Origin: Hyphomicrobiales bacterium
GTDB taxonomy: Bacteria > Pseudomonadota > Alphaproteobacteria > Rhizobiales > Aestuariivirgaceae
Direction: 5' to 3'
Length of the DNA stretch: 63,013 bases
Assembly: GCA_026982665.1 (NCBI GenBank)
Contig: JALSGQ010000043.1
Span: 1-63,013, forward strand
A model generated the notes under the pieces. It was given only the letters and a program-made list of their open reading frames with translations. It did not search any database and had not been told where the DNA came from. This document shows, one piece after another, positions 1 through 63,013 of this stretch; the stretch's first letter is position 1, and each line of letters starts with the position of its first letter. Both the position numbers and the translations under genes were made by a program.

Positions 1-2
1 CG

Positions 3-80
3 CGGGCCGAATGGCTGGAGGTGGAAACGCTGGATGCCACCCCGCGCGGTGGTGGCGGTTTCGGTTCCACTGGCAGCTGA
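3..80 (+). CDS. dut: C-terminal end of dUTP diphosphatase (truncated by window start)
   Basis: Frame 3 reads RAEWLEVETLDATPRGGGGFGSTGS*, matching the C-terminal glycine-rich RGxGGFGSTG motif of trimeric dUTPases. Confidence 0.75.
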   Translation, partial: RAEWLEVETLDATPRGGGGFGSTGS

Positions 81-95
81 CGAGTCGAATATGAA

Positions 96-131
96 GAAGC
101 GCCAATGGCGATTTTTCGCCATTGGCGCCTC
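96..131 (+). terminator. Hairpin downstream of dut
   Basis: 13-bp perfect stem gcgccaatggcga (99-111) / tcgccattggcgc (116-128), loop tttt, 16 bp after the dut stop. Confidence 0.6.
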
Positions 132-340
132 TCTTGGTTAGCACGCATTAAAATGGCAAAATTACAAATAGTTGCAGTGAAACCTGTTAGGTTGTCCAGG
201 ACAGCCCCATGAAGAAAGCTTCCCGGCCCGCTGCACAGGCTGGAAAGTCGCGCTCACTACACGACTCATGCTGCCTTTCCTTTTCATGTTCGGCTTGGCA
301 GGTTTGCAGCCAAACACGGCAGGCTGACATTCCCGGCATG

Positions 341-1684
341 TTACGCCGCCTTGCGGCGCACCGTCTCGGCCAGTTCCTCGGCAATGCTGCGGATCTTCTC
401 CGCGTCATCGCCTTCCACCATGATGCGAATGAGCGGCTCGGTGCCGGAAGGACGGATGACCAGCCGCCCCCAGCCTGCAAGCGCCTTTTCCGCCGCCGCC
501 ACGGCCTTCTGCACTGCCGCATCCTCCAGCGGCCGCCCGCCGCCATGGCGCACGTTCAGCAACACCTGCGGCACCGGCTCGAACACGTGGCACACTTCCG
601 AAGCCTTGCGCTGCGTCTGCTTCATCACCGCCAGCACCTGCAGCGCCGCCACCAGCCCATCGCCAGTGGTGTTGTAGTCGGTCAGGATGATGTGGCCTGA
701 CTGCTCGCCCCCCACATTGCACCCTTTCTCGTGCATGGCCTGAAACACGTGGCGGTCCCCCACCGGCGTGCGGTGCAGCGTCAGTCCCTGCGCCTGCAGG
801 TGCCGCTCCAGCCCCAGGTTGGACATGATGGTGGCCACCACTCCATCACCCTGCAGCCAGCCATGCTCGCGGAAATACCCGGCAATGACGGCAAGGATCT
901 GGTCTCCATCCACCACCTGCCCGCGCTCGTCCACGATGATCACGCGGTCGGCATCGCCATCCAGCGCAATGCCCAGATCGGCCCGGTATTTCAGCACCGC
1001 CTGCTGCAACTGCGCCGGTGCGGTGGAGCCGCATTCGCGGTTGATGTTGAAGCCGTCAGGGTCGGTGCCGATGTCGATGACATCCGCGCCCAGCTCCCAC
1101 AGCGCCGTCGGCGCGATGCGATAGGCCGCACCATTGGCGCAATCCACCACCACGCGCAGCCCGTCCAGCCTGAAGAAGCGCGGCAGGCTGCGCTTGACGA
1201 ACTCGATATAGCGCGCCTGCGCATCCTCGATGCGCTTGGCCCGTCCCAGCTTGTCGGAAGCAGCGGCATAGCGCGAGAGGTCGTTTTCCAGCAGCACCTC
1301 GATGCGCTGCTCCTGTTCGTCGGTGAGCTTGTGGCCGTCAGGGCCGAAGAACTTGATGCCGTTGTCGTGATAAGGATTGTGCGAGGCGGAGATCATCACG
1401 CCGAGATCGGCGCGCAGGGAGCGCGTGAGCATGGCCACGCCGGGCGTGGGCACCGGCCCCAGCACGAACACGTCCATGCCGACGGAGAGAAAGCCCGCCG
1501 TCAGCGCCTGCTCCACCATGTAGCCGGAAAGCCGCGTGTCCTTGCCGATCACCACCCGCGCCCGCTGGCCATTGGCGAACAGGGTGCCCACCGCCATGCC
1601 CAGCCGCACGATGGTCTCCGGATCCATCGGTTTCTCGTTGGCCCTGCCCCGCACCCCGTCGGTGCCGAAATAACGCTGTGCCAT
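341..1684 (-). CDS. glmM: Phosphoglucosamine mutase
   Basis: [16 protein letters not shown]..., phosphoserine loop [38 protein letters not shown]; start placed at MAQRYFG within the ORF. Confidence 0.96.
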
Positions 1685-1912
1685 GTCCTTGCACCCCTCG
1701 GCATGAACGAATGTCTTGATGGCATTGTTGGCAGCCTTGCAAAACCTGTTTGCGAAAGGCCCCGATGCACGTGCCTTGCCGACTATCACGAAAACATGAA
1801 ATTTTCCTGACACTCACATGTGCAAAAATGACAATCTCGCGCATGCCTGTCGAAAAAAGCGTGCAACAAGACCAGGCCAGCGCCTCCATCAATCACCGCC
1901 TGCAGGCAAGTT

Positions 1913-3058
1913 TCACCCCTCTTCCAGCACCGCCTGCAGCATGCGCTTCACCTGCACGGTTTGCGCCACGTCATGCACCCGCACCATCTGCGCACCGGCC
2001 AGCCACGCCAGTTCGGCCACCGCCAGCGAGCCGGCCAGCCGCTCCCCCGCCTTTGCCACACCGGTGATCTCGCCGATGAAACGCTTGCGCGAGGCGGCAT
2101 ACAGCACTCCCATCCCCAGCCCGTGCAACAGCGCCAGGTGCCGCAGCAGCGCCAGGTTGTCGGCAGTGTTCTTGGCAAAGCCGATGCCGGGGTCGATCAT
2201 CATGTCCTGCCGGCTGATGCCTGCCGTCTCCGCCGCCAGCACCGCCGCCTCCAGCTCGTCGAACACCTCCAGCGCCACGTCATCATAGGCTGCATGCTGC
2301 ATCATGGTGTCCGGCGTGCCCCGCATGTGCATGAGAATGACCGGCACTTCAAGCTCGGCCACGGTGGCGCGTGCCTGCGGGTCGAACGACAGGGCCGAAA
2401 CATCGTTGACGATGCGCGCCCCCGCCTTCACCGCCGCGCGCATCACCGCGCTCTTGCGGGTATCGACACTCACCACGCAGCCTTGTGCCGCCAGCGCCTC
2501 GACCACCGGCAGCACCCGCTCCATCTCCTCTTCCTCCGATACCTCCGCCGCACCCGGGCGGGTGGACTCACCCCCCACGTCCAGCACGTCCGCCCCGGCC
2601 TCGGCCAGCCGCAGCCCATGCTCGATGGCTGCGCGTGCATCCCCATGCAGGCCGCCGTCGGAGAAGCTGTCCGGCGTTACGTTGATGATGCCCATCACCC
2701 GCGGCACATCCAGTGGCAGGCCGGCGAATGGTGGGCGCTGCCTGCCCAGCTGCTGAAGCCACCGTGCCAGCGCCGGATGATCTTCCGCCTTGCGGCGCAG
2801 CTCATCGACATGCAGCAGCCGCCGCGAGCGCTCCTGCGTGCGCCCGCAATGGTGCACCAGCCAGCCGCAGGTGAAGGCCAGCCGCCTGCCCGCCAGCGGC
2901 AGCGCCAGCCCCTGCCTGACGGCCAGCCGCGCCGCCTCGCCGTGCAGCAGCCCCTGCGGGATGACGTAAACCCTGTCCGCGCCGTGCTCGTGCTGTTGTG
3001 CCACGCTGCTCTCCGTTGCCTTCCGTTGCCCTTGCCGGTGCTCACTTCCGTGCATCAC
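1913..3058 (-). CDS. folP: Dihydropteroate synthase
   Basis: RVMGIINVTPDSFSDGG, DVGGESTRPGA, DPGIGFAK motifs. Confidence 0.95.
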   Translation of the reverse strand: MMHGSEHRQGQRKATESSVAQQHEHGADRVYVIPQGLLHGEAARLAVRQGLALPLAGRRLAFTCGWLVHHCGRTQERSRRLLHVDELRRKAEDHPALARWLQQLGRQRPPFAGLPLDVPRVMGIINVTPDSFSDGGLHGDARAAIEHGLRLAEAGADVLDVGGESTRPGAAEVSEEEEMERVLPVVEALAAQGCVVSVDTRKSAVMRAAVKAGARIVNDVSALSFDPQARATVAELEVPVILMHMRGTPDTMMQHAAYDDVALEVFDELEAAVLAAETAGISRQDMMIDPGIGFAKNTADNLALLRHLALLHGLGMGVLYAASRKRFIGEITGVAKAGERLAGSLAVAELAWLAGAQMVRVHDVAQTVQVKRMLQAVLEEG

Positions 3059-3770
3059 CTGCCGCGTGCGCGGCCTGCACGAAGTGGCGGATGAGCGCCG
3101 GATCCTTCACTCCCCTTGCACGCTCCACGCCAGAGGAGACATCCACCATCGGCGCGCCGGTCTGGTGAATGGCCTCGGCGACATTCTCCGGTGTCAGTCC
3201 ACCCGCCAGCATGAAGGGCTGAGCATCGGCACCGCCGCCGTCTTGCTGCCAGCCGCTCAGCCATGCCCAGTCGAACGCCCGGCCCATGCCGCCGGGCAGC
3301 GCTGCATCCTGCGGCGGATGCCAGGCATCGAACAGCGGAAAGGCGATATGCGGCAGATAGGGCTCCACCAGCGCCAGGTCCTGCCGCTGCCGCAGGCGAA
3401 ACGCCTTGATGACGGGGCATTGCGCCAGCGCCGCGATTTCCCGCACCCGCGCCGGTGTCTCCTGCCCATGCGCCTGGATGTAGTCGGGCCGCACCTGCTG
3501 GCGAATGTCTCTCAGCAGGGCATCATCGGCATCCACCACCAGCGCCACCACCGCCGGGCGCTGCGGTGCCGATGCACCTTCATCATCCGGCCGCCGCGCC
3601 GGCAGTCCACGCAAGTGCGCCACCAGCGCCGATGCCTGTTGCAGCGTCAGATGCCGTGGCGATGGCGGATAGAACACCAGCCCGACGAAATCGGCTCCTG
3701 CTGCCACCACCGCATCGAGCGCTTCGATATCGGTGATGCCACAGATCTTCACCCTGACCACGGCCAGCAC
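3042..3770 (-). CDS. trpF: Phosphoribosylanthranilate isomerase
   Basis: VKICGITDIEALDAVVAAGADFVGLVFYPPSPR; LAGGLTPENV...DVSSGVE motifs. Confidence 0.95.
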   Translation of the reverse strand: MLAVVRVKICGITDIEALDAVVAAGADFVGLVFYPPSPRHLTLQQASALVAHLRGLPARRPDDEGASAPQRPAVVALVVDADDALLRDIRQQVRPDYIQAHGQETPARVREIAALAQCPVIKAFRLRQRQDLALVEPYLPHIAFPLFDAWHPPQDAALPGGMGRAFDWAWLSGWQQDGGGADAQPFMLAGGLTPENVAEAIHQTGAPMVDVSSGVERARGVKDPALIRHFVQAAHAAGDARK

Positions 3771-3791
3771 ACTCCTTTCCCGTGGCTTTTT

Positions 3792-5120
3792 TTACGGTTG
3801 CCGTGCCGCCGAGCCTTCAGTGGAACCGGTGGCAGCTTCTGCAGCGCCACCACCCTTGTCAGCTCCTCCGGCGGTATCGATATCGGTTGTTGCGGCAACA
3901 TCGCCCTCGGCAAACAGTCCGGCCGGAGCGGAGAAGTCGTCTATCCGCCCTGCCTTCGCCTGTTCCCATGTCCCGCGGCGGAACAACGCTGCTGTCGCGC
4001 TGTTCGGCGGCACGCTGCGCCGCAGCGCCTGCAACACCCCACCTCGAGGCGCACCGGCCGGGGTGCGCGCCAGAAACACCACATCGCTGCCCGGCAGGCT
4101 GGCCGGAGTTTCATACACGGCCTCTCCCAGCGGTCCGGCCCGCCCCACGAATGGCTGATCTGCTCCCTGCTCCGGTGCCAGCGCCATGCCCGGCCCGCCC
4201 GCAGCCGCCCCTTGCGCTGCCTGCTCCACGTCCCGGCGGATGACATCCATCACCAGTTTCGCCAGCCGCGTGTTGCCGGCCTTGATGAAATGGATGCCAT
4301 TGTGCGCCCGCAGCCGCACCACCTGCCCGTTGACATCCGGCCCCATCAAGGCGAAGCCACCATTGGCGTCGGCAAAGGCCTTGCGAATATCGATGAAACG
4401 CACCCCGGCAGCGCGCGTGCGCGCCCGCACCACCTCGTTGATGCGCCGTGTCGCCGCATCCAGCCGCGCGTCGCGCATTACCGGCAGCCCCACCCAGTAA
4501 AGCGCCACTCCGGCGCTGCGGAAGGTTTCGATGACGGCATCCACCCGGCTGGCATAGATGCGCTCCCATTCAGCGGAACCGAAGGGGATGCGCCGCCCGC
4601 CGACGGAAATGTCGCGCGCATCATTCACCCCCAGCAGCACGATGCCGATATCCACCGGCTGGCTTTCCAGCACCCGGGCAATGGCCCGTGGCCAGTCGTA
4701 ATACGCCGGGCGCGCCAGCCCGGAGCCGGCATTGAACCGCCCCTTGGCGATGAAACGCGTATCACCTTCCAGCACCCGCCAGGTGCCAGCCAGAAGACCG
4801 GTGGCCATCTTGTCGCCGAACACGAACAGGCGGTAGCGCTCCTTGGCATGGGCAATGTAGGGTTGCGCCACGCCATCCGCCCCTGCCACGCCATCTGCCC
4901 CGCCCGTCGGGGTGCGTGCGGCTAGAGCTTCGCCTTGCACATTTTTCGCCGCCGGCGCAGCGGACTGCGCCCGGCCGGCCTGCGGCATCGCCAGCAGCGC
5001 CAGCAGCAATGCAAGCCCCGCCAGCGCCACCCACGCCACCAGCGCCTGCCGGCAGCACCGGGCAACGTCCATGCTGGCCGATGATGGCCAAGGCCTGCCA
5101 TGTTCGCGCCACTGCATCAT
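3792..5120 (-). CDS. SGNH/GDSL-type hydrolase family protein (DUF459-like), secreted or membrane anchored
   Basis: Hydrophobic N-terminus; FGDKMATGLLAG, LGVNDARD, HFIKAGN blocks typical of SGNH-like DUF459 proteins; true start may be M at about 5072. Confidence 0.7.
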   Translation of the reverse strand: MMQWREHGRPWPSSASMDVARCCRQALVAWVALAGLALLLALLAMPQAGRAQSAAPAAKNVQGEALAARTPTGGADGVAGADGVAQPYIAHAKERYRLFVFGDKMATGLLAGTWRVLEGDTRFIAKGRFNAGSGLARPAYYDWPRAIARVLESQPVDIGIVLLGVNDARDISVGGRRIPFGSAEWERIYASRVDAVIETFRSAGVALYWVGLPVMRDARLDAATRRINEVVRARTRAAGVRFIDIRKAFADANGGFALMGPDVNGQVVRLRAHNGIHFIKAGNTRLAKLVMDVIRRDVEQAAQGAAAGGPGMALAPEQGADQPFVGRAGPLGEAVYETPASLPGSDVVFLARTPAGAPRGGVLQALRRSVPPNSATAALFRRGTWEQAKAGRIDDFSAPAGLFAEGDVAATTDIDTAGGADKGGGAAEAATGSTEGSAARQP

Positions 5121-5212
5121 GCCTTCATCCCGTCAACAGGCCCCAGGCCTCATGCGCAGGGAATGCCAACCCTGCAGGCTTGCCTGCTGCCGCGCAGGCG
5201 GGGCAGGCAGGT

Positions 5213-6061
5213 TCAGTCGCGCAGCAGGTCGTTGATGGAAACCTTCGCGCGCGTCTTCTCGTCCACCCGCTTCACGATCACGGCGCAGTAGAGGTTGGGT
5301 GCGGGCTTGCCGTTGGGCAGCTCGGTCTTGGAGCCGGGCATGGAGCCGGAAACCACCACCGAATAGGGCGGCACGCGGCCGTAGAAGACCTCGCCCGTCT
5401 CGCGGTCGATGATGCGGGTGGACTGGCCGATGAACACGCCCATGGAAATCACCGAGCCTTCGCCGACGATGACACCCTCGACGATCTCCGAGCGGGCGCC
5501 GATGAAGCAGTTGTCCTCGATGATGACGGGGCCTGCCTGCAACGGCTCCAGCACGCCGCCGATGCCCACCCCGCCGGAGAGATGCACGTTCCTGCCGATC
5601 TGCGCACAGGAGCCCACCGTGGCCCAGGTGTCCACCATGGTGCCCTCGTCCACATAGGCACCGAGGTTGACGAAAGAGGGCATCAGCACCACGTTGGGCG
5701 CGATGTAGGCGGAATGGCGCACGATGCTGCCCGGCACGGCACGAAAGCCTGCCTTGCGGAAGTCCTCCGCCGTCCAGCCGGCGAACTTCGACGGCACCTT
5801 GTCCCACCATACCGCACCACCGGGGCCGCCCTCGATGACCTGCATGTCATTCAGGCGGAAGGACAGCAGCACCGCCTTTTTCAGCCACTGGTTCACCACC
5901 CACTCGCCGTTCACCTTCTCGGCCACTCGCGCCTTGCCGGAATCGAGCAGGTTCAGGGCCTCTTCCACCGCCTCGCGCACCGCGCCGGTGGTGGCGGGCG
6001 TGATGTCCGCAGCGTTGTCGAACGCCGTCTCGATGGTATTGCGCAGATCGTCGAAACTCAT
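5213..6061 (-). CDS. dapD: 2,3,4,5-tetrahydropyridine-2,6-dicarboxylate N-succinyltransferase
   Basis: Left-handed beta-helix hexapeptide repeats; [47 protein letters not shown]. Confidence 0.96.
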
Positions 6062-6963
6062 GATGTCGCCTTTCCTTCGTTCGTGTCCTGAAGCTTCGCT
6101 GCTGTTGTGGCTGTGGTGGCTGTTGTGGCAGCAGCACCGGTATCGATCAACCGTTGCAGGAACTCCGGCAGCCGGCTGGTGCGAAAATGCACATGCTCCC
6201 CTTGCGGGTCATCATGCGGGTGAGACATGGCTGCATCACCGCCGGCGCGGCAGCCACACCCCGCGGACGGTGCATGCAGGCTGTCGGCATCGGCGTTGGC
6301 CGGGTGGCGCACCAGCACGGTGGTCATGCCGCGTGCATGCGGCTCGGCAAGGTTGCGGGCAATGTCCTCGAACATGGCAGCACTGGCGGGACTGATGCCG
6401 GTGCGGCGGAAGAAGGCATCGAAGGCCTGCGCATGCGGCTTCGGCACGTAGCCCGCCGCCTTCACGTCGAAGATCTCGTCGATGCGGGAAAGCACGCCCA
6501 GCCGATCAAGCACCTGCTCGGCATGGCTCAGCGAGCCGTTGGTGAACACCCACTTGCGCCCGTGCAATTGCGCCAGTGCCGCATCGAGCGCCGGGTCGGG
6601 CGCGATGGGGGCATAGTCGATGTCATGCACGAAGGCGAGAAAGTCGTCCGGATCGGCAATCTCGCCATTGGCGATGAGGCCGTGCAGGGTGGTGCCGTAG
6701 CGGCGGAAATAGTCCTTCTGGATGATGCGCGCCTGTTGCCTGTCCACGCCGAACAGCCGGCTCAGATATTCGCCCATCCGCCGATCGATCTGCTCGAACA
6801 GCCCGCGCGAGGCGCAGTAGAGCGTGTTGTCGAGGTCGAACACCCACTCGCGCACCGGCGCAAAGGCGGCGCGCAGGCGTGCATCATCCACAGGCCCCAC
6901 CGACGCGCCTTGCTGCATCCCTTGCGGATCGTGGGTGGTGTTTCTGGCGGCACCGGCCGTCAT
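6058..6963 (-). CDS. HAD-superfamily pyrimidine 5'-nucleotidase
   Basis: [41 protein letters not shown]; 4-nt overlaps with argB and dapD. Confidence 0.88.
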
Positions 6964-7898
6964 GCTTCCTCCTGACCTCGTGCCGGAGCCTGCCCCAGCG
7001 AGATGCGCGTGCCGACGCCGCGCGCCGTGAACAGCTCCAGCAGCACCGCGTGCGGCACCCGGCCATCGAGGATGATCACGCCCTCCACGCCGCTGTTCAC
7101 CACCTCCACGCAGGAGCGCACCTTCGGGATCATGCCGCCGGAGATGACCCCATCGGCAATGAGCCGCTCCACCTCTTCCGGTGTCAGCTCCGAAAGCAGG
7201 TTGCCATCGGCATCCAGCACACCCATCACGTCGGTGAGCAGCAGCAGGCGCTTGGCCTTCAGCGCGCCGGCCAGCGCGCCGGCGAAGGTATCGGCATTGA
7301 TGTTCAGCGTCTCGCCATCCTCGGAGACGGCAATGGGGGCCACCACCGGGATCACGTCGGAGCGCGCCAGCACGTCGATGATCTCCGTGTCCATTGCCAC
7401 CGGCTCGCCGACGTAGCCCAGGTCGATGATCTTCTCGATGCCGGAGACCGGATCGGTCTTCTTTCGCTGCAGCTTGCGGGCGGTGCACAGGCCCGCATCC
7501 TTGCCCGAAATGCCCGCCGCCTTGCCGCCCACCTTGCGGATGCAGTTCACCACCTGCTTGTTGACGGAGCCGGAGAGCACCATCTCCGCCACCTCCACCG
7601 TCTGTGCGCAGGTGATGCGCAATCCGTCCTCGAAGCGCGAGGCAATGCCCAGCTTCTCCAGCATGCGGCCGATCTGCGGCCCACCACCGTGCACGATCAC
7701 CGGATGAATGCCGGAAAGCTTCAGCTGCACCACGTCGGCACAGAACTGCTCCGCCAGCGCCGCGTCCACCATGGCATGGCCACCATACTTGATGACCACC
7801 GTCTGCCCGGCATAGCGCTGCATGAAGGGCAGGGCCTCGGCCAGCACGCCTGCCACTTCATCGCGCGAGAGATGTTCGGTATCACTCTTCATGCCCAT
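6960..7898 (-). CDS. argB: Acetylglutamate kinase
   Basis: VVIKYGGHAMVDAALAEQF, VIVHGGGPQIGRML, NINADTFAGALAGALKA. Confidence 0.96.
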   Translation of the reverse strand: MGMKSDTEHLSRDEVAGVLAEALPFMQRYAGQTVVIKYGGHAMVDAALAEQFCADVVQLKLSGIHPVIVHGGGPQIGRMLEKLGIASRFEDGLRITCAQTVEVAEMVLSGSVNKQVVNCIRKVGGKAAGISGKDAGLCTARKLQRKKTDPVSGIEKIIDLGYVGEPVAMDTEIIDVLARSDVIPVVAPIAVSEDGETLNINADTFAGALAGALKAKRLLLLTDVMGVLDADGNLLSELTPEEVERLIADGVISGGMIPKVRSCVEVVNSGVEGVIILDGRVPHAVLLELFTARGVGTRISLGQAPARGQEEA

Positions 7899-8042
7899 GG
7901 TTTTTGGCCGTTGCGCGGCGGCGGGTCAAGCCCTTCGCCCGCCACGCCGCCGCCTTCGCGCGTGGCCATTGCACAACCCCGCGGCAAGGTGCAAGACATC
8001 TTGCTGCCAGCCGCCTGATGCAGTCAACGGAGCAACCCGCGC

Positions 8043-8897
8043 ATGAGCGCCAGCGCCCACAGTTTCTTTCACGTGCACCTCGTCTCCGATTCCACCGGCG
8101 AGGGCCTGCGCCAGCTGCTGGACAAGGCGTTGCTGTTCTTTGCCGGGCACCAGCCCATCGTGCACATGCACACGCTGCTGCGCTCGGCAACGGACATGCA
8201 GCAGGTGCTGGAGCGGCTGGAGGAGGAGCCGGGGCTGGTGCTGCACGGGCTTTCCGACAAGCGCCTGCGGCACATGCTGGAGGCTTTCTGCGCCGAGCAG
8301 GGGCTGGCCTGCATGGCCGTGCTCGACCCGCTGGTGGAGATGCTCTCCGCCTGGCTCAACACCAACGAGAACATCGTGCGCAGTCCGCGCCCGGCGCTGG
8401 ACGAGCACTACTTCGCCCGCATGCGTGCGCTGGACTTCGCCATGATGCACGATGACGGTCAGAACGCCGAAACGCTGGAAGAGGCCGACATCATCCTCAT
8501 CGGCCTCTCCCGCACCTCCAAGACGCCCACCAGCATCTACCTGGCCAACCAGGGCTATCGCACCGCCAACATTCCCTTCATTGCCGGGCAGGCGCTGCCC
8601 GAAGGCCTGTTTCACCTGAAAGAGCCGCTCATCGTCGGCCTCATCGCCACCTCGCAGGCGCTTTCCGGCCTGCGCTCCAGCCGCCTGCAGGACATCGGCG
8701 CACAACAACGGCAGGGACAGGTGCGAGACTATGCCGAACGCCGCGCCATCGCCGCCGAGATCCGCGAGCTGCGCAAGCTGTGCGAGCGCCACGGCTGGCC
8801 GGTCATCGACGTAACCCGGCGGGCGGTGGAGGAAACGGCGGCGATGATCATCAAGCTGTTCGAGCAGCGCCGGCAGAAGGCGCGGGCAACGGAATGA
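8043..8897 (+). CDS. Pyruvate, phosphate dikinase regulatory protein (kinase/phosphorylase, DUF299)
   Basis: FHVHLVSDSTGEGLRQL N-terminus and P-loop-like GLSRTSKTPTSIYLANQGY. Confidence 0.93.
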   Translation: MSASAHSFFHVHLVSDSTGEGLRQLLDKALLFFAGHQPIVHMHTLLRSATDMQQVLERLEEEPGLVLHGLSDKRLRHMLEAFCAEQGLACMAVLDPLVEMLSAWLNTNENIVRSPRPALDEHYFARMRALDFAMMHDDGQNAETLEEADIILIGLSRTSKTPTSIYLANQGYRTANIPFIAGQALPEGLFHLKEPLIVGLIATSQALSGLRSSRLQDIGAQQRQGQVRDYAERRAIAAEIRELRKLCERHGWPVIDVTRRAVEETAAMIIKLFEQRRQKARATE

Positions 8898-9007
8898 TGT
8901 GGATGTCTGGCTGACAGGATGCGCTTGTCTTGGCGCGACGCTCTGTCTACGTTGCACGGGGCGTTGATGAGCGTGCGACAGGCAGGCAGCAGCGGAGAAG
9001 AGACGGG

Positions 9008-9436
9008 ATGATGGAAGAACTGGTGCGCAATGTCGCCGCCCAGGTGGATGCGGATGAAGAGACGGCGCGCAGCGCCATCGGCACGCTGCTCGCCTTCGTG
9101 CGGGATAATACCGAGGAGGCGGATGCGCGGGCGCTGTTCGAGCAGGTGCCGGAAGCGGCAGCGCTGGCCGAAGAGGGCGCGGCACAGGCAGCGGATGCGG
9201 GCGGCAACGGTGGTGGCGGGCTGATGGGCATGCTCGGCGGCATGCTGGGCGGCTCCATGGGTGCGGCCATGAGCGCACTGGACAGGCTGCAGGCGCTGGG
9301 GCTGGATACCGGGCAGATCGGCACTGTCGGCAAGGCCCTGTTCGCACACCTGAAGAACGAGGCCGATGAGGAGCTGGTGCGGCGCATCCTCGATGATCTG
9401 GCCGGCAAGGTGCCGATGCTGGACAGGTTCCTGTGA
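9008..9436 (+). CDS. Small uncharacterised protein (DUF2267/DUF2780-like composition) with Gly/Met-rich centre
   Basis: MMEELVRNVAAQVDADEETARSAIGTLLAFVRD...GGGGLMGMLGGMLGGSMGAAM...KVPMLDRFL. Confidence 0.6.
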   Translation: MMEELVRNVAAQVDADEETARSAIGTLLAFVRDNTEEADARALFEQVPEAAALAEEGAAQAADAGGNGGGGLMGMLGGMLGGSMGAAMSALDRLQALGLDTGQIGTVGKALFAHLKNEADEELVRRILDDLAGKVPMLDRFL

Positions 9437-9490
9437 GTTTCCCCGTTTCCGTGCGCTTCCCGCATTTCCATCGAGACGGAGCAGACCACC

Positions 9491-10264
9491 ATGCACATTC
9501 CCGCATCCGGCAATGGCAACGGCGACGTGCTGCTGCGTCTTGATGGCGTCGGCGTGCGCGCGCCTTCCGGGCGCTGGATCCTGCGCGATGTCTCCTTCTC
9601 CGTGAAGCGCGGTGAAATCGTTACCATCATCGGCCCCAACGGTGGCGGCAAGACCACCACCGTGCGCACCGCGCTTGGCATCATCACCCCCACCACCGGC
9701 ACGGTGTGGCGCAAGCCGGGACTGCGCATCGGTTACACGCCGCAGAAGATGAAGCCCGATGCCACCCTGCCGCTTTCCGTGGCGCGCTTCCTGGCGCTGG
9801 GCACGGGCGCGGGCCGGGCAGACATCGAAGCGGCGCTTGCACGCACCGGTGCCCAATCCCTGCTGCACGAGCAACTGGCGCATCTCTCCGGCGGCGAGCT
9901 GCAGCGCGTGCTCATTGCCCGCGCCATGCTGCGCCGCCCCGACCTGCTGGTGCTGGACGAGCCGGTGCAGGGCGTGGATTTCACCGGCGAGGCGCAGCTC
10001 TATGACCTCATCCGCAGCCTGCGGGAGGAGAGCGGCTGCGGCGTGCTGATGGTTTCGCACGACCTGCACTTCGTCATGGCCGGCACCGATCACGTGGTGT
10101 GCATCAACGTGCACGTATGCTGCGCCGGCACCCCGCAGGCCGTGTCGGAACACCCGGAATACACCGGCCTGTTCGGTCCCGCCGCCGTGGCGCATCAGGC
10201 AGCCTACACCCACCTGCATGATCACGAGCACGGCCTGAAGCATGATCCGGGCCGGGAGGAATGA
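9491..10264 (+). CDS. znuC: Zinc ABC transporter ATP-binding protein
   Basis: Walker A GPNGGGKTTTVR, LSGGELQRVLIARAM signature, Walker B LLVLDEP; His-rich C-terminus THLHDHEHGLKH. Confidence 0.9.
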   Translation: MHIPASGNGNGDVLLRLDGVGVRAPSGRWILRDVSFSVKRGEIVTIIGPNGGGKTTTVRTALGIITPTTGTVWRKPGLRIGYTPQKMKPDATLPLSVARFLALGTGAGRADIEAALARTGAQSLLHEQLAHLSGGELQRVLIARAMLRRPDLLVLDEPVQGVDFTGEAQLYDLIRSLREESGCGVLMVSHDLHFVMAGTDHVVCINVHVCCAGTPQAVSEHPEYTGLFGPAAVAHQAAYTHLHDHEHGLKHDPGREE

Positions 10265-10267
10265 ATC

Positions 10268-11098
10268 ATGCACGAACATTTGAATGAACATCTGCACGGG
10301 GCCATCGTGCCCGCGCCGTTCTGGCTCATCCTGCTGGCGACACTGGCGCTGATGCTGGCCACCGCCCCGGCGGGCAGCGTGCTGCTGTGGCGGCGTTTCG
10401 CCTATTTCGGCGATGCATTGGGGCACGCGGCCATGTTCGGCGTGGCGCTGGCGCTGGCCATGCACCTGCCCGTCATCGCCGGGGTGGCGGTGGTGGCGCT
10501 GGTGGTGGCCGCCACCGTCATCCGCATGGCGCGCGGCGGGCAACTGGCCCATGATGCGCTGCTTGGCACCTTCGCCCACGGCCTGCTGGCATTGGGCCTG
10601 CTGCTGGCCTTCATCTCCCTGCCCAAGGGGGCGGACCTGCATCACGTGCTGTTTGGCGACGTGCTGCACATGCAGCCCGTGGAGGCCGTGGCCATCATCA
10701 TCGGTGCCATCATCATCGCCGTGCTGCTGTGGCGCTCGTGGAACGTGCTGGTGCTGGGCGCGGTGAGCGACGAGCTGGCGCAGGCCGAGGGCTGGCCGGT
10801 GCAGCGCGCCCAGATGCTGCTGCTGCTCTCCGCCGCTGCCCTGCTGGCGCTGGCGGCAAAGGCCGCCGGGTTGCTGCTGTTCGCCTCGCTGCTCATCATC
10901 CCCGCCGCTGCCGCCCGTGCCTTTGCCCGCACGCCGGAACACATGGCGCTGGGTGCGGTGCTCGTTGCCCTGCCGGCGGTCATCGGTGGGCTGTTCATCG
11001 CGCGCGCCTTCGCAATCCCCTCCGGCCCGGCCATCGTCTCCATTGCCTTCGGCTTCTTCGTGCTTTTTCACTTGGCGGCATGGTTGCGGCGGCGTTGA
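10268..11098 (+). CDS. znuB: Zinc ABC transporter permease
   Basis: Polytopic membrane protein directly after znuC; FAYFGDALGHAAMFGVALA typical of ABC-3 permeases. Confidence 0.9.
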   Translation: MHEHLNEHLHGAIVPAPFWLILLATLALMLATAPAGSVLLWRRFAYFGDALGHAAMFGVALALAMHLPVIAGVAVVALVVAATVIRMARGGQLAHDALLGTFAHGLLALGLLLAFISLPKGADLHHVLFGDVLHMQPVEAVAIIIGAIIIAVLLWRSWNVLVLGAVSDELAQAEGWPVQRAQMLLLLSAAALLALAAKAAGLLLFASLLIIPAAAARAFARTPEHMALGAVLVALPAVIGGLFIARAFAIPSGPAIVSIAFGFFVLFHLAAWLRRR

Positions 11099-11240
11099 AC
11101 CGCCATATACTGGAAAAGTGCTGTTCGGCACGCATCACCACGCCCACCTTTCAACGGACGATCTGGCACACAACAGGCAAGGACAAGCGAAGCGACAGCC
11201 GGCAACCACGCTCCCGCAACCATCCGACGAGGAGTTATCC

Positions 11241-13043
11241 ATGCCCGGCACAAGACGCGAAAGTCTCTCCCTGGCGCTCACCGGCTCCGGCGGCACCGGC
11301 ATGATCTCCGCTGGCGAGCTGCTGCTGCGCGCCTGCGCCCGCATTGGCCTGTATGGATTGCAGACGCGCTCCGTCGGCCCTCAGATCAGGGGTGGCGAAT
11401 CGGCGGCCTTGCTGCGCATCGCCCATTATCCGGTGGAGGCGCACGATGATGCCTTTCACGTGCTGTTCGCCGCCGACTGGCAGAACTTCGAGCGCTTCGC
11501 CGGCGAGATCACGCTGGCCGATGACGTGGTGGTGATCACCGATGAGGCCGCCACCGACATCCCCCGCGTGGTGCGCGCACACGCCGCCGACATTCGCCAC
11601 CTGCCGCTGCATGCCATTGCCAGGGAGCACAAGGCACGCATCAACATGGTGGGGCTGGGCCTGCTGGGCCATCTGCTGCGGCTGACGGAAGAGGAGCTTG
11701 CCGACATCATCCACTGGTTCTTCACCCGCAAGGGGCGGCAGCAGTTCATCGAGCCGTCCATTGCCGCCATGCGGGCCGGTTTTGCGCTGGCCGAACCGAT
11801 GCTGGAGGAGGTGCCTTCGCTGCGCACAACACCGGATGCAGCGCGGGCGCAGGCCAAGGCCGGGCGGCGCTGGCTGATCAGCGGCAACCAGGCGGTGGCG
11901 ACGGGCTTTCTGCAGGCGGGCGGGCGGTTCGTGGCGGGCTATCCCATCACGCCGGCCACCGACATGCTGGAATGGCTGGCAGCACGGCTGCCGCAACTGG
12001 GTGGGCAACTGGTGCAGGCGGAGGACGAGCTGGCCGCCATCAACATGGTGCTGGGCGCCTCTTACGGCGGCATTCCGGCGATGACGGCCACCTCCGGCCC
12101 CGGCTTCTCGCTGATGGCGGAGGGCATCGGCCTTGGCGTGATGGCGGAGATCCCGGCACTCATCGTTGACGTGCAGCGCATCGGCCCCTCCACCGGCATC
12201 CCGACGAAGTCCGAGCAGGGCGATTTGCAACTGGCGCTGTGCGGCACGCACGGGGATGCGCCGCACCTGGTCATCGCGCCGGACTGCATCAACGATGCCA
12301 TCCGCACCACCGCCTGGGCGCTGCACCTGGCGGAGAAGCTGCAATGCCCGGCGGTGCTGCTGAGCGATCAGAAGCTGGGGCAGATGCTGAGTGTCATCGA
12401 TGCGCCGGAAGGCATGCCGCCGTGGAAGGCGGAGCGCGAGACGGTGGCTGCCTGCGAAACGGGCGATTACCGGCGTTTTGCCCTCACCGACAGCGGTATC
12501 TCACCCGTGGCGCTGCCCGGCGCGAAGGGCTGCATGCACACCATCGACGGGCTGGAGCATGACGAGGCGGCGCTGCCGTCCTCGAAGGTGGAGGATCACG
12601 CCGCGCAACTTGAAAAACGTTGGCGCAAGCTTCAGCAGATGGAGGAGTGGCCGGAGGAGGAGATGCGCCACTGGGCCGATTGCATCGGCACTGGCGAGGT
12701 CTGCATCATCACCTTCGGTTCCAGCGCCGGGCCGGCGCGCGAGGCCATCCGGCTGGCAGCGGATATGGGGCTGCATGCGCGACACATCAGCATGCGGCTG
12801 CTGTTCCCGCCGCAGAAGAAGCGGCTGCACAAGCTGCTGGAAGGGGTGAAGCGCCTCATCGTGGTGGAGCAGACCCATTCCGGGCAGTTCTTGCATTACC
12901 TGAAGGCGCATTACGAGCTGCCCGAAGTGGTCATCTCCTGCCGCCGCCCGGGGCCGAAGCCCATCACCCCGCAACAGGTGCTGCGCGCCCTGCGCGAGGC
13001 CTGCACCGTTGATGCGAAGCTCACCGAGAGGGTCTGCACATGA
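11241..13043 (+). CDS. 2-oxoacid:ferredoxin (2-oxoglutarate:acceptor) oxidoreductase, fused gamma-alpha subunit
   Basis: Gamma-type N-terminus LTGSGGTGMISAGELLLRACARIGLYGLQTRSVGPQIRGGESAALLRI followed by alpha-type AVATGFLQAGGRFVAGYPITPATDMLEWLA. Confidence 0.92.
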   Translation: MPGTRRESLSLALTGSGGTGMISAGELLLRACARIGLYGLQTRSVGPQIRGGESAALLRIAHYPVEAHDDAFHVLFAADWQNFERFAGEITLADDVVVITDEAATDIPRVVRAHAADIRHLPLHAIAREHKARINMVGLGLLGHLLRLTEEELADIIHWFFTRKGRQQFIEPSIAAMRAGFALAEPMLEEVPSLRTTPDAARAQAKAGRRWLISGNQAVATGFLQAGGRFVAGYPITPATDMLEWLAARLPQLGGQLVQAEDELAAINMVLGASYGGIPAMTATSGPGFSLMAEGIGLGVMAEIPALIVDVQRIGPSTGIPTKSEQGDLQLALCGTHGDAPHLVIAPDCINDAIRTTAWALHLAEKLQCPAVLLSDQKLGQMLSVIDAPEGMPPWKAERETVAACETGDYRRFALTDSGISPVALPGAKGCMHTIDGLEHDEAALPSSKVEDHAAQLEKRWRKLQQMEEWPEEEMRHWADCIGTGEVCIITFGSSAGPAREAIRLAADMGLHARHISMRLLFPPQKKRLHKLLEGVKRLIVVEQTHSGQFLHYLKAHYELPEVVISCRRPGPKPITPQQVLRALREACTVDAKLTERVCT

Positions 13044-13882
13044 ACAGGCAAACGGCTCCCGCACCGAAGCCCGGCGACTACAAGAGCGGCGTGCACCCCG
13101 TCTGGTGCCCCGGCTGTGGCGATTTTGCGGTGCTGGCCGCCATCACCCGGGCGTTGGCGAAGCTGCAGTTGCCGAAGCACGAGGTGGCGCTGGTCTCCGG
13201 CATCGGCTGCTCGGGCCGCATTCCGGCCTATCTCGACGTTTACGGTTTTCACGGGCTTCATGGCCGCGCCCTGCCGGTGGCCACGGGGCTGAAGCTTTCC
13301 CGCCCGGAGCTGACGGTGCTGGCCGCCGGTGGCGATGGCGACATCTACTCCATCGGCGCGGCGCACTTCGTGCACGCCTGCCGGCGCAACCCGGACATCA
13401 CCCTCATCGTCATGGACAACCGCGTCTATGGCATGACCAAGGGCCAGCCCTCGCCCACCTCGGAGCCGGACTTCGCCGCCGCGCTGCAGCCCGAGGGGCC
13501 GCACGTGCCTCCCGTCAACGGCCTGCTGCTGGCGCTCTCCGCCGGTGCGACCTTCGTCGCGCGGGCCTTCTCCGGCCACGTCGATGCGCTGGCGGAGATG
13601 ATCATCGCCGGCATCGAGCACCCCGGTTTCGCGGTAATCGAGGTGCTCAGCCCCTGCCCCACCTTCCGCCCGGAGCAGACGCAATGGAAGCGGCAGGTGG
13701 AAGATGACGTGTTCAAGCCCGCCAGCTCGCTGCAGGAGGCGATGGCGCAGGTGATCAGCGCGCCGGAGCTTGGAACCGGCATCGTCTGGCAGACGACGCG
13801 CCCGGCGGCGGAGCACATCCCCGCCCCGCCCGCCGACCACGCGGCGGTGATGCGCGAGATCACGCAGGCCTTTCTGCCATGA
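13040..13882 (+). CDS. 2-oxoacid:ferredoxin oxidoreductase beta subunit
   Basis: HPVWCPGCGDFAVLAAITRAL...SGIGCSGRIPAY; TPP-binding GDGDIYSIG; MDNRVYGMTKGQPSPTS. Confidence 0.94.
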   Translation: MNRQTAPAPKPGDYKSGVHPVWCPGCGDFAVLAAITRALAKLQLPKHEVALVSGIGCSGRIPAYLDVYGFHGLHGRALPVATGLKLSRPELTVLAAGGDGDIYSIGAAHFVHACRRNPDITLIVMDNRVYGMTKGQPSPTSEPDFAAALQPEGPHVPPVNGLLLALSAGATFVARAFSGHVDALAEMIIAGIEHPGFAVIEVLSPCPTFRPEQTQWKRQVEDDVFKPASSLQEAMAQVISAPELGTGIVWQTTRPAAEHIPAPPADHAAVMREITQAFLP

Positions 13883-13912
13883 TGCGGGTCTGAAGTTGAG
13901 AATTGGCTGAGA

Positions 13913-13948
13913 GAAGCGCCAATGGGGCAAAGCCGCCATTGGCGCTTC
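13913..13948 (+). terminator. Hairpin downstream of the KOR beta gene
   Basis: 13-bp perfect stem gaagcgccaatgg (13913-13925) / ccattggcgcttc (13936-13948), 30 bp after the stop; no strong T-run. Confidence 0.45.
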
Positions 13949-13963
13949 ATGATCATCGTGGGG

Positions 13964-14042
13964 GCCTGTTTCTCCCTGTCAAGGATCTTCGACCGCCTTC
14001 GGCGGCGGCCCGAAGGGCCGTCCTTGACAGGGAGAAACAGGC
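13964..14042. repeat. Inverted repeat with perfect 22-bp arms and two internal hairpins
   Basis: gcctgtttctccctgtcaagga (13964-13985) / tccttgacagggagaaacaggc (14021-14042); loop holds CCGCC-TTC-GGCGG and CGGCCC-GAA-GGGCCG. Confidence 0.9.
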
Positions 14043-14056
14043 AAAAACAATCGAGC

Positions 14057-14095
14057 AGAAGGGCCGGCGGGGCATATTGACCCGTCGGCCCTTCT
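14057..14095. repeat. 15-bp stem hairpin (one G-T wobble)
   Basis: agaagggccggcggg (14057-14071) / cccgtcggcccttct (14081-14095), 9-nt loop. Confidence 0.85.
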
Positions 14096-14200
14096 CTTAA
14101 CCAATACCTGACCACACACCTGCGCTTTTCCCCCGCACCGCCATCTGCTATCACCCGGGCAATCATCGCTTTCATCATCTGCAAGCAGGGGAAGAGATCC

Positions 14201-15790
14201 ATGCCCAGCCCGGTGCGCCGCGCGCTCATTTCCGTTTCCGACAAGACCGGCATCATCGACCTTGCCCGTGCGCTGGTGGAACGCTTCAATGTCGAGATCA
14301 TCTCCACCGGCGGCACGGCGAAGGCGCTGAAGGAGGCCGGCATCGCGGTAACAGACGTTTCCGACATCACCGGCTTTCCGGAGATCATGGACGGGCGGGT
14401 GAAGACCCTGCACCCGATGGTGCACGGGGGGCTGCTGGCGGTGCGCGGCAATGCCGAGCACGAGGCGGCGATGGCCGAGCATGGCATCGGGCCGATCGAC
14501 CTGTTGGTGGTCAACCTCTATCCCTTCGAGCAGACGCTGGCCTCAGGCGCGGATTACGACGCTTGCGTGGAGAACATCGACATCGGCGGCCCGGCGATGA
14601 TCCGCGCCGCGGCGAAGAACCATGCTGGCGTTGCGGTGGTGGTGGATCCCGCCGATTACGACAAGCTGCTGGGCGACATGGCTCAGCATGATGGCGGCAC
14701 CTGCGCGAAGTTCCGCCGCAAGCTGGCGCAGAAGGCGTTTGCCCGCACCGCTGCCTATGATGCCGCCATCTCCAACTGGCTGGGCCGGGTGGTGGAGAAC
14801 CCGGAGGAGCCGGAAGCCGCATGGCCGCGCACCTTCACCGCCCAGTTCGTCAAGAAGCAGGAGATGCGCTACGGCGAGAACCCGCACCAGAGGGCTGCCT
14901 TCTACACCGATGCCGAAGGCGCTTCCGAGCCGTGCATTGCCACCGCCGAGCAGTTGCAGGGCAAGGAGCTTTCCTACAACAACATCGCCGATGCCGACGC
15001 CGCGCTGGAATGCGTGAAGCAGTTCGATGCCGGGGAAGAAGGCCCGGCCTGCGTCATCGTCAAGCACGCCAACCCGTGCGGCGTGGCGGTGGCGGACAGC
15101 CTGCTTCAGGCCTACGATCTGGCTTATCAGACCGATCCGGAATCGGCCTTTGGCGGCATCATCGCCTTCAATCAGGCGCTGGACGAGGAGACGGCGAAAG
15201 CCATCGTCGAGCGGCAGTTCGTGGAGGTCATCATCGCGCCGGAGGTAACGGATGCGGCGCGCGAGGCGGTGGCGAGCAAGAAGAACGTGCGGCTGCTGGC
15301 CACCGGCATGTGGCAGCGTGAGCCGCAGCCGAGGCTCGACTTCAAGCGGGTGAACGGCGGCCTCCTGGTGCAGGATGCCGACCTGGCGCTCTATGACGAG
15401 CTGAAGACGGTAACCGACCGCGCGCCGACGGAGGAGGAGCTGCGTGATCTCGTCTTCGCCTGGAAGGTGTGCAAGTTCGTGAAGTCCAACGCCATCGTCT
15501 ATGCCAAGGACCGGCGCACCATCGGCGTTGGTGCGGGGCAGATGAGCCGGGTGAACTCCGCCCGCATCGCCCGCATCAAGGCGGAGCACGCGGGACTTGA
15601 AGTGAAAGGCTCGGTGGTGGCGTCAGACGCCTTCTTCCCCTTCGCCGACGGCCTGCTGGAGGCAGCGGGTGCGGGCTGCACGGCGGTGATTCAGCCCGGT
15701 GGCTCCATTCGCGACGAGGAGGTCATTGCGGCGGCCAACGAGCAGGGGCTGGCGATGGTGTTCACCGGCATGCGCCACTTCCGCCACTGA
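14201..15790 (+). CDS. purH: Bifunctional AICAR formyltransferase / IMP cyclohydrolase
   Basis: [45 protein letters not shown]-like [15 protein letters not shown]-terminal [33 protein letters not shown]. Confidence 0.97.
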
Positions 15791-15829
15791 CCGGGAAGTG
15801 ATGCCTGGCCTTCGACCGCTGGCCGGACA

Positions 15830-17680
15830 TCAGCCGAACAACGGTGTATCGACAGCCTCCTGCCGACGCTGCTGCCGGCTGGCCGGTGTGCCGCGCCTGC
15901 CGTTTTTTGCCGCGGAGGAACGCCGCAGCCGCCAGTTGACCACCGCGCCGCACCCCGGCGCACATGTTCCGCGCAACACCATCTGCACGCTGCGCCGCGG
16001 CCCGCCCGGCCCCGCCAGCAGAATGCTCTCCTCCAGCGCCAGCTTCGCATTGCGGGCGGTGAATACCCAACCGGAGCGATCAGGCAGCATCAGCACCACC
16101 GACAGCCCATCACGCGACAGGCTGGCGCGCACGCCGGGATACAGATGAAAACGAATGATGAAAGGCACCGCCTGCCCGGTATAACCATCTCCTGCATTGC
16201 CAGCGCCGGCCTCCGCTTCCTGCGCGACAGGCATCTGCCCATCCGCTGGCAGGAAACTGTCCTCGCCGCGCAGGTCCGTGCCATCTGCCGACAAAAACAG
16301 CCGCCGCCGCGCCGTCAACCCGTGCGCCGCCCGCCAGGCATCATGCGCCGCCTCCACCACCAGCCCGGCATCGCCCTCCTGCACATCGGTCGCCACCACC
16401 GGGCCACGCGCCAGCGCCGCGCCACTTCCCAACCAGCGGCTGAGCGTATCCGACAGCAGTTCGCCGGCATCGGCATGTTCCAGCATCGGCATGGAGTGCG
16501 CCGCACTCAGCCGCGCCGCCTCGCGCAGCTCGGCAACATCGCGCAGTGGTGCGCCGCAACTGGTGATGATGCGCTGCCCACGCACCGAGAATTCCAGCGC
16601 CAGTGCCGACAGCGCACCCGCCGCATTGTGCCACGGTGCCGGTGGCGCGCCCACGTCCATCAGCGCCACGCTGCCACCGCGCGCCAGCCGCGCATAACCG
16701 CTCTGCGGTGCCAGCTGCAGCGGTGCCCCGGCAATGGCATCATGCTCCAGCACCCGCGCCAGCAACTGCCGTTCGGCATCGCGCCCGCCGTGAAACAGCG
16801 CCAGCCCGCCATCGGCATGGGAGAGCATGCGCAGCCACGGCAAGGCCCGCTCCAGCGCCTGCTCCACCTCCACCGGCACCTCCAGCCCCGCCTGCATCAC
16901 CGCCCGGCGCAGGGGCAGCAGGGTGCACAGCAGGTCAAGATGCGTCTGCGCACAGCGCGACACATGCCCGCCATCGGCCAGGAACTGCCGCGGCATTTCT
17001 TCTGCCAGCACCGCCAGTGCCTGCTCGCGCACTGCCAGTTCATGCTCCAGCGCCAATGCCATCCACGCGCGTGCCATCAGCACTTCCAGCCGCTGGGCGG
17101 CATCCAGCCCGCCCAAGGGGCAGCGCTGCAACAGGCGTGCCTGGGCGGCCAATCCTTGCAGGAAATTGCGTGCGAAGCTTTCCTCTGCCTCATGCAGCAA
17201 CGCCTGCGCCGCACCGGACCAGTTCACCAGCCGCCGCGCCAGAATGTCCGGCCGCCGGGCCAGTGCCGGCAATTGCCGCTGGCGCTGCAACCAGTCCATG
17301 ACCAGCCCCCGTGCGCGCAACAGCCACAGCTGCCGCGGCTGCTGCAACAGCTCATGCAGCCAGTCGAAGCGATGCAGCGCCGCCAGCCACTGCGGCGGCA
17401 CATCGCCGCGATCGAAGATGATGCTGCCCAGCGCCTGCACCTCGCATTCGGCCAGCCGCCAGTGCCCACGGCAGATTTCCTCGCCACGCCCATGCAGGCG
17501 CCGCAGCGGTGCCGGCATCGGCACGCCCCATGCCGCTGCCGCTCTCGGCATGCGCACCACCGGCTGCCGCAGGCTGCTGCGCAACGGCTGCAGCCACTGC
17601 CCGGCACGCTCCCGCGCCAGCCGCATCCACATGCCGCGTTCATCAACTGCTGCTGCCGAATTTTCCGCGGAAATCGCCAT
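15830..17680 (-). CDS. Heparinase II/III family protein
   Basis: Trp-rich helical N-terminal domain ([15 protein letters not shown]) and beta-rich C-terminal [28 protein letters not shown]; position next to purH is common in alphaproteobacteria. Confidence 0.8.
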
Positions 17681-17758
17681 GCCCGTTCAGCCATCCCATG
17701 CCATGATGCACTCCGCAGCGCATGCCAGCATGCGCATGCCTCATTCAGCACACGGCAT

Positions 17759-17775
17759 GGTTAACGATTGGCTAA
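17759..17775 (-). promoter_or_regulatory. CtrA-type site TTAG-N7-TTAACC upstream of the heparinase-family gene
   Basis: Reverse strand reads TTAGCCAATCGTTAACC, 79-95 bp upstream of the CDS start at 17680; compared with consensus TTAA-N7-TTAAC. Confidence 0.4.
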
Positions 17776-18156
17776 TGCAAGGCACCTTGCGCAGGAAAAC
17801 GGTAACACTTTCCGTCAGGTTCACCGGAGAACAGGAGGAGAGTTCCGAAAGGGGGCGAGATGGGACAACGAGTCGAATCTCGCCGCACGATGGCAATTTG
17901 CGCGCGTGGATGAGGGGAGAGCCGAATGACTCAACCCCTGCCAAGAGTCATTCAAACGCAGCTTCCCTTTATCCATGTGCTCGCCGCCATCCCGAGCCGG
18001 TTCTTCCCTCTGCACAAGACACGCCTTGAGATCATGGCCGTCATCATCATCGGTCCCTGGCTGTCGCGCACGGCCAATGGTGCGCGTCGACCAGCTGTTC
18101 GTGCCGCATGATGCGAACCACAGCCTGTATGCTGCTGGCCGGGAGGAAAGCGCGCC

Positions 18157-18690
18157 TTACTTGTAGCCGCACAGCTCGTCGATCTTGTTCATGGCGGCGG
18201 TTACGCCTTTCAGCGAGTAGGTGTCCACCGAGGTGGTGCCGCGGCGAGAGACGCCGCGCACCACCATGGTGCGGCCGGCCTTCATGGCGGCGACGATCTT
18301 GCGATCCACCTGCGGGCCTTCCGACCATGCACCATCCTTCACCGCGAACAGGGTGAAGCGCTGACCGTCTATCTCCACCGTGGGGGTGGAGTTGGGGCGG
18401 AACGGATAGCCGATGAGCGTGCTCACCTCTGCCCGCACCTTGTCGCCGGGGCGGTGGGTTACCAGGAAGAAGACCGGGTCGCGCTTTGCCCCCTTGCGCG
18501 ACAGCTCGGACTTCACCGGCTGCGAGACGATGTAGCAAACGGGGCCCTTCTTCGTCTTGTAATGGTAGGCCACCCAGTCGCCAAAAGTGCCGGCGGCCTG
18601 CGGTTCCTGCGCCTGTGCCGGGGCATTGCCCCCGGCAGCGCCCAGCCCCGCCAGCACTGCCACCACCAACCCGAACCTGCGCATGGTCAT
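18157..18690 (-). CDS. Invasion-associated locus B (IalB) family periplasmic protein
   Basis: Signal peptide, then GDWVAYHYKTKKGPVCYIVSQP...VKDGAWSEGPQVDRKIVAAMKAGRTMVVRGVSRRGTTSVDTYSLKGVTAAMNKI. Confidence 0.88.
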   Translation of the reverse strand: MTMRRFGLVVAVLAGLGAAGGNAPAQAQEPQAAGTFGDWVAYHYKTKKGPVCYIVSQPVKSELSRKGAKRDPVFFLVTHRPGDKVRAEVSTLIGYPFRPNSTPTVEIDGQRFTLFAVKDGAWSEGPQVDRKIVAAMKAGRTMVVRGVSRRGTTSVDTYSLKGVTAAMNKIDELCGYK

Positions 18691-18854
18691 CGCGTCCCTT
18701 CCCGTCGTTGCCTGTGTGCACCTGATCTTGTGCGAATCAAGTCATCAGCCTGATGAAGCTGCGCCATGCAATGCGGCTGACAGGTGGCCATTTTGTGGCA
18801 CGGATTGCAATGGTGCAAGGCTGGCGCGAGCATTGTCCACGGGGCTGATTGATC

Positions 18855-19967
18855 TCAGGCCGCGCGCCGTCCGTGCTGCCGCGCCTGCAATGCCAGCGAC
18901 AGCAGGCAGCGTTCCGTCAGCGCCTGTTCCAGCACGCTGTGCCGGCGTGTTGCCAGTGTTGCCTGCCACACGCTTTCATCGGCCCGCGCCAGCCGTTCGG
19001 GTGTCCATGCCGCCAGTTGCCGCGCCACCACCTCCCGCCGCTTGAAGAAGACAGGCGGGCGGGCGCGCTCCACCGCCTGGCGGGCGCTTGCACCCTGCTC
19101 CATGGCTGCACGCAGGCTCCGCAGCAGGCCAATGTGGTTGGCCGCTGCCGCCAGCACCGCGGCCGGGGCCACACCTTCCTGCAGCAGCCCGTGCAGCAGC
19201 CGCACGCCGCGTGCGCCATCGCCGCTGAAGAAGGCATCGAGCATGTCCTGCATCAGGTGGGCGGAAACATCGCTGCAGATGGCCTGCACGTCCTGCACCG
19301 TTACCGTTCCGCTCCCGGCGCAATACAGCGCCAGTTTCTCCAGCTCCATGCGCGAGAGCGCCTGATCCGCTCCCAGCTGTGCTGCCAGCAGGGCGCGGGC
19401 ATCCGGCTCCAGTTGCAGGCCGTGGGCGCGCATGACCGTGTCGATGAGCCGCTGCACGTCTGCCGCATCGTCCGCATATACGGGCAGTGCCGCCAGCCGC
19501 TTTTCCTTCTCGAACAGCTTCGCCAGTGCAGCGCCGCTCTTCAGGCCCGGAGCCTCGGCGATGATGAAGGCTTCCACCGCCGGCAGTTGCAGCACCGCCT
19601 GCATGGCCTTCAGGAAGGCTGCTCCGGCATTGCGCACGCGCACCACCCGCCGGTCGCCGAACATGGATATGGCCTGCGCCTCGTCCGCCAGCCGGCCGGG
19701 GTCCTCCTTCAGCATCTCCTCGTCCAGCACTTCCACCGCCAGCGCCTGCCCGGCATCATCATGCCCACCTTGTGCGCCATTGTCCTGCGGCGGCTGTTTT
19801 CCCAGCAGGGCCTGCAGGGCCTGTTCCGCCAGCGTCCGCACGCCGCCGGTATCGGAGCCATATATCAGCAGGGCCAGGGGCACATCCGGCTGTGTGCCGG
19901 GTGCGCCCGCGGCCCGTGCCAGCTTGTGCAGAAATGCCTGCTGCTGCGCCTTGCGGATGAGGGTCAT
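18855..19967 (-). CDS. holA: DNA polymerase III subunit delta
   Basis: ALLIYGSDTGGVRTLAEQAL, AEAPGLKSGAALAKLFEKEKRLAALPVYADD; order leuS-lptE-holA; start placed at MTLIRKAQQQAF. Confidence 0.9.
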   Translation of the reverse strand: MTLIRKAQQQAFLHKLARAAGAPGTQPDVPLALLIYGSDTGGVRTLAEQALQALLGKQPPQDNGAQGGHDDAGQALAVEVLDEEMLKEDPGRLADEAQAISMFGDRRVVRVRNAGAAFLKAMQAVLQLPAVEAFIIAEAPGLKSGAALAKLFEKEKRLAALPVYADDAADVQRLIDTVMRAHGLQLEPDARALLAAQLGADQALSRMELEKLALYCAGSGTVTVQDVQAICSDVSAHLMQDMLDAFFSGDGARGVRLLHGLLQEGVAPAAVLAAAANHIGLLRSLRAAMEQGASARQAVERARPPVFFKRREVVARQLAAWTPERLARADESVWQATLATRRHSVLEQALTERCLLSLALQARQHGRRAA

Positions 19968-19981
19968 GGTGCTGTTTCCGC

Positions 19982-20572
19982 TCAGCGGGTGGTTGCCGCA
20001 GGTGCCGGTGGGCCGAAGGCAAGCGTCGATGTGCCGGGGGCGTTCGTGGCGGTGCGGGCAAAGTAGGCGCTTATGCGCGTGCGAATGTCTTCCGCCACCA
20101 GCCTTGCCGCGGTCTTCATGGCTGCCGCGCGCGCCTGGGCATCGGCAAGATGCAGCCGCGTGGTGTGATAGGAGGCATCGCCATACGTCCTGCCCTGCAT
20201 CAGCACGCGCCCGTCGGTGCGGCGCATCAGGGCAAATTCCGCCTTCACCCGCATCCGCTGCAAGCGGTCTCCCAGCAGGTCTGCCTCCTCTTCCGCCACC
20301 TTCATGGTCAGCACGTAGGGCCGGTTGCCACGTTGTGCCGGCGGACGATTCTGCAGCAGCTCGTTGTAAACCAGCTGCGTGAGCCTGTCGGCAGGTGGTG
20401 CCACGTCCACCTGCTCCCATCCATGCAGTGCCGCGCCGTCAGCTGCGCGCTCGGCATACATTGGCGAAAAGCCGCACCCGGCCAGCAGCAACATGGTCAG
20501 CAGCAGCGCCAGCATGGTGATGGTGCGCGCAGAACCGCCCGTTTCTTCCGGCAATGCGCCAGCCTGTGCCAT
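19982..20572 (-). CDS. lptE: LPS-assembly lipoprotein LptE
   Basis: Lipobox LLLAGCGFSPMYA, located between leuS and holA. Confidence 0.88.
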   Translation of the reverse strand: MAQAGALPEETGGSARTITMLALLLTMLLLAGCGFSPMYAERAADGAALHGWEQVDVAPPADRLTQLVYNELLQNRPPAQRGNRPYVLTMKVAEEEADLLGDRLQRMRVKAEFALMRRTDGRVLMQGRTYGDASYHTTRLHLADAQARAAAMKTAARLVAEDIRTRISAYFARTATNAPGTSTLAFGPPAPAATTR

Positions 20573-20611
20573 CTGCTACCCTCCCGTGCCGTGGCGGTGT
20601 CAGCTGCTTCT

Positions 20612-23221
20612 TCAGCCCACCACGATGTTCACGATGCGGCCCGGCACCACGATAACACGCCGCACCTGCTTTTCGCCAATGGCGCGCTGCACGTTTTCCA
20701 GCGCCAGCGCCTGCTTCTCCAGTTCCTCCTTCGATGCGTCCTTCGGCACTTCCATCTCCGCCCGGCGCTTGCCGTTCACCTGCACGGCGATGGTGATGGT
20801 ATCCTGCTTCAGCAGTTCCGGCTCCGGCTCGGGCCAGGGCTGCTGCGCCACCAGCTCCGGATGCCCCAGCCGGTGCCAGCATTCCTCCGCCAGGTGTGGC
20901 ATCATCGGCGCGAACATCTGCACCAGGAACATCGCCGCCTCGTGCAGGGCGCAGGCCTCGCTGTCGGCCATCTCCCGCTCGTGCCGGCGCAAGAAGTCGC
21001 CCATGGCGTTGACCATCTCGTGCAGGCGGGCAATGGCGCGGTTGAAACGCAAGGATTCGATGTCTTCGGTTACCGCCGCCAGCGTGCGATGCGTTACCTG
21101 CCTGAGCGCCAGCGCATCATCGGTGAGCGATTCCGGCTTCACCGGCGGGGCAGGAATGTCGCCGATCTGCTCGATCATCCGCCACACCCGCTGCACGAAG
21201 CGCCAGGCACCCTCCACGCCGGCCTCCGTCCACTCCACGTCGCGCTCCGGCGGGCTGTCGGAGAGGATGAACCAGCGTGCCGTGTCCGCCCCGTATTGCG
21301 CCACGATGGCCTCCGGGTCGATGACGTTCTTCTTCGACTTCGACATCTTCTCCACCGGCCCGGCGATGACCTTCTCGCCCGTCTCCTTGTGGAACAGCCC
21401 GCCATCACGCCGTTCCACCAGCGCCGGCTCCACCCACTCGCCCGCTTCGGTGCGATAGGTCTCGTGCACCACCATGCCCTGCGTGAACAGTGCCGCGAAC
21501 GGCTCCTTCAGGTGCAGATGCCCGGTGTCCTTCATCGCGCGGGCAAAGAAGCGCGAATAGAGCAGGTGCAGGATGGCGTGCTCGATGCCGCCGATATACT
21601 GATCCACCGGCATCCAGTATCGCGCCTTGTCCTGATCCACCGGCTCATCCGCGTGCGGCGAGCAGAAGCGCGCGTAATACCAGGAGCTGTCGATGAAGGT
21701 GTCGAAGGTATCCGTCTCGCGCTCCGCATCCCTGCCGCACTGCGGGCACTTCACGTGCTTCCACGTGGGATGATGCACCAGCGGGTTGCCCGGCTTGTCG
21801 AAGCTGACATCTTCCGGCAGCGTAACGGGAAGCTCCTCCTTCGGCACCGGCACGATGCCGCAGTCAGGGCAGTGGATGACGGGAATGGGGCAGCCCCAGT
21901 AACGCTGGCGCGACACGCCCCAGTCGCGCAGCCGGTAGTTCACCTGCCGCTGGCCGATGCCCATCTCCTCCATGCGCCGTGCCACTTCCTCCTTGGCCTC
22001 GGCCACGCTCAAGCCGTTGAGGAAGTCGGAGTTGATGAGCACCACGTTGCTCCCTTCCGTCTCGGTGAAGGCTTCATCGCCGATGGTGCATTCCTCCGGC
22101 TTCACGTCCTTCGGGCATACCACGGGGATCACCGGCAGGTCATACTTGCGCGCGAAGTCGAGGTCGCGCTGATCATGCGCCGGGCAGCCGAAGATGGCGC
22201 CCTCGCCATAGCCCATCAGCACGAAGTTGGCGGCATAGACGGGCAGCTTCACGCCCTCACGGAACGGATGCCGGGCATGAAGCGGCAGGCGAATGCCCTT
22301 CTTCTCCGCCTTCTCGATGGCCTCCTCCGAGGTGCCCAGTGCGGCCACCTCGCGCCGGAAGGCGGCGATTTCCGGATCCTTCTCCGCCAGTTGCTTGACG
22401 ATGGGATGATCGGCGGACAGCGCCACGAAGGAGGCGCCGAAGATGGTGTCATGCCGGGTGGTGAACACCGGCAGCGGCTCGGGCCATTCGTTGCCCTGTT
22501 CGTCTTCCAGCGTGAAGGTGAAGCGCAGGCCCTCGGAGCGGCCGATCCAGTTGCGCTGCATCACCTTCACCTTTTCCGGCCAGTTCTTCAGCTCGTCCAG
22601 CCCGGCCAGCAGGTCTTCGGCATAGTGCGTGATCTTCAAAAACCACTGGTCGAGCTCGCGCTTCTCCACCAGCGCGCCGGAGCGCCAGCCGCGCCCGTCG
22701 ATGACCTGCTCGTTGGCCAGCACCGTCTGATCCACCGGATCCCAGTTCACCATCGCCTTCTGCCGCGCCACCAGCCCGGCCTGCATGAAGTCCAGGAACA
22801 TGGCCTGTTCATGCTTGTAATAGTCGGGATCGCAGGTGGCGAATTCGCGGCTCCAGTCCAGCGAGAAACCCAGGCGTTTCAGCTGCGCCTTCATGTGGGC
22901 GATGTTGTCATAGGTCCATTCCTTCGGGTGCACGCCCTTCTGCATGGCCGCGTTCTCCGCCGGCATGCCGAAGGCGTCCCAGCCCATGGGGTGCAGCACG
23001 TGAAAGCCCTTCGCGCGCTTGTAGCGCGCCAGCACGTCGCCGAGAGTGTAGTTGCGCACATGCCCCATGTGGATGCGCCCGGATGGATAGGGAAACATCT
23101 CCAGCACGTAGAACTTCGGCTTGTCGGAGCTCTCTTCGGCGCGCGCGTAGCCGGCCTCCTCCCACGCCTGCTGCCACTTCGGCTCCACGTCCTGCGGTGA
23201 ATAGCGATTGCTGCTGCTCAT
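20612..23221 (-). CDS. leuS: Leucyl-tRNA synthetase
   Basis: [21 protein letters not shown] (HIGH region), [12 protein letters not shown] (KMSKS). Confidence 0.98.
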
Positions 23222-23338
23222 GGCCGCTCACCTGCCCCTTCTTGCCAGCGCCTTGCTGCGCTATGGTCGATGATCGAATGTTGCCATGAGCAAGTATCAG
23301 CCCCCACGCCACCACGCAAGGCAGGAGCGGGAAAACAC

Positions 23339-24040
23339 ATGCCCACCGACACCACTGCATCCTCAAGCGCCGAGCGGCTGGCCGAGGTGCGCCAGCGCAT
23401 TGCCGATGCGGCACGGCAGGCCTCCCGTGCGCCGGAAGACATCACGTTGATTGCCGTCTCCAAGACCTTCTCCGCGCAGGCCATCACGCCGGTGCTGGCT
23501 GCCGGGCAGCGCCACTTCGGCGAGAATCGCGTGCAGGAAGCGCGCGAGAAGTGGCCCGGCCTGAAGGAGCGGTATCCGGACGTGGTGCTGCACCTCATCG
23601 GCCCGTTGCAGACCAACAAGGTGAAACACGCGGTGCGGCTGTTTGACGTGATCCACACCGTGGACAGGCCGAAACTGGCCGCCGAGCTGGCCCGCGAGAT
23701 GGAGAAGCGGGGCCGCCAGTTGCCCGTTTTCGTGCAGGTGAACACCGGTGAGGAACCGCAGAAGGCGGGCGTGCCGCCACGGCAGGCCGATGCCTTCATC
23801 AAGGCCTGCCGCGAGGAATACGGGCTGAACGTGGTGGGCTGCATGTGCATCCCGCCGGTGGACGAGGAGCCGGCCCTGCACTTCGCCCTGCTGCGCAAGA
23901 TTGCCGAGCGCAACGGCTTGCGCCAGCTCAGCATGGGCATGAGCCATGACTTCGAGGTGGCCATTGCCTTCGGTGCCACCCACGTGCGGGTGGGCAGCGC
24001 CATTTTCGGCCCGCGCAAGCTGCCTGCACATGGTGAATGA
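23339..24040 (+). CDS. YggS/PROSC family pyridoxal phosphate homeostasis protein
   Basis: ITLIAVSKTFSAQAI, HFGENRVQEAREKW, LHLIGPLQTNKVKHAV, SMGMSHDFEVAIAFGATHVRVGSAIFG. Confidence 0.95.
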   Translation: MPTDTTASSSAERLAEVRQRIADAARQASRAPEDITLIAVSKTFSAQAITPVLAAGQRHFGENRVQEAREKWPGLKERYPDVVLHLIGPLQTNKVKHAVRLFDVIHTVDRPKLAAELAREMEKRGRQLPVFVQVNTGEEPQKAGVPPRQADAFIKACREEYGLNVVGCMCIPPVDEEPALHFALLRKIAERNGLRQLSMGMSHDFEVAIAFGATHVRVGSAIFGPRKLPAHGE

Positions 24041-24219
24041 TGGTGCTGCTTGCGGCGCTGACGGGCATGGGCGCAGGCGCGCCACAATTTTGGCGGGTTC
24101 TGACAGCTTCTGTTCAGCCTGGGCGTGGCATCAGGGTAGTGGCGGACGATGGAAGGGCTGCATGGGCAGCAGGCATTGAAAATCGATGCAGCGCAAGACT
24201 TTCCGGAGGAACCTTTGGC

Positions 24220-25035
24220 ATGCGCAGATCATTTGCTTCGTTCACGGGCTGGATTGCCGCCGCGACGGTGGCAGGGATTATGGCCACCAGTGCGGTGGCA
24301 GAACCCTTGAACATGAGGTTTGACGTTTATGTCTCCGGCCTCAGGGTGATGAAAGTGAAATTCGATGGCGAGCTGAAGGCCGATTCCTACAGCGGCAGCG
24401 CCAGCATGCGGCCAAAGGGCTTTGGGGGCCTGTTCGTGAAGAACAGGCTGGACATGCGGGTGCAGGGGCGTTTCAACGACGCGCATGCCCGGCCCGTCAG
24501 TTTCTGGCTGAAGAGCCGCAAGAAAAAGAAGGAGCGCGAGGCCACCTTGCGCTGGACGAAGGGCGCAAGCACGCCGGAATGGAGTCGCAAGCCGCCGGTG
24601 AGCGATGCGGCAAGAAGGGAGATCGATGCCGCCATTGCCAATGGGGCCATTGATCCGCTGAGCCTGCTGTTTGCCATCGGACGGCGGCAGGCGGCCAACC
24701 CGTGCACCGGCAAGGTGCGCATCTTCGACGGGCGCACGGTGTTCGACCTGCGGCTGGCCTCCGTGGGGCGCGATGCCATCCGCAACATGAACTATTCCGG
24801 CCCGGCGCTGAAATGCCGGCTGGTATATGTGCCCGTTGCCGGCATGTCGGAAAAGAAGAAGCGCAAGCGCCTGAAGAACCCGCCGGTGTTCACCGTGTGG
24901 CTGGCACGCGTGCACAGCGCTGCCGGGCCGGTGCACGTGCCGGTTCAGGCATCCGGGCGCATGAAGGGGCGGCCCTTCACTGCCACGCTCAGCGATGCCC
25001 TGCTGGGCGGCAAGCCGTTGCGGGCTGCACGCTAG
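24220..25035 (+). CDS. DUF3108-like secreted protein
   Basis: Signal peptide; MRFDVYVSGLRVMKVKFDGELKADSYSGSASMRPKGFGGLFVKNRL; IDPLSLLFAIGRR typical of DUF3108. Confidence 0.75.
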   Translation: MRRSFASFTGWIAAATVAGIMATSAVAEPLNMRFDVYVSGLRVMKVKFDGELKADSYSGSASMRPKGFGGLFVKNRLDMRVQGRFNDAHARPVSFWLKSRKKKKEREATLRWTKGASTPEWSRKPPVSDAARREIDAAIANGAIDPLSLLFAIGRRQAANPCTGKVRIFDGRTVFDLRLASVGRDAIRNMNYSGPALKCRLVYVPVAGMSEKKKRKRLKNPPVFTVWLARVHSAAGPVHVPVQASGRMKGRPFTATLSDALLGGKPLRAAR

Positions 25036-25063
25036 CCGCCTGCGGATGCGCACGTTCCGCCAC

Positions 25064-25099
25064 GGCAAAAACCTTGACTTGGGCAAAAACCTTGACTTG
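25064..25099 (+). repeat. Perfect tandem duplication of an 18-bp unit containing TTGACT
   Basis: ggcaaaaaccttgacttg at 25064-25081 and again at 25082-25099. Confidence 0.95.
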
Positions 25100-25160
25100 C
25101 GCTGTGCATGAGGCAATCTTGCAGCGGAGGGGAGAAGCAGGAGCGATGGCGCGTTGAAGG

Positions 25161-25198
25161 GCGGATCTTTCCGTTTGGAGGGAGGATCTTTTCGTTTG
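25161..25198 (+). repeat. Imperfect direct repeat with 21-bp period
   Basis: gcggatctttccgtttg (25161-25177) and gaggatcttttcgtttg (25182-25198): 15 of 17 identical. Confidence 0.85.
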
Positions 25199-25206
25199 TC
25201 CGTCAG

Positions 25207-25222
25207 TTAGCGGGAAATTAAC
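25207..25222 (+). promoter_or_regulatory. CtrA-type site TTAG-N7-TTAAC upstream of the DUF882 gene
   Basis: TTAG CGGGAAA TTAAC; 8 of 9 match to TTAA-N7-TTAAC. Confidence 0.4.
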
Positions 25223-25555
25223 CACCTTGTTGTTTCATGGCGGCCAGTGAAGCTGCCCAAAGGTGGCCGCAATTGTATGTCGTAAGAACAGCTGCACCCT
25301 GCGGGGGGCAGAAGATTCGCACGATGAGTTGCCACCACGAGAAGCGGGTTCGGCAGGTGGGTGTTGCGCCCGTTTGCCGGTCGGCTGATGGCAGAAGATG
25401 ACGATCCGGCGCATTGGACGCCGCGTCATGGTGCAGGCGGAGCTGTTCCGTCAGGAGTGCTCCATGCGGAGCTCAAGCTCCGGGCAAGGAGGTGCCATGA
25501 TGCTTGTGAGGTGCCTGCGTCGGCGACAGCGACTGACCGGAAGGGATGGCTGCAT

Positions 25556-27133
25556 ATGTGTGTGGTGAATGAGGTGGACAAGGCCGGTGGTGTTCCAGGC
25601 GTGGTGGTGCCGGCCTTTCGTGCGCGTGCCATGGTGGCGCTGCTGGGGCTGGCGATGACGGGCATGGCAGCCAGTGGTGCCAGCGCCGAGAGCCGCACCA
25701 TCTCCATGTATCACGTGCACACGAAGGAGCGCATCACCGTTACCTACTGGAAGGACGGGCGCTTCATCCCCTCTGCCCTGCGCAAGCTCAACTGGTTCCT
25801 GCGCGACTGGCGCAAGAACAAGGCCGTGCGTATCGACCCGCGCACCATCGACCTCATCTGGAAACTGCACGCGGACCTTGGTTCCAAGGAGGTCATCCAC
25901 ATCATCTCCGGCCACCGTTCTGCTTCCACCAATGCCATGCTGCGCCGCATTGGCCGCCGTGTGGCGCGGCGCTCCCGCCACATCACCGGTCAGGCCATTG
26001 ATTTCCGCTTTCCGGACGTGCCGTCATACAAGGTGCGCTACCTGGCGCTGGCCTATGGTGTCGGCGGTGTCGGCTACTATGGCCGCAATGGCTTCATTCA
26101 CGTGGACACGGGCAAGGTGCGCCACTGGCCGCGCATGTCCCAGCGCAAGCTTGCCAGTGTCATCCGCCAGTATCGCCGCTACATCGGGCGTGGCTGGAAG
26201 CGGCGCTCCGGCGGTACCCTGCTGGCCAGCGTGAGCCGCAGCAGCAAGCGCACCAATTTCAATCGCAACAGCGCATCTGCCAGCACCAGGCCGGCCGTGC
26301 TGCTGGCCAGCGCTTCGGCCACCAGGAACGTTGCGAAGAACACCGCAAAGAAGGCGCGTGCGGCTGCCGCCAAGGCCACGGCTCCGGCCAGCGGCAAGGG
26401 GAACGGCAAGCCGATTCCGCTGCCCGGCCTGAAGCCGACCCTGCTGGCCAGTGCTGGCGGCAAGGCGGCTGCTGCCGGCAATGCCGCCGCCGTGGCAGCC
26501 GTGCCAACGCCGCGTGCGCGTCCGTACGAGGTGCTGGTGCTGGCTGCCAGCCGCATGGAGGTTACGCCGGCTTCCGCTCCGGCCACCATCACCAATTTCG
26601 CCAGGGGCGACAGCGCGCGGGATCCCATCGGCGTGGTCATTGCCAGCCTGCCGCCGGAGGCCGTTGCCGAGCCGGTGTCTTCGGAAACCGCTGCCACGGC
26701 AGGACAGAACCGGCGCTGGCCGAAGGTCATGCGCAGCGGCAAGCAGGATCTGGCCGTTGCCCTGCTCAATGGCACGGCACATGGCGTGCCCACGCTTGAG
26801 AAAATGGCGCTGGGCAGGCAGGGGACCGCCAATGCTGCAGGCAGTGGCAAGGGCGACATGCTGCAGGCCCCGCTGGGCATGACGGCAGAGCGCCTGGCCG
26901 CGCGGGATGGTGCGCCAATGCTGCGCACCACCAATACCCAGGGCGCTTCCATGTTCTGGCCCGGCATGCAGGTGCGCGCGGTGCCTGACCGCGAAAATCG
27001 TCCGCAGCGTGTCAATCGCACCGGCAAGGGAGACCTGCTGACCACCAGCCGCCAACAGCCGTCGCTGCGCAAGGCAGCCCTGCGCGAGGGAGCCTTGCAG
27101 GCCGGTGCGCCGCGTCCCATCAGCTTCCGTTGA
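25556..27133 (+). CDS. DUF882/YcbK-type peptidase M15 family protein with long Ala-rich C-terminal region
   Basis: Signal/TM segment, then SMYHVHTKERITVTYWKDGRF...IHIISGHRSASTNAMLRR...HITGQAIDFRFPD...GRNGFIHVDTGKVRHW (H/D zinc-ligand pattern). Confidence 0.88.
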   Translation: MCVVNEVDKAGGVPGVVVPAFRARAMVALLGLAMTGMAASGASAESRTISMYHVHTKERITVTYWKDGRFIPSALRKLNWFLRDWRKNKAVRIDPRTIDLIWKLHADLGSKEVIHIISGHRSASTNAMLRRIGRRVARRSRHITGQAIDFRFPDVPSYKVRYLALAYGVGGVGYYGRNGFIHVDTGKVRHWPRMSQRKLASVIRQYRRYIGRGWKRRSGGTLLASVSRSSKRTNFNRNSASASTRPAVLLASASATRNVAKNTAKKARAAAAKATAPASGKGNGKPIPLPGLKPTLLASAGGKAAAAGNAAAVAAVPTPRARPYEVLVLAASRMEVTPASAPATITNFARGDSARDPIGVVIASLPPEAVAEPVSSETAATAGQNRRWPKVMRSGKQDLAVALLNGTAHGVPTLEKMALGRQGTANAAGSGKGDMLQAPLGMTAERLAARDGAPMLRTTNTQGASMFWPGMQVRAVPDRENRPQRVNRTGKGDLLTTSRQQPSLRKAALREGALQAGAPRPISFR

Positions 27134-27240
27134 TGACATGATGGGCCGGGAGATTGTGCCTCCCGTGCTTTTCGCGCAGCCGCGGTCATGCATCTGTTGA
27201 TGCGGGTGGCGTGGTTCGCGCAGCCTTCCATTCCTCGACG

Positions 27241-27273
27241 AAAAAAGCCGCATGTGAAGGAATCACATGCGGC
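27241..27273 (-). terminator. Rho-independent terminator of carD
   Basis: Minus strand GCCGCATGTG-ATTCCTT-CACATGCGGC followed by TTTTTT; lies after the carD stop. Confidence 0.9.
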
Positions 27274-27339
27274 CTGATCCGGGGCTTGTTGCGGGCCTTG
27301 CGGCGCACACGCCCGAAACGGGTATCTGCGGCGGGTTGT

Positions 27340-27891
27340 TCAGGCGGCCTTTTCCTGCTGCGCACCCTTGCTGCCACGCGCCTTGTTCAGCACGCCGCGA
27401 ATTTCTTCCGTGGCCTGCGATTCGCTTACCCGGCGCACTGCCGCCACCTCGCGTGCCATCCTGTCCAGCGCCGCCTCGAACAGCTGGCGCTCGGAATAGG
27501 ACTGCTCCGGCGCATCATCGGGGCGGAACAGGTCGCGCACCACCTCGGCCACGGCCAGGATGTCGCCGGAGTTGATCTTCGCCTCGTATTCCTGCGCCCG
27601 GCGCGACCACATGGTGCGCTTGATGCGCGGCTTGCCGCGCAGCACCTTCATCGCCTCCTCGACGATGTCCTTGCCGGAGAGCTTGCGCATGCCGATCTGC
27701 TCGCACTTGTTGGTGGGCACACGCAGGCGCATCTTTTCCTTCTCGAAGTCGATGACATAAAGCTCCAGCGCCATGCCGGCGATGTCTTCCTGCTCGATGG
27801 CGACGATGCGCCCCACGCCATGCGCCGGATAGACGATGAACTCGCCGGGCTTGAACGAAAGCTTCTTCTTCGTGCTTTTCTTGCTGGCCAT
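27340..27891 (-). CDS. carD: CarD family transcriptional regulator
   Basis: KKLSFKPGEFIVYPAHGVGRIVAIEQEDIAGMALELYVIDFEKEKMRLRVPTNK; SGDILAVAEVVRDLFR. Confidence 0.95.
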   Translation of the reverse strand: MASKKSTKKKLSFKPGEFIVYPAHGVGRIVAIEQEDIAGMALELYVIDFEKEKMRLRVPTNKCEQIGMRKLSGKDIVEEAMKVLRGKPRIKRTMWSRRAQEYEAKINSGDILAVAEVVRDLFRPDDAPEQSYSERQLFEAALDRMAREVAAVRRVSESQATEEIRGVLNKARGSKGAQQEKAA

Positions 27892-28126
27892 GTGTCTGAT
27901 GCCCTCGGTTTGTTGCAAATGATTGCAGGCGGACATTTGCACCCCTTTTCAGGGAGCGCGGTTCGGTCATTCCGTGCGCCAGCGGCTGCAGGCGGCCGTG
28001 GTCATCAATGACTGCCACCGAACCGCGCCCCCCTTGCCAAGAGGGAGGCGGATGCCTAGGATCAGGATGCTGGCAGAGATTCGCCGCACACCGCCAAGGC
28101 AGGCCTGAAACGAAACGGCAGGCCCG

Positions 28127-28157
28127 AAAAAATCCGAGCTCCGCAATGGAGGCTCGG
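28127..28157 (-). terminator. Rho-independent terminator upstream of carD (end of candidate sRNA or leader)
   Basis: Minus strand CCGAGCCTCC-ATTGC-GGAGCTCGG then ATTTTTT. Confidence 0.8.
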
Positions 28158-28188
28158 GCAATGGTGGTGTGCCCACCCGGATCCTTCT
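28127..28188 (-). ncRNA. Candidate small RNA or attenuated leader (about 62 nt) upstream of carD
   Basis: Promoter TTAACA-N16-TATAAG immediately upstream on the minus strand; GGTGG-GCACA-CCACC hairpin; terminator with T-run; no ORF. Confidence 0.45.
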
Positions 28189-28194
28189 TTTCCC

Positions 28195-28222
28195 CTTATA
28201 CCATATCTTAACTGCCTGTTAA
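28195..28222 (-). promoter_or_regulatory. Sigma70-like promoter with perfect TTAA-N7-TTAA (CtrA-type) box overlapping the -35
   Basis: -35 TTAACA (rc 28217-28222), 16-bp spacer, -10 TATAAG (rc 28195-28200); TTAA-CTGCCTG-TTAA at 28208-28222. Confidence 0.5.
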
Positions 28223-28403
28223 AGGTTCGAGGTGGCGCTTGTGCCGCCTGATGGGGTGATTTCTTGCCAGAGGGTTAACGCAGGACTGTCGGGTGCAAGC
28301 GCTTTCGAATCGAATTGTGCCCGCATCGGGTGATATGCGCCGTGTGGGGGGCGGGCATCTGCCGGGGCAGGCGAGTGGGCCGTGCCGGCAGGTGTCTTGT
28401 GCA

Positions 28404-28982
28404 TTACAGGGATTGCTCCACCCGCCACTGCAGGCGCTGGCAGCGTTGCTGCATTTCGCGCCAGTGGGGAAAGCGCTGCAACAGCGTGCGGCAGGCGTGC
28501 AGGGCCTGCTCGTTGTCTTCCAGGGCGCGCAGCAGCCGCACCCGCAGCAGCAGCGCGGGGAAGTGATCAGGCTGCCTTTGCAGCAGTTCGTCGAGCATGG
28601 AGAGGGCCTGTTGCGGGCGTTGCGTCTGCCACAGGAAGAAGGCGAGGCGAAAGCGGGCTTCCGCATAGTCCGGCCAGCGCCGCACGGCCAGCCGCAGCAG
28701 TTCTTCCGCCGTGCCCAGCAACCCGGCAGCCTGCGCCGATTCTGCCTGCTTCAGCAGCACCTGGGCGCTTATCGGCCCGGCGGCAATCCATGCTTTCTGC
28801 AGCTTCTCGCGCAGGGCGGCGGCGCGGGCCGGGTCCCGCTCCTGCTTCAGTTGCCTGAGCAGCTGGTGCGCGGCTGATGTGGTTGCCCTGTCCGTGGTTG
28901 CCTTGTCTTCGGCAGGCATTGCCAGCGCTTGTGGCAGCGCCAGACCCGCCAGCAGCAGCCATGTGAGCAAGTGCGTTCTCAT
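28404..28982 (-). CDS. TPR-repeat secreted protein
   Basis: Signal peptide THLLTWLLLAGLALPQALA; helical repeats AEELLRLAVRRWPDYAEARFRLAFFLWQTQRPQQALSMLDELLQRQPDHFPALLLRVRLLRALED. Confidence 0.75.
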   Translation of the reverse strand: MRTHLLTWLLLAGLALPQALAMPAEDKATTDRATTSAAHQLLRQLKQERDPARAAALREKLQKAWIAAGPISAQVLLKQAESAQAAGLLGTAEELLRLAVRRWPDYAEARFRLAFFLWQTQRPQQALSMLDELLQRQPDHFPALLLRVRLLRALEDNEQALHACRTLLQRFPHWREMQQRCQRLQWRVEQSL

Positions 28983-29092
28983 GCTCGGGAACATATCATG
29001 GCTTTTGGCGTGCCGACATGAAAAAAGCGCCAGCCATGATGGCGGCGCTGATGCAAGCATGCAAAGCTGCCTGGATGAAAGGATCTAATGAA

Positions 29093-29167
29093 TGGAGCGG
29101 GCGATGAGATTCGAACTCACGACCCCAACCTTGGCAAGGTTGTGCTCTACCCCTGAGCTACGCCCGC
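29093..29167 (-). tRNA. tRNA-Gly (anticodon GCC)
   Basis: Minus strand GCGGGCGTAGCTCAGGGGTAGAGCACAACCTTGCCAAGGTTGGGGTCGTGAGTTCGAATCTCATCGCCCGCTCCA; cloverleaf with GCC anticodon and encoded CCA. Confidence 0.97.
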
Positions 29168-29315
29168 TCATGTCCGGCACCTTGGAACCTCGGGCAAACC
29201 TCAGGTTCCCGGGCCCTGGCTTGTGCTCCCTGCCTTCAAGCCCCTTGGCCCGTCCGCCGGCGAAACGCTATATGGCGCAAAGCGAGATGGATTTCAAGAG
29301 GGTTTTGGAAGTGCC

Positions 29316-29948
29316 ATGCATGAATGCAATGACAATGATGCAGGGAGCAATGGCGCTGATGGTGGTGCCCATGATGCCACCTGCGATGCCCCTGGTGAGA
29401 TCGCCGGTGAAGGCGGCGCTCATGGCGATGGTGCGCCTGCCGGGCTGCCGCCACAGGCGGTGCGGCTGCTGGCGTTTCTGGAGCGGCTTGGCATCTCCAC
29501 GCAGACGCAGCTGCATGAAGCGGCCTTCACGGTGGAAGATGCCAGGGCGCTGCGCGGCCTCATTCCCGGCGGACACACGAAGAACCTGTTCCTGAAGGAC
29601 AAGAAGGGGCAGTTGTGGCTGGTGGTGGCGCTGGAGGACAGTGTCGTTGACCTCAAGCAGCTGCACAGGCGCATTGGTGCGGCGCGGCTTTCCTTCGGCA
29701 GGGCGGAGCTGCTGGAGGAGGTGCTGGGGGTGCGGCCCGGTTCCGTAACGCCCTTCGCGCTGATGAACGATAGCGGACGTCAGGTGCGGGTGGTGCTGGA
29801 TGCGCGCATGATGCAGCATGACGTTCTCAATTTTCATCCCCTGGTGAATACCGCCACGACTTCCATTCGCCGCGAGGACTTCCTGCGGTTTCTCGATGCC
29901 ACGGGGCATGAGCCGATCATCATTGATACAGGCTGCCGGAGCGACTAG
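29316..29948 (+). CDS. Prolyl-tRNA deacylase (ProX/YbaK domain)
   Basis: AALRGLIPGGHTKNLFLKDKKGQLWLVV-type block (ARALRGLIPGGHTKNLFLKDKKGQLWLVVALED), GVRPGSVTPFALMND. Confidence 0.92.
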   Translation: MHECNDNDAGSNGADGGAHDATCDAPGEIAGEGGAHGDGAPAGLPPQAVRLLAFLERLGISTQTQLHEAAFTVEDARALRGLIPGGHTKNLFLKDKKGQLWLVVALEDSVVDLKQLHRRIGAARLSFGRAELLEEVLGVRPGSVTPFALMNDSGRQVRVVLDARMMQHDVLNFHPLVNTATTSIRREDFLRFLDATGHEPIIIDTGCRSD

Positions 29949-30054
29949 AGTTGCAGGCAAGGCATTGGATGTGATGGTGTGATGACGGCGTTTGCCGGCC
30001 CGGCAGGATATGCCGAGGTTGCCGGCGACAGGGAGTGCCCGATCCGTGAACGAG

Positions 30055-31305
30055 ATGATGAAGACATCCGCACCGCTGGCGCAGGGAGCGGTTGCTGCCG
30101 GCAAGGTGGCAGGGCAGGCTGTGCAAGCCGGCAAGGACGGCGCAGCTGCGCAGGGCAGCGCCACTTCCCTTGTCGGTCTTGAACGCGCGGCACTGATGCA
30201 GGTGCTGGCGGAAATCGGCGTGCCGGAGCGGCAGCGCAGGATGCGGGCGCAGCAGCTGTGGCACTGGATCTATCATCGTGGTGCGCGTTCCTTCGACGAG
30301 ATGACCAACATCTCCAAGGCGTTGCGTGCACAGCTGGCCGAGCATTTCGACATCGCGCGGCCGGAGGTGGTGCAGGCGCTCAAATCGGTGGACGGCACCC
30401 GCAAGTGGCTGCTGCGCCTGCCGGCAGACGAGCACGGCCTGCGCCACGAGGTGGAGATGGTGTTCATCCCCGAAACCGACCGCGGCACGTTGTGCATCTC
30501 CTCGCAGGTGGGCTGCACGCTGAACTGCTCCTTCTGCCATACCGGCACGCAGAGATGGGTGCGCAACCTGACGGCAGCGGAGATCATCGGCCAGGTCTTG
30601 CTGGCGAAGGATGACCTGGGCGACTGGCCAGCGCTGCTGGAGCAGCACCCCAACCCGCCGGCGGCCGGGCGGTTCATCACCAACATCGTGTTCATGGGCA
30701 TGGGTGAACCGCTCTACAACCCGCAGAACGTGTTCGCCGCCTGCCGCATCCTGGCCGATGGCGAGGGGCTGGCCTTGTCGCGCCGGCGCATCACCGTCTC
30801 CACCGCCGGCGTGGTGCCACAGATCCCCCGGCTGGGGGAAGAAACGGGCGTGATGCTGGCCATCTCCCTGCATGCCACCACCAACGAGGTGCGGGACGAG
30901 CTGGTGCCGCTGAACCGCAAGTATCCGCTTGAGGCACTGCTTGAGGCCTGCCGCGCCTATCCGGGGCTGTCGAACGCAAAACGCATCACCTTCGAATACG
31001 TGATGCTGCGGGGCGTGAACGACAGCGATGAGGACGCGCAGCGCCTGCTGAAGCTGCTCGAGAACATTCCGGCGAAGGTGAACCTCATTCCCTTCAACCC
31101 GTGGCCGGGCAGCCGCTACGAATGTTCCGACTGGGAGCGCATCGAGCGCTTTGCCGGAATCGTCAACGACGGCGGGCTGGCCGCACCCATCCGCACGCCG
31201 CGTGGGCGCGACATTCTTGCTGCCTGCGGGCAGCTGAAGTCCGAATCGCAGCGCTTGCGGGCGCGCGAGCGGCAGGCGCTGAAGCGCGGCCCGGAGGATG
31301 CGTGA
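30055..31305 (+). CDS. rlmN: 23S rRNA (adenine2503-C2)-methyltransferase
   Basis: Radical [46 protein letters not shown]. Confidence 0.96.
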
Positions 31306-31362
31306 GGGCCGTTGCGAACAGCCTGCCTTGCGGAATATTCATGCTGCCGGGGGGCAATGGTG

Positions 31363-31393
31363 CTTGCTTTTGGCGCTTGCGCGCCTATTTTTG
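31363..31393 (+). promoter_or_regulatory. RpoH (sigma32)-type promoter upstream of ftsH
   Basis: CTTG-N17-CCTATTTTTG, an exact fit to alphaproteobacterial CTTG-N17/18-CYTATNTNNG. Confidence 0.6.
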
Positions 31394-31600
31394 AGAATGA
31401 CTCCAAACTGTGGAGTGTGCCGCCCGGTCATGACGCGTGTTCATCATGATGTGCGCCGGGGCTTGTCCGGATGGCGCTTTTGCGCTCAAAACGACAGGTG
31501 GACACGTGTTTGCCGAAATTGGCCACCATGCTGGCCGTGGCGTGTGGCCGGGGCCTTGCAATGAGAATGGCCGCCATCGAAAGATGCCGAGGATCAGCCC

Positions 31601-33520
<1,920 letters not shown>

Positions 33521-33598
33521 TGCAGCTGCAGGCCTGCCCGGGCAAGCGGAGTTGCCTTCTTCCCCCGCTGCCGGGCGGCATTCGGAATCGGCATGAAG

Positions 33599-33631
33599 AA
33601 ACCCCGGTCTGCCTTGCAGGCCGGGGTTTTT
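33599..33631 (+). terminator. Rho-independent terminator between ftsH and gapR
   Basis: aaaccccgg-tctgccttgcagg-ccggggttttt; long stem plus T-run. Confidence 0.9.
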
Positions 33632-33788
33632 CCTGATGCAGCCCGGAAAAGAGGGGTATGCTGCCGGCTTAAGGGGCATGGGCCGGGCTCGGCAGGGTGC
33701 AGGGCTGCGGCGTTGGTGCAGGCAGGGTGTGAAATGCTGTGCAGTGCAATGCGCATGCGGGCGGGCCGCATGCGCCATGTGCAGCTTT

Positions 33789-34085
33789 TCAGCCGGCGTT
33801 GCCGTCTGTCTCCTCCACGTCGGGCAGCATGCCCAGCGCCTGCAGGTAGAGCGCCAGCATGGCCTCTTCCTCCTCGCGCTCCTGAGGGTCCTTCTTGCGC
33901 ATGGCAATGACCTTGCGCATCACCTTGGTATCGAAGCCCAGCGCCTTGGCCTCGGCATAGACTTCCTTGATATCCTCGGCGATGGCCTTCTTCTCTTCCT
34001 CCAGACGCTCGATGCGCTCGACAAGGGAGCGCAGCTGCTCGCGCGCGAACGTGGATTCCCCCTGCATGGCTTGATCTCTCCACAA
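33789..34085 (-). CDS. gapR: GapR / DUF2312 nucleoid-associated protein
   Basis: [49 protein letters not shown]. Confidence 0.95.
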
Positions 34086-34105
34086 TCATCACAAGAAGCC
34101 GGCTT

Positions 34106-34993
34106 TCACGATTCGCCCACTGGCGATGTCGCGCTCAGGTGTGCATCGGTTGCACCGGCGGCGTCAAGCGTGCGGCTGCTGCCCGGTGTCGCCTGCATCT
34201 CTTGCAGGGCATCGGCCAGGTGTGCAGCCCATGCCTGCTGCCCGGCGGCATCGGCAACCAGGTCCTGGCGTATTTCCACCAGCGTGTGCGCCAGTTTCTT
34301 GTGCACACCGTGGCGGTCCAGCGTATCGCCGGGCAGCCCGCCGCTGTAAGGCTCGTTGGCACCTATCACCATGTCCGGAAGATGACGGCGCAGCGTTTCC
34401 ACCAGCAATGGGGAGATGCTGGGGTGCTGCGGGTCGAACAGGATGCCGGCGTGCCATGGGCGTGGCAGCCCCCTCCAGACCGGCGTGAAGGTGTGCACGG
34501 ACAGCAGCAGCGGTTGCCTGCCGGCGCGCAGGAAAGCATCGATGCTGGCGGTGATGGCGTCATCGTATGCCTGCCAGAAGCGGCGCAGCCGCCGTTGGCG
34601 TTCCGTGGCATCGATCTCCACATTGCCGGGAATGATGGCACCATCGGCAATGCGCATGATCAGCGTCGGGTCATCGGTGCCGCGGTTGGGGTCTATCAGC
34701 AGCCGGGAGAAGCGCGACAGCACTGCCGGAGCGCCCAGCCGCGCCGCCAATGCCCGCGCCAGGCCGGATGCGCCTATGTCATATGCAATATGGCGCTGCA
34801 GTTCGCCTTTCGGCAGGCCCAGCCGGTCATATTCCGCAGGGATCGCATTGCTGGCATGATCGCACAGGATCAGGATGCCGGAGCTGATGCTGCCGGGGAT
34901 GACCTCGAAGGCCTCCTCCTGCCGCGCCGGTAACATGGGTGCAACATCAACAGGGCAATGTGCTGGCGTGAAAGCGTCATGCTTGCCGGACAT
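34106..34993 (-). CDS. N-formylglutamate amidohydrolase family protein
   Basis: ILILCDHASNAIPAEYDRLGL, HIAYDIGASGLARALAARLGAPAVLSRFSRLLIDPNRG, LLLSVHTFTPVW. Confidence 0.9.
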   Translation of the reverse strand: MSGKHDAFTPAHCPVDVAPMLPARQEEAFEVIPGSISSGILILCDHASNAIPAEYDRLGLPKGELQRHIAYDIGASGLARALAARLGAPAVLSRFSRLLIDPNRGTDDPTLIMRIADGAIIPGNVEIDATERQRRLRRFWQAYDDAITASIDAFLRAGRQPLLLSVHTFTPVWRGLPRPWHAGILFDPQHPSISPLLVETLRRHLPDMVIGANEPYSGGLPGDTLDRHGVHKKLAHTLVEIRQDLVADAAGQQAWAAHLADALQEMQATPGSSRTLDAAGATDAHLSATSPVGES

Positions 34994-35359
34994 TGGCCTT
35001 GCATCCCTCTTGGTGCGTGTTTTCGCAGAAGAGCGGCCGCGCAAGGCGGACATTTCCTCATGGCAGAGGCTGTCATTGTCCGCCGTGCCCGGAGGGCGAC
35101 AGTTGCAAAAGGATCGGCAGGGGCAGAAGATGGCGCGCCAGCCGGCACATTGCAAGGCCGGTGGTGCTTCCGTTCACCTCATTCCGGCCATCTGGCTGCT
35201 GCAGGCGCATTTCCGCGGGCTGTCGCGGCCATGCCCCTTGCCACCGGCAAGACGGCGGCGCTACAAGACCTCTGACGATTCCATGAAATCGGCCATTTTC
35301 CGTTGCATGCCAGCCAGCCGATGACCATCATCGTCAACGGCAAGGGAAACAGGCAGAAC

Positions 35360-35824
35360 ATGATGCGCCATACAGCCATTCATCGCGGCTTGCGACTGGT
35401 ATCCGCCTTTGCTGCAGTGGGCATGCTGGGAATGTCGAGCGCAGGCAGCCCGGCCCTCGCGGACCTGAAGTTGTGCAACAAGACGGGCAGCACCATTGGC
35501 GTGGCGCTGGGCTACAAGGATGACAAGGGCTGGGCATCGGAGGGCTGGTGGAACATTCCGCCGCAGGGGTGCAAGACGCTGCTGCAGGGCGATCTCATTG
35601 CCCGTTACTATTACATTTTCGCCATCGACTACGACAAGGGCGGCACCTGGGGCGGCCCGGCGAAGATGTGCACGCAGGACAGGATCTTCACCATTCGCGG
35701 CCGCAAGAACTGCGAGGCCAGGGGATACAAGACGCGGGGGTTCTACGAGGTGGATACCGGCGAAAAGCTGGATTTCACCATCATGCTGCGCGAGGACAGC
35801 GGGCAGCGGAGCAAGGCGAAGTGA
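35360..35824 (+). CDS. DUF1036 domain secreted protein
   Basis: LKLCNKTGSTIGVALGYKDDKGWASEGWWNIPPQGCKTLLQGDLIARYYYIFAIDYDKGG. Confidence 0.9.
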   Translation: MMRHTAIHRGLRLVSAFAAVGMLGMSSAGSPALADLKLCNKTGSTIGVALGYKDDKGWASEGWWNIPPQGCKTLLQGDLIARYYYIFAIDYDKGGTWGGPAKMCTQDRIFTIRGRKNCEARGYKTRGFYEVDTGEKLDFTIMLREDSGQRSKAK

Positions 35825-36042
35825 TGGCCGCCACGCATGCCGGGGTGAAAGCGCGCGGCAATCGCAGGGTGTGAAAAAACGCCTGCTGCGGCACTGTGCG
35901 TCAGCGCCGGTTGCGTCATGACGATGTAAGAAGGCATCGACATCGGGACATGCCGGCAGCGGGGCGGATCGCACGGCGGACTTTCGTGCGGATTGCGCGG
36001 GATGCCTGGCATCGGGGCTGGCCATGACAGCCGTGCATCGGC

Positions 36043-37551
36043 ATGGATGAAATCGAGGGGACAGGACAAGCCGTGAAGAGAGAGCGCAAGGTAAAGATTC
36101 TGGCGACCCTGGGGCCGTCTTCCAACACCGAGGAAAAGATCGAGGCACTGTTTCTGGCCGGTGCGGATGTCTTCCGCATCAACATGAGCCATTCCACGCA
36201 CGAGATGCTGGCCGATTATCACGCGATGATCCGCGCCGTGGAAAAGCGGCATGGCCGGCCTATTGGCATCCTCGTGGACCTGCAGGGGCCGAAGCTGCGC
36301 ATTGGCGAGATCGCCGATCCGCCGGCGGTGCTGGAGCCGGGGGATACCTTCGTGCTGGATGACGACCCGGCCCCGGGCAACGTGGAGCGGGCGCATCTGC
36401 CCCACCCTGAAATCTTCGATGCCATTCGTGCCGGTGATCAGGTGCTGCTGAACGATGGGCTCATCCGCCTGGTGGTTACCGACGTGGAGCCGGGGCGCAT
36501 CATCACCCGCATCATTCATGGCGGGCCGCTGTCCTCGCGCAAGGGGGTGAGCCTGCCGGACACGGTGGTGCCGCTCTCCGCCATGACCGACAAGGACAAG
36601 GCAGACCTGGAATACGCCTGCAAGCTGGGCGTGGACTGGATTGCGCTGTCCTTCGTGCAGCGGCCGGATGACGTGGCGGCAGTGCGCAAGATGGTGCGGG
36701 GGCGTGCCGGCGTGCTGGCCAAGATCGAGAAGCCGGCAGCGCTGCGTTGCCTGAAGGAGATCATCGATCTTTCCGATGCCCTGATGGTGGCGCGTGGCGA
36801 CCTGGGCGTGGAGCTGCCGCTGGAGGCCGTTCCGGGCTGGCAGAAGCGCATCACCCGTGCCGCACGGCGTGCCGGCAAGCCGGTGGTGGTGGCCACGCAG
36901 ATGCTGGAATCGATGATCGAGAACCCCTCACCGACGCGGGCCGAGGTGTCCGACGTTGCCACCGCCGTGTTCGAGGGTGCGGATGCCATCATGCTGTCAG
37001 CCGAGTCGGCCGCCGGAAAATGGCCGGTGGAGGCAGTAACCACCATGGACCGCATCGCCCAGAACGTGGAGAGCGATCCGAACTATCGCGACATCATCCG
37101 CAGCCAGCTCGATACCAAGCCGGAGCCCACCACCGCCGATGCCATTTCCGCGGCGGCGCGCTCCATTGCCGAAACGCTGAAGGTGGCCTGCATTGTCTCC
37201 TACACCTCCTCCGGCTCCACCGGCCTGCGCATCTCGCGCGAGCGGCCGGAAGTGGCCATCATCGCGCTCAGCCCGCGCATGGAGACGGTGCGGCGGCTGT
37301 CGCTGGCCTGGGGACTGCATTGCGTGGTTACCGAGGATCCGCAGGACCTGGACGACATGGCAGACAAGGCCTGCCGCATCGCCTACCGCGAGGACATGGC
37401 GATGATCGGCGAGCGTGTGCTCATCACCTGCGGTGTGCCGCTGGGCACGCCGGGTGCCACCAACATGCTGCGCATTGCCGATGTAACGGCGCAGGTGGCG
37501 CGCAGCATGAAAGGGGATGCAGCCTCTCAGGGCGCGGCTGCGGATGCCTGA
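36043..37551 (+). CDS. pyk: Pyruvate kinase
   Basis: KVKILATLGPSS, ADVFRINMSHST, ILVDLQGPKLRIGE, KIEKPAALRCLKEII, VATQMLESMIENPSPTRAEVSDVA. Confidence 0.97.
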   Translation: MDEIEGTGQAVKRERKVKILATLGPSSNTEEKIEALFLAGADVFRINMSHSTHEMLADYHAMIRAVEKRHGRPIGILVDLQGPKLRIGEIADPPAVLEPGDTFVLDDDPAPGNVERAHLPHPEIFDAIRAGDQVLLNDGLIRLVVTDVEPGRIITRIIHGGPLSSRKGVSLPDTVVPLSAMTDKDKADLEYACKLGVDWIALSFVQRPDDVAAVRKMVRGRAGVLAKIEKPAALRCLKEIIDLSDALMVARGDLGVELPLEAVPGWQKRITRAARRAGKPVVVATQMLESMIENPSPTRAEVSDVATAVFEGADAIMLSAESAAGKWPVEAVTTMDRIAQNVESDPNYRDIIRSQLDTKPEPTTADAISAAARSIAETLKVACIVSYTSSGSTGLRISRERPEVAIIALSPRMETVRRLSLAWGLHCVVTEDPQDLDDMADKACRIAYREDMAMIGERVLITCGVPLGTPGATNMLRIADVTAQVARSMKGDAASQGAAADA

Positions 37552-37646
37552 TTCGTTTCATGGCCGGCTGTCAGGGGGGCATTGCCAGGACGGCTTGCTT
37601 TTCTTCACGTTCGATTCGTGGAGCGCTTCGCCGCGTGGGCGCATGG

Positions 37647-37847
37647 TCAGCGCTCATCGCCTTCCGGCCAGATGAGATGATAGAAGGCGATGGCCAGGGC
37701 AATGATGGCCCCGGCCAGCAACCACGAGCGGAAATGGCCCAGGGCGAACTGCACGCCGACGTAGGCGGCACCGGCCAGCCCCACCAGCAGCGCCAACCGC
37801 AGGGCCATGCGCTCGTTGTCGCGGTTGTTGTCGTTGTTGTCGTTCAT
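37647..37847 (-). CDS. Small two-TM protein of unknown function
   Basis: [66 protein letters not shown]; 4-nt overlap with argH stop. Confidence 0.55.
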
Positions 37848-39265
37848 GCGCTGGTGCTGTCGTTCGTGGTTTTTCCGGTATCGGGCCGGGCAAGCCTCTG
37901 CAGCCACCATTCGGCCATCTGGCGCACGTTCTGCGGCGCGGTGCCGCCGAAGCTGGTGCGCGAGGCGACGGAGTTCTCCACCCCCAGCACCGAGAACACG
38001 TCCTGCGTGATGCGCGGCTCCACCTGCTGCATCTCCTCAAGCGAGAGGTCGGGCAGGTCCACGCCCTTTTCCTCGGCCAGCGCCACCAGCCTGCCGGTAA
38101 CGTGATGGGCCTGCCGGAACGGCATGTTCAGCGTGCGCACCAGCCAGTCGGCAAGGTCGGTGGCGGTGGAGAAGCCTTGTGCGGCGGCAGCGCGCATGGC
38201 TGCCTCGTTCGGCTCCATGTCGGCCACCATGCCGCGCATCACCTCCAGCGCCAGGGAGAGCGTGTCCAGCGCATCGAAGGCCGGTTCCTTGTCCTCCTGC
38301 ATGTCCTTGGAATAGGCCAGCGGCAGCCCCTTCATCACCACCATCAGGGCCACCATGGCACCAATCACCCGCCCGGCCTTGGCGCGGATCAGCTCCGCCG
38401 CATCCGGGTTGCGCTTCTGCGGCATGATGGAGGAGCCGGTGGTGAAGCGGTCTGACAGGCGGATGAAATCGAACTGCGCGGAAGACCAGATGACCAGCTC
38501 TTCGGCGAAGCGCGAGAGATGCGTGGCGCAGATGGATGCCGCTGCCAGCGTCTCCAGCACGAAATCCCGCGCCGAGACGGCATCGATGGAATTGCGCATG
38601 GGCTGCGCGAAGCCCAGCGCCCGTGCCGTCGTCTCGCGGTCGATGGGAAAGGAGGTGCCGGCCAGCGCTGCTGCGCCCAGCGGTGATTCGTTCAGCCGCC
38701 TGCGGGCATCGGCAAGGCGCGAACGATCACGCCCGAACATTTCCACGTAGGCCAGCAGGTGGTGGCCGAAGGTAACCGGCTGCGCCACCTGCAGGTGGGT
38801 GAAGCCGGGCATGATGACATCGGCATGCGCCTGCGCCTTCTCCGCCAGCACCCGCATCAGCGCCGTGAGCTGCTCCATCAGGTGGTCGATGGTGTCGCGC
38901 ACATACAGGCGGAAGTCGGTGGCCACCTGGTCGTTGCGCGAGCGCGCGGTGTGCAGCCGCCCTGCCGCATCGCCGATGATTTCCGAAAGCCTTGACTCCA
39001 CGTTCATGTGGATGTCTTCCAGCGCGCGCGAAAACGTGAACTTCCCTTCCTCGATTTCACTTGCCACCTGCTCCAGTCCGGCCAATATCTTCTCGGCGTC
39101 TTCCGGCGCGATGATGCCCTGCTCCGCCAGCATGCGGCAATGCGCCTGCGAGGCGGTGATGTCCTGCCGGTAGAAGCGCTTGTCGAAGTCGATGGAGGCG
39201 TTGATCTCTTCCATCAGCTCGTCGGGGCCGGTGGAGAAGCGTCCGCCCCACATGCGGTTGGCCAT
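37844..39265 (-). CDS. argH: Argininosuccinate lyase
   Basis: [49 protein letters not shown]. Confidence 0.97.
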
Positions 39266-39315
39266 GATGTCTGCTCCGTTGGTTTCGCAACTCATCCCAA
39301 GACGGGAGTGGCGGC

Positions 39316-39969
39316 ATGCCGAAAGATGACAAGATGCCCGCCCCGCGCTCGATGATCCGCTGGATATTGCTGGCGGCGGGGCTGGCAGTGGCGGTGTTGT
39401 ATGCCATGGAGGCCCGGCAGGGCAAGCCACCGGCCGAGGGGGATGCGGCTTCCCGGCAGGAAACGCCGGTGCTGCCTTCGGGTGCCCTGTCTCCGGCATT
39501 GGCCACGGGCGCGATGCGGCAACTGAAGATCCATGCCCGGCCACAGCCACTGCCGGAACTGGCGGCGCTGGATGCCGAGGGCAGGCCGCGGGCGCTGCAG
39601 GAGTGGCGCGGCAAGGTGTTGCTGGTGAACTTCTGGGCCACGTGGTGTCCGCCGTGCCGCAAGGAGATGCCGCACATCGCGGCATTGCAGAAGGCGTTTG
39701 CCGATGCCGATTTCCTGGTGCTGGCCATTTCCGAGGATACGCGCGGGCATGACTGGGCGCGGCAGGGGCTGAAGATGCTGGGCGCGGACAACCTGATGCT
39801 GCTGTGGGACAGGGGCGGCGCGGCCCTGCGCGCGGTGAAGGAGCGCGCGCTGCCCGTTACCCTGCTGGTGGACCGGCAGGGGCGCGAGGTGGCGCGGCTC
39901 ATCGGCCCGGCGGACTGGAACAGCGATGAGGCGCATGCCATCATCCGCGCCCTGCTGGCGCAAAAGTGA
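39316..39969 (+). CDS. TlpA-like thiol:disulfide interchange protein
   Basis: N-terminal [26 protein letters not shown]. Confidence 0.92.
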
Positions 39970-40177
39970 ATGCGCGACGCAAACCGGTGGTTGTCCCGGG
40001 CTTGCAGCCGGCGGGGTGATGATGCATCTTGCGGTGCGGAACGAGGGCTGCATCCGGTTTCGGGCATGATGGGGGTGTATAGGTGATGCCTGCCAGTTGC
40101 CGCGCGCCATGAAGGGCAACAGGCAACAACGGACACAAACGGTCATCAACATCAAAGACAACAGCCGGAACAGCCAG

Positions 40178-40969
40178 ATGTTCGAATACGACATTTCCTT
40201 CTGGGCCGCCTTCACCGCCGGGGTCATCTCCTTCATCTCGCCCTGCGTGCTGCCCCTGGTGCCACCGTACCTGGCCTACATTGCCGGGGTGAACATGCAG
40301 GAGCTGACGCGGCAGGCCACGCCCAGCGCCAATGGCACGACCACCCTCGGCGCTGGGGGAAGTGGCGCGGCGGGTTCCGTCATCTCGTGGCGCGTGGCGT
40401 TCATCGCGCTGGTGTTCGTGGCCGGCTTTTCCACCGTGTTCGTGGCCATGGGGGCATCGGCCTCGGCCATTGGCCAGCTGCTGCGCGAATACATGGACAT
40501 CCTTTCGAAGGTGGCGGGCGTCATCATCATCATCATGGGCCTGCATTTCCTGGGGGTTTTCCGGCTGCCGTTCCTGCTGCGCGAATATCGGCTGAACGTG
40601 AATGCCAAGCCGGCCACCTTGCTGGGAGCCTATGTCATGGGCCTTGCCTTTGCGCTCGGCTGGACGCCGTGCATCGGCCCGGTGCTGGCGGCCATCCTGG
40701 CGATGGCGGCGCAGGAAGAGAGCGTGGCGCAGGGCGCGGCACTGCTGTCGGTCTATTCCGCCGGGCTGGGCATTCCCTTCCTGCTGGCTGCTGCCCTGCT
40801 GGGGCCGTTCATGGGGGCAATGAAGCGCTTTCGCCGCTACATGGGCGTGGTGGAAAAGGTGATGGGCGGCTTTCTGGTGCTGACCGGCATCATGTTCCTC
40901 ACCGGCACCATCCAGCGGCTGTCGGTATGGCTGCTGGAGACCTTCCCGGCGCTGGCAAACGTCGGTTGA
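40178..40969 (+). CDS. ccdA: CcdA-family cytochrome c biogenesis / thiol-disulfide transmembrane protein
   Basis: AAFTAGVISFISPCVLPLVPPYLAYIAG, FALGWTPCIGPVLAAIL. Confidence 0.92.
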   Translation: MFEYDISFWAAFTAGVISFISPCVLPLVPPYLAYIAGVNMQELTRQATPSANGTTTLGAGGSGAAGSVISWRVAFIALVFVAGFSTVFVAMGASASAIGQLLREYMDILSKVAGVIIIIMGLHFLGVFRLPFLLREYRLNVNAKPATLLGAYVMGLAFALGWTPCIGPVLAAILAMAAQEESVAQGAALLSVYSAGLGIPFLLAAALLGPFMGAMKRFRRYMGVVEKVMGGFLVLTGIMFLTGTIQRLSVWLLETFPALANVG

Positions 40970-40989
40970 GCGACATTTCGTCCGAGGCG

Positions 40990-41033
40990 AGCAACCAAAC
41001 CTTAATGCAATTGGATGTAAGGGAATGGTTGCT
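40990..41033 (+). repeat. Nested inverted repeat upstream of the Flp pilin gene
   Basis: AGCAACC (40990-40996)/GGTTGCT (41027-41033), with inner CCTTA (41000-41004)/TAAGG (41018-41022). Confidence 0.75.
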
Positions 41034-41076
41034 AGGGGGGCGCTGTCGTCAACCTCTCAACGGGAAGGGATGAGGC

Positions 41077-41268
41077 GTGTTTGATCGTTGCAAGCATTAC
41101 GTCAGAAGGATTGTCGCGGACGAGAACGGGGCCACGGCCATCGAATATGGCCTCATTGCCGCCGCCATGGGCCTGATGCTGGTTGCCGCCATGCCGACAT
41201 TCCGCGCTGCATTGCAGGATCTCTACGGGGCGGTTGCCAGCGCCGTGCAGACGGCCAACAATTCCTGA
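41077..41268 (+). CDS. Flp-type type IVb pilin (GTG start)
   Basis: DENGATAIEYGLIAAAMGLMLVAAM: Flp prepilin processing site and hydrophobic helix. Confidence 0.88.
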   Translation: MFDRCKHYVRRIVADENGATAIEYGLIAAAMGLMLVAAMPTFRAALQDLYGAVASAVQTANNS

Positions 41269-41411
41269 GAACGGGTTCTCCTGTTGCCTGCTGATGCAGA
41301 TGCCGGCATGATGTGGCGCAAGACGAGAATGCGCCGGTTGGCTTCGCAGCATGATGCTGCGGGGCGTGGCTGGCGGCACCTGGATCATCATCAGCAGGTT
41401 TTGTCCGCATC

Positions 41412-42194
41412 ATGCTGCCCATTGCCACCACCGTGGCCATGCGCCATCCGCCGCTCGTTACCTGGGGGTTGATCGGCGTAAACGTCTTTGTCTTCTTCTT
41501 CGTGCAGCTGCCCATTGCCCGCATGGGCGGCGAGGCGGCGCTGCATGCCTTCCTGGTGCAGTGGGGGCTGGTGCCGGCGCGCTATTTCGTTGATGGCTGG
41601 GCCGCTGCGCAGGGGCTGGATGGCAACCTGCTGCCGTTTCTCACCAACACCTTCCTGCACGGCGGGCTGATGCACCTGGCGTTCAACATGTGGACGCTCT
41701 ACATCTTCGGCCCGGCGGTGGAAGACCGCATGGGGCCATTGCCCTACCTGCTTTTCTACCTGGCCTGTGGCGTGGGGGCATCTTTGGCGCATGCGCTGAT
41801 GAATGCCGATTCGGTGCTGCCGGCCATTGGCGCATCGGGTGCCATTGCCGGCATAAGCGGTGCCTACGTGCGGCTGTTTCCGCATTCGCGCATCGTCATC
41901 ATGGTGCCGGTGCTGTTCCTGCCGTTCTTCTTCGAGCTGCATGCGCTGGCCTTTGCCGCCATCTGGCTGGGCATGCAGATGATCTCCGGCATCTCGGCGC
42001 TGTTCATGCCGCCGGACGTGGGCGGGGTGGCGTGGTGGGCGCACATTGGCGGCTTTGCCGTCGGCTGGCTCATGGCCACGCACTGGCTGAAGCGGCCACG
42101 CCAGCGCCTGTTGCAGCCCGATGAGGGAAAATACGGCTGCTGTCCGGACGGGCGGCGCAACCATGCCGGCCCCTGGGGACCGCGTGCAGGATGA
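41412..42194 (+). CDS. Rhomboid family intramembrane serine protease
   Basis: NTFLHGGLMHLAFNMWTLYIFG, GASGAIAGISGAY (catalytic Ser), AHIGGFAVGWLM (catalytic His). Confidence 0.93.
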   Translation: MLPIATTVAMRHPPLVTWGLIGVNVFVFFFVQLPIARMGGEAALHAFLVQWGLVPARYFVDGWAAAQGLDGNLLPFLTNTFLHGGLMHLAFNMWTLYIFGPAVEDRMGPLPYLLFYLACGVGASLAHALMNADSVLPAIGASGAIAGISGAYVRLFPHSRIVIMVPVLFLPFFFELHALAFAAIWLGMQMISGISALFMPPDVGGVAWWAHIGGFAVGWLMATHWLKRPRQRLLQPDEGKYGCCPDGRRNHAGPWGPRAG

Positions 42195-42370
42195 CATGAT
42201 GCGGGAGCTGCCCCATGCCGGGAACCGGCCGGATTTCATTGGTTGACGCCGGGCATCATGCAGCGCATGCTGCTCTTGGAGCATGATCATTCATGCAGGA
42301 TCATGCAGGCGCATCACGCCTGTGTGCAGGCCAACGGAACGAGTGCAACAGCGGCGAGGGAGTTTCACGC

Positions 42371-43219
42371 ATGGGCCCGATGGACATCTTCTGGCTGTTC
42401 TTCATCCTTTCCATGTTGCAGCCGGTGTTGCAGCGCAAGCTGCTGGATGCCATGCGCCAGCGCAAGATCGCGGAGATCGAGAAGAGCCGCGGTTCGCGCG
42501 TCATCCTGCTGGTGCATCGGCAGGAGACCATGAGTCTTCTGGGCTTTCCGCTGATGCGGTTCATCAACATAGAGGATTCGGAAGAGGTCATCCGCGCCAT
42601 TCAGCTCACCGATGACAACGTGCCGCTGGATCTCATCCTGCACACGCCCGGCGGGCTGGTGCTGGCAGCCACGCAGATTGCCCGCGCGCTGAAGGAGCAT
42701 CCGGCGAAGACCACCGTCTTCGTGCCCCATTACGCCATGAGCGGCGGCACTCTCATCGCGCTGGCGGCGGACGAAATTGTCATGAGCAAGCATGCCGTGC
42801 TGGGGCCCATTGACCCGCAGCTGGGGCAGCGTCCGGCAGCTTCCGTGCTGAAGGTTCTGGAGCAGAAGCAGGCGAAGGACATCGATGACGAAACGCTGAT
42901 CCTGGCCGATATCTCGCAGAAGGCCATTGCCCAGGTGCAGCGCACTGCGGAACACCTGCTGGCCGGCAGCATGGGGGCGGAAGAGGCGAAGAAGCTGGCG
43001 CGCACGCTGTCGGAAGGGCGCTGGACGCATGATTATCCCATCCTGCCCGACGAGGCGAAAGAGCTGGGGCTGAACGTTTCCACCGACATGCCGCAGGAGG
43101 TGCTGGAGCTGATGACATTGTATCCGCAGCCCACCCGCATGTCGCCTTCGGTGGAATACGTGCCGGAGCGCCGCGGCAGCAGCAGGCCGGCCCCCACCTG
43201 GCGCGGTGATCAGCCATGA
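42371..43219 (+). CDS. Membrane-anchored Clp-fold serine proteinase (SDH/SppA-like)
   Basis: N-terminal TM; DLILHTPGGLVLAATQIARAL, VPHYAMSGGTLIALAADEIVMSKHAVLGPIDPQLGQ. Confidence 0.88.
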   Translation: MGPMDIFWLFFILSMLQPVLQRKLLDAMRQRKIAEIEKSRGSRVILLVHRQETMSLLGFPLMRFINIEDSEEVIRAIQLTDDNVPLDLILHTPGGLVLAATQIARALKEHPAKTTVFVPHYAMSGGTLIALAADEIVMSKHAVLGPIDPQLGQRPAASVLKVLEQKQAKDIDDETLILADISQKAIAQVQRTAEHLLAGSMGAEEAKKLARTLSEGRWTHDYPILPDEAKELGLNVSTDMPQEVLELMTLYPQPTRMSPSVEYVPERRGSSRPAPTWRGDQP

Positions 43220-43321
43220 TTGCGGGCCTTGCCTGCTCGTGCGGGTATCACGCAAGCGGAGCAGCCGGGGTTTTCTGACGATCATTCGGACAGGCCCGAC
43301 AGCCCTGAAGCGGGCTGATGC

Positions 43322-44794
43322 TCAGCGCCCGGCTGCGGTAGTCGGCACGATGCTGGCGGAGGCTGCCGCGCGCTGGCGGATGAGCGTGGCAGGGCGCGGG
43401 CGTGGTTTTGGCACCTTGCCTTTCGTCATTGGGGCAGGCGGCAACAGGGCCGCCAGCATGGCGCTGTCCTCGGGTGCCATGGCGTTGCAGCCGATGTCCT
43501 GCACCACGGCATGGCGGCACAGTGCCGTTGCCAGCTGCTCCGGCAGGTTCCACACCACCCCGATGGCCGGGCCGTTGCGGTAGCGCTTGCCGCGCCGCAA
43601 CTGCTGCCAGCGTTCATGCATGCCTAAGCGTTGCAGGGCGGCTTCGGAAATGCGGGTGATGCCGTGCGTGTCGGCTGCCCGGTCGAACATGTCTGCCGCC
43701 AGCAGCATTCCCTGGGTGGCCGCCACCGCCCGCATGGGCGAGGCAAACGGCCCCAGCACCACGCTCCAGCCAGTGGCACCAGCTTCCAGCATGCCGGCAT
43801 GCACCTGCGGCAGCACGCGGGTGCGGCAGATGCCGTGCGTCAGGTCGGGTGCCGGCAGCGCCTCGTTGCGCAGGCGGGAGACGGGAATGCGCAGGCCCTG
43901 CCGCGCCTGGTGGCGGCGGAAGCCTTCCTGCAGCAGGATGCGGGCAACACTGGCGCGGTTGTAGGCGGAGCGGCGGCCGAACACCACCGCGCCCAGCAGC
44001 ACGCCATCGCGATAGGCCGTGGCCAGCAGGTTGAAGCCGGAGGCACAGATGAAGCCGGTCTTCATGCCGTTGGCTTCCGGCATCATGAACAGCAGGTGAT
44101 TGCGGTTTTTCAGCTTCGCCAGGGTGATCTTGCCGTTTTTCAGGCGCACCGGCTTTTCCACCTCGCGCAGGGAAAAGAAGCGCCACCATTGCGGTTGGCG
44201 GGAGAGAAAGCGGGTGTAGATGGCGCGTGCCAGCAGCGCCATGTCGCGTGCCGTGCTCACCTGCTGCGGGTGATGCATGCCGTGGGGGTTGGTAAAGCGG
44301 GTTGCCGTCATGCCCAGCCGCCGTGCTGCCTGATTCATGCGCTGCACGAAGGCGGGCACATTGCCGGCCACGGCTTCTGCCAGCGCCAGCGCCATGTCGG
44401 CATCGGAGCGCACCATCAGGAAGGTGAGCATGCGGCCGATCGTCATGCGGTCGCCGGGCTTCACGCCGTATTTCGCTGCACCGCGCTCCACGCCGCGCAC
44501 CACCTCGGCAGAGATCACCGTCTCGTCGTCGAACGACAGCTGGCCGCGGGCCACGGCATCCATCACCAGCCAGGCGGTCATCAGCTTGGTCAGCGAGGCC
44601 GGGTGCCAGCGCCTTCCGGCATCATGGGCCAGCAGCACCTCGCCGTTGTGCATGTTGAACACCAGTGCCGGCATGGCATCGCGCGCCTGGGCATGTTGCA
44701 CAATGCCTGACAGCGGCAGAACGATCATCAGCAGCACAGGCAGCGCTGCTGCCTGCATGAACAGTTTCAACACCCGCTTTGCCATCACCAGCAT
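43322..44794 (-). CDS. D-alanyl-D-alanine carboxypeptidase-like protein with C-terminal extension
   Basis: Signal peptide; HPASLTKLMTAW (SxxK), NGMKTGFICASGFN (KTG); SxN position reads SDA. Confidence 0.88.
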   Translation of the reverse strand: MLVMAKRVLKLFMQAAALPVLLMIVLPLSGIVQHAQARDAMPALVFNMHNGEVLLAHDAGRRWHPASLTKLMTAWLVMDAVARGQLSFDDETVISAEVVRGVERGAAKYGVKPGDRMTIGRMLTFLMVRSDADMALALAEAVAGNVPAFVQRMNQAARRLGMTATRFTNPHGMHHPQQVSTARDMALLARAIYTRFLSRQPQWWRFFSLREVEKPVRLKNGKITLAKLKNRNHLLFMMPEANGMKTGFICASGFNLLATAYRDGVLLGAVVFGRRSAYNRASVARILLQEGFRRHQARQGLRIPVSRLRNEALPAPDLTHGICRTRVLPQVHAGMLEAGATGWSVVLGPFASPMRAVAATQGMLLAADMFDRAADTHGITRISEAALQRLGMHERWQQLRRGKRYRNGPAIGVVWNLPEQLATALCRHAVVQDIGCNAMAPEDSAMLAALLPPAPMTKGKVPKPRPRPATLIRQRAAASASIVPTTAAGR

Positions 44795-45055
44795 CCGATT
44801 CGTGCCTGTCTCGTGCATCCTGTATAGGCAGCGGGCAGCCATTGCCGCAATGCGCTGGCGTGCGCAGAGATGCGCGTGCGCCCAAATGTCTCTGCCCATG
44901 TGTCTTGCCGGGCACCTGTTGTGCACTGACAGGTGGCCAGATTGCGGCAGATGCTTGCAGGGGGGCGAAAGTCGCGATAAGACGCGGGGCAGATGCTGCG
45001 ACTTGACGCAGGGGGAACCATACCGGCAACGCGACAATACCGGAGATGAGCGCAC

Positions 45056-46309
45056 ATGGCGCGCGTGGTGATGAAATTCGGCGGCACCTCGGTGGCCGAC
45101 ATGGAGCGCATTCGCAACGTGGCGCGGCATGTGGCGCGAGAGGTGAAGGCAGGGCACCAGGTGGCGGTGGTGGTCTCGGCCATGGCCGGGGAGACCAACA
45201 AGCTGGTGGGCTTCGTCGAGGATGCCTCGCCAACATTCGATGCGGCGGAATACGACATGGTGGTTTCCTCCGGCGAGCAGGTAACCTCCGGGCTGCTGGC
45301 CATCGTGCTGCAGGAAATGGGCATTCCGGCGCGTTCATGGTGTGGCTGGCAGGTGCCCATAGAGACCACCGGCGTGCACGCCAAGGCGCGCATTACCGAC
45401 ATTGCGCCCGACAACCTGCTGTCCTCCTGGGAACAGGGAAAGGTGAACGTCATTGCAGGCTTTCAGGGCATTGGCCCGGATGGGCGCATCACCACCCTGG
45501 GGCGTGGCGGCTCGGATACCTCGGCGGTGGCGGTGGCGGCGGCGCTCGATGCGCGCTGCGACATCTACACGGATGTCGATGGTGTCTATACCACAGACCC
45601 GCGCATCGTGCGCGAGAAGGCACGGCGCATCGGGAAGATCAGCTACGAGGAAATGCTGGAGCTGGCCTCGCTTGGCGCAAAGGTGCTCCAGACGCGCTCG
45701 GTGGAGCTGGCAATGGTGCACAAGGTGCCGCTGCGCGTGCGCTCCAGCTTCGATGACCCCGATTCACCGCTGCAGGTGATGGAAGACGGCAGCGGCCCCG
45801 GCACCCTGGTTTGCGACGAGGACGAGATCATGGAACAGCAGGTTGTTACCGGCATTGCCTATGCGCGGGACGAGGCGCAGGTGGCGGTGCGGCGGGTGAA
45901 GGACAAGCCCGGCATTGCCGCTTCTGTCTTCGGGCCGCTGGCCGATGCCAACATCTCGGTGGACATGATCGTGCAGAATGTCTCCACCGATGGCTATGCC
46001 AACATCACCTTCACCGTTGCCCGCAACGACCTGCGCCGCGCCGTGGAAGTGCTGGAGCGCGAGCGCGACAACATCGGCTTCGAGACGCTGGATACCTCGG
46101 CGGAGGTGGCGAAGGTATCCATCGTCGGCATCGGCATGCGCAGCCATGCCGGCGTTGCATCGCAGATGTTCCGGGCCCTGGCGGAGAAGGGGGTGAACAT
46201 CGAGGCCATCACCACCTCCGAGATCAAGGTTTCGGTGCTCATCGACGAGGCCTACCTGGAGCTGGCGGTGCGCACGCTGCACACTGCCTTCGGGCTGGAC
46301 GCGGCCTGA
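45056..46309 (+). CDS. lysC: Aspartate kinase
   Basis: ARVVMKFGGTSVADMERIRNVA, TTLGRGGSDTSAVAVAAAL, C-terminal ACT domains. Confidence 0.97.
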   Translation: MARVVMKFGGTSVADMERIRNVARHVAREVKAGHQVAVVVSAMAGETNKLVGFVEDASPTFDAAEYDMVVSSGEQVTSGLLAIVLQEMGIPARSWCGWQVPIETTGVHAKARITDIAPDNLLSSWEQGKVNVIAGFQGIGPDGRITTLGRGGSDTSAVAVAAALDARCDIYTDVDGVYTTDPRIVREKARRIGKISYEEMLELASLGAKVLQTRSVELAMVHKVPLRVRSSFDDPDSPLQVMEDGSGPGTLVCDEDEIMEQQVVTGIAYARDEAQVAVRRVKDKPGIAASVFGPLADANISVDMIVQNVSTDGYANITFTVARNDLRRAVEVLERERDNIGFETLDTSAEVAKVSIVGIGMRSHAGVASQMFRALAEKGVNIEAITTSEIKVSVLIDEAYLELAVRTLHTAFGLDAA

Positions 46310-46464
46310 ACCCCTGCGCAAACCGGACGGAGCGCCTGCATCATGCCGCAGAGCCGCATTGCACACCGCCAGTTCCTGCCCGTTCGCCGCGGCGGCGGTG
46401 ATGCGCGTGCCGCTCGTGCATGGCGAAAATGCATTTCCGCAGGGCGCATCGGAGGCGCGGTGCA

Positions 46465-48918
46465 ATGACTTCGGCCAGCCATGTTCCGCGCCTCCTGCTC
46501 CGCAGGTTGCGCGCGATCATGGCGGAGCGGGAGCCGGCGCAACAGAAACTCGACCGCATCGTCAGGCTCATTGCCGCCGACATGGTGGCAGAGGTGTGCT
46601 CGCTGTATGTGCTGGTGGGCGATGACACGCTGGAGCTGTTCGCCAGCGAGGGGCTGCGGCCGGAGGCGGTGCACCGGGTGCGGCTGGCTGTCGGCGAAGG
46701 ACTGGTGGGCACCATTGCCGCCACGGCCGAGCCGCTGAACCTGCCGCAGGCACGGCGACACCCGGCCTTCCGCTACCTGCCGGAGACGGGTGAGGATGCC
46801 TACAGCTCCTTCCTCGGCGTGCCCATTCTGCGCGGCGGACTGGTGAGCGGCGTGCTGGTGGTGCAGAACCGCAAGCCCCGCCAATACACGGAAGAAGAGC
46901 GGGAAGTCCTGGAAGTCATCGCCATGGTGCTGGCGGAGTTCCTTGCTTCGCCGGAGGTGCAGGCGTTGCGCGAGGCGCTGGGCGTGGCGCGCGTGCGCAG
47001 CCACCACCTGCATGGCGAGGGCCTGCTGCCGGGGCTGGCCATCGGCCGTGCATGGCTGCATGAACCGCGCATCGTCATCCGCCACTTCGAGGCTGCCGAT
47101 GCCCGCGCCGAGCATGACCGGCTGCACGAGGCACTGGGCATGCTGCGGGCGCAGTTGCAGCGTGCGGCCAATGACCCGCGCCTGCCGGAAGGTGATCCGC
47201 GCGATGTCTTCGAGGTGCTTGGCATGTTTGCCAGCGATCGCGGCTGGATCGCCCGCATGGAGGACTACATCCGCTTCGGGCTGACGGCGGAGGCGGCGGT
47301 GGCGCGCGTGCAGGCGGACAACCGCGCCCGCATGTTGCGCCAGCGCGATCCCTACCTGCGGGCGCGGCTGCATGATCTCGACGACCTTTCCTGGCGGCTG
47401 CTGCGGCTGCTGGCGGGTGATGCTTTCCTCGCGGATGCGGCAAACGATGGTGATGCAGATGCCGGCAAGGGCGGCAGTGGTGAACAGGCTGCCGTTTCCG
47501 ACCCGCTGGCGGCAGTGGCGGAAGATGCCGATTCATGCTCCGGCAGCGAAGACAGGTGCATCCTGTTTGCCCGCGGCATGGGGCCGGCGGAGCTGCTGGA
47601 TCATGATCATCGTCGCATTGCCGGGCTGGTGCTGGAGGAAGGAGCGAGGCAGGCACATGTAACCCTGGTGGCGAAGGCCCTGGGCATTCCGCTGGTGGCC
47701 GGGGTGGCGGGGGCGACCGACCTGGTGGAAAACGGCGATGTGGTCGTTGTCGATGGCCGCCGGGGAGAGGTGTTGATCCGGCCTGACGAGACCCTGCTGG
47801 ACTCGGTGCGCCAGCGCCTGCACATGCGGGCAAACACGCGCAAGCGCCTGCATGCCCTGCGCAATGCCCCCAACCGCAGCCGCGATGGCGTGCGCATCGG
47901 GTTGTTCATCAATGCCGGCCTGCCGGCGGACCTGGAGCATCTGCAGGCTTTCATGGTGGATGGCATCGGCCTGTTCCGCACCGAGATGCATTTTCTCATG
48001 CGGCGGCATCTGCCCGGGCGGCAGGAGCAGCAGGCGCTTTATGCCTCCGTGCTGAAGGCAGCGGCAGGGCGGCCGGTGCATTTCCGCACGCTGGACATCG
48101 GCGCCGACAAGGTGCCGCTGTTCATGACGCAGCAGCGCGAGCCCAACCCGGCCATGGGCTGGCGGGCGGTGCGCATGGGCCTTGACCGGCCGGGGCTGCT
48201 GAAGATGCAGTTGCGCGCCCTGCTGACGGCGGCGGCAGAGCAGTTGCCGGCACGAACGGAAGCACCCGGTGCCGGTGATGATGCCGCGGGCGGAAACGGC
48301 AGGGCAGCGGCTGGCGAAGCGCTCAACGTCATGTTCCCGATGATTGCCGATATCGGTGAGCTGCGCGCGGCAAAGGAACTGCTGGCCGGGCAGGTTGCGG
48401 CGTTGCGGCGTCTGGGCAGGCCGGTTCCGAATGCCGTGCGGGTGGGTGTGATGCTGGAGGTGCCGGCCCTGTTGTGGCAGTTGCCGGCACTGCGGCGGGA
48501 GGCGGACTTCATCTCCATTGGCACCAACGACCTGATGCAGTTCATCTTTGCGGCCGATCGCACCAATCCGCGCACGGCGCAGCGTTACGATCCGTTGCAC
48601 CCGGCCATGCTGCGCCTGCTGGCGCAGCTGCAACGGCAATTGTGCATCGCTGACGGGCGCAAGGTGCCGGTAACCGTATGTGGCGACATGGCGGCCAACC
48701 CGCTGGAGGCGATGATGCTGCTGGGGCTGGGATTCGAACGCCTGTCGATGCCTCCGGCCGGCCTTGAGCCGGTCAAGGCCATGCTGCACAGCCTGCCGTT
48801 GCGCCGGTTGCGCCGGGCGGTGGCCGAATGGCTGGCGGATGATGCGCCATCATGCAGCCTGCGTGAACAGGCCGCGCGCTTTGCCCGCGACAATGGCGTG
48901 GACGTGCTTGGCCTGTAA
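46465..48918 (+). CDS. ptsP: Phosphoenolpyruvate-protein phosphotransferase PtsP (EI-Ntr, GAF domain)
   Basis: GAF N-terminus; GARQAHVTLVAKALGIP phospho-His region; GIGLFRTEMHFL; IGTNDLMQFIFAADRTN. Confidence 0.94.
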   Translation: MTSASHVPRLLLRRLRAIMAEREPAQQKLDRIVRLIAADMVAEVCSLYVLVGDDTLELFASEGLRPEAVHRVRLAVGEGLVGTIAATAEPLNLPQARRHPAFRYLPETGEDAYSSFLGVPILRGGLVSGVLVVQNRKPRQYTEEEREVLEVIAMVLAEFLASPEVQALREALGVARVRSHHLHGEGLLPGLAIGRAWLHEPRIVIRHFEAADARAEHDRLHEALGMLRAQLQRAANDPRLPEGDPRDVFEVLGMFASDRGWIARMEDYIRFGLTAEAAVARVQADNRARMLRQRDPYLRARLHDLDDLSWRLLRLLAGDAFLADAANDGDADAGKGGSGEQAAVSDPLAAVAEDADSCSGSEDRCILFARGMGPAELLDHDHRRIAGLVLEEGARQAHVTLVAKALGIPLVAGVAGATDLVENGDVVVVDGRRGEVLIRPDETLLDSVRQRLHMRANTRKRLHALRNAPNRSRDGVRIGLFINAGLPADLEHLQAFMVDGIGLFRTEMHFLMRRHLPGRQEQQALYASVLKAAAGRPVHFRTLDIGADKVPLFMTQQREPNPAMGWRAVRMGLDRPGLLKMQLRALLTAAAEQLPARTEAPGAGDDAAGGNGRAAAGEALNVMFPMIADIGELRAAKELLAGQVAALRRLGRPVPNAVRVGVMLEVPALLWQLPALRREADFISIGTNDLMQFIFAADRTNPRTAQRYDPLHPAMLRLLAQLQRQLCIADGRKVPVTVCGDMAANPLEAMMLLGLGFERLSMPPAGLEPVKAMLHSLPLRRLRRAVAEWLADDAPSCSLREQAARFARDNGVDVLGL

Positions 48919-49106
48919 GGGGCAGGCACTTCTTCTCGTGCTGCAGCCCGGCCTGCCACCTCTTCGGCGGAGGCGGGCTGGTGCGTTCATCATTCCCTTA
49001 CCATTTTCGTTCACCATGCAGGGGAAAGCATGGGCGTCGTGCCGCCTGCGCAGGCAGGTGTGGCGGCGGCGCACATCACATGATCACCAGTGCCGGGACC
49101 GGAACC

Positions 49107-50585
49107 ATGAGCAACGACCTGCATCCGCACACCACAGCCCAGCCAATGAACGAGGGGCCACAGGCAGGCATGGCGGTGGAGAGCGCCATGCGGGCACCTG
49201 CTGCCGATGCATCGGCAGCCGCCATGGATGATGCCACGCAGGCTGTTTCCGGCCATGCCGCGGCTGCACACGAGCATGCCGGAGCGCCGCAAGGGCATGC
49301 CGCAACAGCGCAGGAGCACGCGGAGAGCACCGATGCCGCAACGGGCGAAGCGGCTGCTGCGGGGGGCACGCGCGCCTTCTTCCGGCCGAAGCCCGATGGT
49401 GCCGTGGATCCGGCAGGAGAGGCCGGCTGGTACCTGGAGCGCGAGCGCGAGCGGCGTGGCCTGTCGCTGCAGACGGCAAGCCGTGCCACCGGCGTGCATC
49501 CGCAGCATCTGCGGGCCATCGAGCTGGGCATGCTGGAAAATCTGCCCGAGCGCTCGGAAGCCCTGCGCATGATAGGCGTGTATGCGCGTTTCCTGGGGTT
49601 TGATCCGCAGCCGCTGGTGGCACACCTGGAGGCCTGTCTGCCGCAGCAGAAGCAGCAGCCGGGCGATGAACGCGCCTTTTCCTCCGCCCGCATCATCCCG
49701 TTTCCGCTCATCGAGCGGCTGCGTGGCCTCGGGCGCTCGCCGGGCGGCATGGGAGCATCGGTGCTGGTGCTGATGCTGCTGTTCGGCGGCCTTTCCTGGA
49801 GCCTGTGGCCGACCTCAAGCACCCCGGCAGGCGATGCAGCCACCACCGTGGCGCAGGCCCCGGCGGCAACTGGCGAGCGGGCCGATGCCGCATCCGCCAA
49901 GCTGGCCGATGAATCGACTGCGGTCGAGGCCGATCAGGAGGAAACACGCATCACGTCCGCCGATGCCGGGGAAACGCAGCCGGCGGCAGATCCCATCGCC
50001 GCGCTGATTGCCCGCACCGTGCCGGAGGTGGCGCAAGGCGGGCAGGAACAGCCGGCAGAGGCAGAGCCGATGCCTTCCAGGCAGGCGATGCAGGTGGCGT
50101 CGGCGGAAAAGGCAGCAGGTGAAAAGCCTGTCCGCAAGCCGACCGAAGCCGCAGCTTCGAAGCTGCCGCCCGCACCAATTGCGCCACCGGGCATGGATGC
50201 AGCCGCACCTGCCCAGGCAGCGGCTTCTCCGACAGCCACGCAGCAGGCCGACGCGCCGCTGGATCCGCAGGCGGTGAGACCGCTGCAGGCGGTGCCGGAG
50301 AAGGGTATCGCCCTGCGCGCGGCGGAGCAGATCTGGTTGAGGCTGGAGGATGATTCCGGCCTGCCGTGGTTCGTCGGTTTCCTCAAGGCGGGCGAGGTGC
50401 TGGTGCTGCCCAGCGACCGGCCGCTGCGCCTGTCTGCCAGCGACGTGCACCGGCTGGAATGGTATGTGAACGGCCGCCGCATGGGCAAGCTGGGCAAGCG
50501 CGGCGCGGATTTCCTCAGCGAGCCGCTGGGCAGCCTGTATCGGCAAAGCGGCATGCGCGTGCCGGGCAGCAAGCCGGCCGGCTGA
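49107..50585 (+). CDS. RodZ-like helix-turn-helix membrane protein with DUF4115
   Basis: ERERRGLSLQTASRATGVHPQHLRAIELGMLENLPE (HTH_25), single TM, C-terminal DUF4115-like beta domain. Confidence 0.85.
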   Translation: MSNDLHPHTTAQPMNEGPQAGMAVESAMRAPAADASAAAMDDATQAVSGHAAAAHEHAGAPQGHAATAQEHAESTDAATGEAAAAGGTRAFFRPKPDGAVDPAGEAGWYLERERERRGLSLQTASRATGVHPQHLRAIELGMLENLPERSEALRMIGVYARFLGFDPQPLVAHLEACLPQQKQQPGDERAFSSARIIPFPLIERLRGLGRSPGGMGASVLVLMLLFGGLSWSLWPTSSTPAGDAATTVAQAPAATGERADAASAKLADESTAVEADQEETRITSADAGETQPAADPIAALIARTVPEVAQGGQEQPAEAEPMPSRQAMQVASAEKAAGEKPVRKPTEAAASKLPPAPIAPPGMDAAAPAQAAASPTATQQADAPLDPQAVRPLQAVPEKGIALRAAEQIWLRLEDDSGLPWFVGFLKAGEVLVLPSDRPLRLSASDVHRLEWYVNGRRMGKLGKRGADFLSEPLGSLYRQSGMRVPGSKPAG

Positions 50586-50683
50586 TGGCGCATGTTCACG
50601 CCGCCGGGCGATGCTGCCAGGTGCGATGGCGACAGTATATATCTCCCCCTCAGGATGGCTTTTCTGCTGACAACAGAAAAAGC

Positions 50684-50708
50684 GGGCGGCGGTCCTTCAC
50701 CGCCGCCC
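50684..50708 (+). terminator. Terminator after the RodZ-like gene
   Basis: gggcggcggt-ccttc-accgccgccc followed by tttct, preceded by aaaaag. Confidence 0.85.
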
Positions 50709-50875
50709 TTTCTGCCTGATGGCAGTGCTGCAGGCAGGCGGGAAGTGCTTTTTCGCCCTTGTGTTTGCCCTTGTTTGCGGGCGGTGGTCTGGCTATCTCC
50801 TCGGCAGGCAGCATGGGGCGTGCAGGTGTTCCCGATGCATTTCACGGAGCAGCATTTCACGGAGCGGCGTGGCAC

Positions 50876-51943
50876 ATGGCACTGGCGCAATCGGCCCGCA
50901 TCGAGCAGTTGCTGAAGCGCTTCACGGAACTGGAACAGGCGCTGGCGGCAGGTGCTTCCGGCGAGGAATACGTGCGCCTGTCGCGCGAGTATGCGGAGCT
51001 GGAGCCGGTGGCGCGCAAGGCGCAGCAGCTGCGCTCCGCCTCCGGCGAGCTTGCGGAGCTGGAGGAAATGCTGGACGATCCGGAGCTGGGCGAGATGGCG
51101 CGTGCCGAGATGGCGGTGTTGAAGGAGCGCATCGCGGTGCTGGAGCAGGAGCTGCAGGTGCTGCTGCTGCCGAGGGATGCGGCGGACGAGAAAAGCGTCA
51201 TCGTGGAGATTCGCGCCGGCACCGGTGGCGAGGAGGCGGCATTGTTCGCTGCCGACCTGTTCCGCATGTATCAGCGCTATTCGGAAGCGCGGGGGTGGAA
51301 GGTGGAGGTGCTCTCCGCATCCGAATCCGATCTTGGCGGCTATCGCGAGATCATTGCCGCCTTTCGCGGGCGTGGCGTGTATGCGCGGCTGAAATACGAA
51401 TCGGGCGTGCACCGGGTGCAGCGCGTGCCGGAGACGGAGGCTGGCGGGCGCATCCATACCTCCGCCGCCACGGTTGCGGTGCTGCCCGAGGCGGAAGAGG
51501 TGGATGTGGAGATCGACGAGAAGGATCTGCGCATCGATGTGTTCCGCGCTTCCGGTGCTGGCGGGCAGCATGTGAACACCACCGATTCGGCAGTGCGCAT
51601 TACCCACATTCCCACCGGCATCGTGGTCAGCCAGCAGAGCGAGCGCAGCCAGCACAAGAACAGGGCAAAGGCCATGCAGGTGTTGCGCGCGCGGCTGTAT
51701 GAGCAGCAGCGCCGCGAGCAGCAGCAGCAGCGCGCCGCCGAGCGCCGCGGGCAGATAGGCAGCGGGGATCGCTCCGAGCGCATTCGCACCTACAACTTCC
51801 CGCAAGGGCGGGTTACCGACCACCGCATCAACCTCACGCTCTACAAGCTCGACCAGGTGCTTTCCGGCGAGGCGCTGGACGAGATCATCGAGCCGCTGAT
51901 CGCCGAGCACCAGGCGCGCCTGCTGGCGGCGCAGGAAGAATGA
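50876..51943 (+). CDS. prfA: Peptide chain release factor 1
   Basis: [25 protein letters not shown] (GGQ), [21 protein letters not shown]. Confidence 0.97.
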
Positions 51944-52956
51944 GCATGCCGCCACAGGATCAACAGCAGCAGGACCGGGGCAGGCAGGTGCGGCACGACA
52001 TGCCGCGGCAGCCATTGCGGCCACAACGGCAGCATGGCCAAGAACACCGGATGCAAGGATGGCTGCAGCGATGGAGCGGGCAGTCGCTTGCCGATGTGCG
52101 GCATGAGCTGACATCACACCTGCGTACTGCGGGCATCGGCACGGCGGCGCTGGATGCCCGGCTGCTGGTGCAGCAGGCCACGGGCCTGTCTCATGCCTGT
52201 CTCATCGCCGAAGAGCGCACGCGCCGGCTCACAACTGATGAGGCGCGCATCCTGATCCGCATGGCTGTGCGGCGGCTGCAAGGGGAGCCGGTTTCGCGCA
52301 TCATCGGGCTGCGTGCCTTCTTCGGGCGGGATTTCGTCATCAGCCCGGATGTGCTGGATCCGCGGCCGGAAACCGAGCTGCTGGTGGAGGCAGCGCTGAA
52401 GCTGCGCCCGCATGTCGAGGCATTGCATGACGAATCGCCGCTATTGTGCGACGCAGGTGCAGGATCCGGCTGCATCATCGTGAGCCTGCTGGCAGAGTGG
52501 CCTGCGGCACAGGGAATGGCGCTGGACATTTCTGCCGCTGCACTTGCCATCACCCGCCACAATGCCGCCCGGCATGGCGTGGCGGAACGGTTGCATTGCG
52601 TGCGTGCAAACTGGCTTGCGCCAGTGCGCGGGCCGGTTGACCTGCTGGTGTCCAACCCGCCTTACCTGAAGGCTGCCGAGATGCAATGCCTGCCACCGGA
52701 AGTGCGGCATGATCCGGCGCTGGCGCTGGCGGCGGGCGAAGACGGGTTTGCAGCCTATCGCGCCCTGGCTCGGAAGGCGGCTGATGTGTTGCGTCCTGGT
52801 GGATGGCTGCTGCTGGAGGTGGGGGCCGGGCAGGCGGAAGAAGTGCGGCGGATGTTCGAGCAGGCGGGCTTGCGGCCTGATTCGCTCCTGCCGCCAATCC
52901 TGCATGATCTTGCGGGCATCGGGCGGGTGGTGGCGCTGCGCCGGGATGGCCGATGA
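51940..52956 (+). CDS. prmC: Peptide chain release factor N5-glutamine methyltransferase
   Basis: [24 protein letters not shown] (NPPY); 4-nt overlap with prfA. Confidence 0.95.
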
Positions 52957-53407
52957 GGTGCCGTTCCGTGGATACTTGCAGGCATCGATGCAGGAAATTC
53001 TTCACCCTTTTCATCAAATGCATGGCGGGCTGTGTATTTTTTGGGTGCCTTGATCGAATCCGTGCTTGGAAACCTGCGCCTTACAGGCTACATTGCCACA
53101 AGAGCCGAAGGACGATGATTGAGACCTGCAAGTGATGACGGCCCTGGCCTTCAGGGTGTCGGGAAACGACTGGCGGCAGGCATGTCGGCGATGTGATCAT
53201 GATGGAGCGTGTCATGCTGGTGCCGTGTCGCGGTATTTGCAGGAGGTGGATGCGCAAGACGGCATGAACCGTGCGGAGGTGTCAGCCGTGCCGCCAGGCA
53301 ATTGATGATGTGCAGGGCGGGCCGCCGGCAGACAGGCGACGGATGCAGGAAGAGGCAGACCGTCATTGTCAATCATCCAGGGCATTGAAAACCACCAGCG
53401 AGACAAG

Positions 53408-54253
53408 ATGAGACAGCCACAGCACAGAAATCGTGCGCGCACGCGCACGCGCCGCCAGCCGAATCCGGCCAACAAGGTGTATGAAAGCAACGGCCCGGAT
53501 GTGAAGGTGCGCGGCACGCCGCAGCAAATCGCGGACAAGTACATGCAGCTGGGGCGCGATGCCCTCTCCGCCGGTGATGCGGTGAAGGCGGAGAACTACT
53601 TCCAGCATGCCGAGCACTACCTGCGCATCATTGCCGCCGCGCAGGAGCAGATGCAGCTGCGCCGGCAGCAGCAGGAACAGCGCCGGCAGGAGGCTGCCGC
53701 ACGGCGGCGGGGCAATGGCAGGGACGCCGAAGAGACACTGCCGGCAGCCGGGGTGGCGGCAGATGCACCGGAGCGGGGCGAGTCTGCCCAGGTGGTGGTA
53801 TTGCCCACCGAGGCTGCGGAGAATGCAGCCGTTGCCGTGGCTGCCGATACCGATGCCGATGCGGCTGCTGCCTCTCTTGGGCAGGATGTCGATGCTGCTG
53901 CTGACGACAAGCCTGATGCCAGCGCTGCCGAAGCGCAGGTGCAGCCGGCATGGGACGGTGCCGCACCACAGTTCCTGACGCGGCCGGTGGAAGTGCTGGC
54001 CGATGAAGAGGTGCAGGAAGCTCCGTCGGCAGAGGCTGATTCGGAAGATGCACAGCCGGCGGAAACGCCGTCGGAAGAAAACGCGTCTGCCGCGGCAACG
54101 GCCGAGGAGACGGCCCGGAAGGCAGAGGCATCCCGCACCACGCGGCGCAGCGCGCGGCGGCGCACCACGCGCACGCGGCGCAGCGCCAGCAAGGCGCAGG
54201 AGGCGCAGGATGCCGATGGCACACAGGGCGCGCAGGATTCGCCGGAAGCCTGA
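53408..54253 (+). CDS. DUF4167 domain protein
   Basis: NPANKVYESNGPDVKVRGTPQQIADKYMQLGRDALSAGDAVKAENYFQHAEHYLRIIAAA, low-complexity acidic C-terminus. Confidence 0.92.
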   Translation: MRQPQHRNRARTRTRRQPNPANKVYESNGPDVKVRGTPQQIADKYMQLGRDALSAGDAVKAENYFQHAEHYLRIIAAAQEQMQLRRQQQEQRRQEAAARRRGNGRDAEETLPAAGVAADAPERGESAQVVVLPTEAAENAAVAVAADTDADAAAASLGQDVDAAADDKPDASAAEAQVQPAWDGAAPQFLTRPVEVLADEEVQEAPSAEADSEDAQPAETPSEENASAAATAEETARKAEASRTTRRSARRRTTRTRRSASKAQEAQDADGTQGAQDSPEA

Positions 54254-54371
54254 AGCGGCGCTGCTGTTGCGCCTTGCCTGGCCAGCTTCATGTGCCTGAT
54301 GTGGTGCAAGTGTTGTTGCGGCGGCACGGTGCCCCTTTCCTTTCTGCCTTTCTTCTCGCCATGCACGGGCA

Positions 54372-55517
54372 TTGGTCATGAGCGGCCCTATCACGGCAGC
54401 ATTGCAGGAATGTATCCGGGCCGGGCGCATTGCCGCTGATGCCCAGCAGATGCGTGCTGCGGCGCGGCTGGATGCCCTGGCCGAGCGCCTGCACGGGTAT
54501 CAGCCACCGCGCCATGCAGGGCTGCTTTCGCGGTTGTTCGGGCGCAGGAGGCAGGATGCCGCACCACCGCGTGGTGTGTATCTGTTCGGCCCGCCGGGGC
54601 GCGGCAAGACGATGCTGATGGACATGTTCTTCCGTGCCGCGCCGGTGCCGGAGAAAGAGCGCCAGCGCTGGCATTTCGATGCCTTCATGCAGCACGTGCA
54701 CGCCCTCATCCGCAGCATTCGCGAGCAGCAGGCGCGCGGCGAGCTGTGGGAGGACATCGACCCGGTGGAACAGGCGGCGAAGGAGATCCTGAAGCAGGGC
54801 TGGCTCATCGGCATCGACGAGTTCCAGGTGAACGACATCACCGACGCGATGCTCCTGGGACGGCTGTTCGAGAACCTGTTCCGCCTCGGCGCGGTGCTCG
54901 TCGCCACCTCCAACATCGCGCCGGAGGAGCTTTACAGGGACGGGCTGAACCGGGCGCTGTTCGAGCCGTTCATCGAGCTGCTGGCGGCGCAGGCGGACAT
55001 CGTGCCGCTGCTGGAAGGGGAAGATCACCGGCTGCGGCGCATGGTGGAGGAGGATGTGCTCTACCGGCGCTGGATGGCGCCGATCACGCCGGACATCGAG
55101 GAGAAGTTCGAGCGCATGTGGCGCACCGTCATCGGCGATGCGCAGGCCGGGCCGCTGCCGGTGGACCTGGGCGGGCGGGTGCTGCTGGCGCAGCGGGCGA
55201 CGGAGATGGCAGCGCGCTTCGGCTTTCATGAGCTGTGCGAGCAGCCGCTGGGGGCGGGGGACTACATCGCCATCGCCCGGCGCTTTCCCAACCTGTTCAT
55301 CGAGCGCATTCCGCTGCTGGGGCCGGAAGAGCGCAACGAGGCATTGCGCTTCATGCACCTGGTGGATGCGCTGTATGACAACCGCGTGCGGTTGTTCGCG
55401 ACTGCTGCCGGTGAGCCGCCGGACATCTACCGCGAGGGGCCGCTGAAGCAGTCGTTTCAGCGCACCGTCTCGCGCCTGCAGCAGATGCGCCGGGCCGACT
55501 GGCCGCCGCAGGGATGA
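54372..55517 (+). CDS. zapE: Cell division protein ZapE (AFG1-like ATPase)
   Basis: GVYLFGPPGRGKTMLMDMFF, LIGIDEFQVNDITDAMLLGRLF, LVATSNIAPEELYRDGLNR. Confidence 0.94.
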   Translation: MVMSGPITAALQECIRAGRIAADAQQMRAAARLDALAERLHGYQPPRHAGLLSRLFGRRRQDAAPPRGVYLFGPPGRGKTMLMDMFFRAAPVPEKERQRWHFDAFMQHVHALIRSIREQQARGELWEDIDPVEQAAKEILKQGWLIGIDEFQVNDITDAMLLGRLFENLFRLGAVLVATSNIAPEELYRDGLNRALFEPFIELLAAQADIVPLLEGEDHRLRRMVEEDVLYRRWMAPITPDIEEKFERMWRTVIGDAQAGPLPVDLGGRVLLAQRATEMAARFGFHELCEQPLGAGDYIAIARRFPNLFIERIPLLGPEERNEALRFMHLVDALYDNRVRLFATAAGEPPDIYREGPLKQSFQRTVSRLQQMRRADWPPQG

Positions 55518-55605
55518 ATGACCATAAGCGCGTGCGGTGCCGCCATTTGTCAGCGCCGCTGTCGCCGCCTATATTCCGCGCAACCGCAACATGGAGAGAT
55601 GACGC

Positions 55606-56475
55606 ATGGCCGAGGTGCCATTCATCAAGATGAACGGGCTGGGCAACGACTTCGTGGTGCTGGACGCGCGCCAGCGCAAGCTGCCCATGAACGCCGCCAT
55701 TGCGCAGGCCATCGGTGATCGCGAGCAGGGCGTGGGGTGTGATCAGGTCATCATCCTGCGGGCCGATGACGTGGATGGTGTCGATGCCTTCATGGAGATC
55801 TGGAATCGCGATGGCTCCGAGGTGGCGGCCTGCGGCAACGCCACGCGCTGCATCGGCGACCTGCTGATGCGGGAGAAGGGCAGCGATACCGTTACCATTC
55901 GCACCCGTGCGGACATCTTGCGCGCGCGCCGGGCAGAAGACGGCATGATCAGCGTGGACATGGGCAAGCCGCGCTTCGGCTGGGAGGAGATCCCGCTGGC
56001 GGAGGAGTTTCGCGACACCCGCGGCATCGAGCTGCAGATCGGCCCCATCGACGCCCCCGTCCTGCACACGCCGTGCGCGGTGAACGTGGGCAATCCGCAT
56101 GCCATCTTCTGGGTGGATGACCTGGACATCATCGACCTTGCGCAGGCCGGGCCGTTGCTGGAAAATCATCCGGTGTTTCCGGAAGGGGCGAACATCTCGC
56201 TGGCGAAGGTGGAAGCGCCGGATCACCTGCGGCTGAAAGTGTGGGAACGCGGTGCCGGGCTGACGAAGGCCTGCGGCACGGCGGCCTGCGCGGCGGCGGT
56301 GTGCGCGGCGCGCACGGAGCGCACCGGCAGGAAGGTGCGTGTTACGCTGCCCGGTGGCGACCTGTTCATCCACTGGCGCGAGGAGGATGGGCGCATCGAG
56401 ATGACCGGGCCGGTGGAATACGAGTTCGAGGGCACGCTGCCCGCAACCCTGTTCGAGAGTGCACAAGCCACATGA
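55606..56475 (+). CDS. dapF: Diaminopimelate epimerase
   Basis: KMNGLGNDFVVLDAR, AACGNATRCIG, TKACGTAACAAAV. Confidence 0.97.
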   Translation: MAEVPFIKMNGLGNDFVVLDARQRKLPMNAAIAQAIGDREQGVGCDQVIILRADDVDGVDAFMEIWNRDGSEVAACGNATRCIGDLLMREKGSDTVTIRTRADILRARRAEDGMISVDMGKPRFGWEEIPLAEEFRDTRGIELQIGPIDAPVLHTPCAVNVGNPHAIFWVDDLDIIDLAQAGPLLENHPVFPEGANISLAKVEAPDHLRLKVWERGAGLTKACGTAACAAAVCAARTERTGRKVRVTLPGGDLFIHWREEDGRIEMTGPVEYEFEGTLPATLFESAQAT

Positions 56476-57800
56476 ACGCCAATGCCGAACATCCGCGGCT
56501 GATCACCTTCGGCTGCCGGCTGAACACCTACGAATCGGAGGCCATGCGCAGGCTGGCCGCCGAGGCCGGGCTGGGCGGTGCGGTGATCGTGAACACCTGC
56601 GCGGTAACGGCGGAGGCGCAGCGCCAGGCGCGGCAGGCCATCCGCAAGGCGCGACGCGAGCACCCGAATGCACCGCTCATCGTAACGGGCTGCGCGGCGC
56701 AGACGGAAGCGGAGGCCTTTGCCGGCATGGCGGAAACCGACGCGGTGCTGGGCAACGAGGAGAAGCTCGACACGGCGGCATGGCGGCAGGTGGCGGTGGC
56801 CTTGCGGGAAAGTGCAGATGTGGCATCCGGGCAGGACGATGCTGCCAGTGTAGCCGCTGGCGCTGCCAGCAAGCCCGTTATCGTGTCGGACATCATGCAG
56901 GCGCGGCGCGCCCGTGCCGTGCCGTTCTCCGGCTTTGCCGAGCGGGCGCGGGCCTTCGTGCAGGTGCAGACGGGGTGCGATCATCGCTGCACCTTCTGCA
57001 TCATCCCCTTCGGGCGCGGCAACGCCCGTTCGCTGCCGGTGGAGGAGGTCATCGCGCAGGTGCGCCAGGCCCGCGCGGCGGGGCATCGCGAGGTGGTGCT
57101 CACCGGCGTCGATCTCACCAGTTGGGGGCAGGAGCTGGATGGCGCGCCGCGGCTGGGGCACCTGCTGGCGGCGGTGCTGCGCGCGGTGCCGGAGCTTGAG
57201 CGGCTGCGCGTATCCTCCATCGACGTGGCGGAGATCGATGCCGAGTTCCTGCGGGTGCTGGCGGGCGAGGAGCGGCTGATGCCGCATCTGCACCTGTCCC
57301 TGCAGGCGGGTGATGACATGATCCTGAAGCGCATGAAGCGCCGCCATTCGCGCCAGCAGGCCATCGACTTCTGCCAGCAGGCGCGGGCGCTGCGTCCCGA
57401 TATTGCCTTCGGGGCGGACATCATCGCCGGATTCCCGACGGAAACGGAGGAGATGTTCGAAAACACGCTGGCGCTGGTGGATGCGTGCAACCTGGTGTGG
57501 CTGCACGTGTTTCCCTTCTCGCCGCGGCCCGGCACCCCGGCGGCGCGCATGCCGCAGGTGCCGCGCGAACAGGTGAAGCAGCGCGCCGCGGCCTTGCGGG
57601 CGGCAGGTGTGCGGCGGCGGGTGGCGCATTTGCGGCGGCAGGTGGGGCGCGAGCTTGCCGTGCTGGTGGAGCGCCCCGGGCTGGCGCGGGCGGAGGACAA
57701 CGCCGTGGTGCGCGTGCCGGAGGCGCTTCCAGCAGGCGAGATCGTGCGGGTGCGCATCACCGGCGCGACAGAAGAAGAACTGTTGGCGGAGGGAGCATGA
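56472..57800 (+). CDS. mtaB: tRNA t6A37 methylthiotransferase MtaB
   Basis: ITFGCRLNTYESEAM, QTGCDHRCTFCIIPFGRGNARS, TRAM-like C-terminus. Confidence 0.95.
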   Translation: MNANAEHPRLITFGCRLNTYESEAMRRLAAEAGLGGAVIVNTCAVTAEAQRQARQAIRKARREHPNAPLIVTGCAAQTEAEAFAGMAETDAVLGNEEKLDTAAWRQVAVALRESADVASGQDDAASVAAGAASKPVIVSDIMQARRARAVPFSGFAERARAFVQVQTGCDHRCTFCIIPFGRGNARSLPVEEVIAQVRQARAAGHREVVLTGVDLTSWGQELDGAPRLGHLLAAVLRAVPELERLRVSSIDVAEIDAEFLRVLAGEERLMPHLHLSLQAGDDMILKRMKRRHSRQQAIDFCQQARALRPDIAFGADIIAGFPTETEEMFENTLALVDACNLVWLHVFPFSPRPGTPAARMPQVPREQVKQRAAALRAAGVRRRVAHLRRQVGRELAVLVERPGLARAEDNAVVRVPEALPAGEIVRVRITGATEEELLAEGA

Positions 57801-59128
57801 GCGAGGACAAGCAGGAAAAGCGCGGCTTCTTCCGCCGGCTGTTCGGGCGGAAAAAGAAGCAGGAAACAGCAGCGCCACCAACTGAACCGGCAGCACCGCC
57901 GGCAGCGCCGGAAGCAGAACCGGCAGCGCCGGAGGCCGAGGAAGCTGCGCCCGCATCAGCCGCGCCATCGGCACAAGAGCCGGAAGCAGCCGGGGCTGCT
58001 CCGGAGCAACAGGCCGAGGCGCAACCACAGGAGGCCCCCGCCCCGCAACCGGAACAGGCAGCGCCGCCAGCAGCACCGGAGGTCGAACCGGCAGCATCGG
58101 AGATTGAACCGGAACCCGTTCCTGCCCCGGCGGAAACCGCGAAAACCCCGCCCAAGCCGGAACCGGAACACGAACCGAAAGAGCCGGAGCCGGCATCCTC
58201 CGGCGGCTTCTTCAGCCGCCTGAAGCGCGGGCTGGCGAAGACCTCTTCGCGGCTGGCGGAGAACATCGGCGGCATCTTCACGAAGCGCAAGCTGGATGAC
58301 GAGATGCTGCAGGATCTGGAGGACATCCTGATCCAGGCCGATCTCGGCATCGACATGAGCGAGCGCATCATCGAACGGCTGCGCCGCGAACGCTTCGAGA
58401 AGAACGTTTCGCCGGAAGAGGTGCAGCAGGTGATGGCGGAGGAAATCGCCGCCGTCATGGAAAAGGTGCAGCAGCCCTTCGCCATTGACGATACGCACAA
58501 GCCCTTCGTGGTGCTGGTGGTGGGGGTGAACGGTTCGGGCAAGACCACCACCATCGGCAAGCTGGCGGCGATCGCGAAGCGCGAGGGGCACGAGGTGATG
58601 CTGGTGGCGGGCGATACCTTCCGCGCCGCCGCCGTGGAGCAACTGAAGATCTGGGCGGAGCGCTCCGGCGCGCGCTTCATGAGCCGCGAGACGGGAGCGG
58701 ATGCCGCCGCCCTGGCCTATGATGCGCTTCAGCAGGCGCGCGAGGAGGGCGTGGACATCGTCTTCATGGACACCGCCGGGCGCCTGCAGAACCGCAAGGA
58801 GCTGATGGACGAGCTGGCCAAGATCGTGCGGGTGATGCGGAAGGTCATCCCCGAAGCGCCGCATGCGGTGCTGCTGGTGCTGGATGCCACCACGGGGCAG
58901 AATGCGCTCAACCAGGTGCAGGTGTTCCGCGAGGTGGTGGGCGTAACGGGGCTGGTGATGACCAAGCTGGACGGCACCGCGCGCGGCGGCATCCTGGTGG
59001 CCATTGCCGAGAAGCACGGGCTGCCGGTGCATGCCATCGGCGTTGGCGAGGGCATCGACGATTTGCAACCCTTCGATGCTCAGGCCTTCGCCCGTGCCAT
59101 CGCCGGACTGGGAGAAGAGAAGCAATGA
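57797..59128 (+). CDS. ftsY: Signal recognition particle receptor FtsY with Pro/Glu/Ala-rich N-terminal domain
   Basis: VVGVNGSGKTTTIGKLA, GDTFRAAAVEQLK, DTAGRLQNRKELMDEL. Confidence 0.96.
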   Translation: MSEDKQEKRGFFRRLFGRKKKQETAAPPTEPAAPPAAPEAEPAAPEAEEAAPASAAPSAQEPEAAGAAPEQQAEAQPQEAPAPQPEQAAPPAAPEVEPAASEIEPEPVPAPAETAKTPPKPEPEHEPKEPEPASSGGFFSRLKRGLAKTSSRLAENIGGIFTKRKLDDEMLQDLEDILIQADLGIDMSERIIERLRRERFEKNVSPEEVQQVMAEEIAAVMEKVQQPFAIDDTHKPFVVLVVGVNGSGKTTTIGKLAAIAKREGHEVMLVAGDTFRAAAVEQLKIWAERSGARFMSRETGADAAALAYDALQQAREEGVDIVFMDTAGRLQNRKELMDELAKIVRVMRKVIPEAPHAVLLVLDATTGQNALNQVQVFREVVGVTGLVMTKLDGTARGGILVAIAEKHGLPVHAIGVGEGIDDLQPFDAQAFARAIAGLGEEKQ

Positions 59129-59718
59129 CGGATGCCACGCAGCAGCAAGCGCAGCGCGAGCTTTCGCCGGGGCTGAAGATGCTCACCGAGGCGGGGCCGC
59201 TGCTGCTGTTCTTCATCGTCAACGCCAAGTGGGGCATCTTTGCCGCCACCGCCGTTTACATGGCAAGTGCTGCCGTGGCCATGCTCTACACGTGGCTGAA
59301 GATCCGTCGGCTGCCGTTGATGCCCATCATCGCGCTGGCCTTCGTGCTATTGTTCGGCGGGCTGACCATCTGGCTGCATGATGATGTCTTCATCAAGGTG
59401 AAGGTTACGCTGGTGAATGCGCTGTTCGGTGCCATCCTGCTGGGCGGGCTGGCGTTCAACCGGCTGTTTCTGAAGATGCTGATGGGCGAGGCCCTGCGCC
59501 TGACCGATGTCGGTTGGCGCAAGATCACCCTTGCATGGGGGTTGTTCTTCTTCGCCCTGGCCGGGCTGAACGAGGTGGTGTGGCGCAATGTCTCCACCGA
59601 TGCCTGGGTGAACTTCAAGGTCTTCGGCCTGTTGCCCATCACCTTCATCTTCGCCTTTGCGCTGACGCCGCTGATGCTGAAGCATCAGCTGGACGAAGAG
59701 GGCGAAGAGGAGCATTGA
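59125..59718 (+). CDS. yciB: YciB / intracellular septation protein A family
   Basis: Polytopic; GPLLLFFIVNAKWGIFAAT, HDDVFIKVKVTLVNALFGAILLGG, LNEVVWRNVSTDAWVNFKVFGLLPITFIF. Confidence 0.93.
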   Translation: MTDATQQQAQRELSPGLKMLTEAGPLLLFFIVNAKWGIFAATAVYMASAAVAMLYTWLKIRRLPLMPIIALAFVLLFGGLTIWLHDDVFIKVKVTLVNALFGAILLGGLAFNRLFLKMLMGEALRLTDVGWRKITLAWGLFFFALAGLNEVVWRNVSTDAWVNFKVFGLLPITFIFAFALTPLMLKHQLDEEGEEEH

Positions 59719-59787
59719 CGCCGGGCCGGTTGCCGCGATAAGCCCCGTGCAGGGGAAAACCACCAGATACAAATTCGGGGAAATACC

Positions 59788-60900
59788 ATGCAGACCTACC
59801 GCGTGCTGCTGCTGGCCGGTGATGGCATCGGCCCGGAGATCATGGCCGAGGCGAAGAAGATTCTCGACTGGATGAACGCGCAGGGCATCGCCCGCTTCGA
59901 GACCGAAGAGGGGCTGGTGGGCGGCGCCGCTTACGATGCGCATGGCGTCGCCATCTCCGAGGAGGACATGGACAAGGCGCTGGCTGCCGATGCGGTGCTG
60001 TTCGGCGCCGTCGGCGGGCCGAAGTGGGATGACGTGCCCTACGACGTGCGGCCCGAGGCGGGTCTGCTGCGCCTGCGCAAGGACCTGGGGCTGTTCGCCA
60101 ACCTGAGGCCTGCCATCTGCTACCCGGCGCTGGCCGATGCCTCGTCGCTGAAGCGCGAGCTGGTGGAGGGGCTGGACATCCTCATCGTGCGCGAGCTGAC
60201 CGGCGGGGTGTATTTCGGCCAGCCGAAGGAGATCGTAACGCTGGAGAGCGGCGAGAAGCGCGCGGTGGACAGCCAGCTCTACTTCGAGCACGAGGTGGAG
60301 CGCATTGCCCGCGTCGCCTTCGACCTGGCGCGCACGCGGCGCAACCTGGTGCATTCGTCGGACAAGAAGAACGTGATGAAGACCGGCGTGCTGTGGGACG
60401 AGGTGGTGCGCCGGGTGCACGCGGCGGATTATGCAGACGTGGAGCTGCAGCACATCCTGGCAGACAACTGCGCCATGCAACTGGTGCGCCAGCCGAAGCA
60501 GTTCGACGTGATCGTTACCGACAACCTGTTCGGCGACATTCTCTCCGACGTGGCGGCGATGCTGACGGGAAGCCTCGGCATGCTGCCGTCGGCCTCCCTC
60601 GGCGCGCCGGACGAGGCCACGGGCAAGCGCAAGGCGCTGTATGAGCCGGTGCACGGCTCCGCGCCGGACATCGCCGGGCAGGGCAAGGCCAACCCCATTG
60701 CCATGATTGCCTCGCTGGCGATGATGCTGCGCTATTCCTTCGACATGGGCGATTGGGCAGAGAAGGTGGAGCAGGCCATTGCCGAGGCGCTGGCCGAGGG
60801 CGTGGCCACCGCCGACATCGCGCGCGAGGGCAGCCGCATCATCTCCACCGCCGAGATGGGCGACCTGATCCTGAACAAGCTGCAGGCGCTGGCGGGCTGA
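59788..60900 (+). CDS. leuB: 3-isopropylmalate dehydrogenase
   Basis: [83 protein letters not shown]. Confidence 0.97.
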
Positions 60901-60940
60901 GGGGGTGCTCCCCGGCCTTGCGCGCGTGCCGAGAGCATGT

Positions 60941-61228
60941 TCACTTCAGCACGTAGGTGGAGAACAGGTGCCAGAGCAGGTAGAGCGCGAAGGCATAGCC
61001 CAGGGCACGGCCCACGCGCGGGCCCCAGACCTCCGGCCAGTCGTTGAACCCATCGCCGCTGGCCTGCTGCTGTTGTCCACCGCGCCTGTCGTGCTGGCTG
61101 CGTTCGTCCGGCAGCCCGGCACCGCCGGTGAGCTTCTCGCCCTGCTCGGCGGTGTGGCGCATCTGCTCGGCAAAGCGCCGCCGGGTTTCGGCCTCCACGT
61201 CCTCGCGGTGCGTATCCTGCCCGTTCAT
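60941..61228 (-). CDS. Small protein with C-terminal TM segment, unknown function
   Basis: MNGQDTHREDVEAETRRRFAEQM...RALGYAFALYLLWHLFSTYVLK. Confidence 0.5.
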   Translation of the reverse strand: MNGQDTHREDVEAETRRRFAEQMRHTAEQGEKLTGGAGLPDERSQHDRRGGQQQQASGDGFNDWPEVWGPRVGRALGYAFALYLLWHLFSTYVLK

Positions 61229-61474
61229 TCCTGCCATGCCTCCCGAAATATTTGACCTTCGCCGCACAATGCCGTAAAAGCCGCGTGTTTTCCATACAGG
61301 CAGCGTGAATGCCTTGGGCTATCCCGCACATGGCTCCCACCCGATAGCAGGAGCCGGGAGGCGGGAGGGTCGCCGCCCGTCAGCGAGGGTTCGCCCGCGG
61401 GCGCGCTACGCTTTTGTGCTAAGGTCATCGCTGCCCTACATGGAAAACACTGACAGGATCCGAAGAGGCCGAAA

Positions 61475-63013
61475 CATGTTCGACACCCTGCAGGAGCGCC
61501 TTTCCGGCATCTTCGACAAGCTCACCGGGCGCGGTGTGCTGTCGGAGAAGGACGTGGACGCAGCCATGCGCGAGGTGCGCCGCGCGCTGATCGAGGCCGA
61601 CGTGGCGCTGCCCGTGGTGCGCTCCTTCGTCGAGCAGGTGCGCGAGCGCGCCGTGGGCCAGGAGGTCATCCGCTCCGTGCAGCCGGGGCAGATGGTCATC
61701 AAGATCGTCCATGACGCGCTGGTGGAGATGCTGGGCGAGCACGCGCCGTTGCGCGTGGATGGCGAGCCGCCCAACGTCATCCTCATGGTCGGCCTGCAGG
61801 GTTCGGGCAAGACCACGACCTCGGCCAAGATCGCCCGCTGGCTGAAGGAGGAGCGGCGCAGGAAGGTGCTGCTGGCCTCGCTCGACACCCAGCGCCCCGC
61901 GGCGCAGGAGCAGCTGGCCACGCTGGCCAGGCAGATCGACGTTGCCAGCCTGCCCATCGTTCCCGGCCAGACGCCGGTGGAAATCGCCGAGCGCGCCATC
62001 AGGGAGGCGCGCACCGGTGGCTTTGACGTGGTGATCCTCGATACCGCAGGCCGCCTGCACATCGACGAGGAGCTGATGGACGAGGTGAAAGCCATCCGCG
62101 CGGTGGCCGAGCCGTCCGAGACGCTGCTGGTGGCCGATGCGCTCACCGGTCAGGATGCCGTCAACCTGGCGCAGAGCTTTGATGAGGCGGTTGGTATTAC
62201 CGGCATCGTGCTCACCCGCACCGATGGCGACGGGCGCGGCGGCGCGGCGCTGTCCATGCGCGCGGTAACGGGCAAGCCCATCAAGCTCATCGGCACCGGC
62301 GAGAAGCTGGCCGACATGGAGCCGTTCCACCCCAGCCGCATTGCCGATCGCATCCTCGGCATGGGCGATGTCGTCTCGCTGGTGGAGAAGGCGGCGAAGA
62401 CCATCGACGAGGAGAAGGCGCGCAAGATCGCCGAGCGCATGAAGAAGGGCGCCTTCACCCTCGACGACCTGGCCGAGCAACTGAAGCAGATGCAGAAGCT
62501 GGGCGGCATGCAGAGCATCCTTTCCATGCTGCCGGGCATGGGCAAGATCAAGAAGCAGCTCGCCGGCATCGACCTCGATGACCTGGTGCTGAAGCGCCAG
62601 CTTGCCATCATCAATTCCATGACGCGCAAGGAGCGCCTTTTCCCGAAGATCATCAACGCCTCGCGCAAGAAGCGCATTGCCGCCGGCTCCGGCACCTCGG
62701 TGCAGGATGTCAACAAGCTGTTGAAGATGCACAAGCAGATGGCGGTGATGATGAAGAAGATGGGCAAGGGCGGCGGCATGCTGGGCAGGATGTTCGGCCT
62801 TGGCAAGGGTGCCGCAGGCCCGTCGGAGGAGGAGCTGGCGCGGTTGCAGCAGGAGCTGGCGGGCATGGATCCGGCCGCGCTGCCGCCGGAGCTGCGCGAC
62901 ATGGCCAGGGCGCTGGAAGATGGCAAGGGCGGCAAGGGGGGCGATGCATCCGTCGCGCCGCCTGCGGGGCTGCCCGGCATGGGTGGCCTGCCGGGGCTGG
63001 GCGGTGGCCTGCC
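61475..63013 (+). CDS. ffh: Signal recognition particle protein Ffh (truncated by window end; absent from ORF track)
   Basis: MFDTLQERLSGIFDKLTGRGVLSEKDVDAAMREVRRALIEADVALPVV; GLQGSGKTTTSAKIA; M-domain SMTRKERLFPKIINASRKKRIAAGSGTSVQDVNKLLKMHKQM. Confidence 0.96.

Follow-up and report, generated by a model that had tools for sequence, protein, structure and literature searches.

What does the short promoter-to-terminator unit upstream of carD do in the genome of this Hyphomicrobiales bacterium? CarD (CdnL) binds RNA polymerase, and it has been proposed that many sigma-70 promoters of alphaproteobacteria, including those for rRNA, require it. A sequence-only reading of the window (the whole stretch of DNA analysed here, 63,013 nucleotides) had pointed to the segment at 28222-28127 as either an independent small RNA (sRNA) or an attenuated carD leader that stops most transcripts early. 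The analysis described below favours the attenuated leader and disfavours the independent sRNA. We consider it rather likely that the unit is an early intrinsic terminator, or attenuator, within the carD promoter and 5' leader, linked to CtrA in the window's genus.

Architecture of the carD upstream region

The -35, the 16-nt spacer, TATAAG, the CtrA box, the hairpins and the T-run could all be confirmed on the minus strand, coordinates included (Table 1). The perfect TTAA-N7-TTAA indeed overlaps the -35, with its 5' base at predicted position -34, and the terminator, which had been put about 240 nt before carD, ends 235 nt from the carD ATG. At 28157-28127 a GC-rich hairpin runs directly into a U-run, as in an intrinsic terminator; the hairpin begins about 30 nt past the predicted start and has a predicted folding energy of about -13.4 kcal/mol. 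The 62-nt RNA as a whole gives a folding z of -2.7. Folding energy alone is nevertheless weak evidence, because a slightly longer stretch gives a z of only -1.4, and conservation is the stronger evidence for the promoter-terminator unit. A simple promoter/terminator scan of the window missed both the promoter and the terminator here, probably because of the bulged stem and the weak hexamers. No convincing second copy of the element was found in the genome.

Table 1 Features of the carD upstream region, in window coordinates.
Feature	Position	Strand	Basis and remarks
-35 hexamer TTAACA	28222-28217	minus	sequence; weak hexamer; 16-nt spacer to -10
Perfect CtrA box TTAA-N7-TTAA	28208..28222	minus	sequence; overlaps -35
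Extended -10 TGG-TATAAG (TATAAG 28200-28195)	28195..28203	minus	sequence; TGTGNTATA is the consensus of carD upstream regions
Predicted transcription start	28188	minus	from -10 spacing, predicted only
Small 5' hairpin GGTGG-GCACA-CCACC	28163..28177	minus	present, without conservation
Terminator hairpin CCGAGCCTCC-ATTGC-GGAGCTCGG	28134..28157	minus	one bulged C; compensating stem changes in relatives
T-run (T6, after one A)	28127..28132	minus	intrinsic terminator; predicted 3' end of the short RNA
Remaining carD 5' UTR, terminator to start codon	27892..28126	minus	little conserved in genus; no further promoter of this type
carD (CdnL-type CarD regulator), ATG 27891	27340..27891	minus	Pfam PF02559 and PF21095; ORF list
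TTAACC element (CtrA half-site-like), about 90 bp 5' of the predicted start	28273..28278	minus	invariant in six-species genus alignment
TPR gene, upstream of carD promoter	28404-29060		ORF list
tRNA, upstream neighbour	29096-29167		

Other parts of the sequence-only reading fared less well. The small 5' hairpin is present in the window and lacks conservation in sister species. The anti-Shine-Dalgarno-like CCUCC motif, said to be exposed by the terminator, was rejected, since the stem pairs its CUCC with GGAG and the motif is not conserved. The statement that the region holds no ORF is true of ATG starts; a 69-codon frame with a GTG start does span it and has no conserved counterpart, and no start codon or frame for a leader peptide is conserved in the genus.

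No Rfam family, of sRNAs or otherwise, reached its cut-off in the 28222-28127 region. The atoC RNA motif (RF01733), a cis-regulatory candidate of delta-proteobacteria, gave a full-length match (1-93/93) at 28126-28207 with 30.4 bits and an E-value of 0.0006 to 0.002, and its model, like the carD unit, combines a -10-like sequence with a small hairpin and a terminator. The score is, however, far under the curated gathering cut-off of 50 bits, and no match was seen in the genus relatives and other carD leaders scanned, even at E = 2. We therefore do not regard the carD leader as a member of this family, and even a more distant kinship is extremely unlikely: the motif comes from a different bacterial class and a different gene, and the likeness lies in general layout. 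Elsewhere in the window, the ffh sRNA family (RF01793) was matched above cut-off at 61359-61411 (+).

Conservation within the genus

The window's genome (2.13 Mb) was compared with those of ten other species of its genus, g1, the named relatives being Hyphomicrobiales metagenome-assembled genomes; carD was located in 10 of the 11. TTAA-N7-TTAA stands at the same place in every genus relative with a complete carD upstream region (9/9), and across the nine complete loci all eight TTAA-TTAA bases are kept, with variation in the 7-nt spacer. A GC-rich hairpin with a T-run follows the promoter in 10/10 genus relatives, the run being only TTTT in one of them (L039). In a six-species genus alignment the TTAACC block has a mean pairwise identity of 0.76, the promoter one of 0.72 and the hairpin with its T-run one of 0.66; the RNA body reaches only 0.33, and the stretch between the terminator and carD 0.22. 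Promoter and terminator are thus kept in the genus while the remaining sequence drifts. Pairing in the terminator stem is maintained by compensating changes, with CCGAGC/GCTCGG, CCGGGC/GCCCGG and CCGGAC/GTCCGG all found in the genus. Conservation of the stem and the promoter in close relatives had been named beforehand as a test of the sequence-only reading, and both are kept.

In one sister species the interval separating the TPR gene from the carD promoter contains an inverted repeat, about 75 nt long and nearly perfect (L039:778-856), which attracts spurious microRNA matches; a similar upstream hairpin seems present in L045.

A genus-specific CtrA box

The window's genome encodes a CtrA homologue (77% identity to a Caulobacter CtrA query) and holds nine perfect TTAA-N7-TTAA sites, against three for a reversed-pattern control. 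Further perfect boxes of this genome (G000: L254, L256, L259, L260 and L262) precede bamA, ftsZ, gcrA, a DivIC-family septum gene and a gene for a sigma-54 activator with a receiver domain. Several of these are classical CtrA-type targets, and together they form a short list of likely targets of CtrA.

Full CtrA sites near -35 accompany activation in Caulobacter (PMC4287350). The carD site resembles such promoters in its perfect palindrome, in the position of its 5' base near -35, in the encoded CtrA and in the retention of the box throughout the genus, and differs from them in being predicted from sequence alone. With CtrA present and boxes at CtrA-type targets, the putative site has the marks of a CtrA-activated promoter, and CtrA~P probably binds the -35 box and activates the carD promoter in the genus. 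The CtrA regulon papers searched do not mention carD. Comparative evidence gives good support to the CtrA link and the promoter-terminator unit that the sequence-only reading had predicted.

Of 125 carD promoters from outside the genus, 29 have at least seven of the eight bases of the CtrA box and none has all eight. The full CtrA box is therefore a feature of the genus, and the promoter-terminator layout is wider. TTAACC or GTTAAC occurs within 110 bp upstream of 68 of these 125 promoters, against 5.9% of control windows. A TTAACC(A/T)T element is seen upstream of carD promoters throughout the order, its positions clustering at about -100, -90, -79, -68 and -57 from the predicted start; by inspection, without a formal periodicity test, the steps are about one helical turn.

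Promoter and terminator across the order

We took carD upstream regions from named genomes, from the order and from the family and searched them with a 31-nt promoter matrix, consisting of CTTTAA or CTTTGA and then TGTGNTATA. The matrix, which was trained on part of the loci counted, matched 133 of 185 non-sphingomonad carD regions and none of 32 from sphingomonads. Base -7 of the promoter is T in 49/101 and G in the window. A terminator follows 5-110 nt past the -10 in 60 of 107 non-redundant carD loci, compared with 4.2% of antisense and 3.2% of other sense control windows; the terminator thresholds were our own choice, and the picking of training promoters included a bonus for a following terminator, which was left out of this count. 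The terminator is enriched in carD leaders order-wide, and 60/107 is probably an undercount, because the threshold misses loci that combine 5-bp stems with long T-runs. In a sample of 29 leaders from the other orders of the class, the promoter was often visible and most lacked an early terminator, which appeared in about three.

These positions bear on the possibility that the terminator serves chiefly to block transcription running on from the tRNA and the TPR gene upstream, with carD using another promoter and the 28188 start being minor or a decoy. The TPR gene does end at 28404, and from there to the CtrA box the scan saw no terminator on the minus strand. An insulator would, however, be expected upstream of the promoter, and in the 60 loci the terminator lies past the conserved promoter, by no more than 110 nt; the search for promoters of this type yielded no other one for carD. 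We regard an insulating role as very unlikely.

Of 104 non-redundant leaders, 15 have CAGTCG at +2 to +5 of the predicted carD RNA (for example L077, L105, L155, L158, L169, L191 and L199). The leader hairpin of L078, L080, L084, L186, L191 and L199 consists of CCTCC-loop-GGAGG, about T7 and then ATG, and its bases resemble a terminator and, at the same time, a sequestered Shine-Dalgarno site that precedes a short frame. In several Hyphomicrobiales CarD itself appears to be extended at its N-terminus by a long, basic (Lys/Ala-rich) stretch (L053, L057, L060, L061, L108 and L121), so that annotated CarD starts may lie too far downstream.

Leader of carD or independent small RNA

The terminator sits, at a conserved position, between the carD start codon and a promoter that is predicted and was sought by a search for its own type only. 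The same search, the matrix of which covers that type alone, found no second promoter between the terminator and carD in 90 loci (0/90). One clade has just 32-53 nt between the T-run and the most upstream position at which carD could start. In terminator-less relatives, such as Bradyrhizobium, the same promoter directly precedes carD. Published start maps give long 5' UTRs, with a single start and 233 nt for Caulobacter cdnL and 266 nt for S. meliloti carD (PMC5324124). For these reasons we favour a carD leader over an sRNA.

The competing view is that the unit encodes an independent, CtrA-controlled sRNA of about 62 nt acting in trans, with carD having its own promoter past the terminator and the synteny being incidental or regulatory. 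The full promoter-to-terminator unit does have the size of an sRNA, and the CAGTCG of the 15 leaders would suit one. In three other genera, moreover, promoter, body and terminator are all more conserved than the spacer that follows, the RNA body having an identity of 0.75-0.83 compared with 0.52-0.60 for the upstream flank, and a start-site study of S. meliloti found that a long leader and an sRNA were indistinguishable for some starts (PMC3616915). Given this fairly conserved body and this ambiguity, the short RNA may yet have its own function. On the other hand, a trans-acting sRNA would be expected to keep an unpaired seed or body, and in the window's genus the body identity of 0.33 leaves no conserved seed; the CCUCC is paired in the stem. 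The lack of another carD promoter of the same type, the short distance from T-run to start in one clade, the homologous terminator-less promoters directly before carD and the lack of an Rfam sRNA match at cut-off all count against it as well. Taken together, an independent sRNA seems unlikely.

A model for attenuation in the carD leader

On the favoured reading, that of an attenuated leader, RNA polymerase would start near 28188 at the extended -10 promoter, and CtrA~P at the -35 box would activate this promoter in the genus and so couple carD to the cell cycle. Once about 60 nt had been transcribed, the GC-rich hairpin would form in the nascent RNA, and the T-run would release many of the polymerases. 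The fraction that reads through would yield the carD mRNA, its leader being about 297 nt long, and the terminated RNA of about 62 nt would be a by-product that could appear as an sRNA. Probably, then, much carD transcription ends after about 60 bases and only read-through yields CarD. The use of the 28188 start, the activation by CtrA and the degree of termination are what we infer from the sequence. Against the model, carD is believed to be well expressed, and so strong a terminator in front of it would be odd unless read-through is high; moreover, the RNA body fairly conserved in three other genera would be unneeded in a mere by-product.

Termination may be regulated or may act as a fixed brake. 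Analyses of the genus alignment and of an outer helix found no antiterminator, sensor domain or conserved leader peptide. The outer helix, which would pair the leader with bases past the T-run, was visible in one clade only (L057, L060, L066, L085, L106, L108 and L121) and was rejected as a general feature (mean own-shuffle rank 0.48; swap test p = 0.03), being unremarkable in the window. A regulated switch, in which read-through responds to the CarD level, the state of RNA polymerase or a signal, or an additional action in trans of the ~62-nt RNA, is put forward as a doubtful extension of the model. Feedback by CarD through its leader is an attractive idea; the protein binds the polymerase and, according to a report on R. 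sphaeroides known to us as a citation, represses its own promoter, and by analogy it may act in this way here.

Comparison with known systems

We found no description of a carD attenuator, leader or sRNA in searches that spanned part of the literature, without supplementary tables; the published control of CarD that we found consists of protein degradation in starvation and of promoter autoregulation. The closest relatives are the cdnL/carD leaders of Caulobacter and S. meliloti (PMC5324124), which belong to the same gene and, compared by published length and -10 rather than by leader sequence, have an unusually long leader and a similar -10 (GCTATTGT in Caulobacter). The window's genus has a full CtrA box at -35, and no report of an early terminator in these two leaders was found in the literature searched. 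In R. sphaeroides, carD is under negative autoregulation and represses its own promoter (Henry et al. 2021, as cited in PMC11034885). As in the window, carD expression would there be controlled at the level of transcription; the effect in R. sphaeroides, judging by the title cited, is on the promoter, whereas the additional feature of the window would be termination downstream of it.

A terminator kept in the carD leader across much of the order would add a control point and would help explain the unusually long leaders in start-site maps; in the window's genus it would connect the overall capacity for transcription with the CtrA cell-cycle circuit. If the switch were regulated, Hyphomicrobiales would possess an undescribed means of controlling a global RNA polymerase factor through its leader, joined to CtrA in the genus. 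Attenuators that use intrinsic terminators, such as those of the riboswitch, T-box and leader-peptide kinds, have the same layout of a promoter, a short leader, a hairpin with a U-run and a gene on the same strand, and unlike them the carD leader has no detected antiterminator, ligand domain or conserved leader peptide. Attenuated leaders are thus of a known kind, and it is carD as the controlled gene that is the point of interest.
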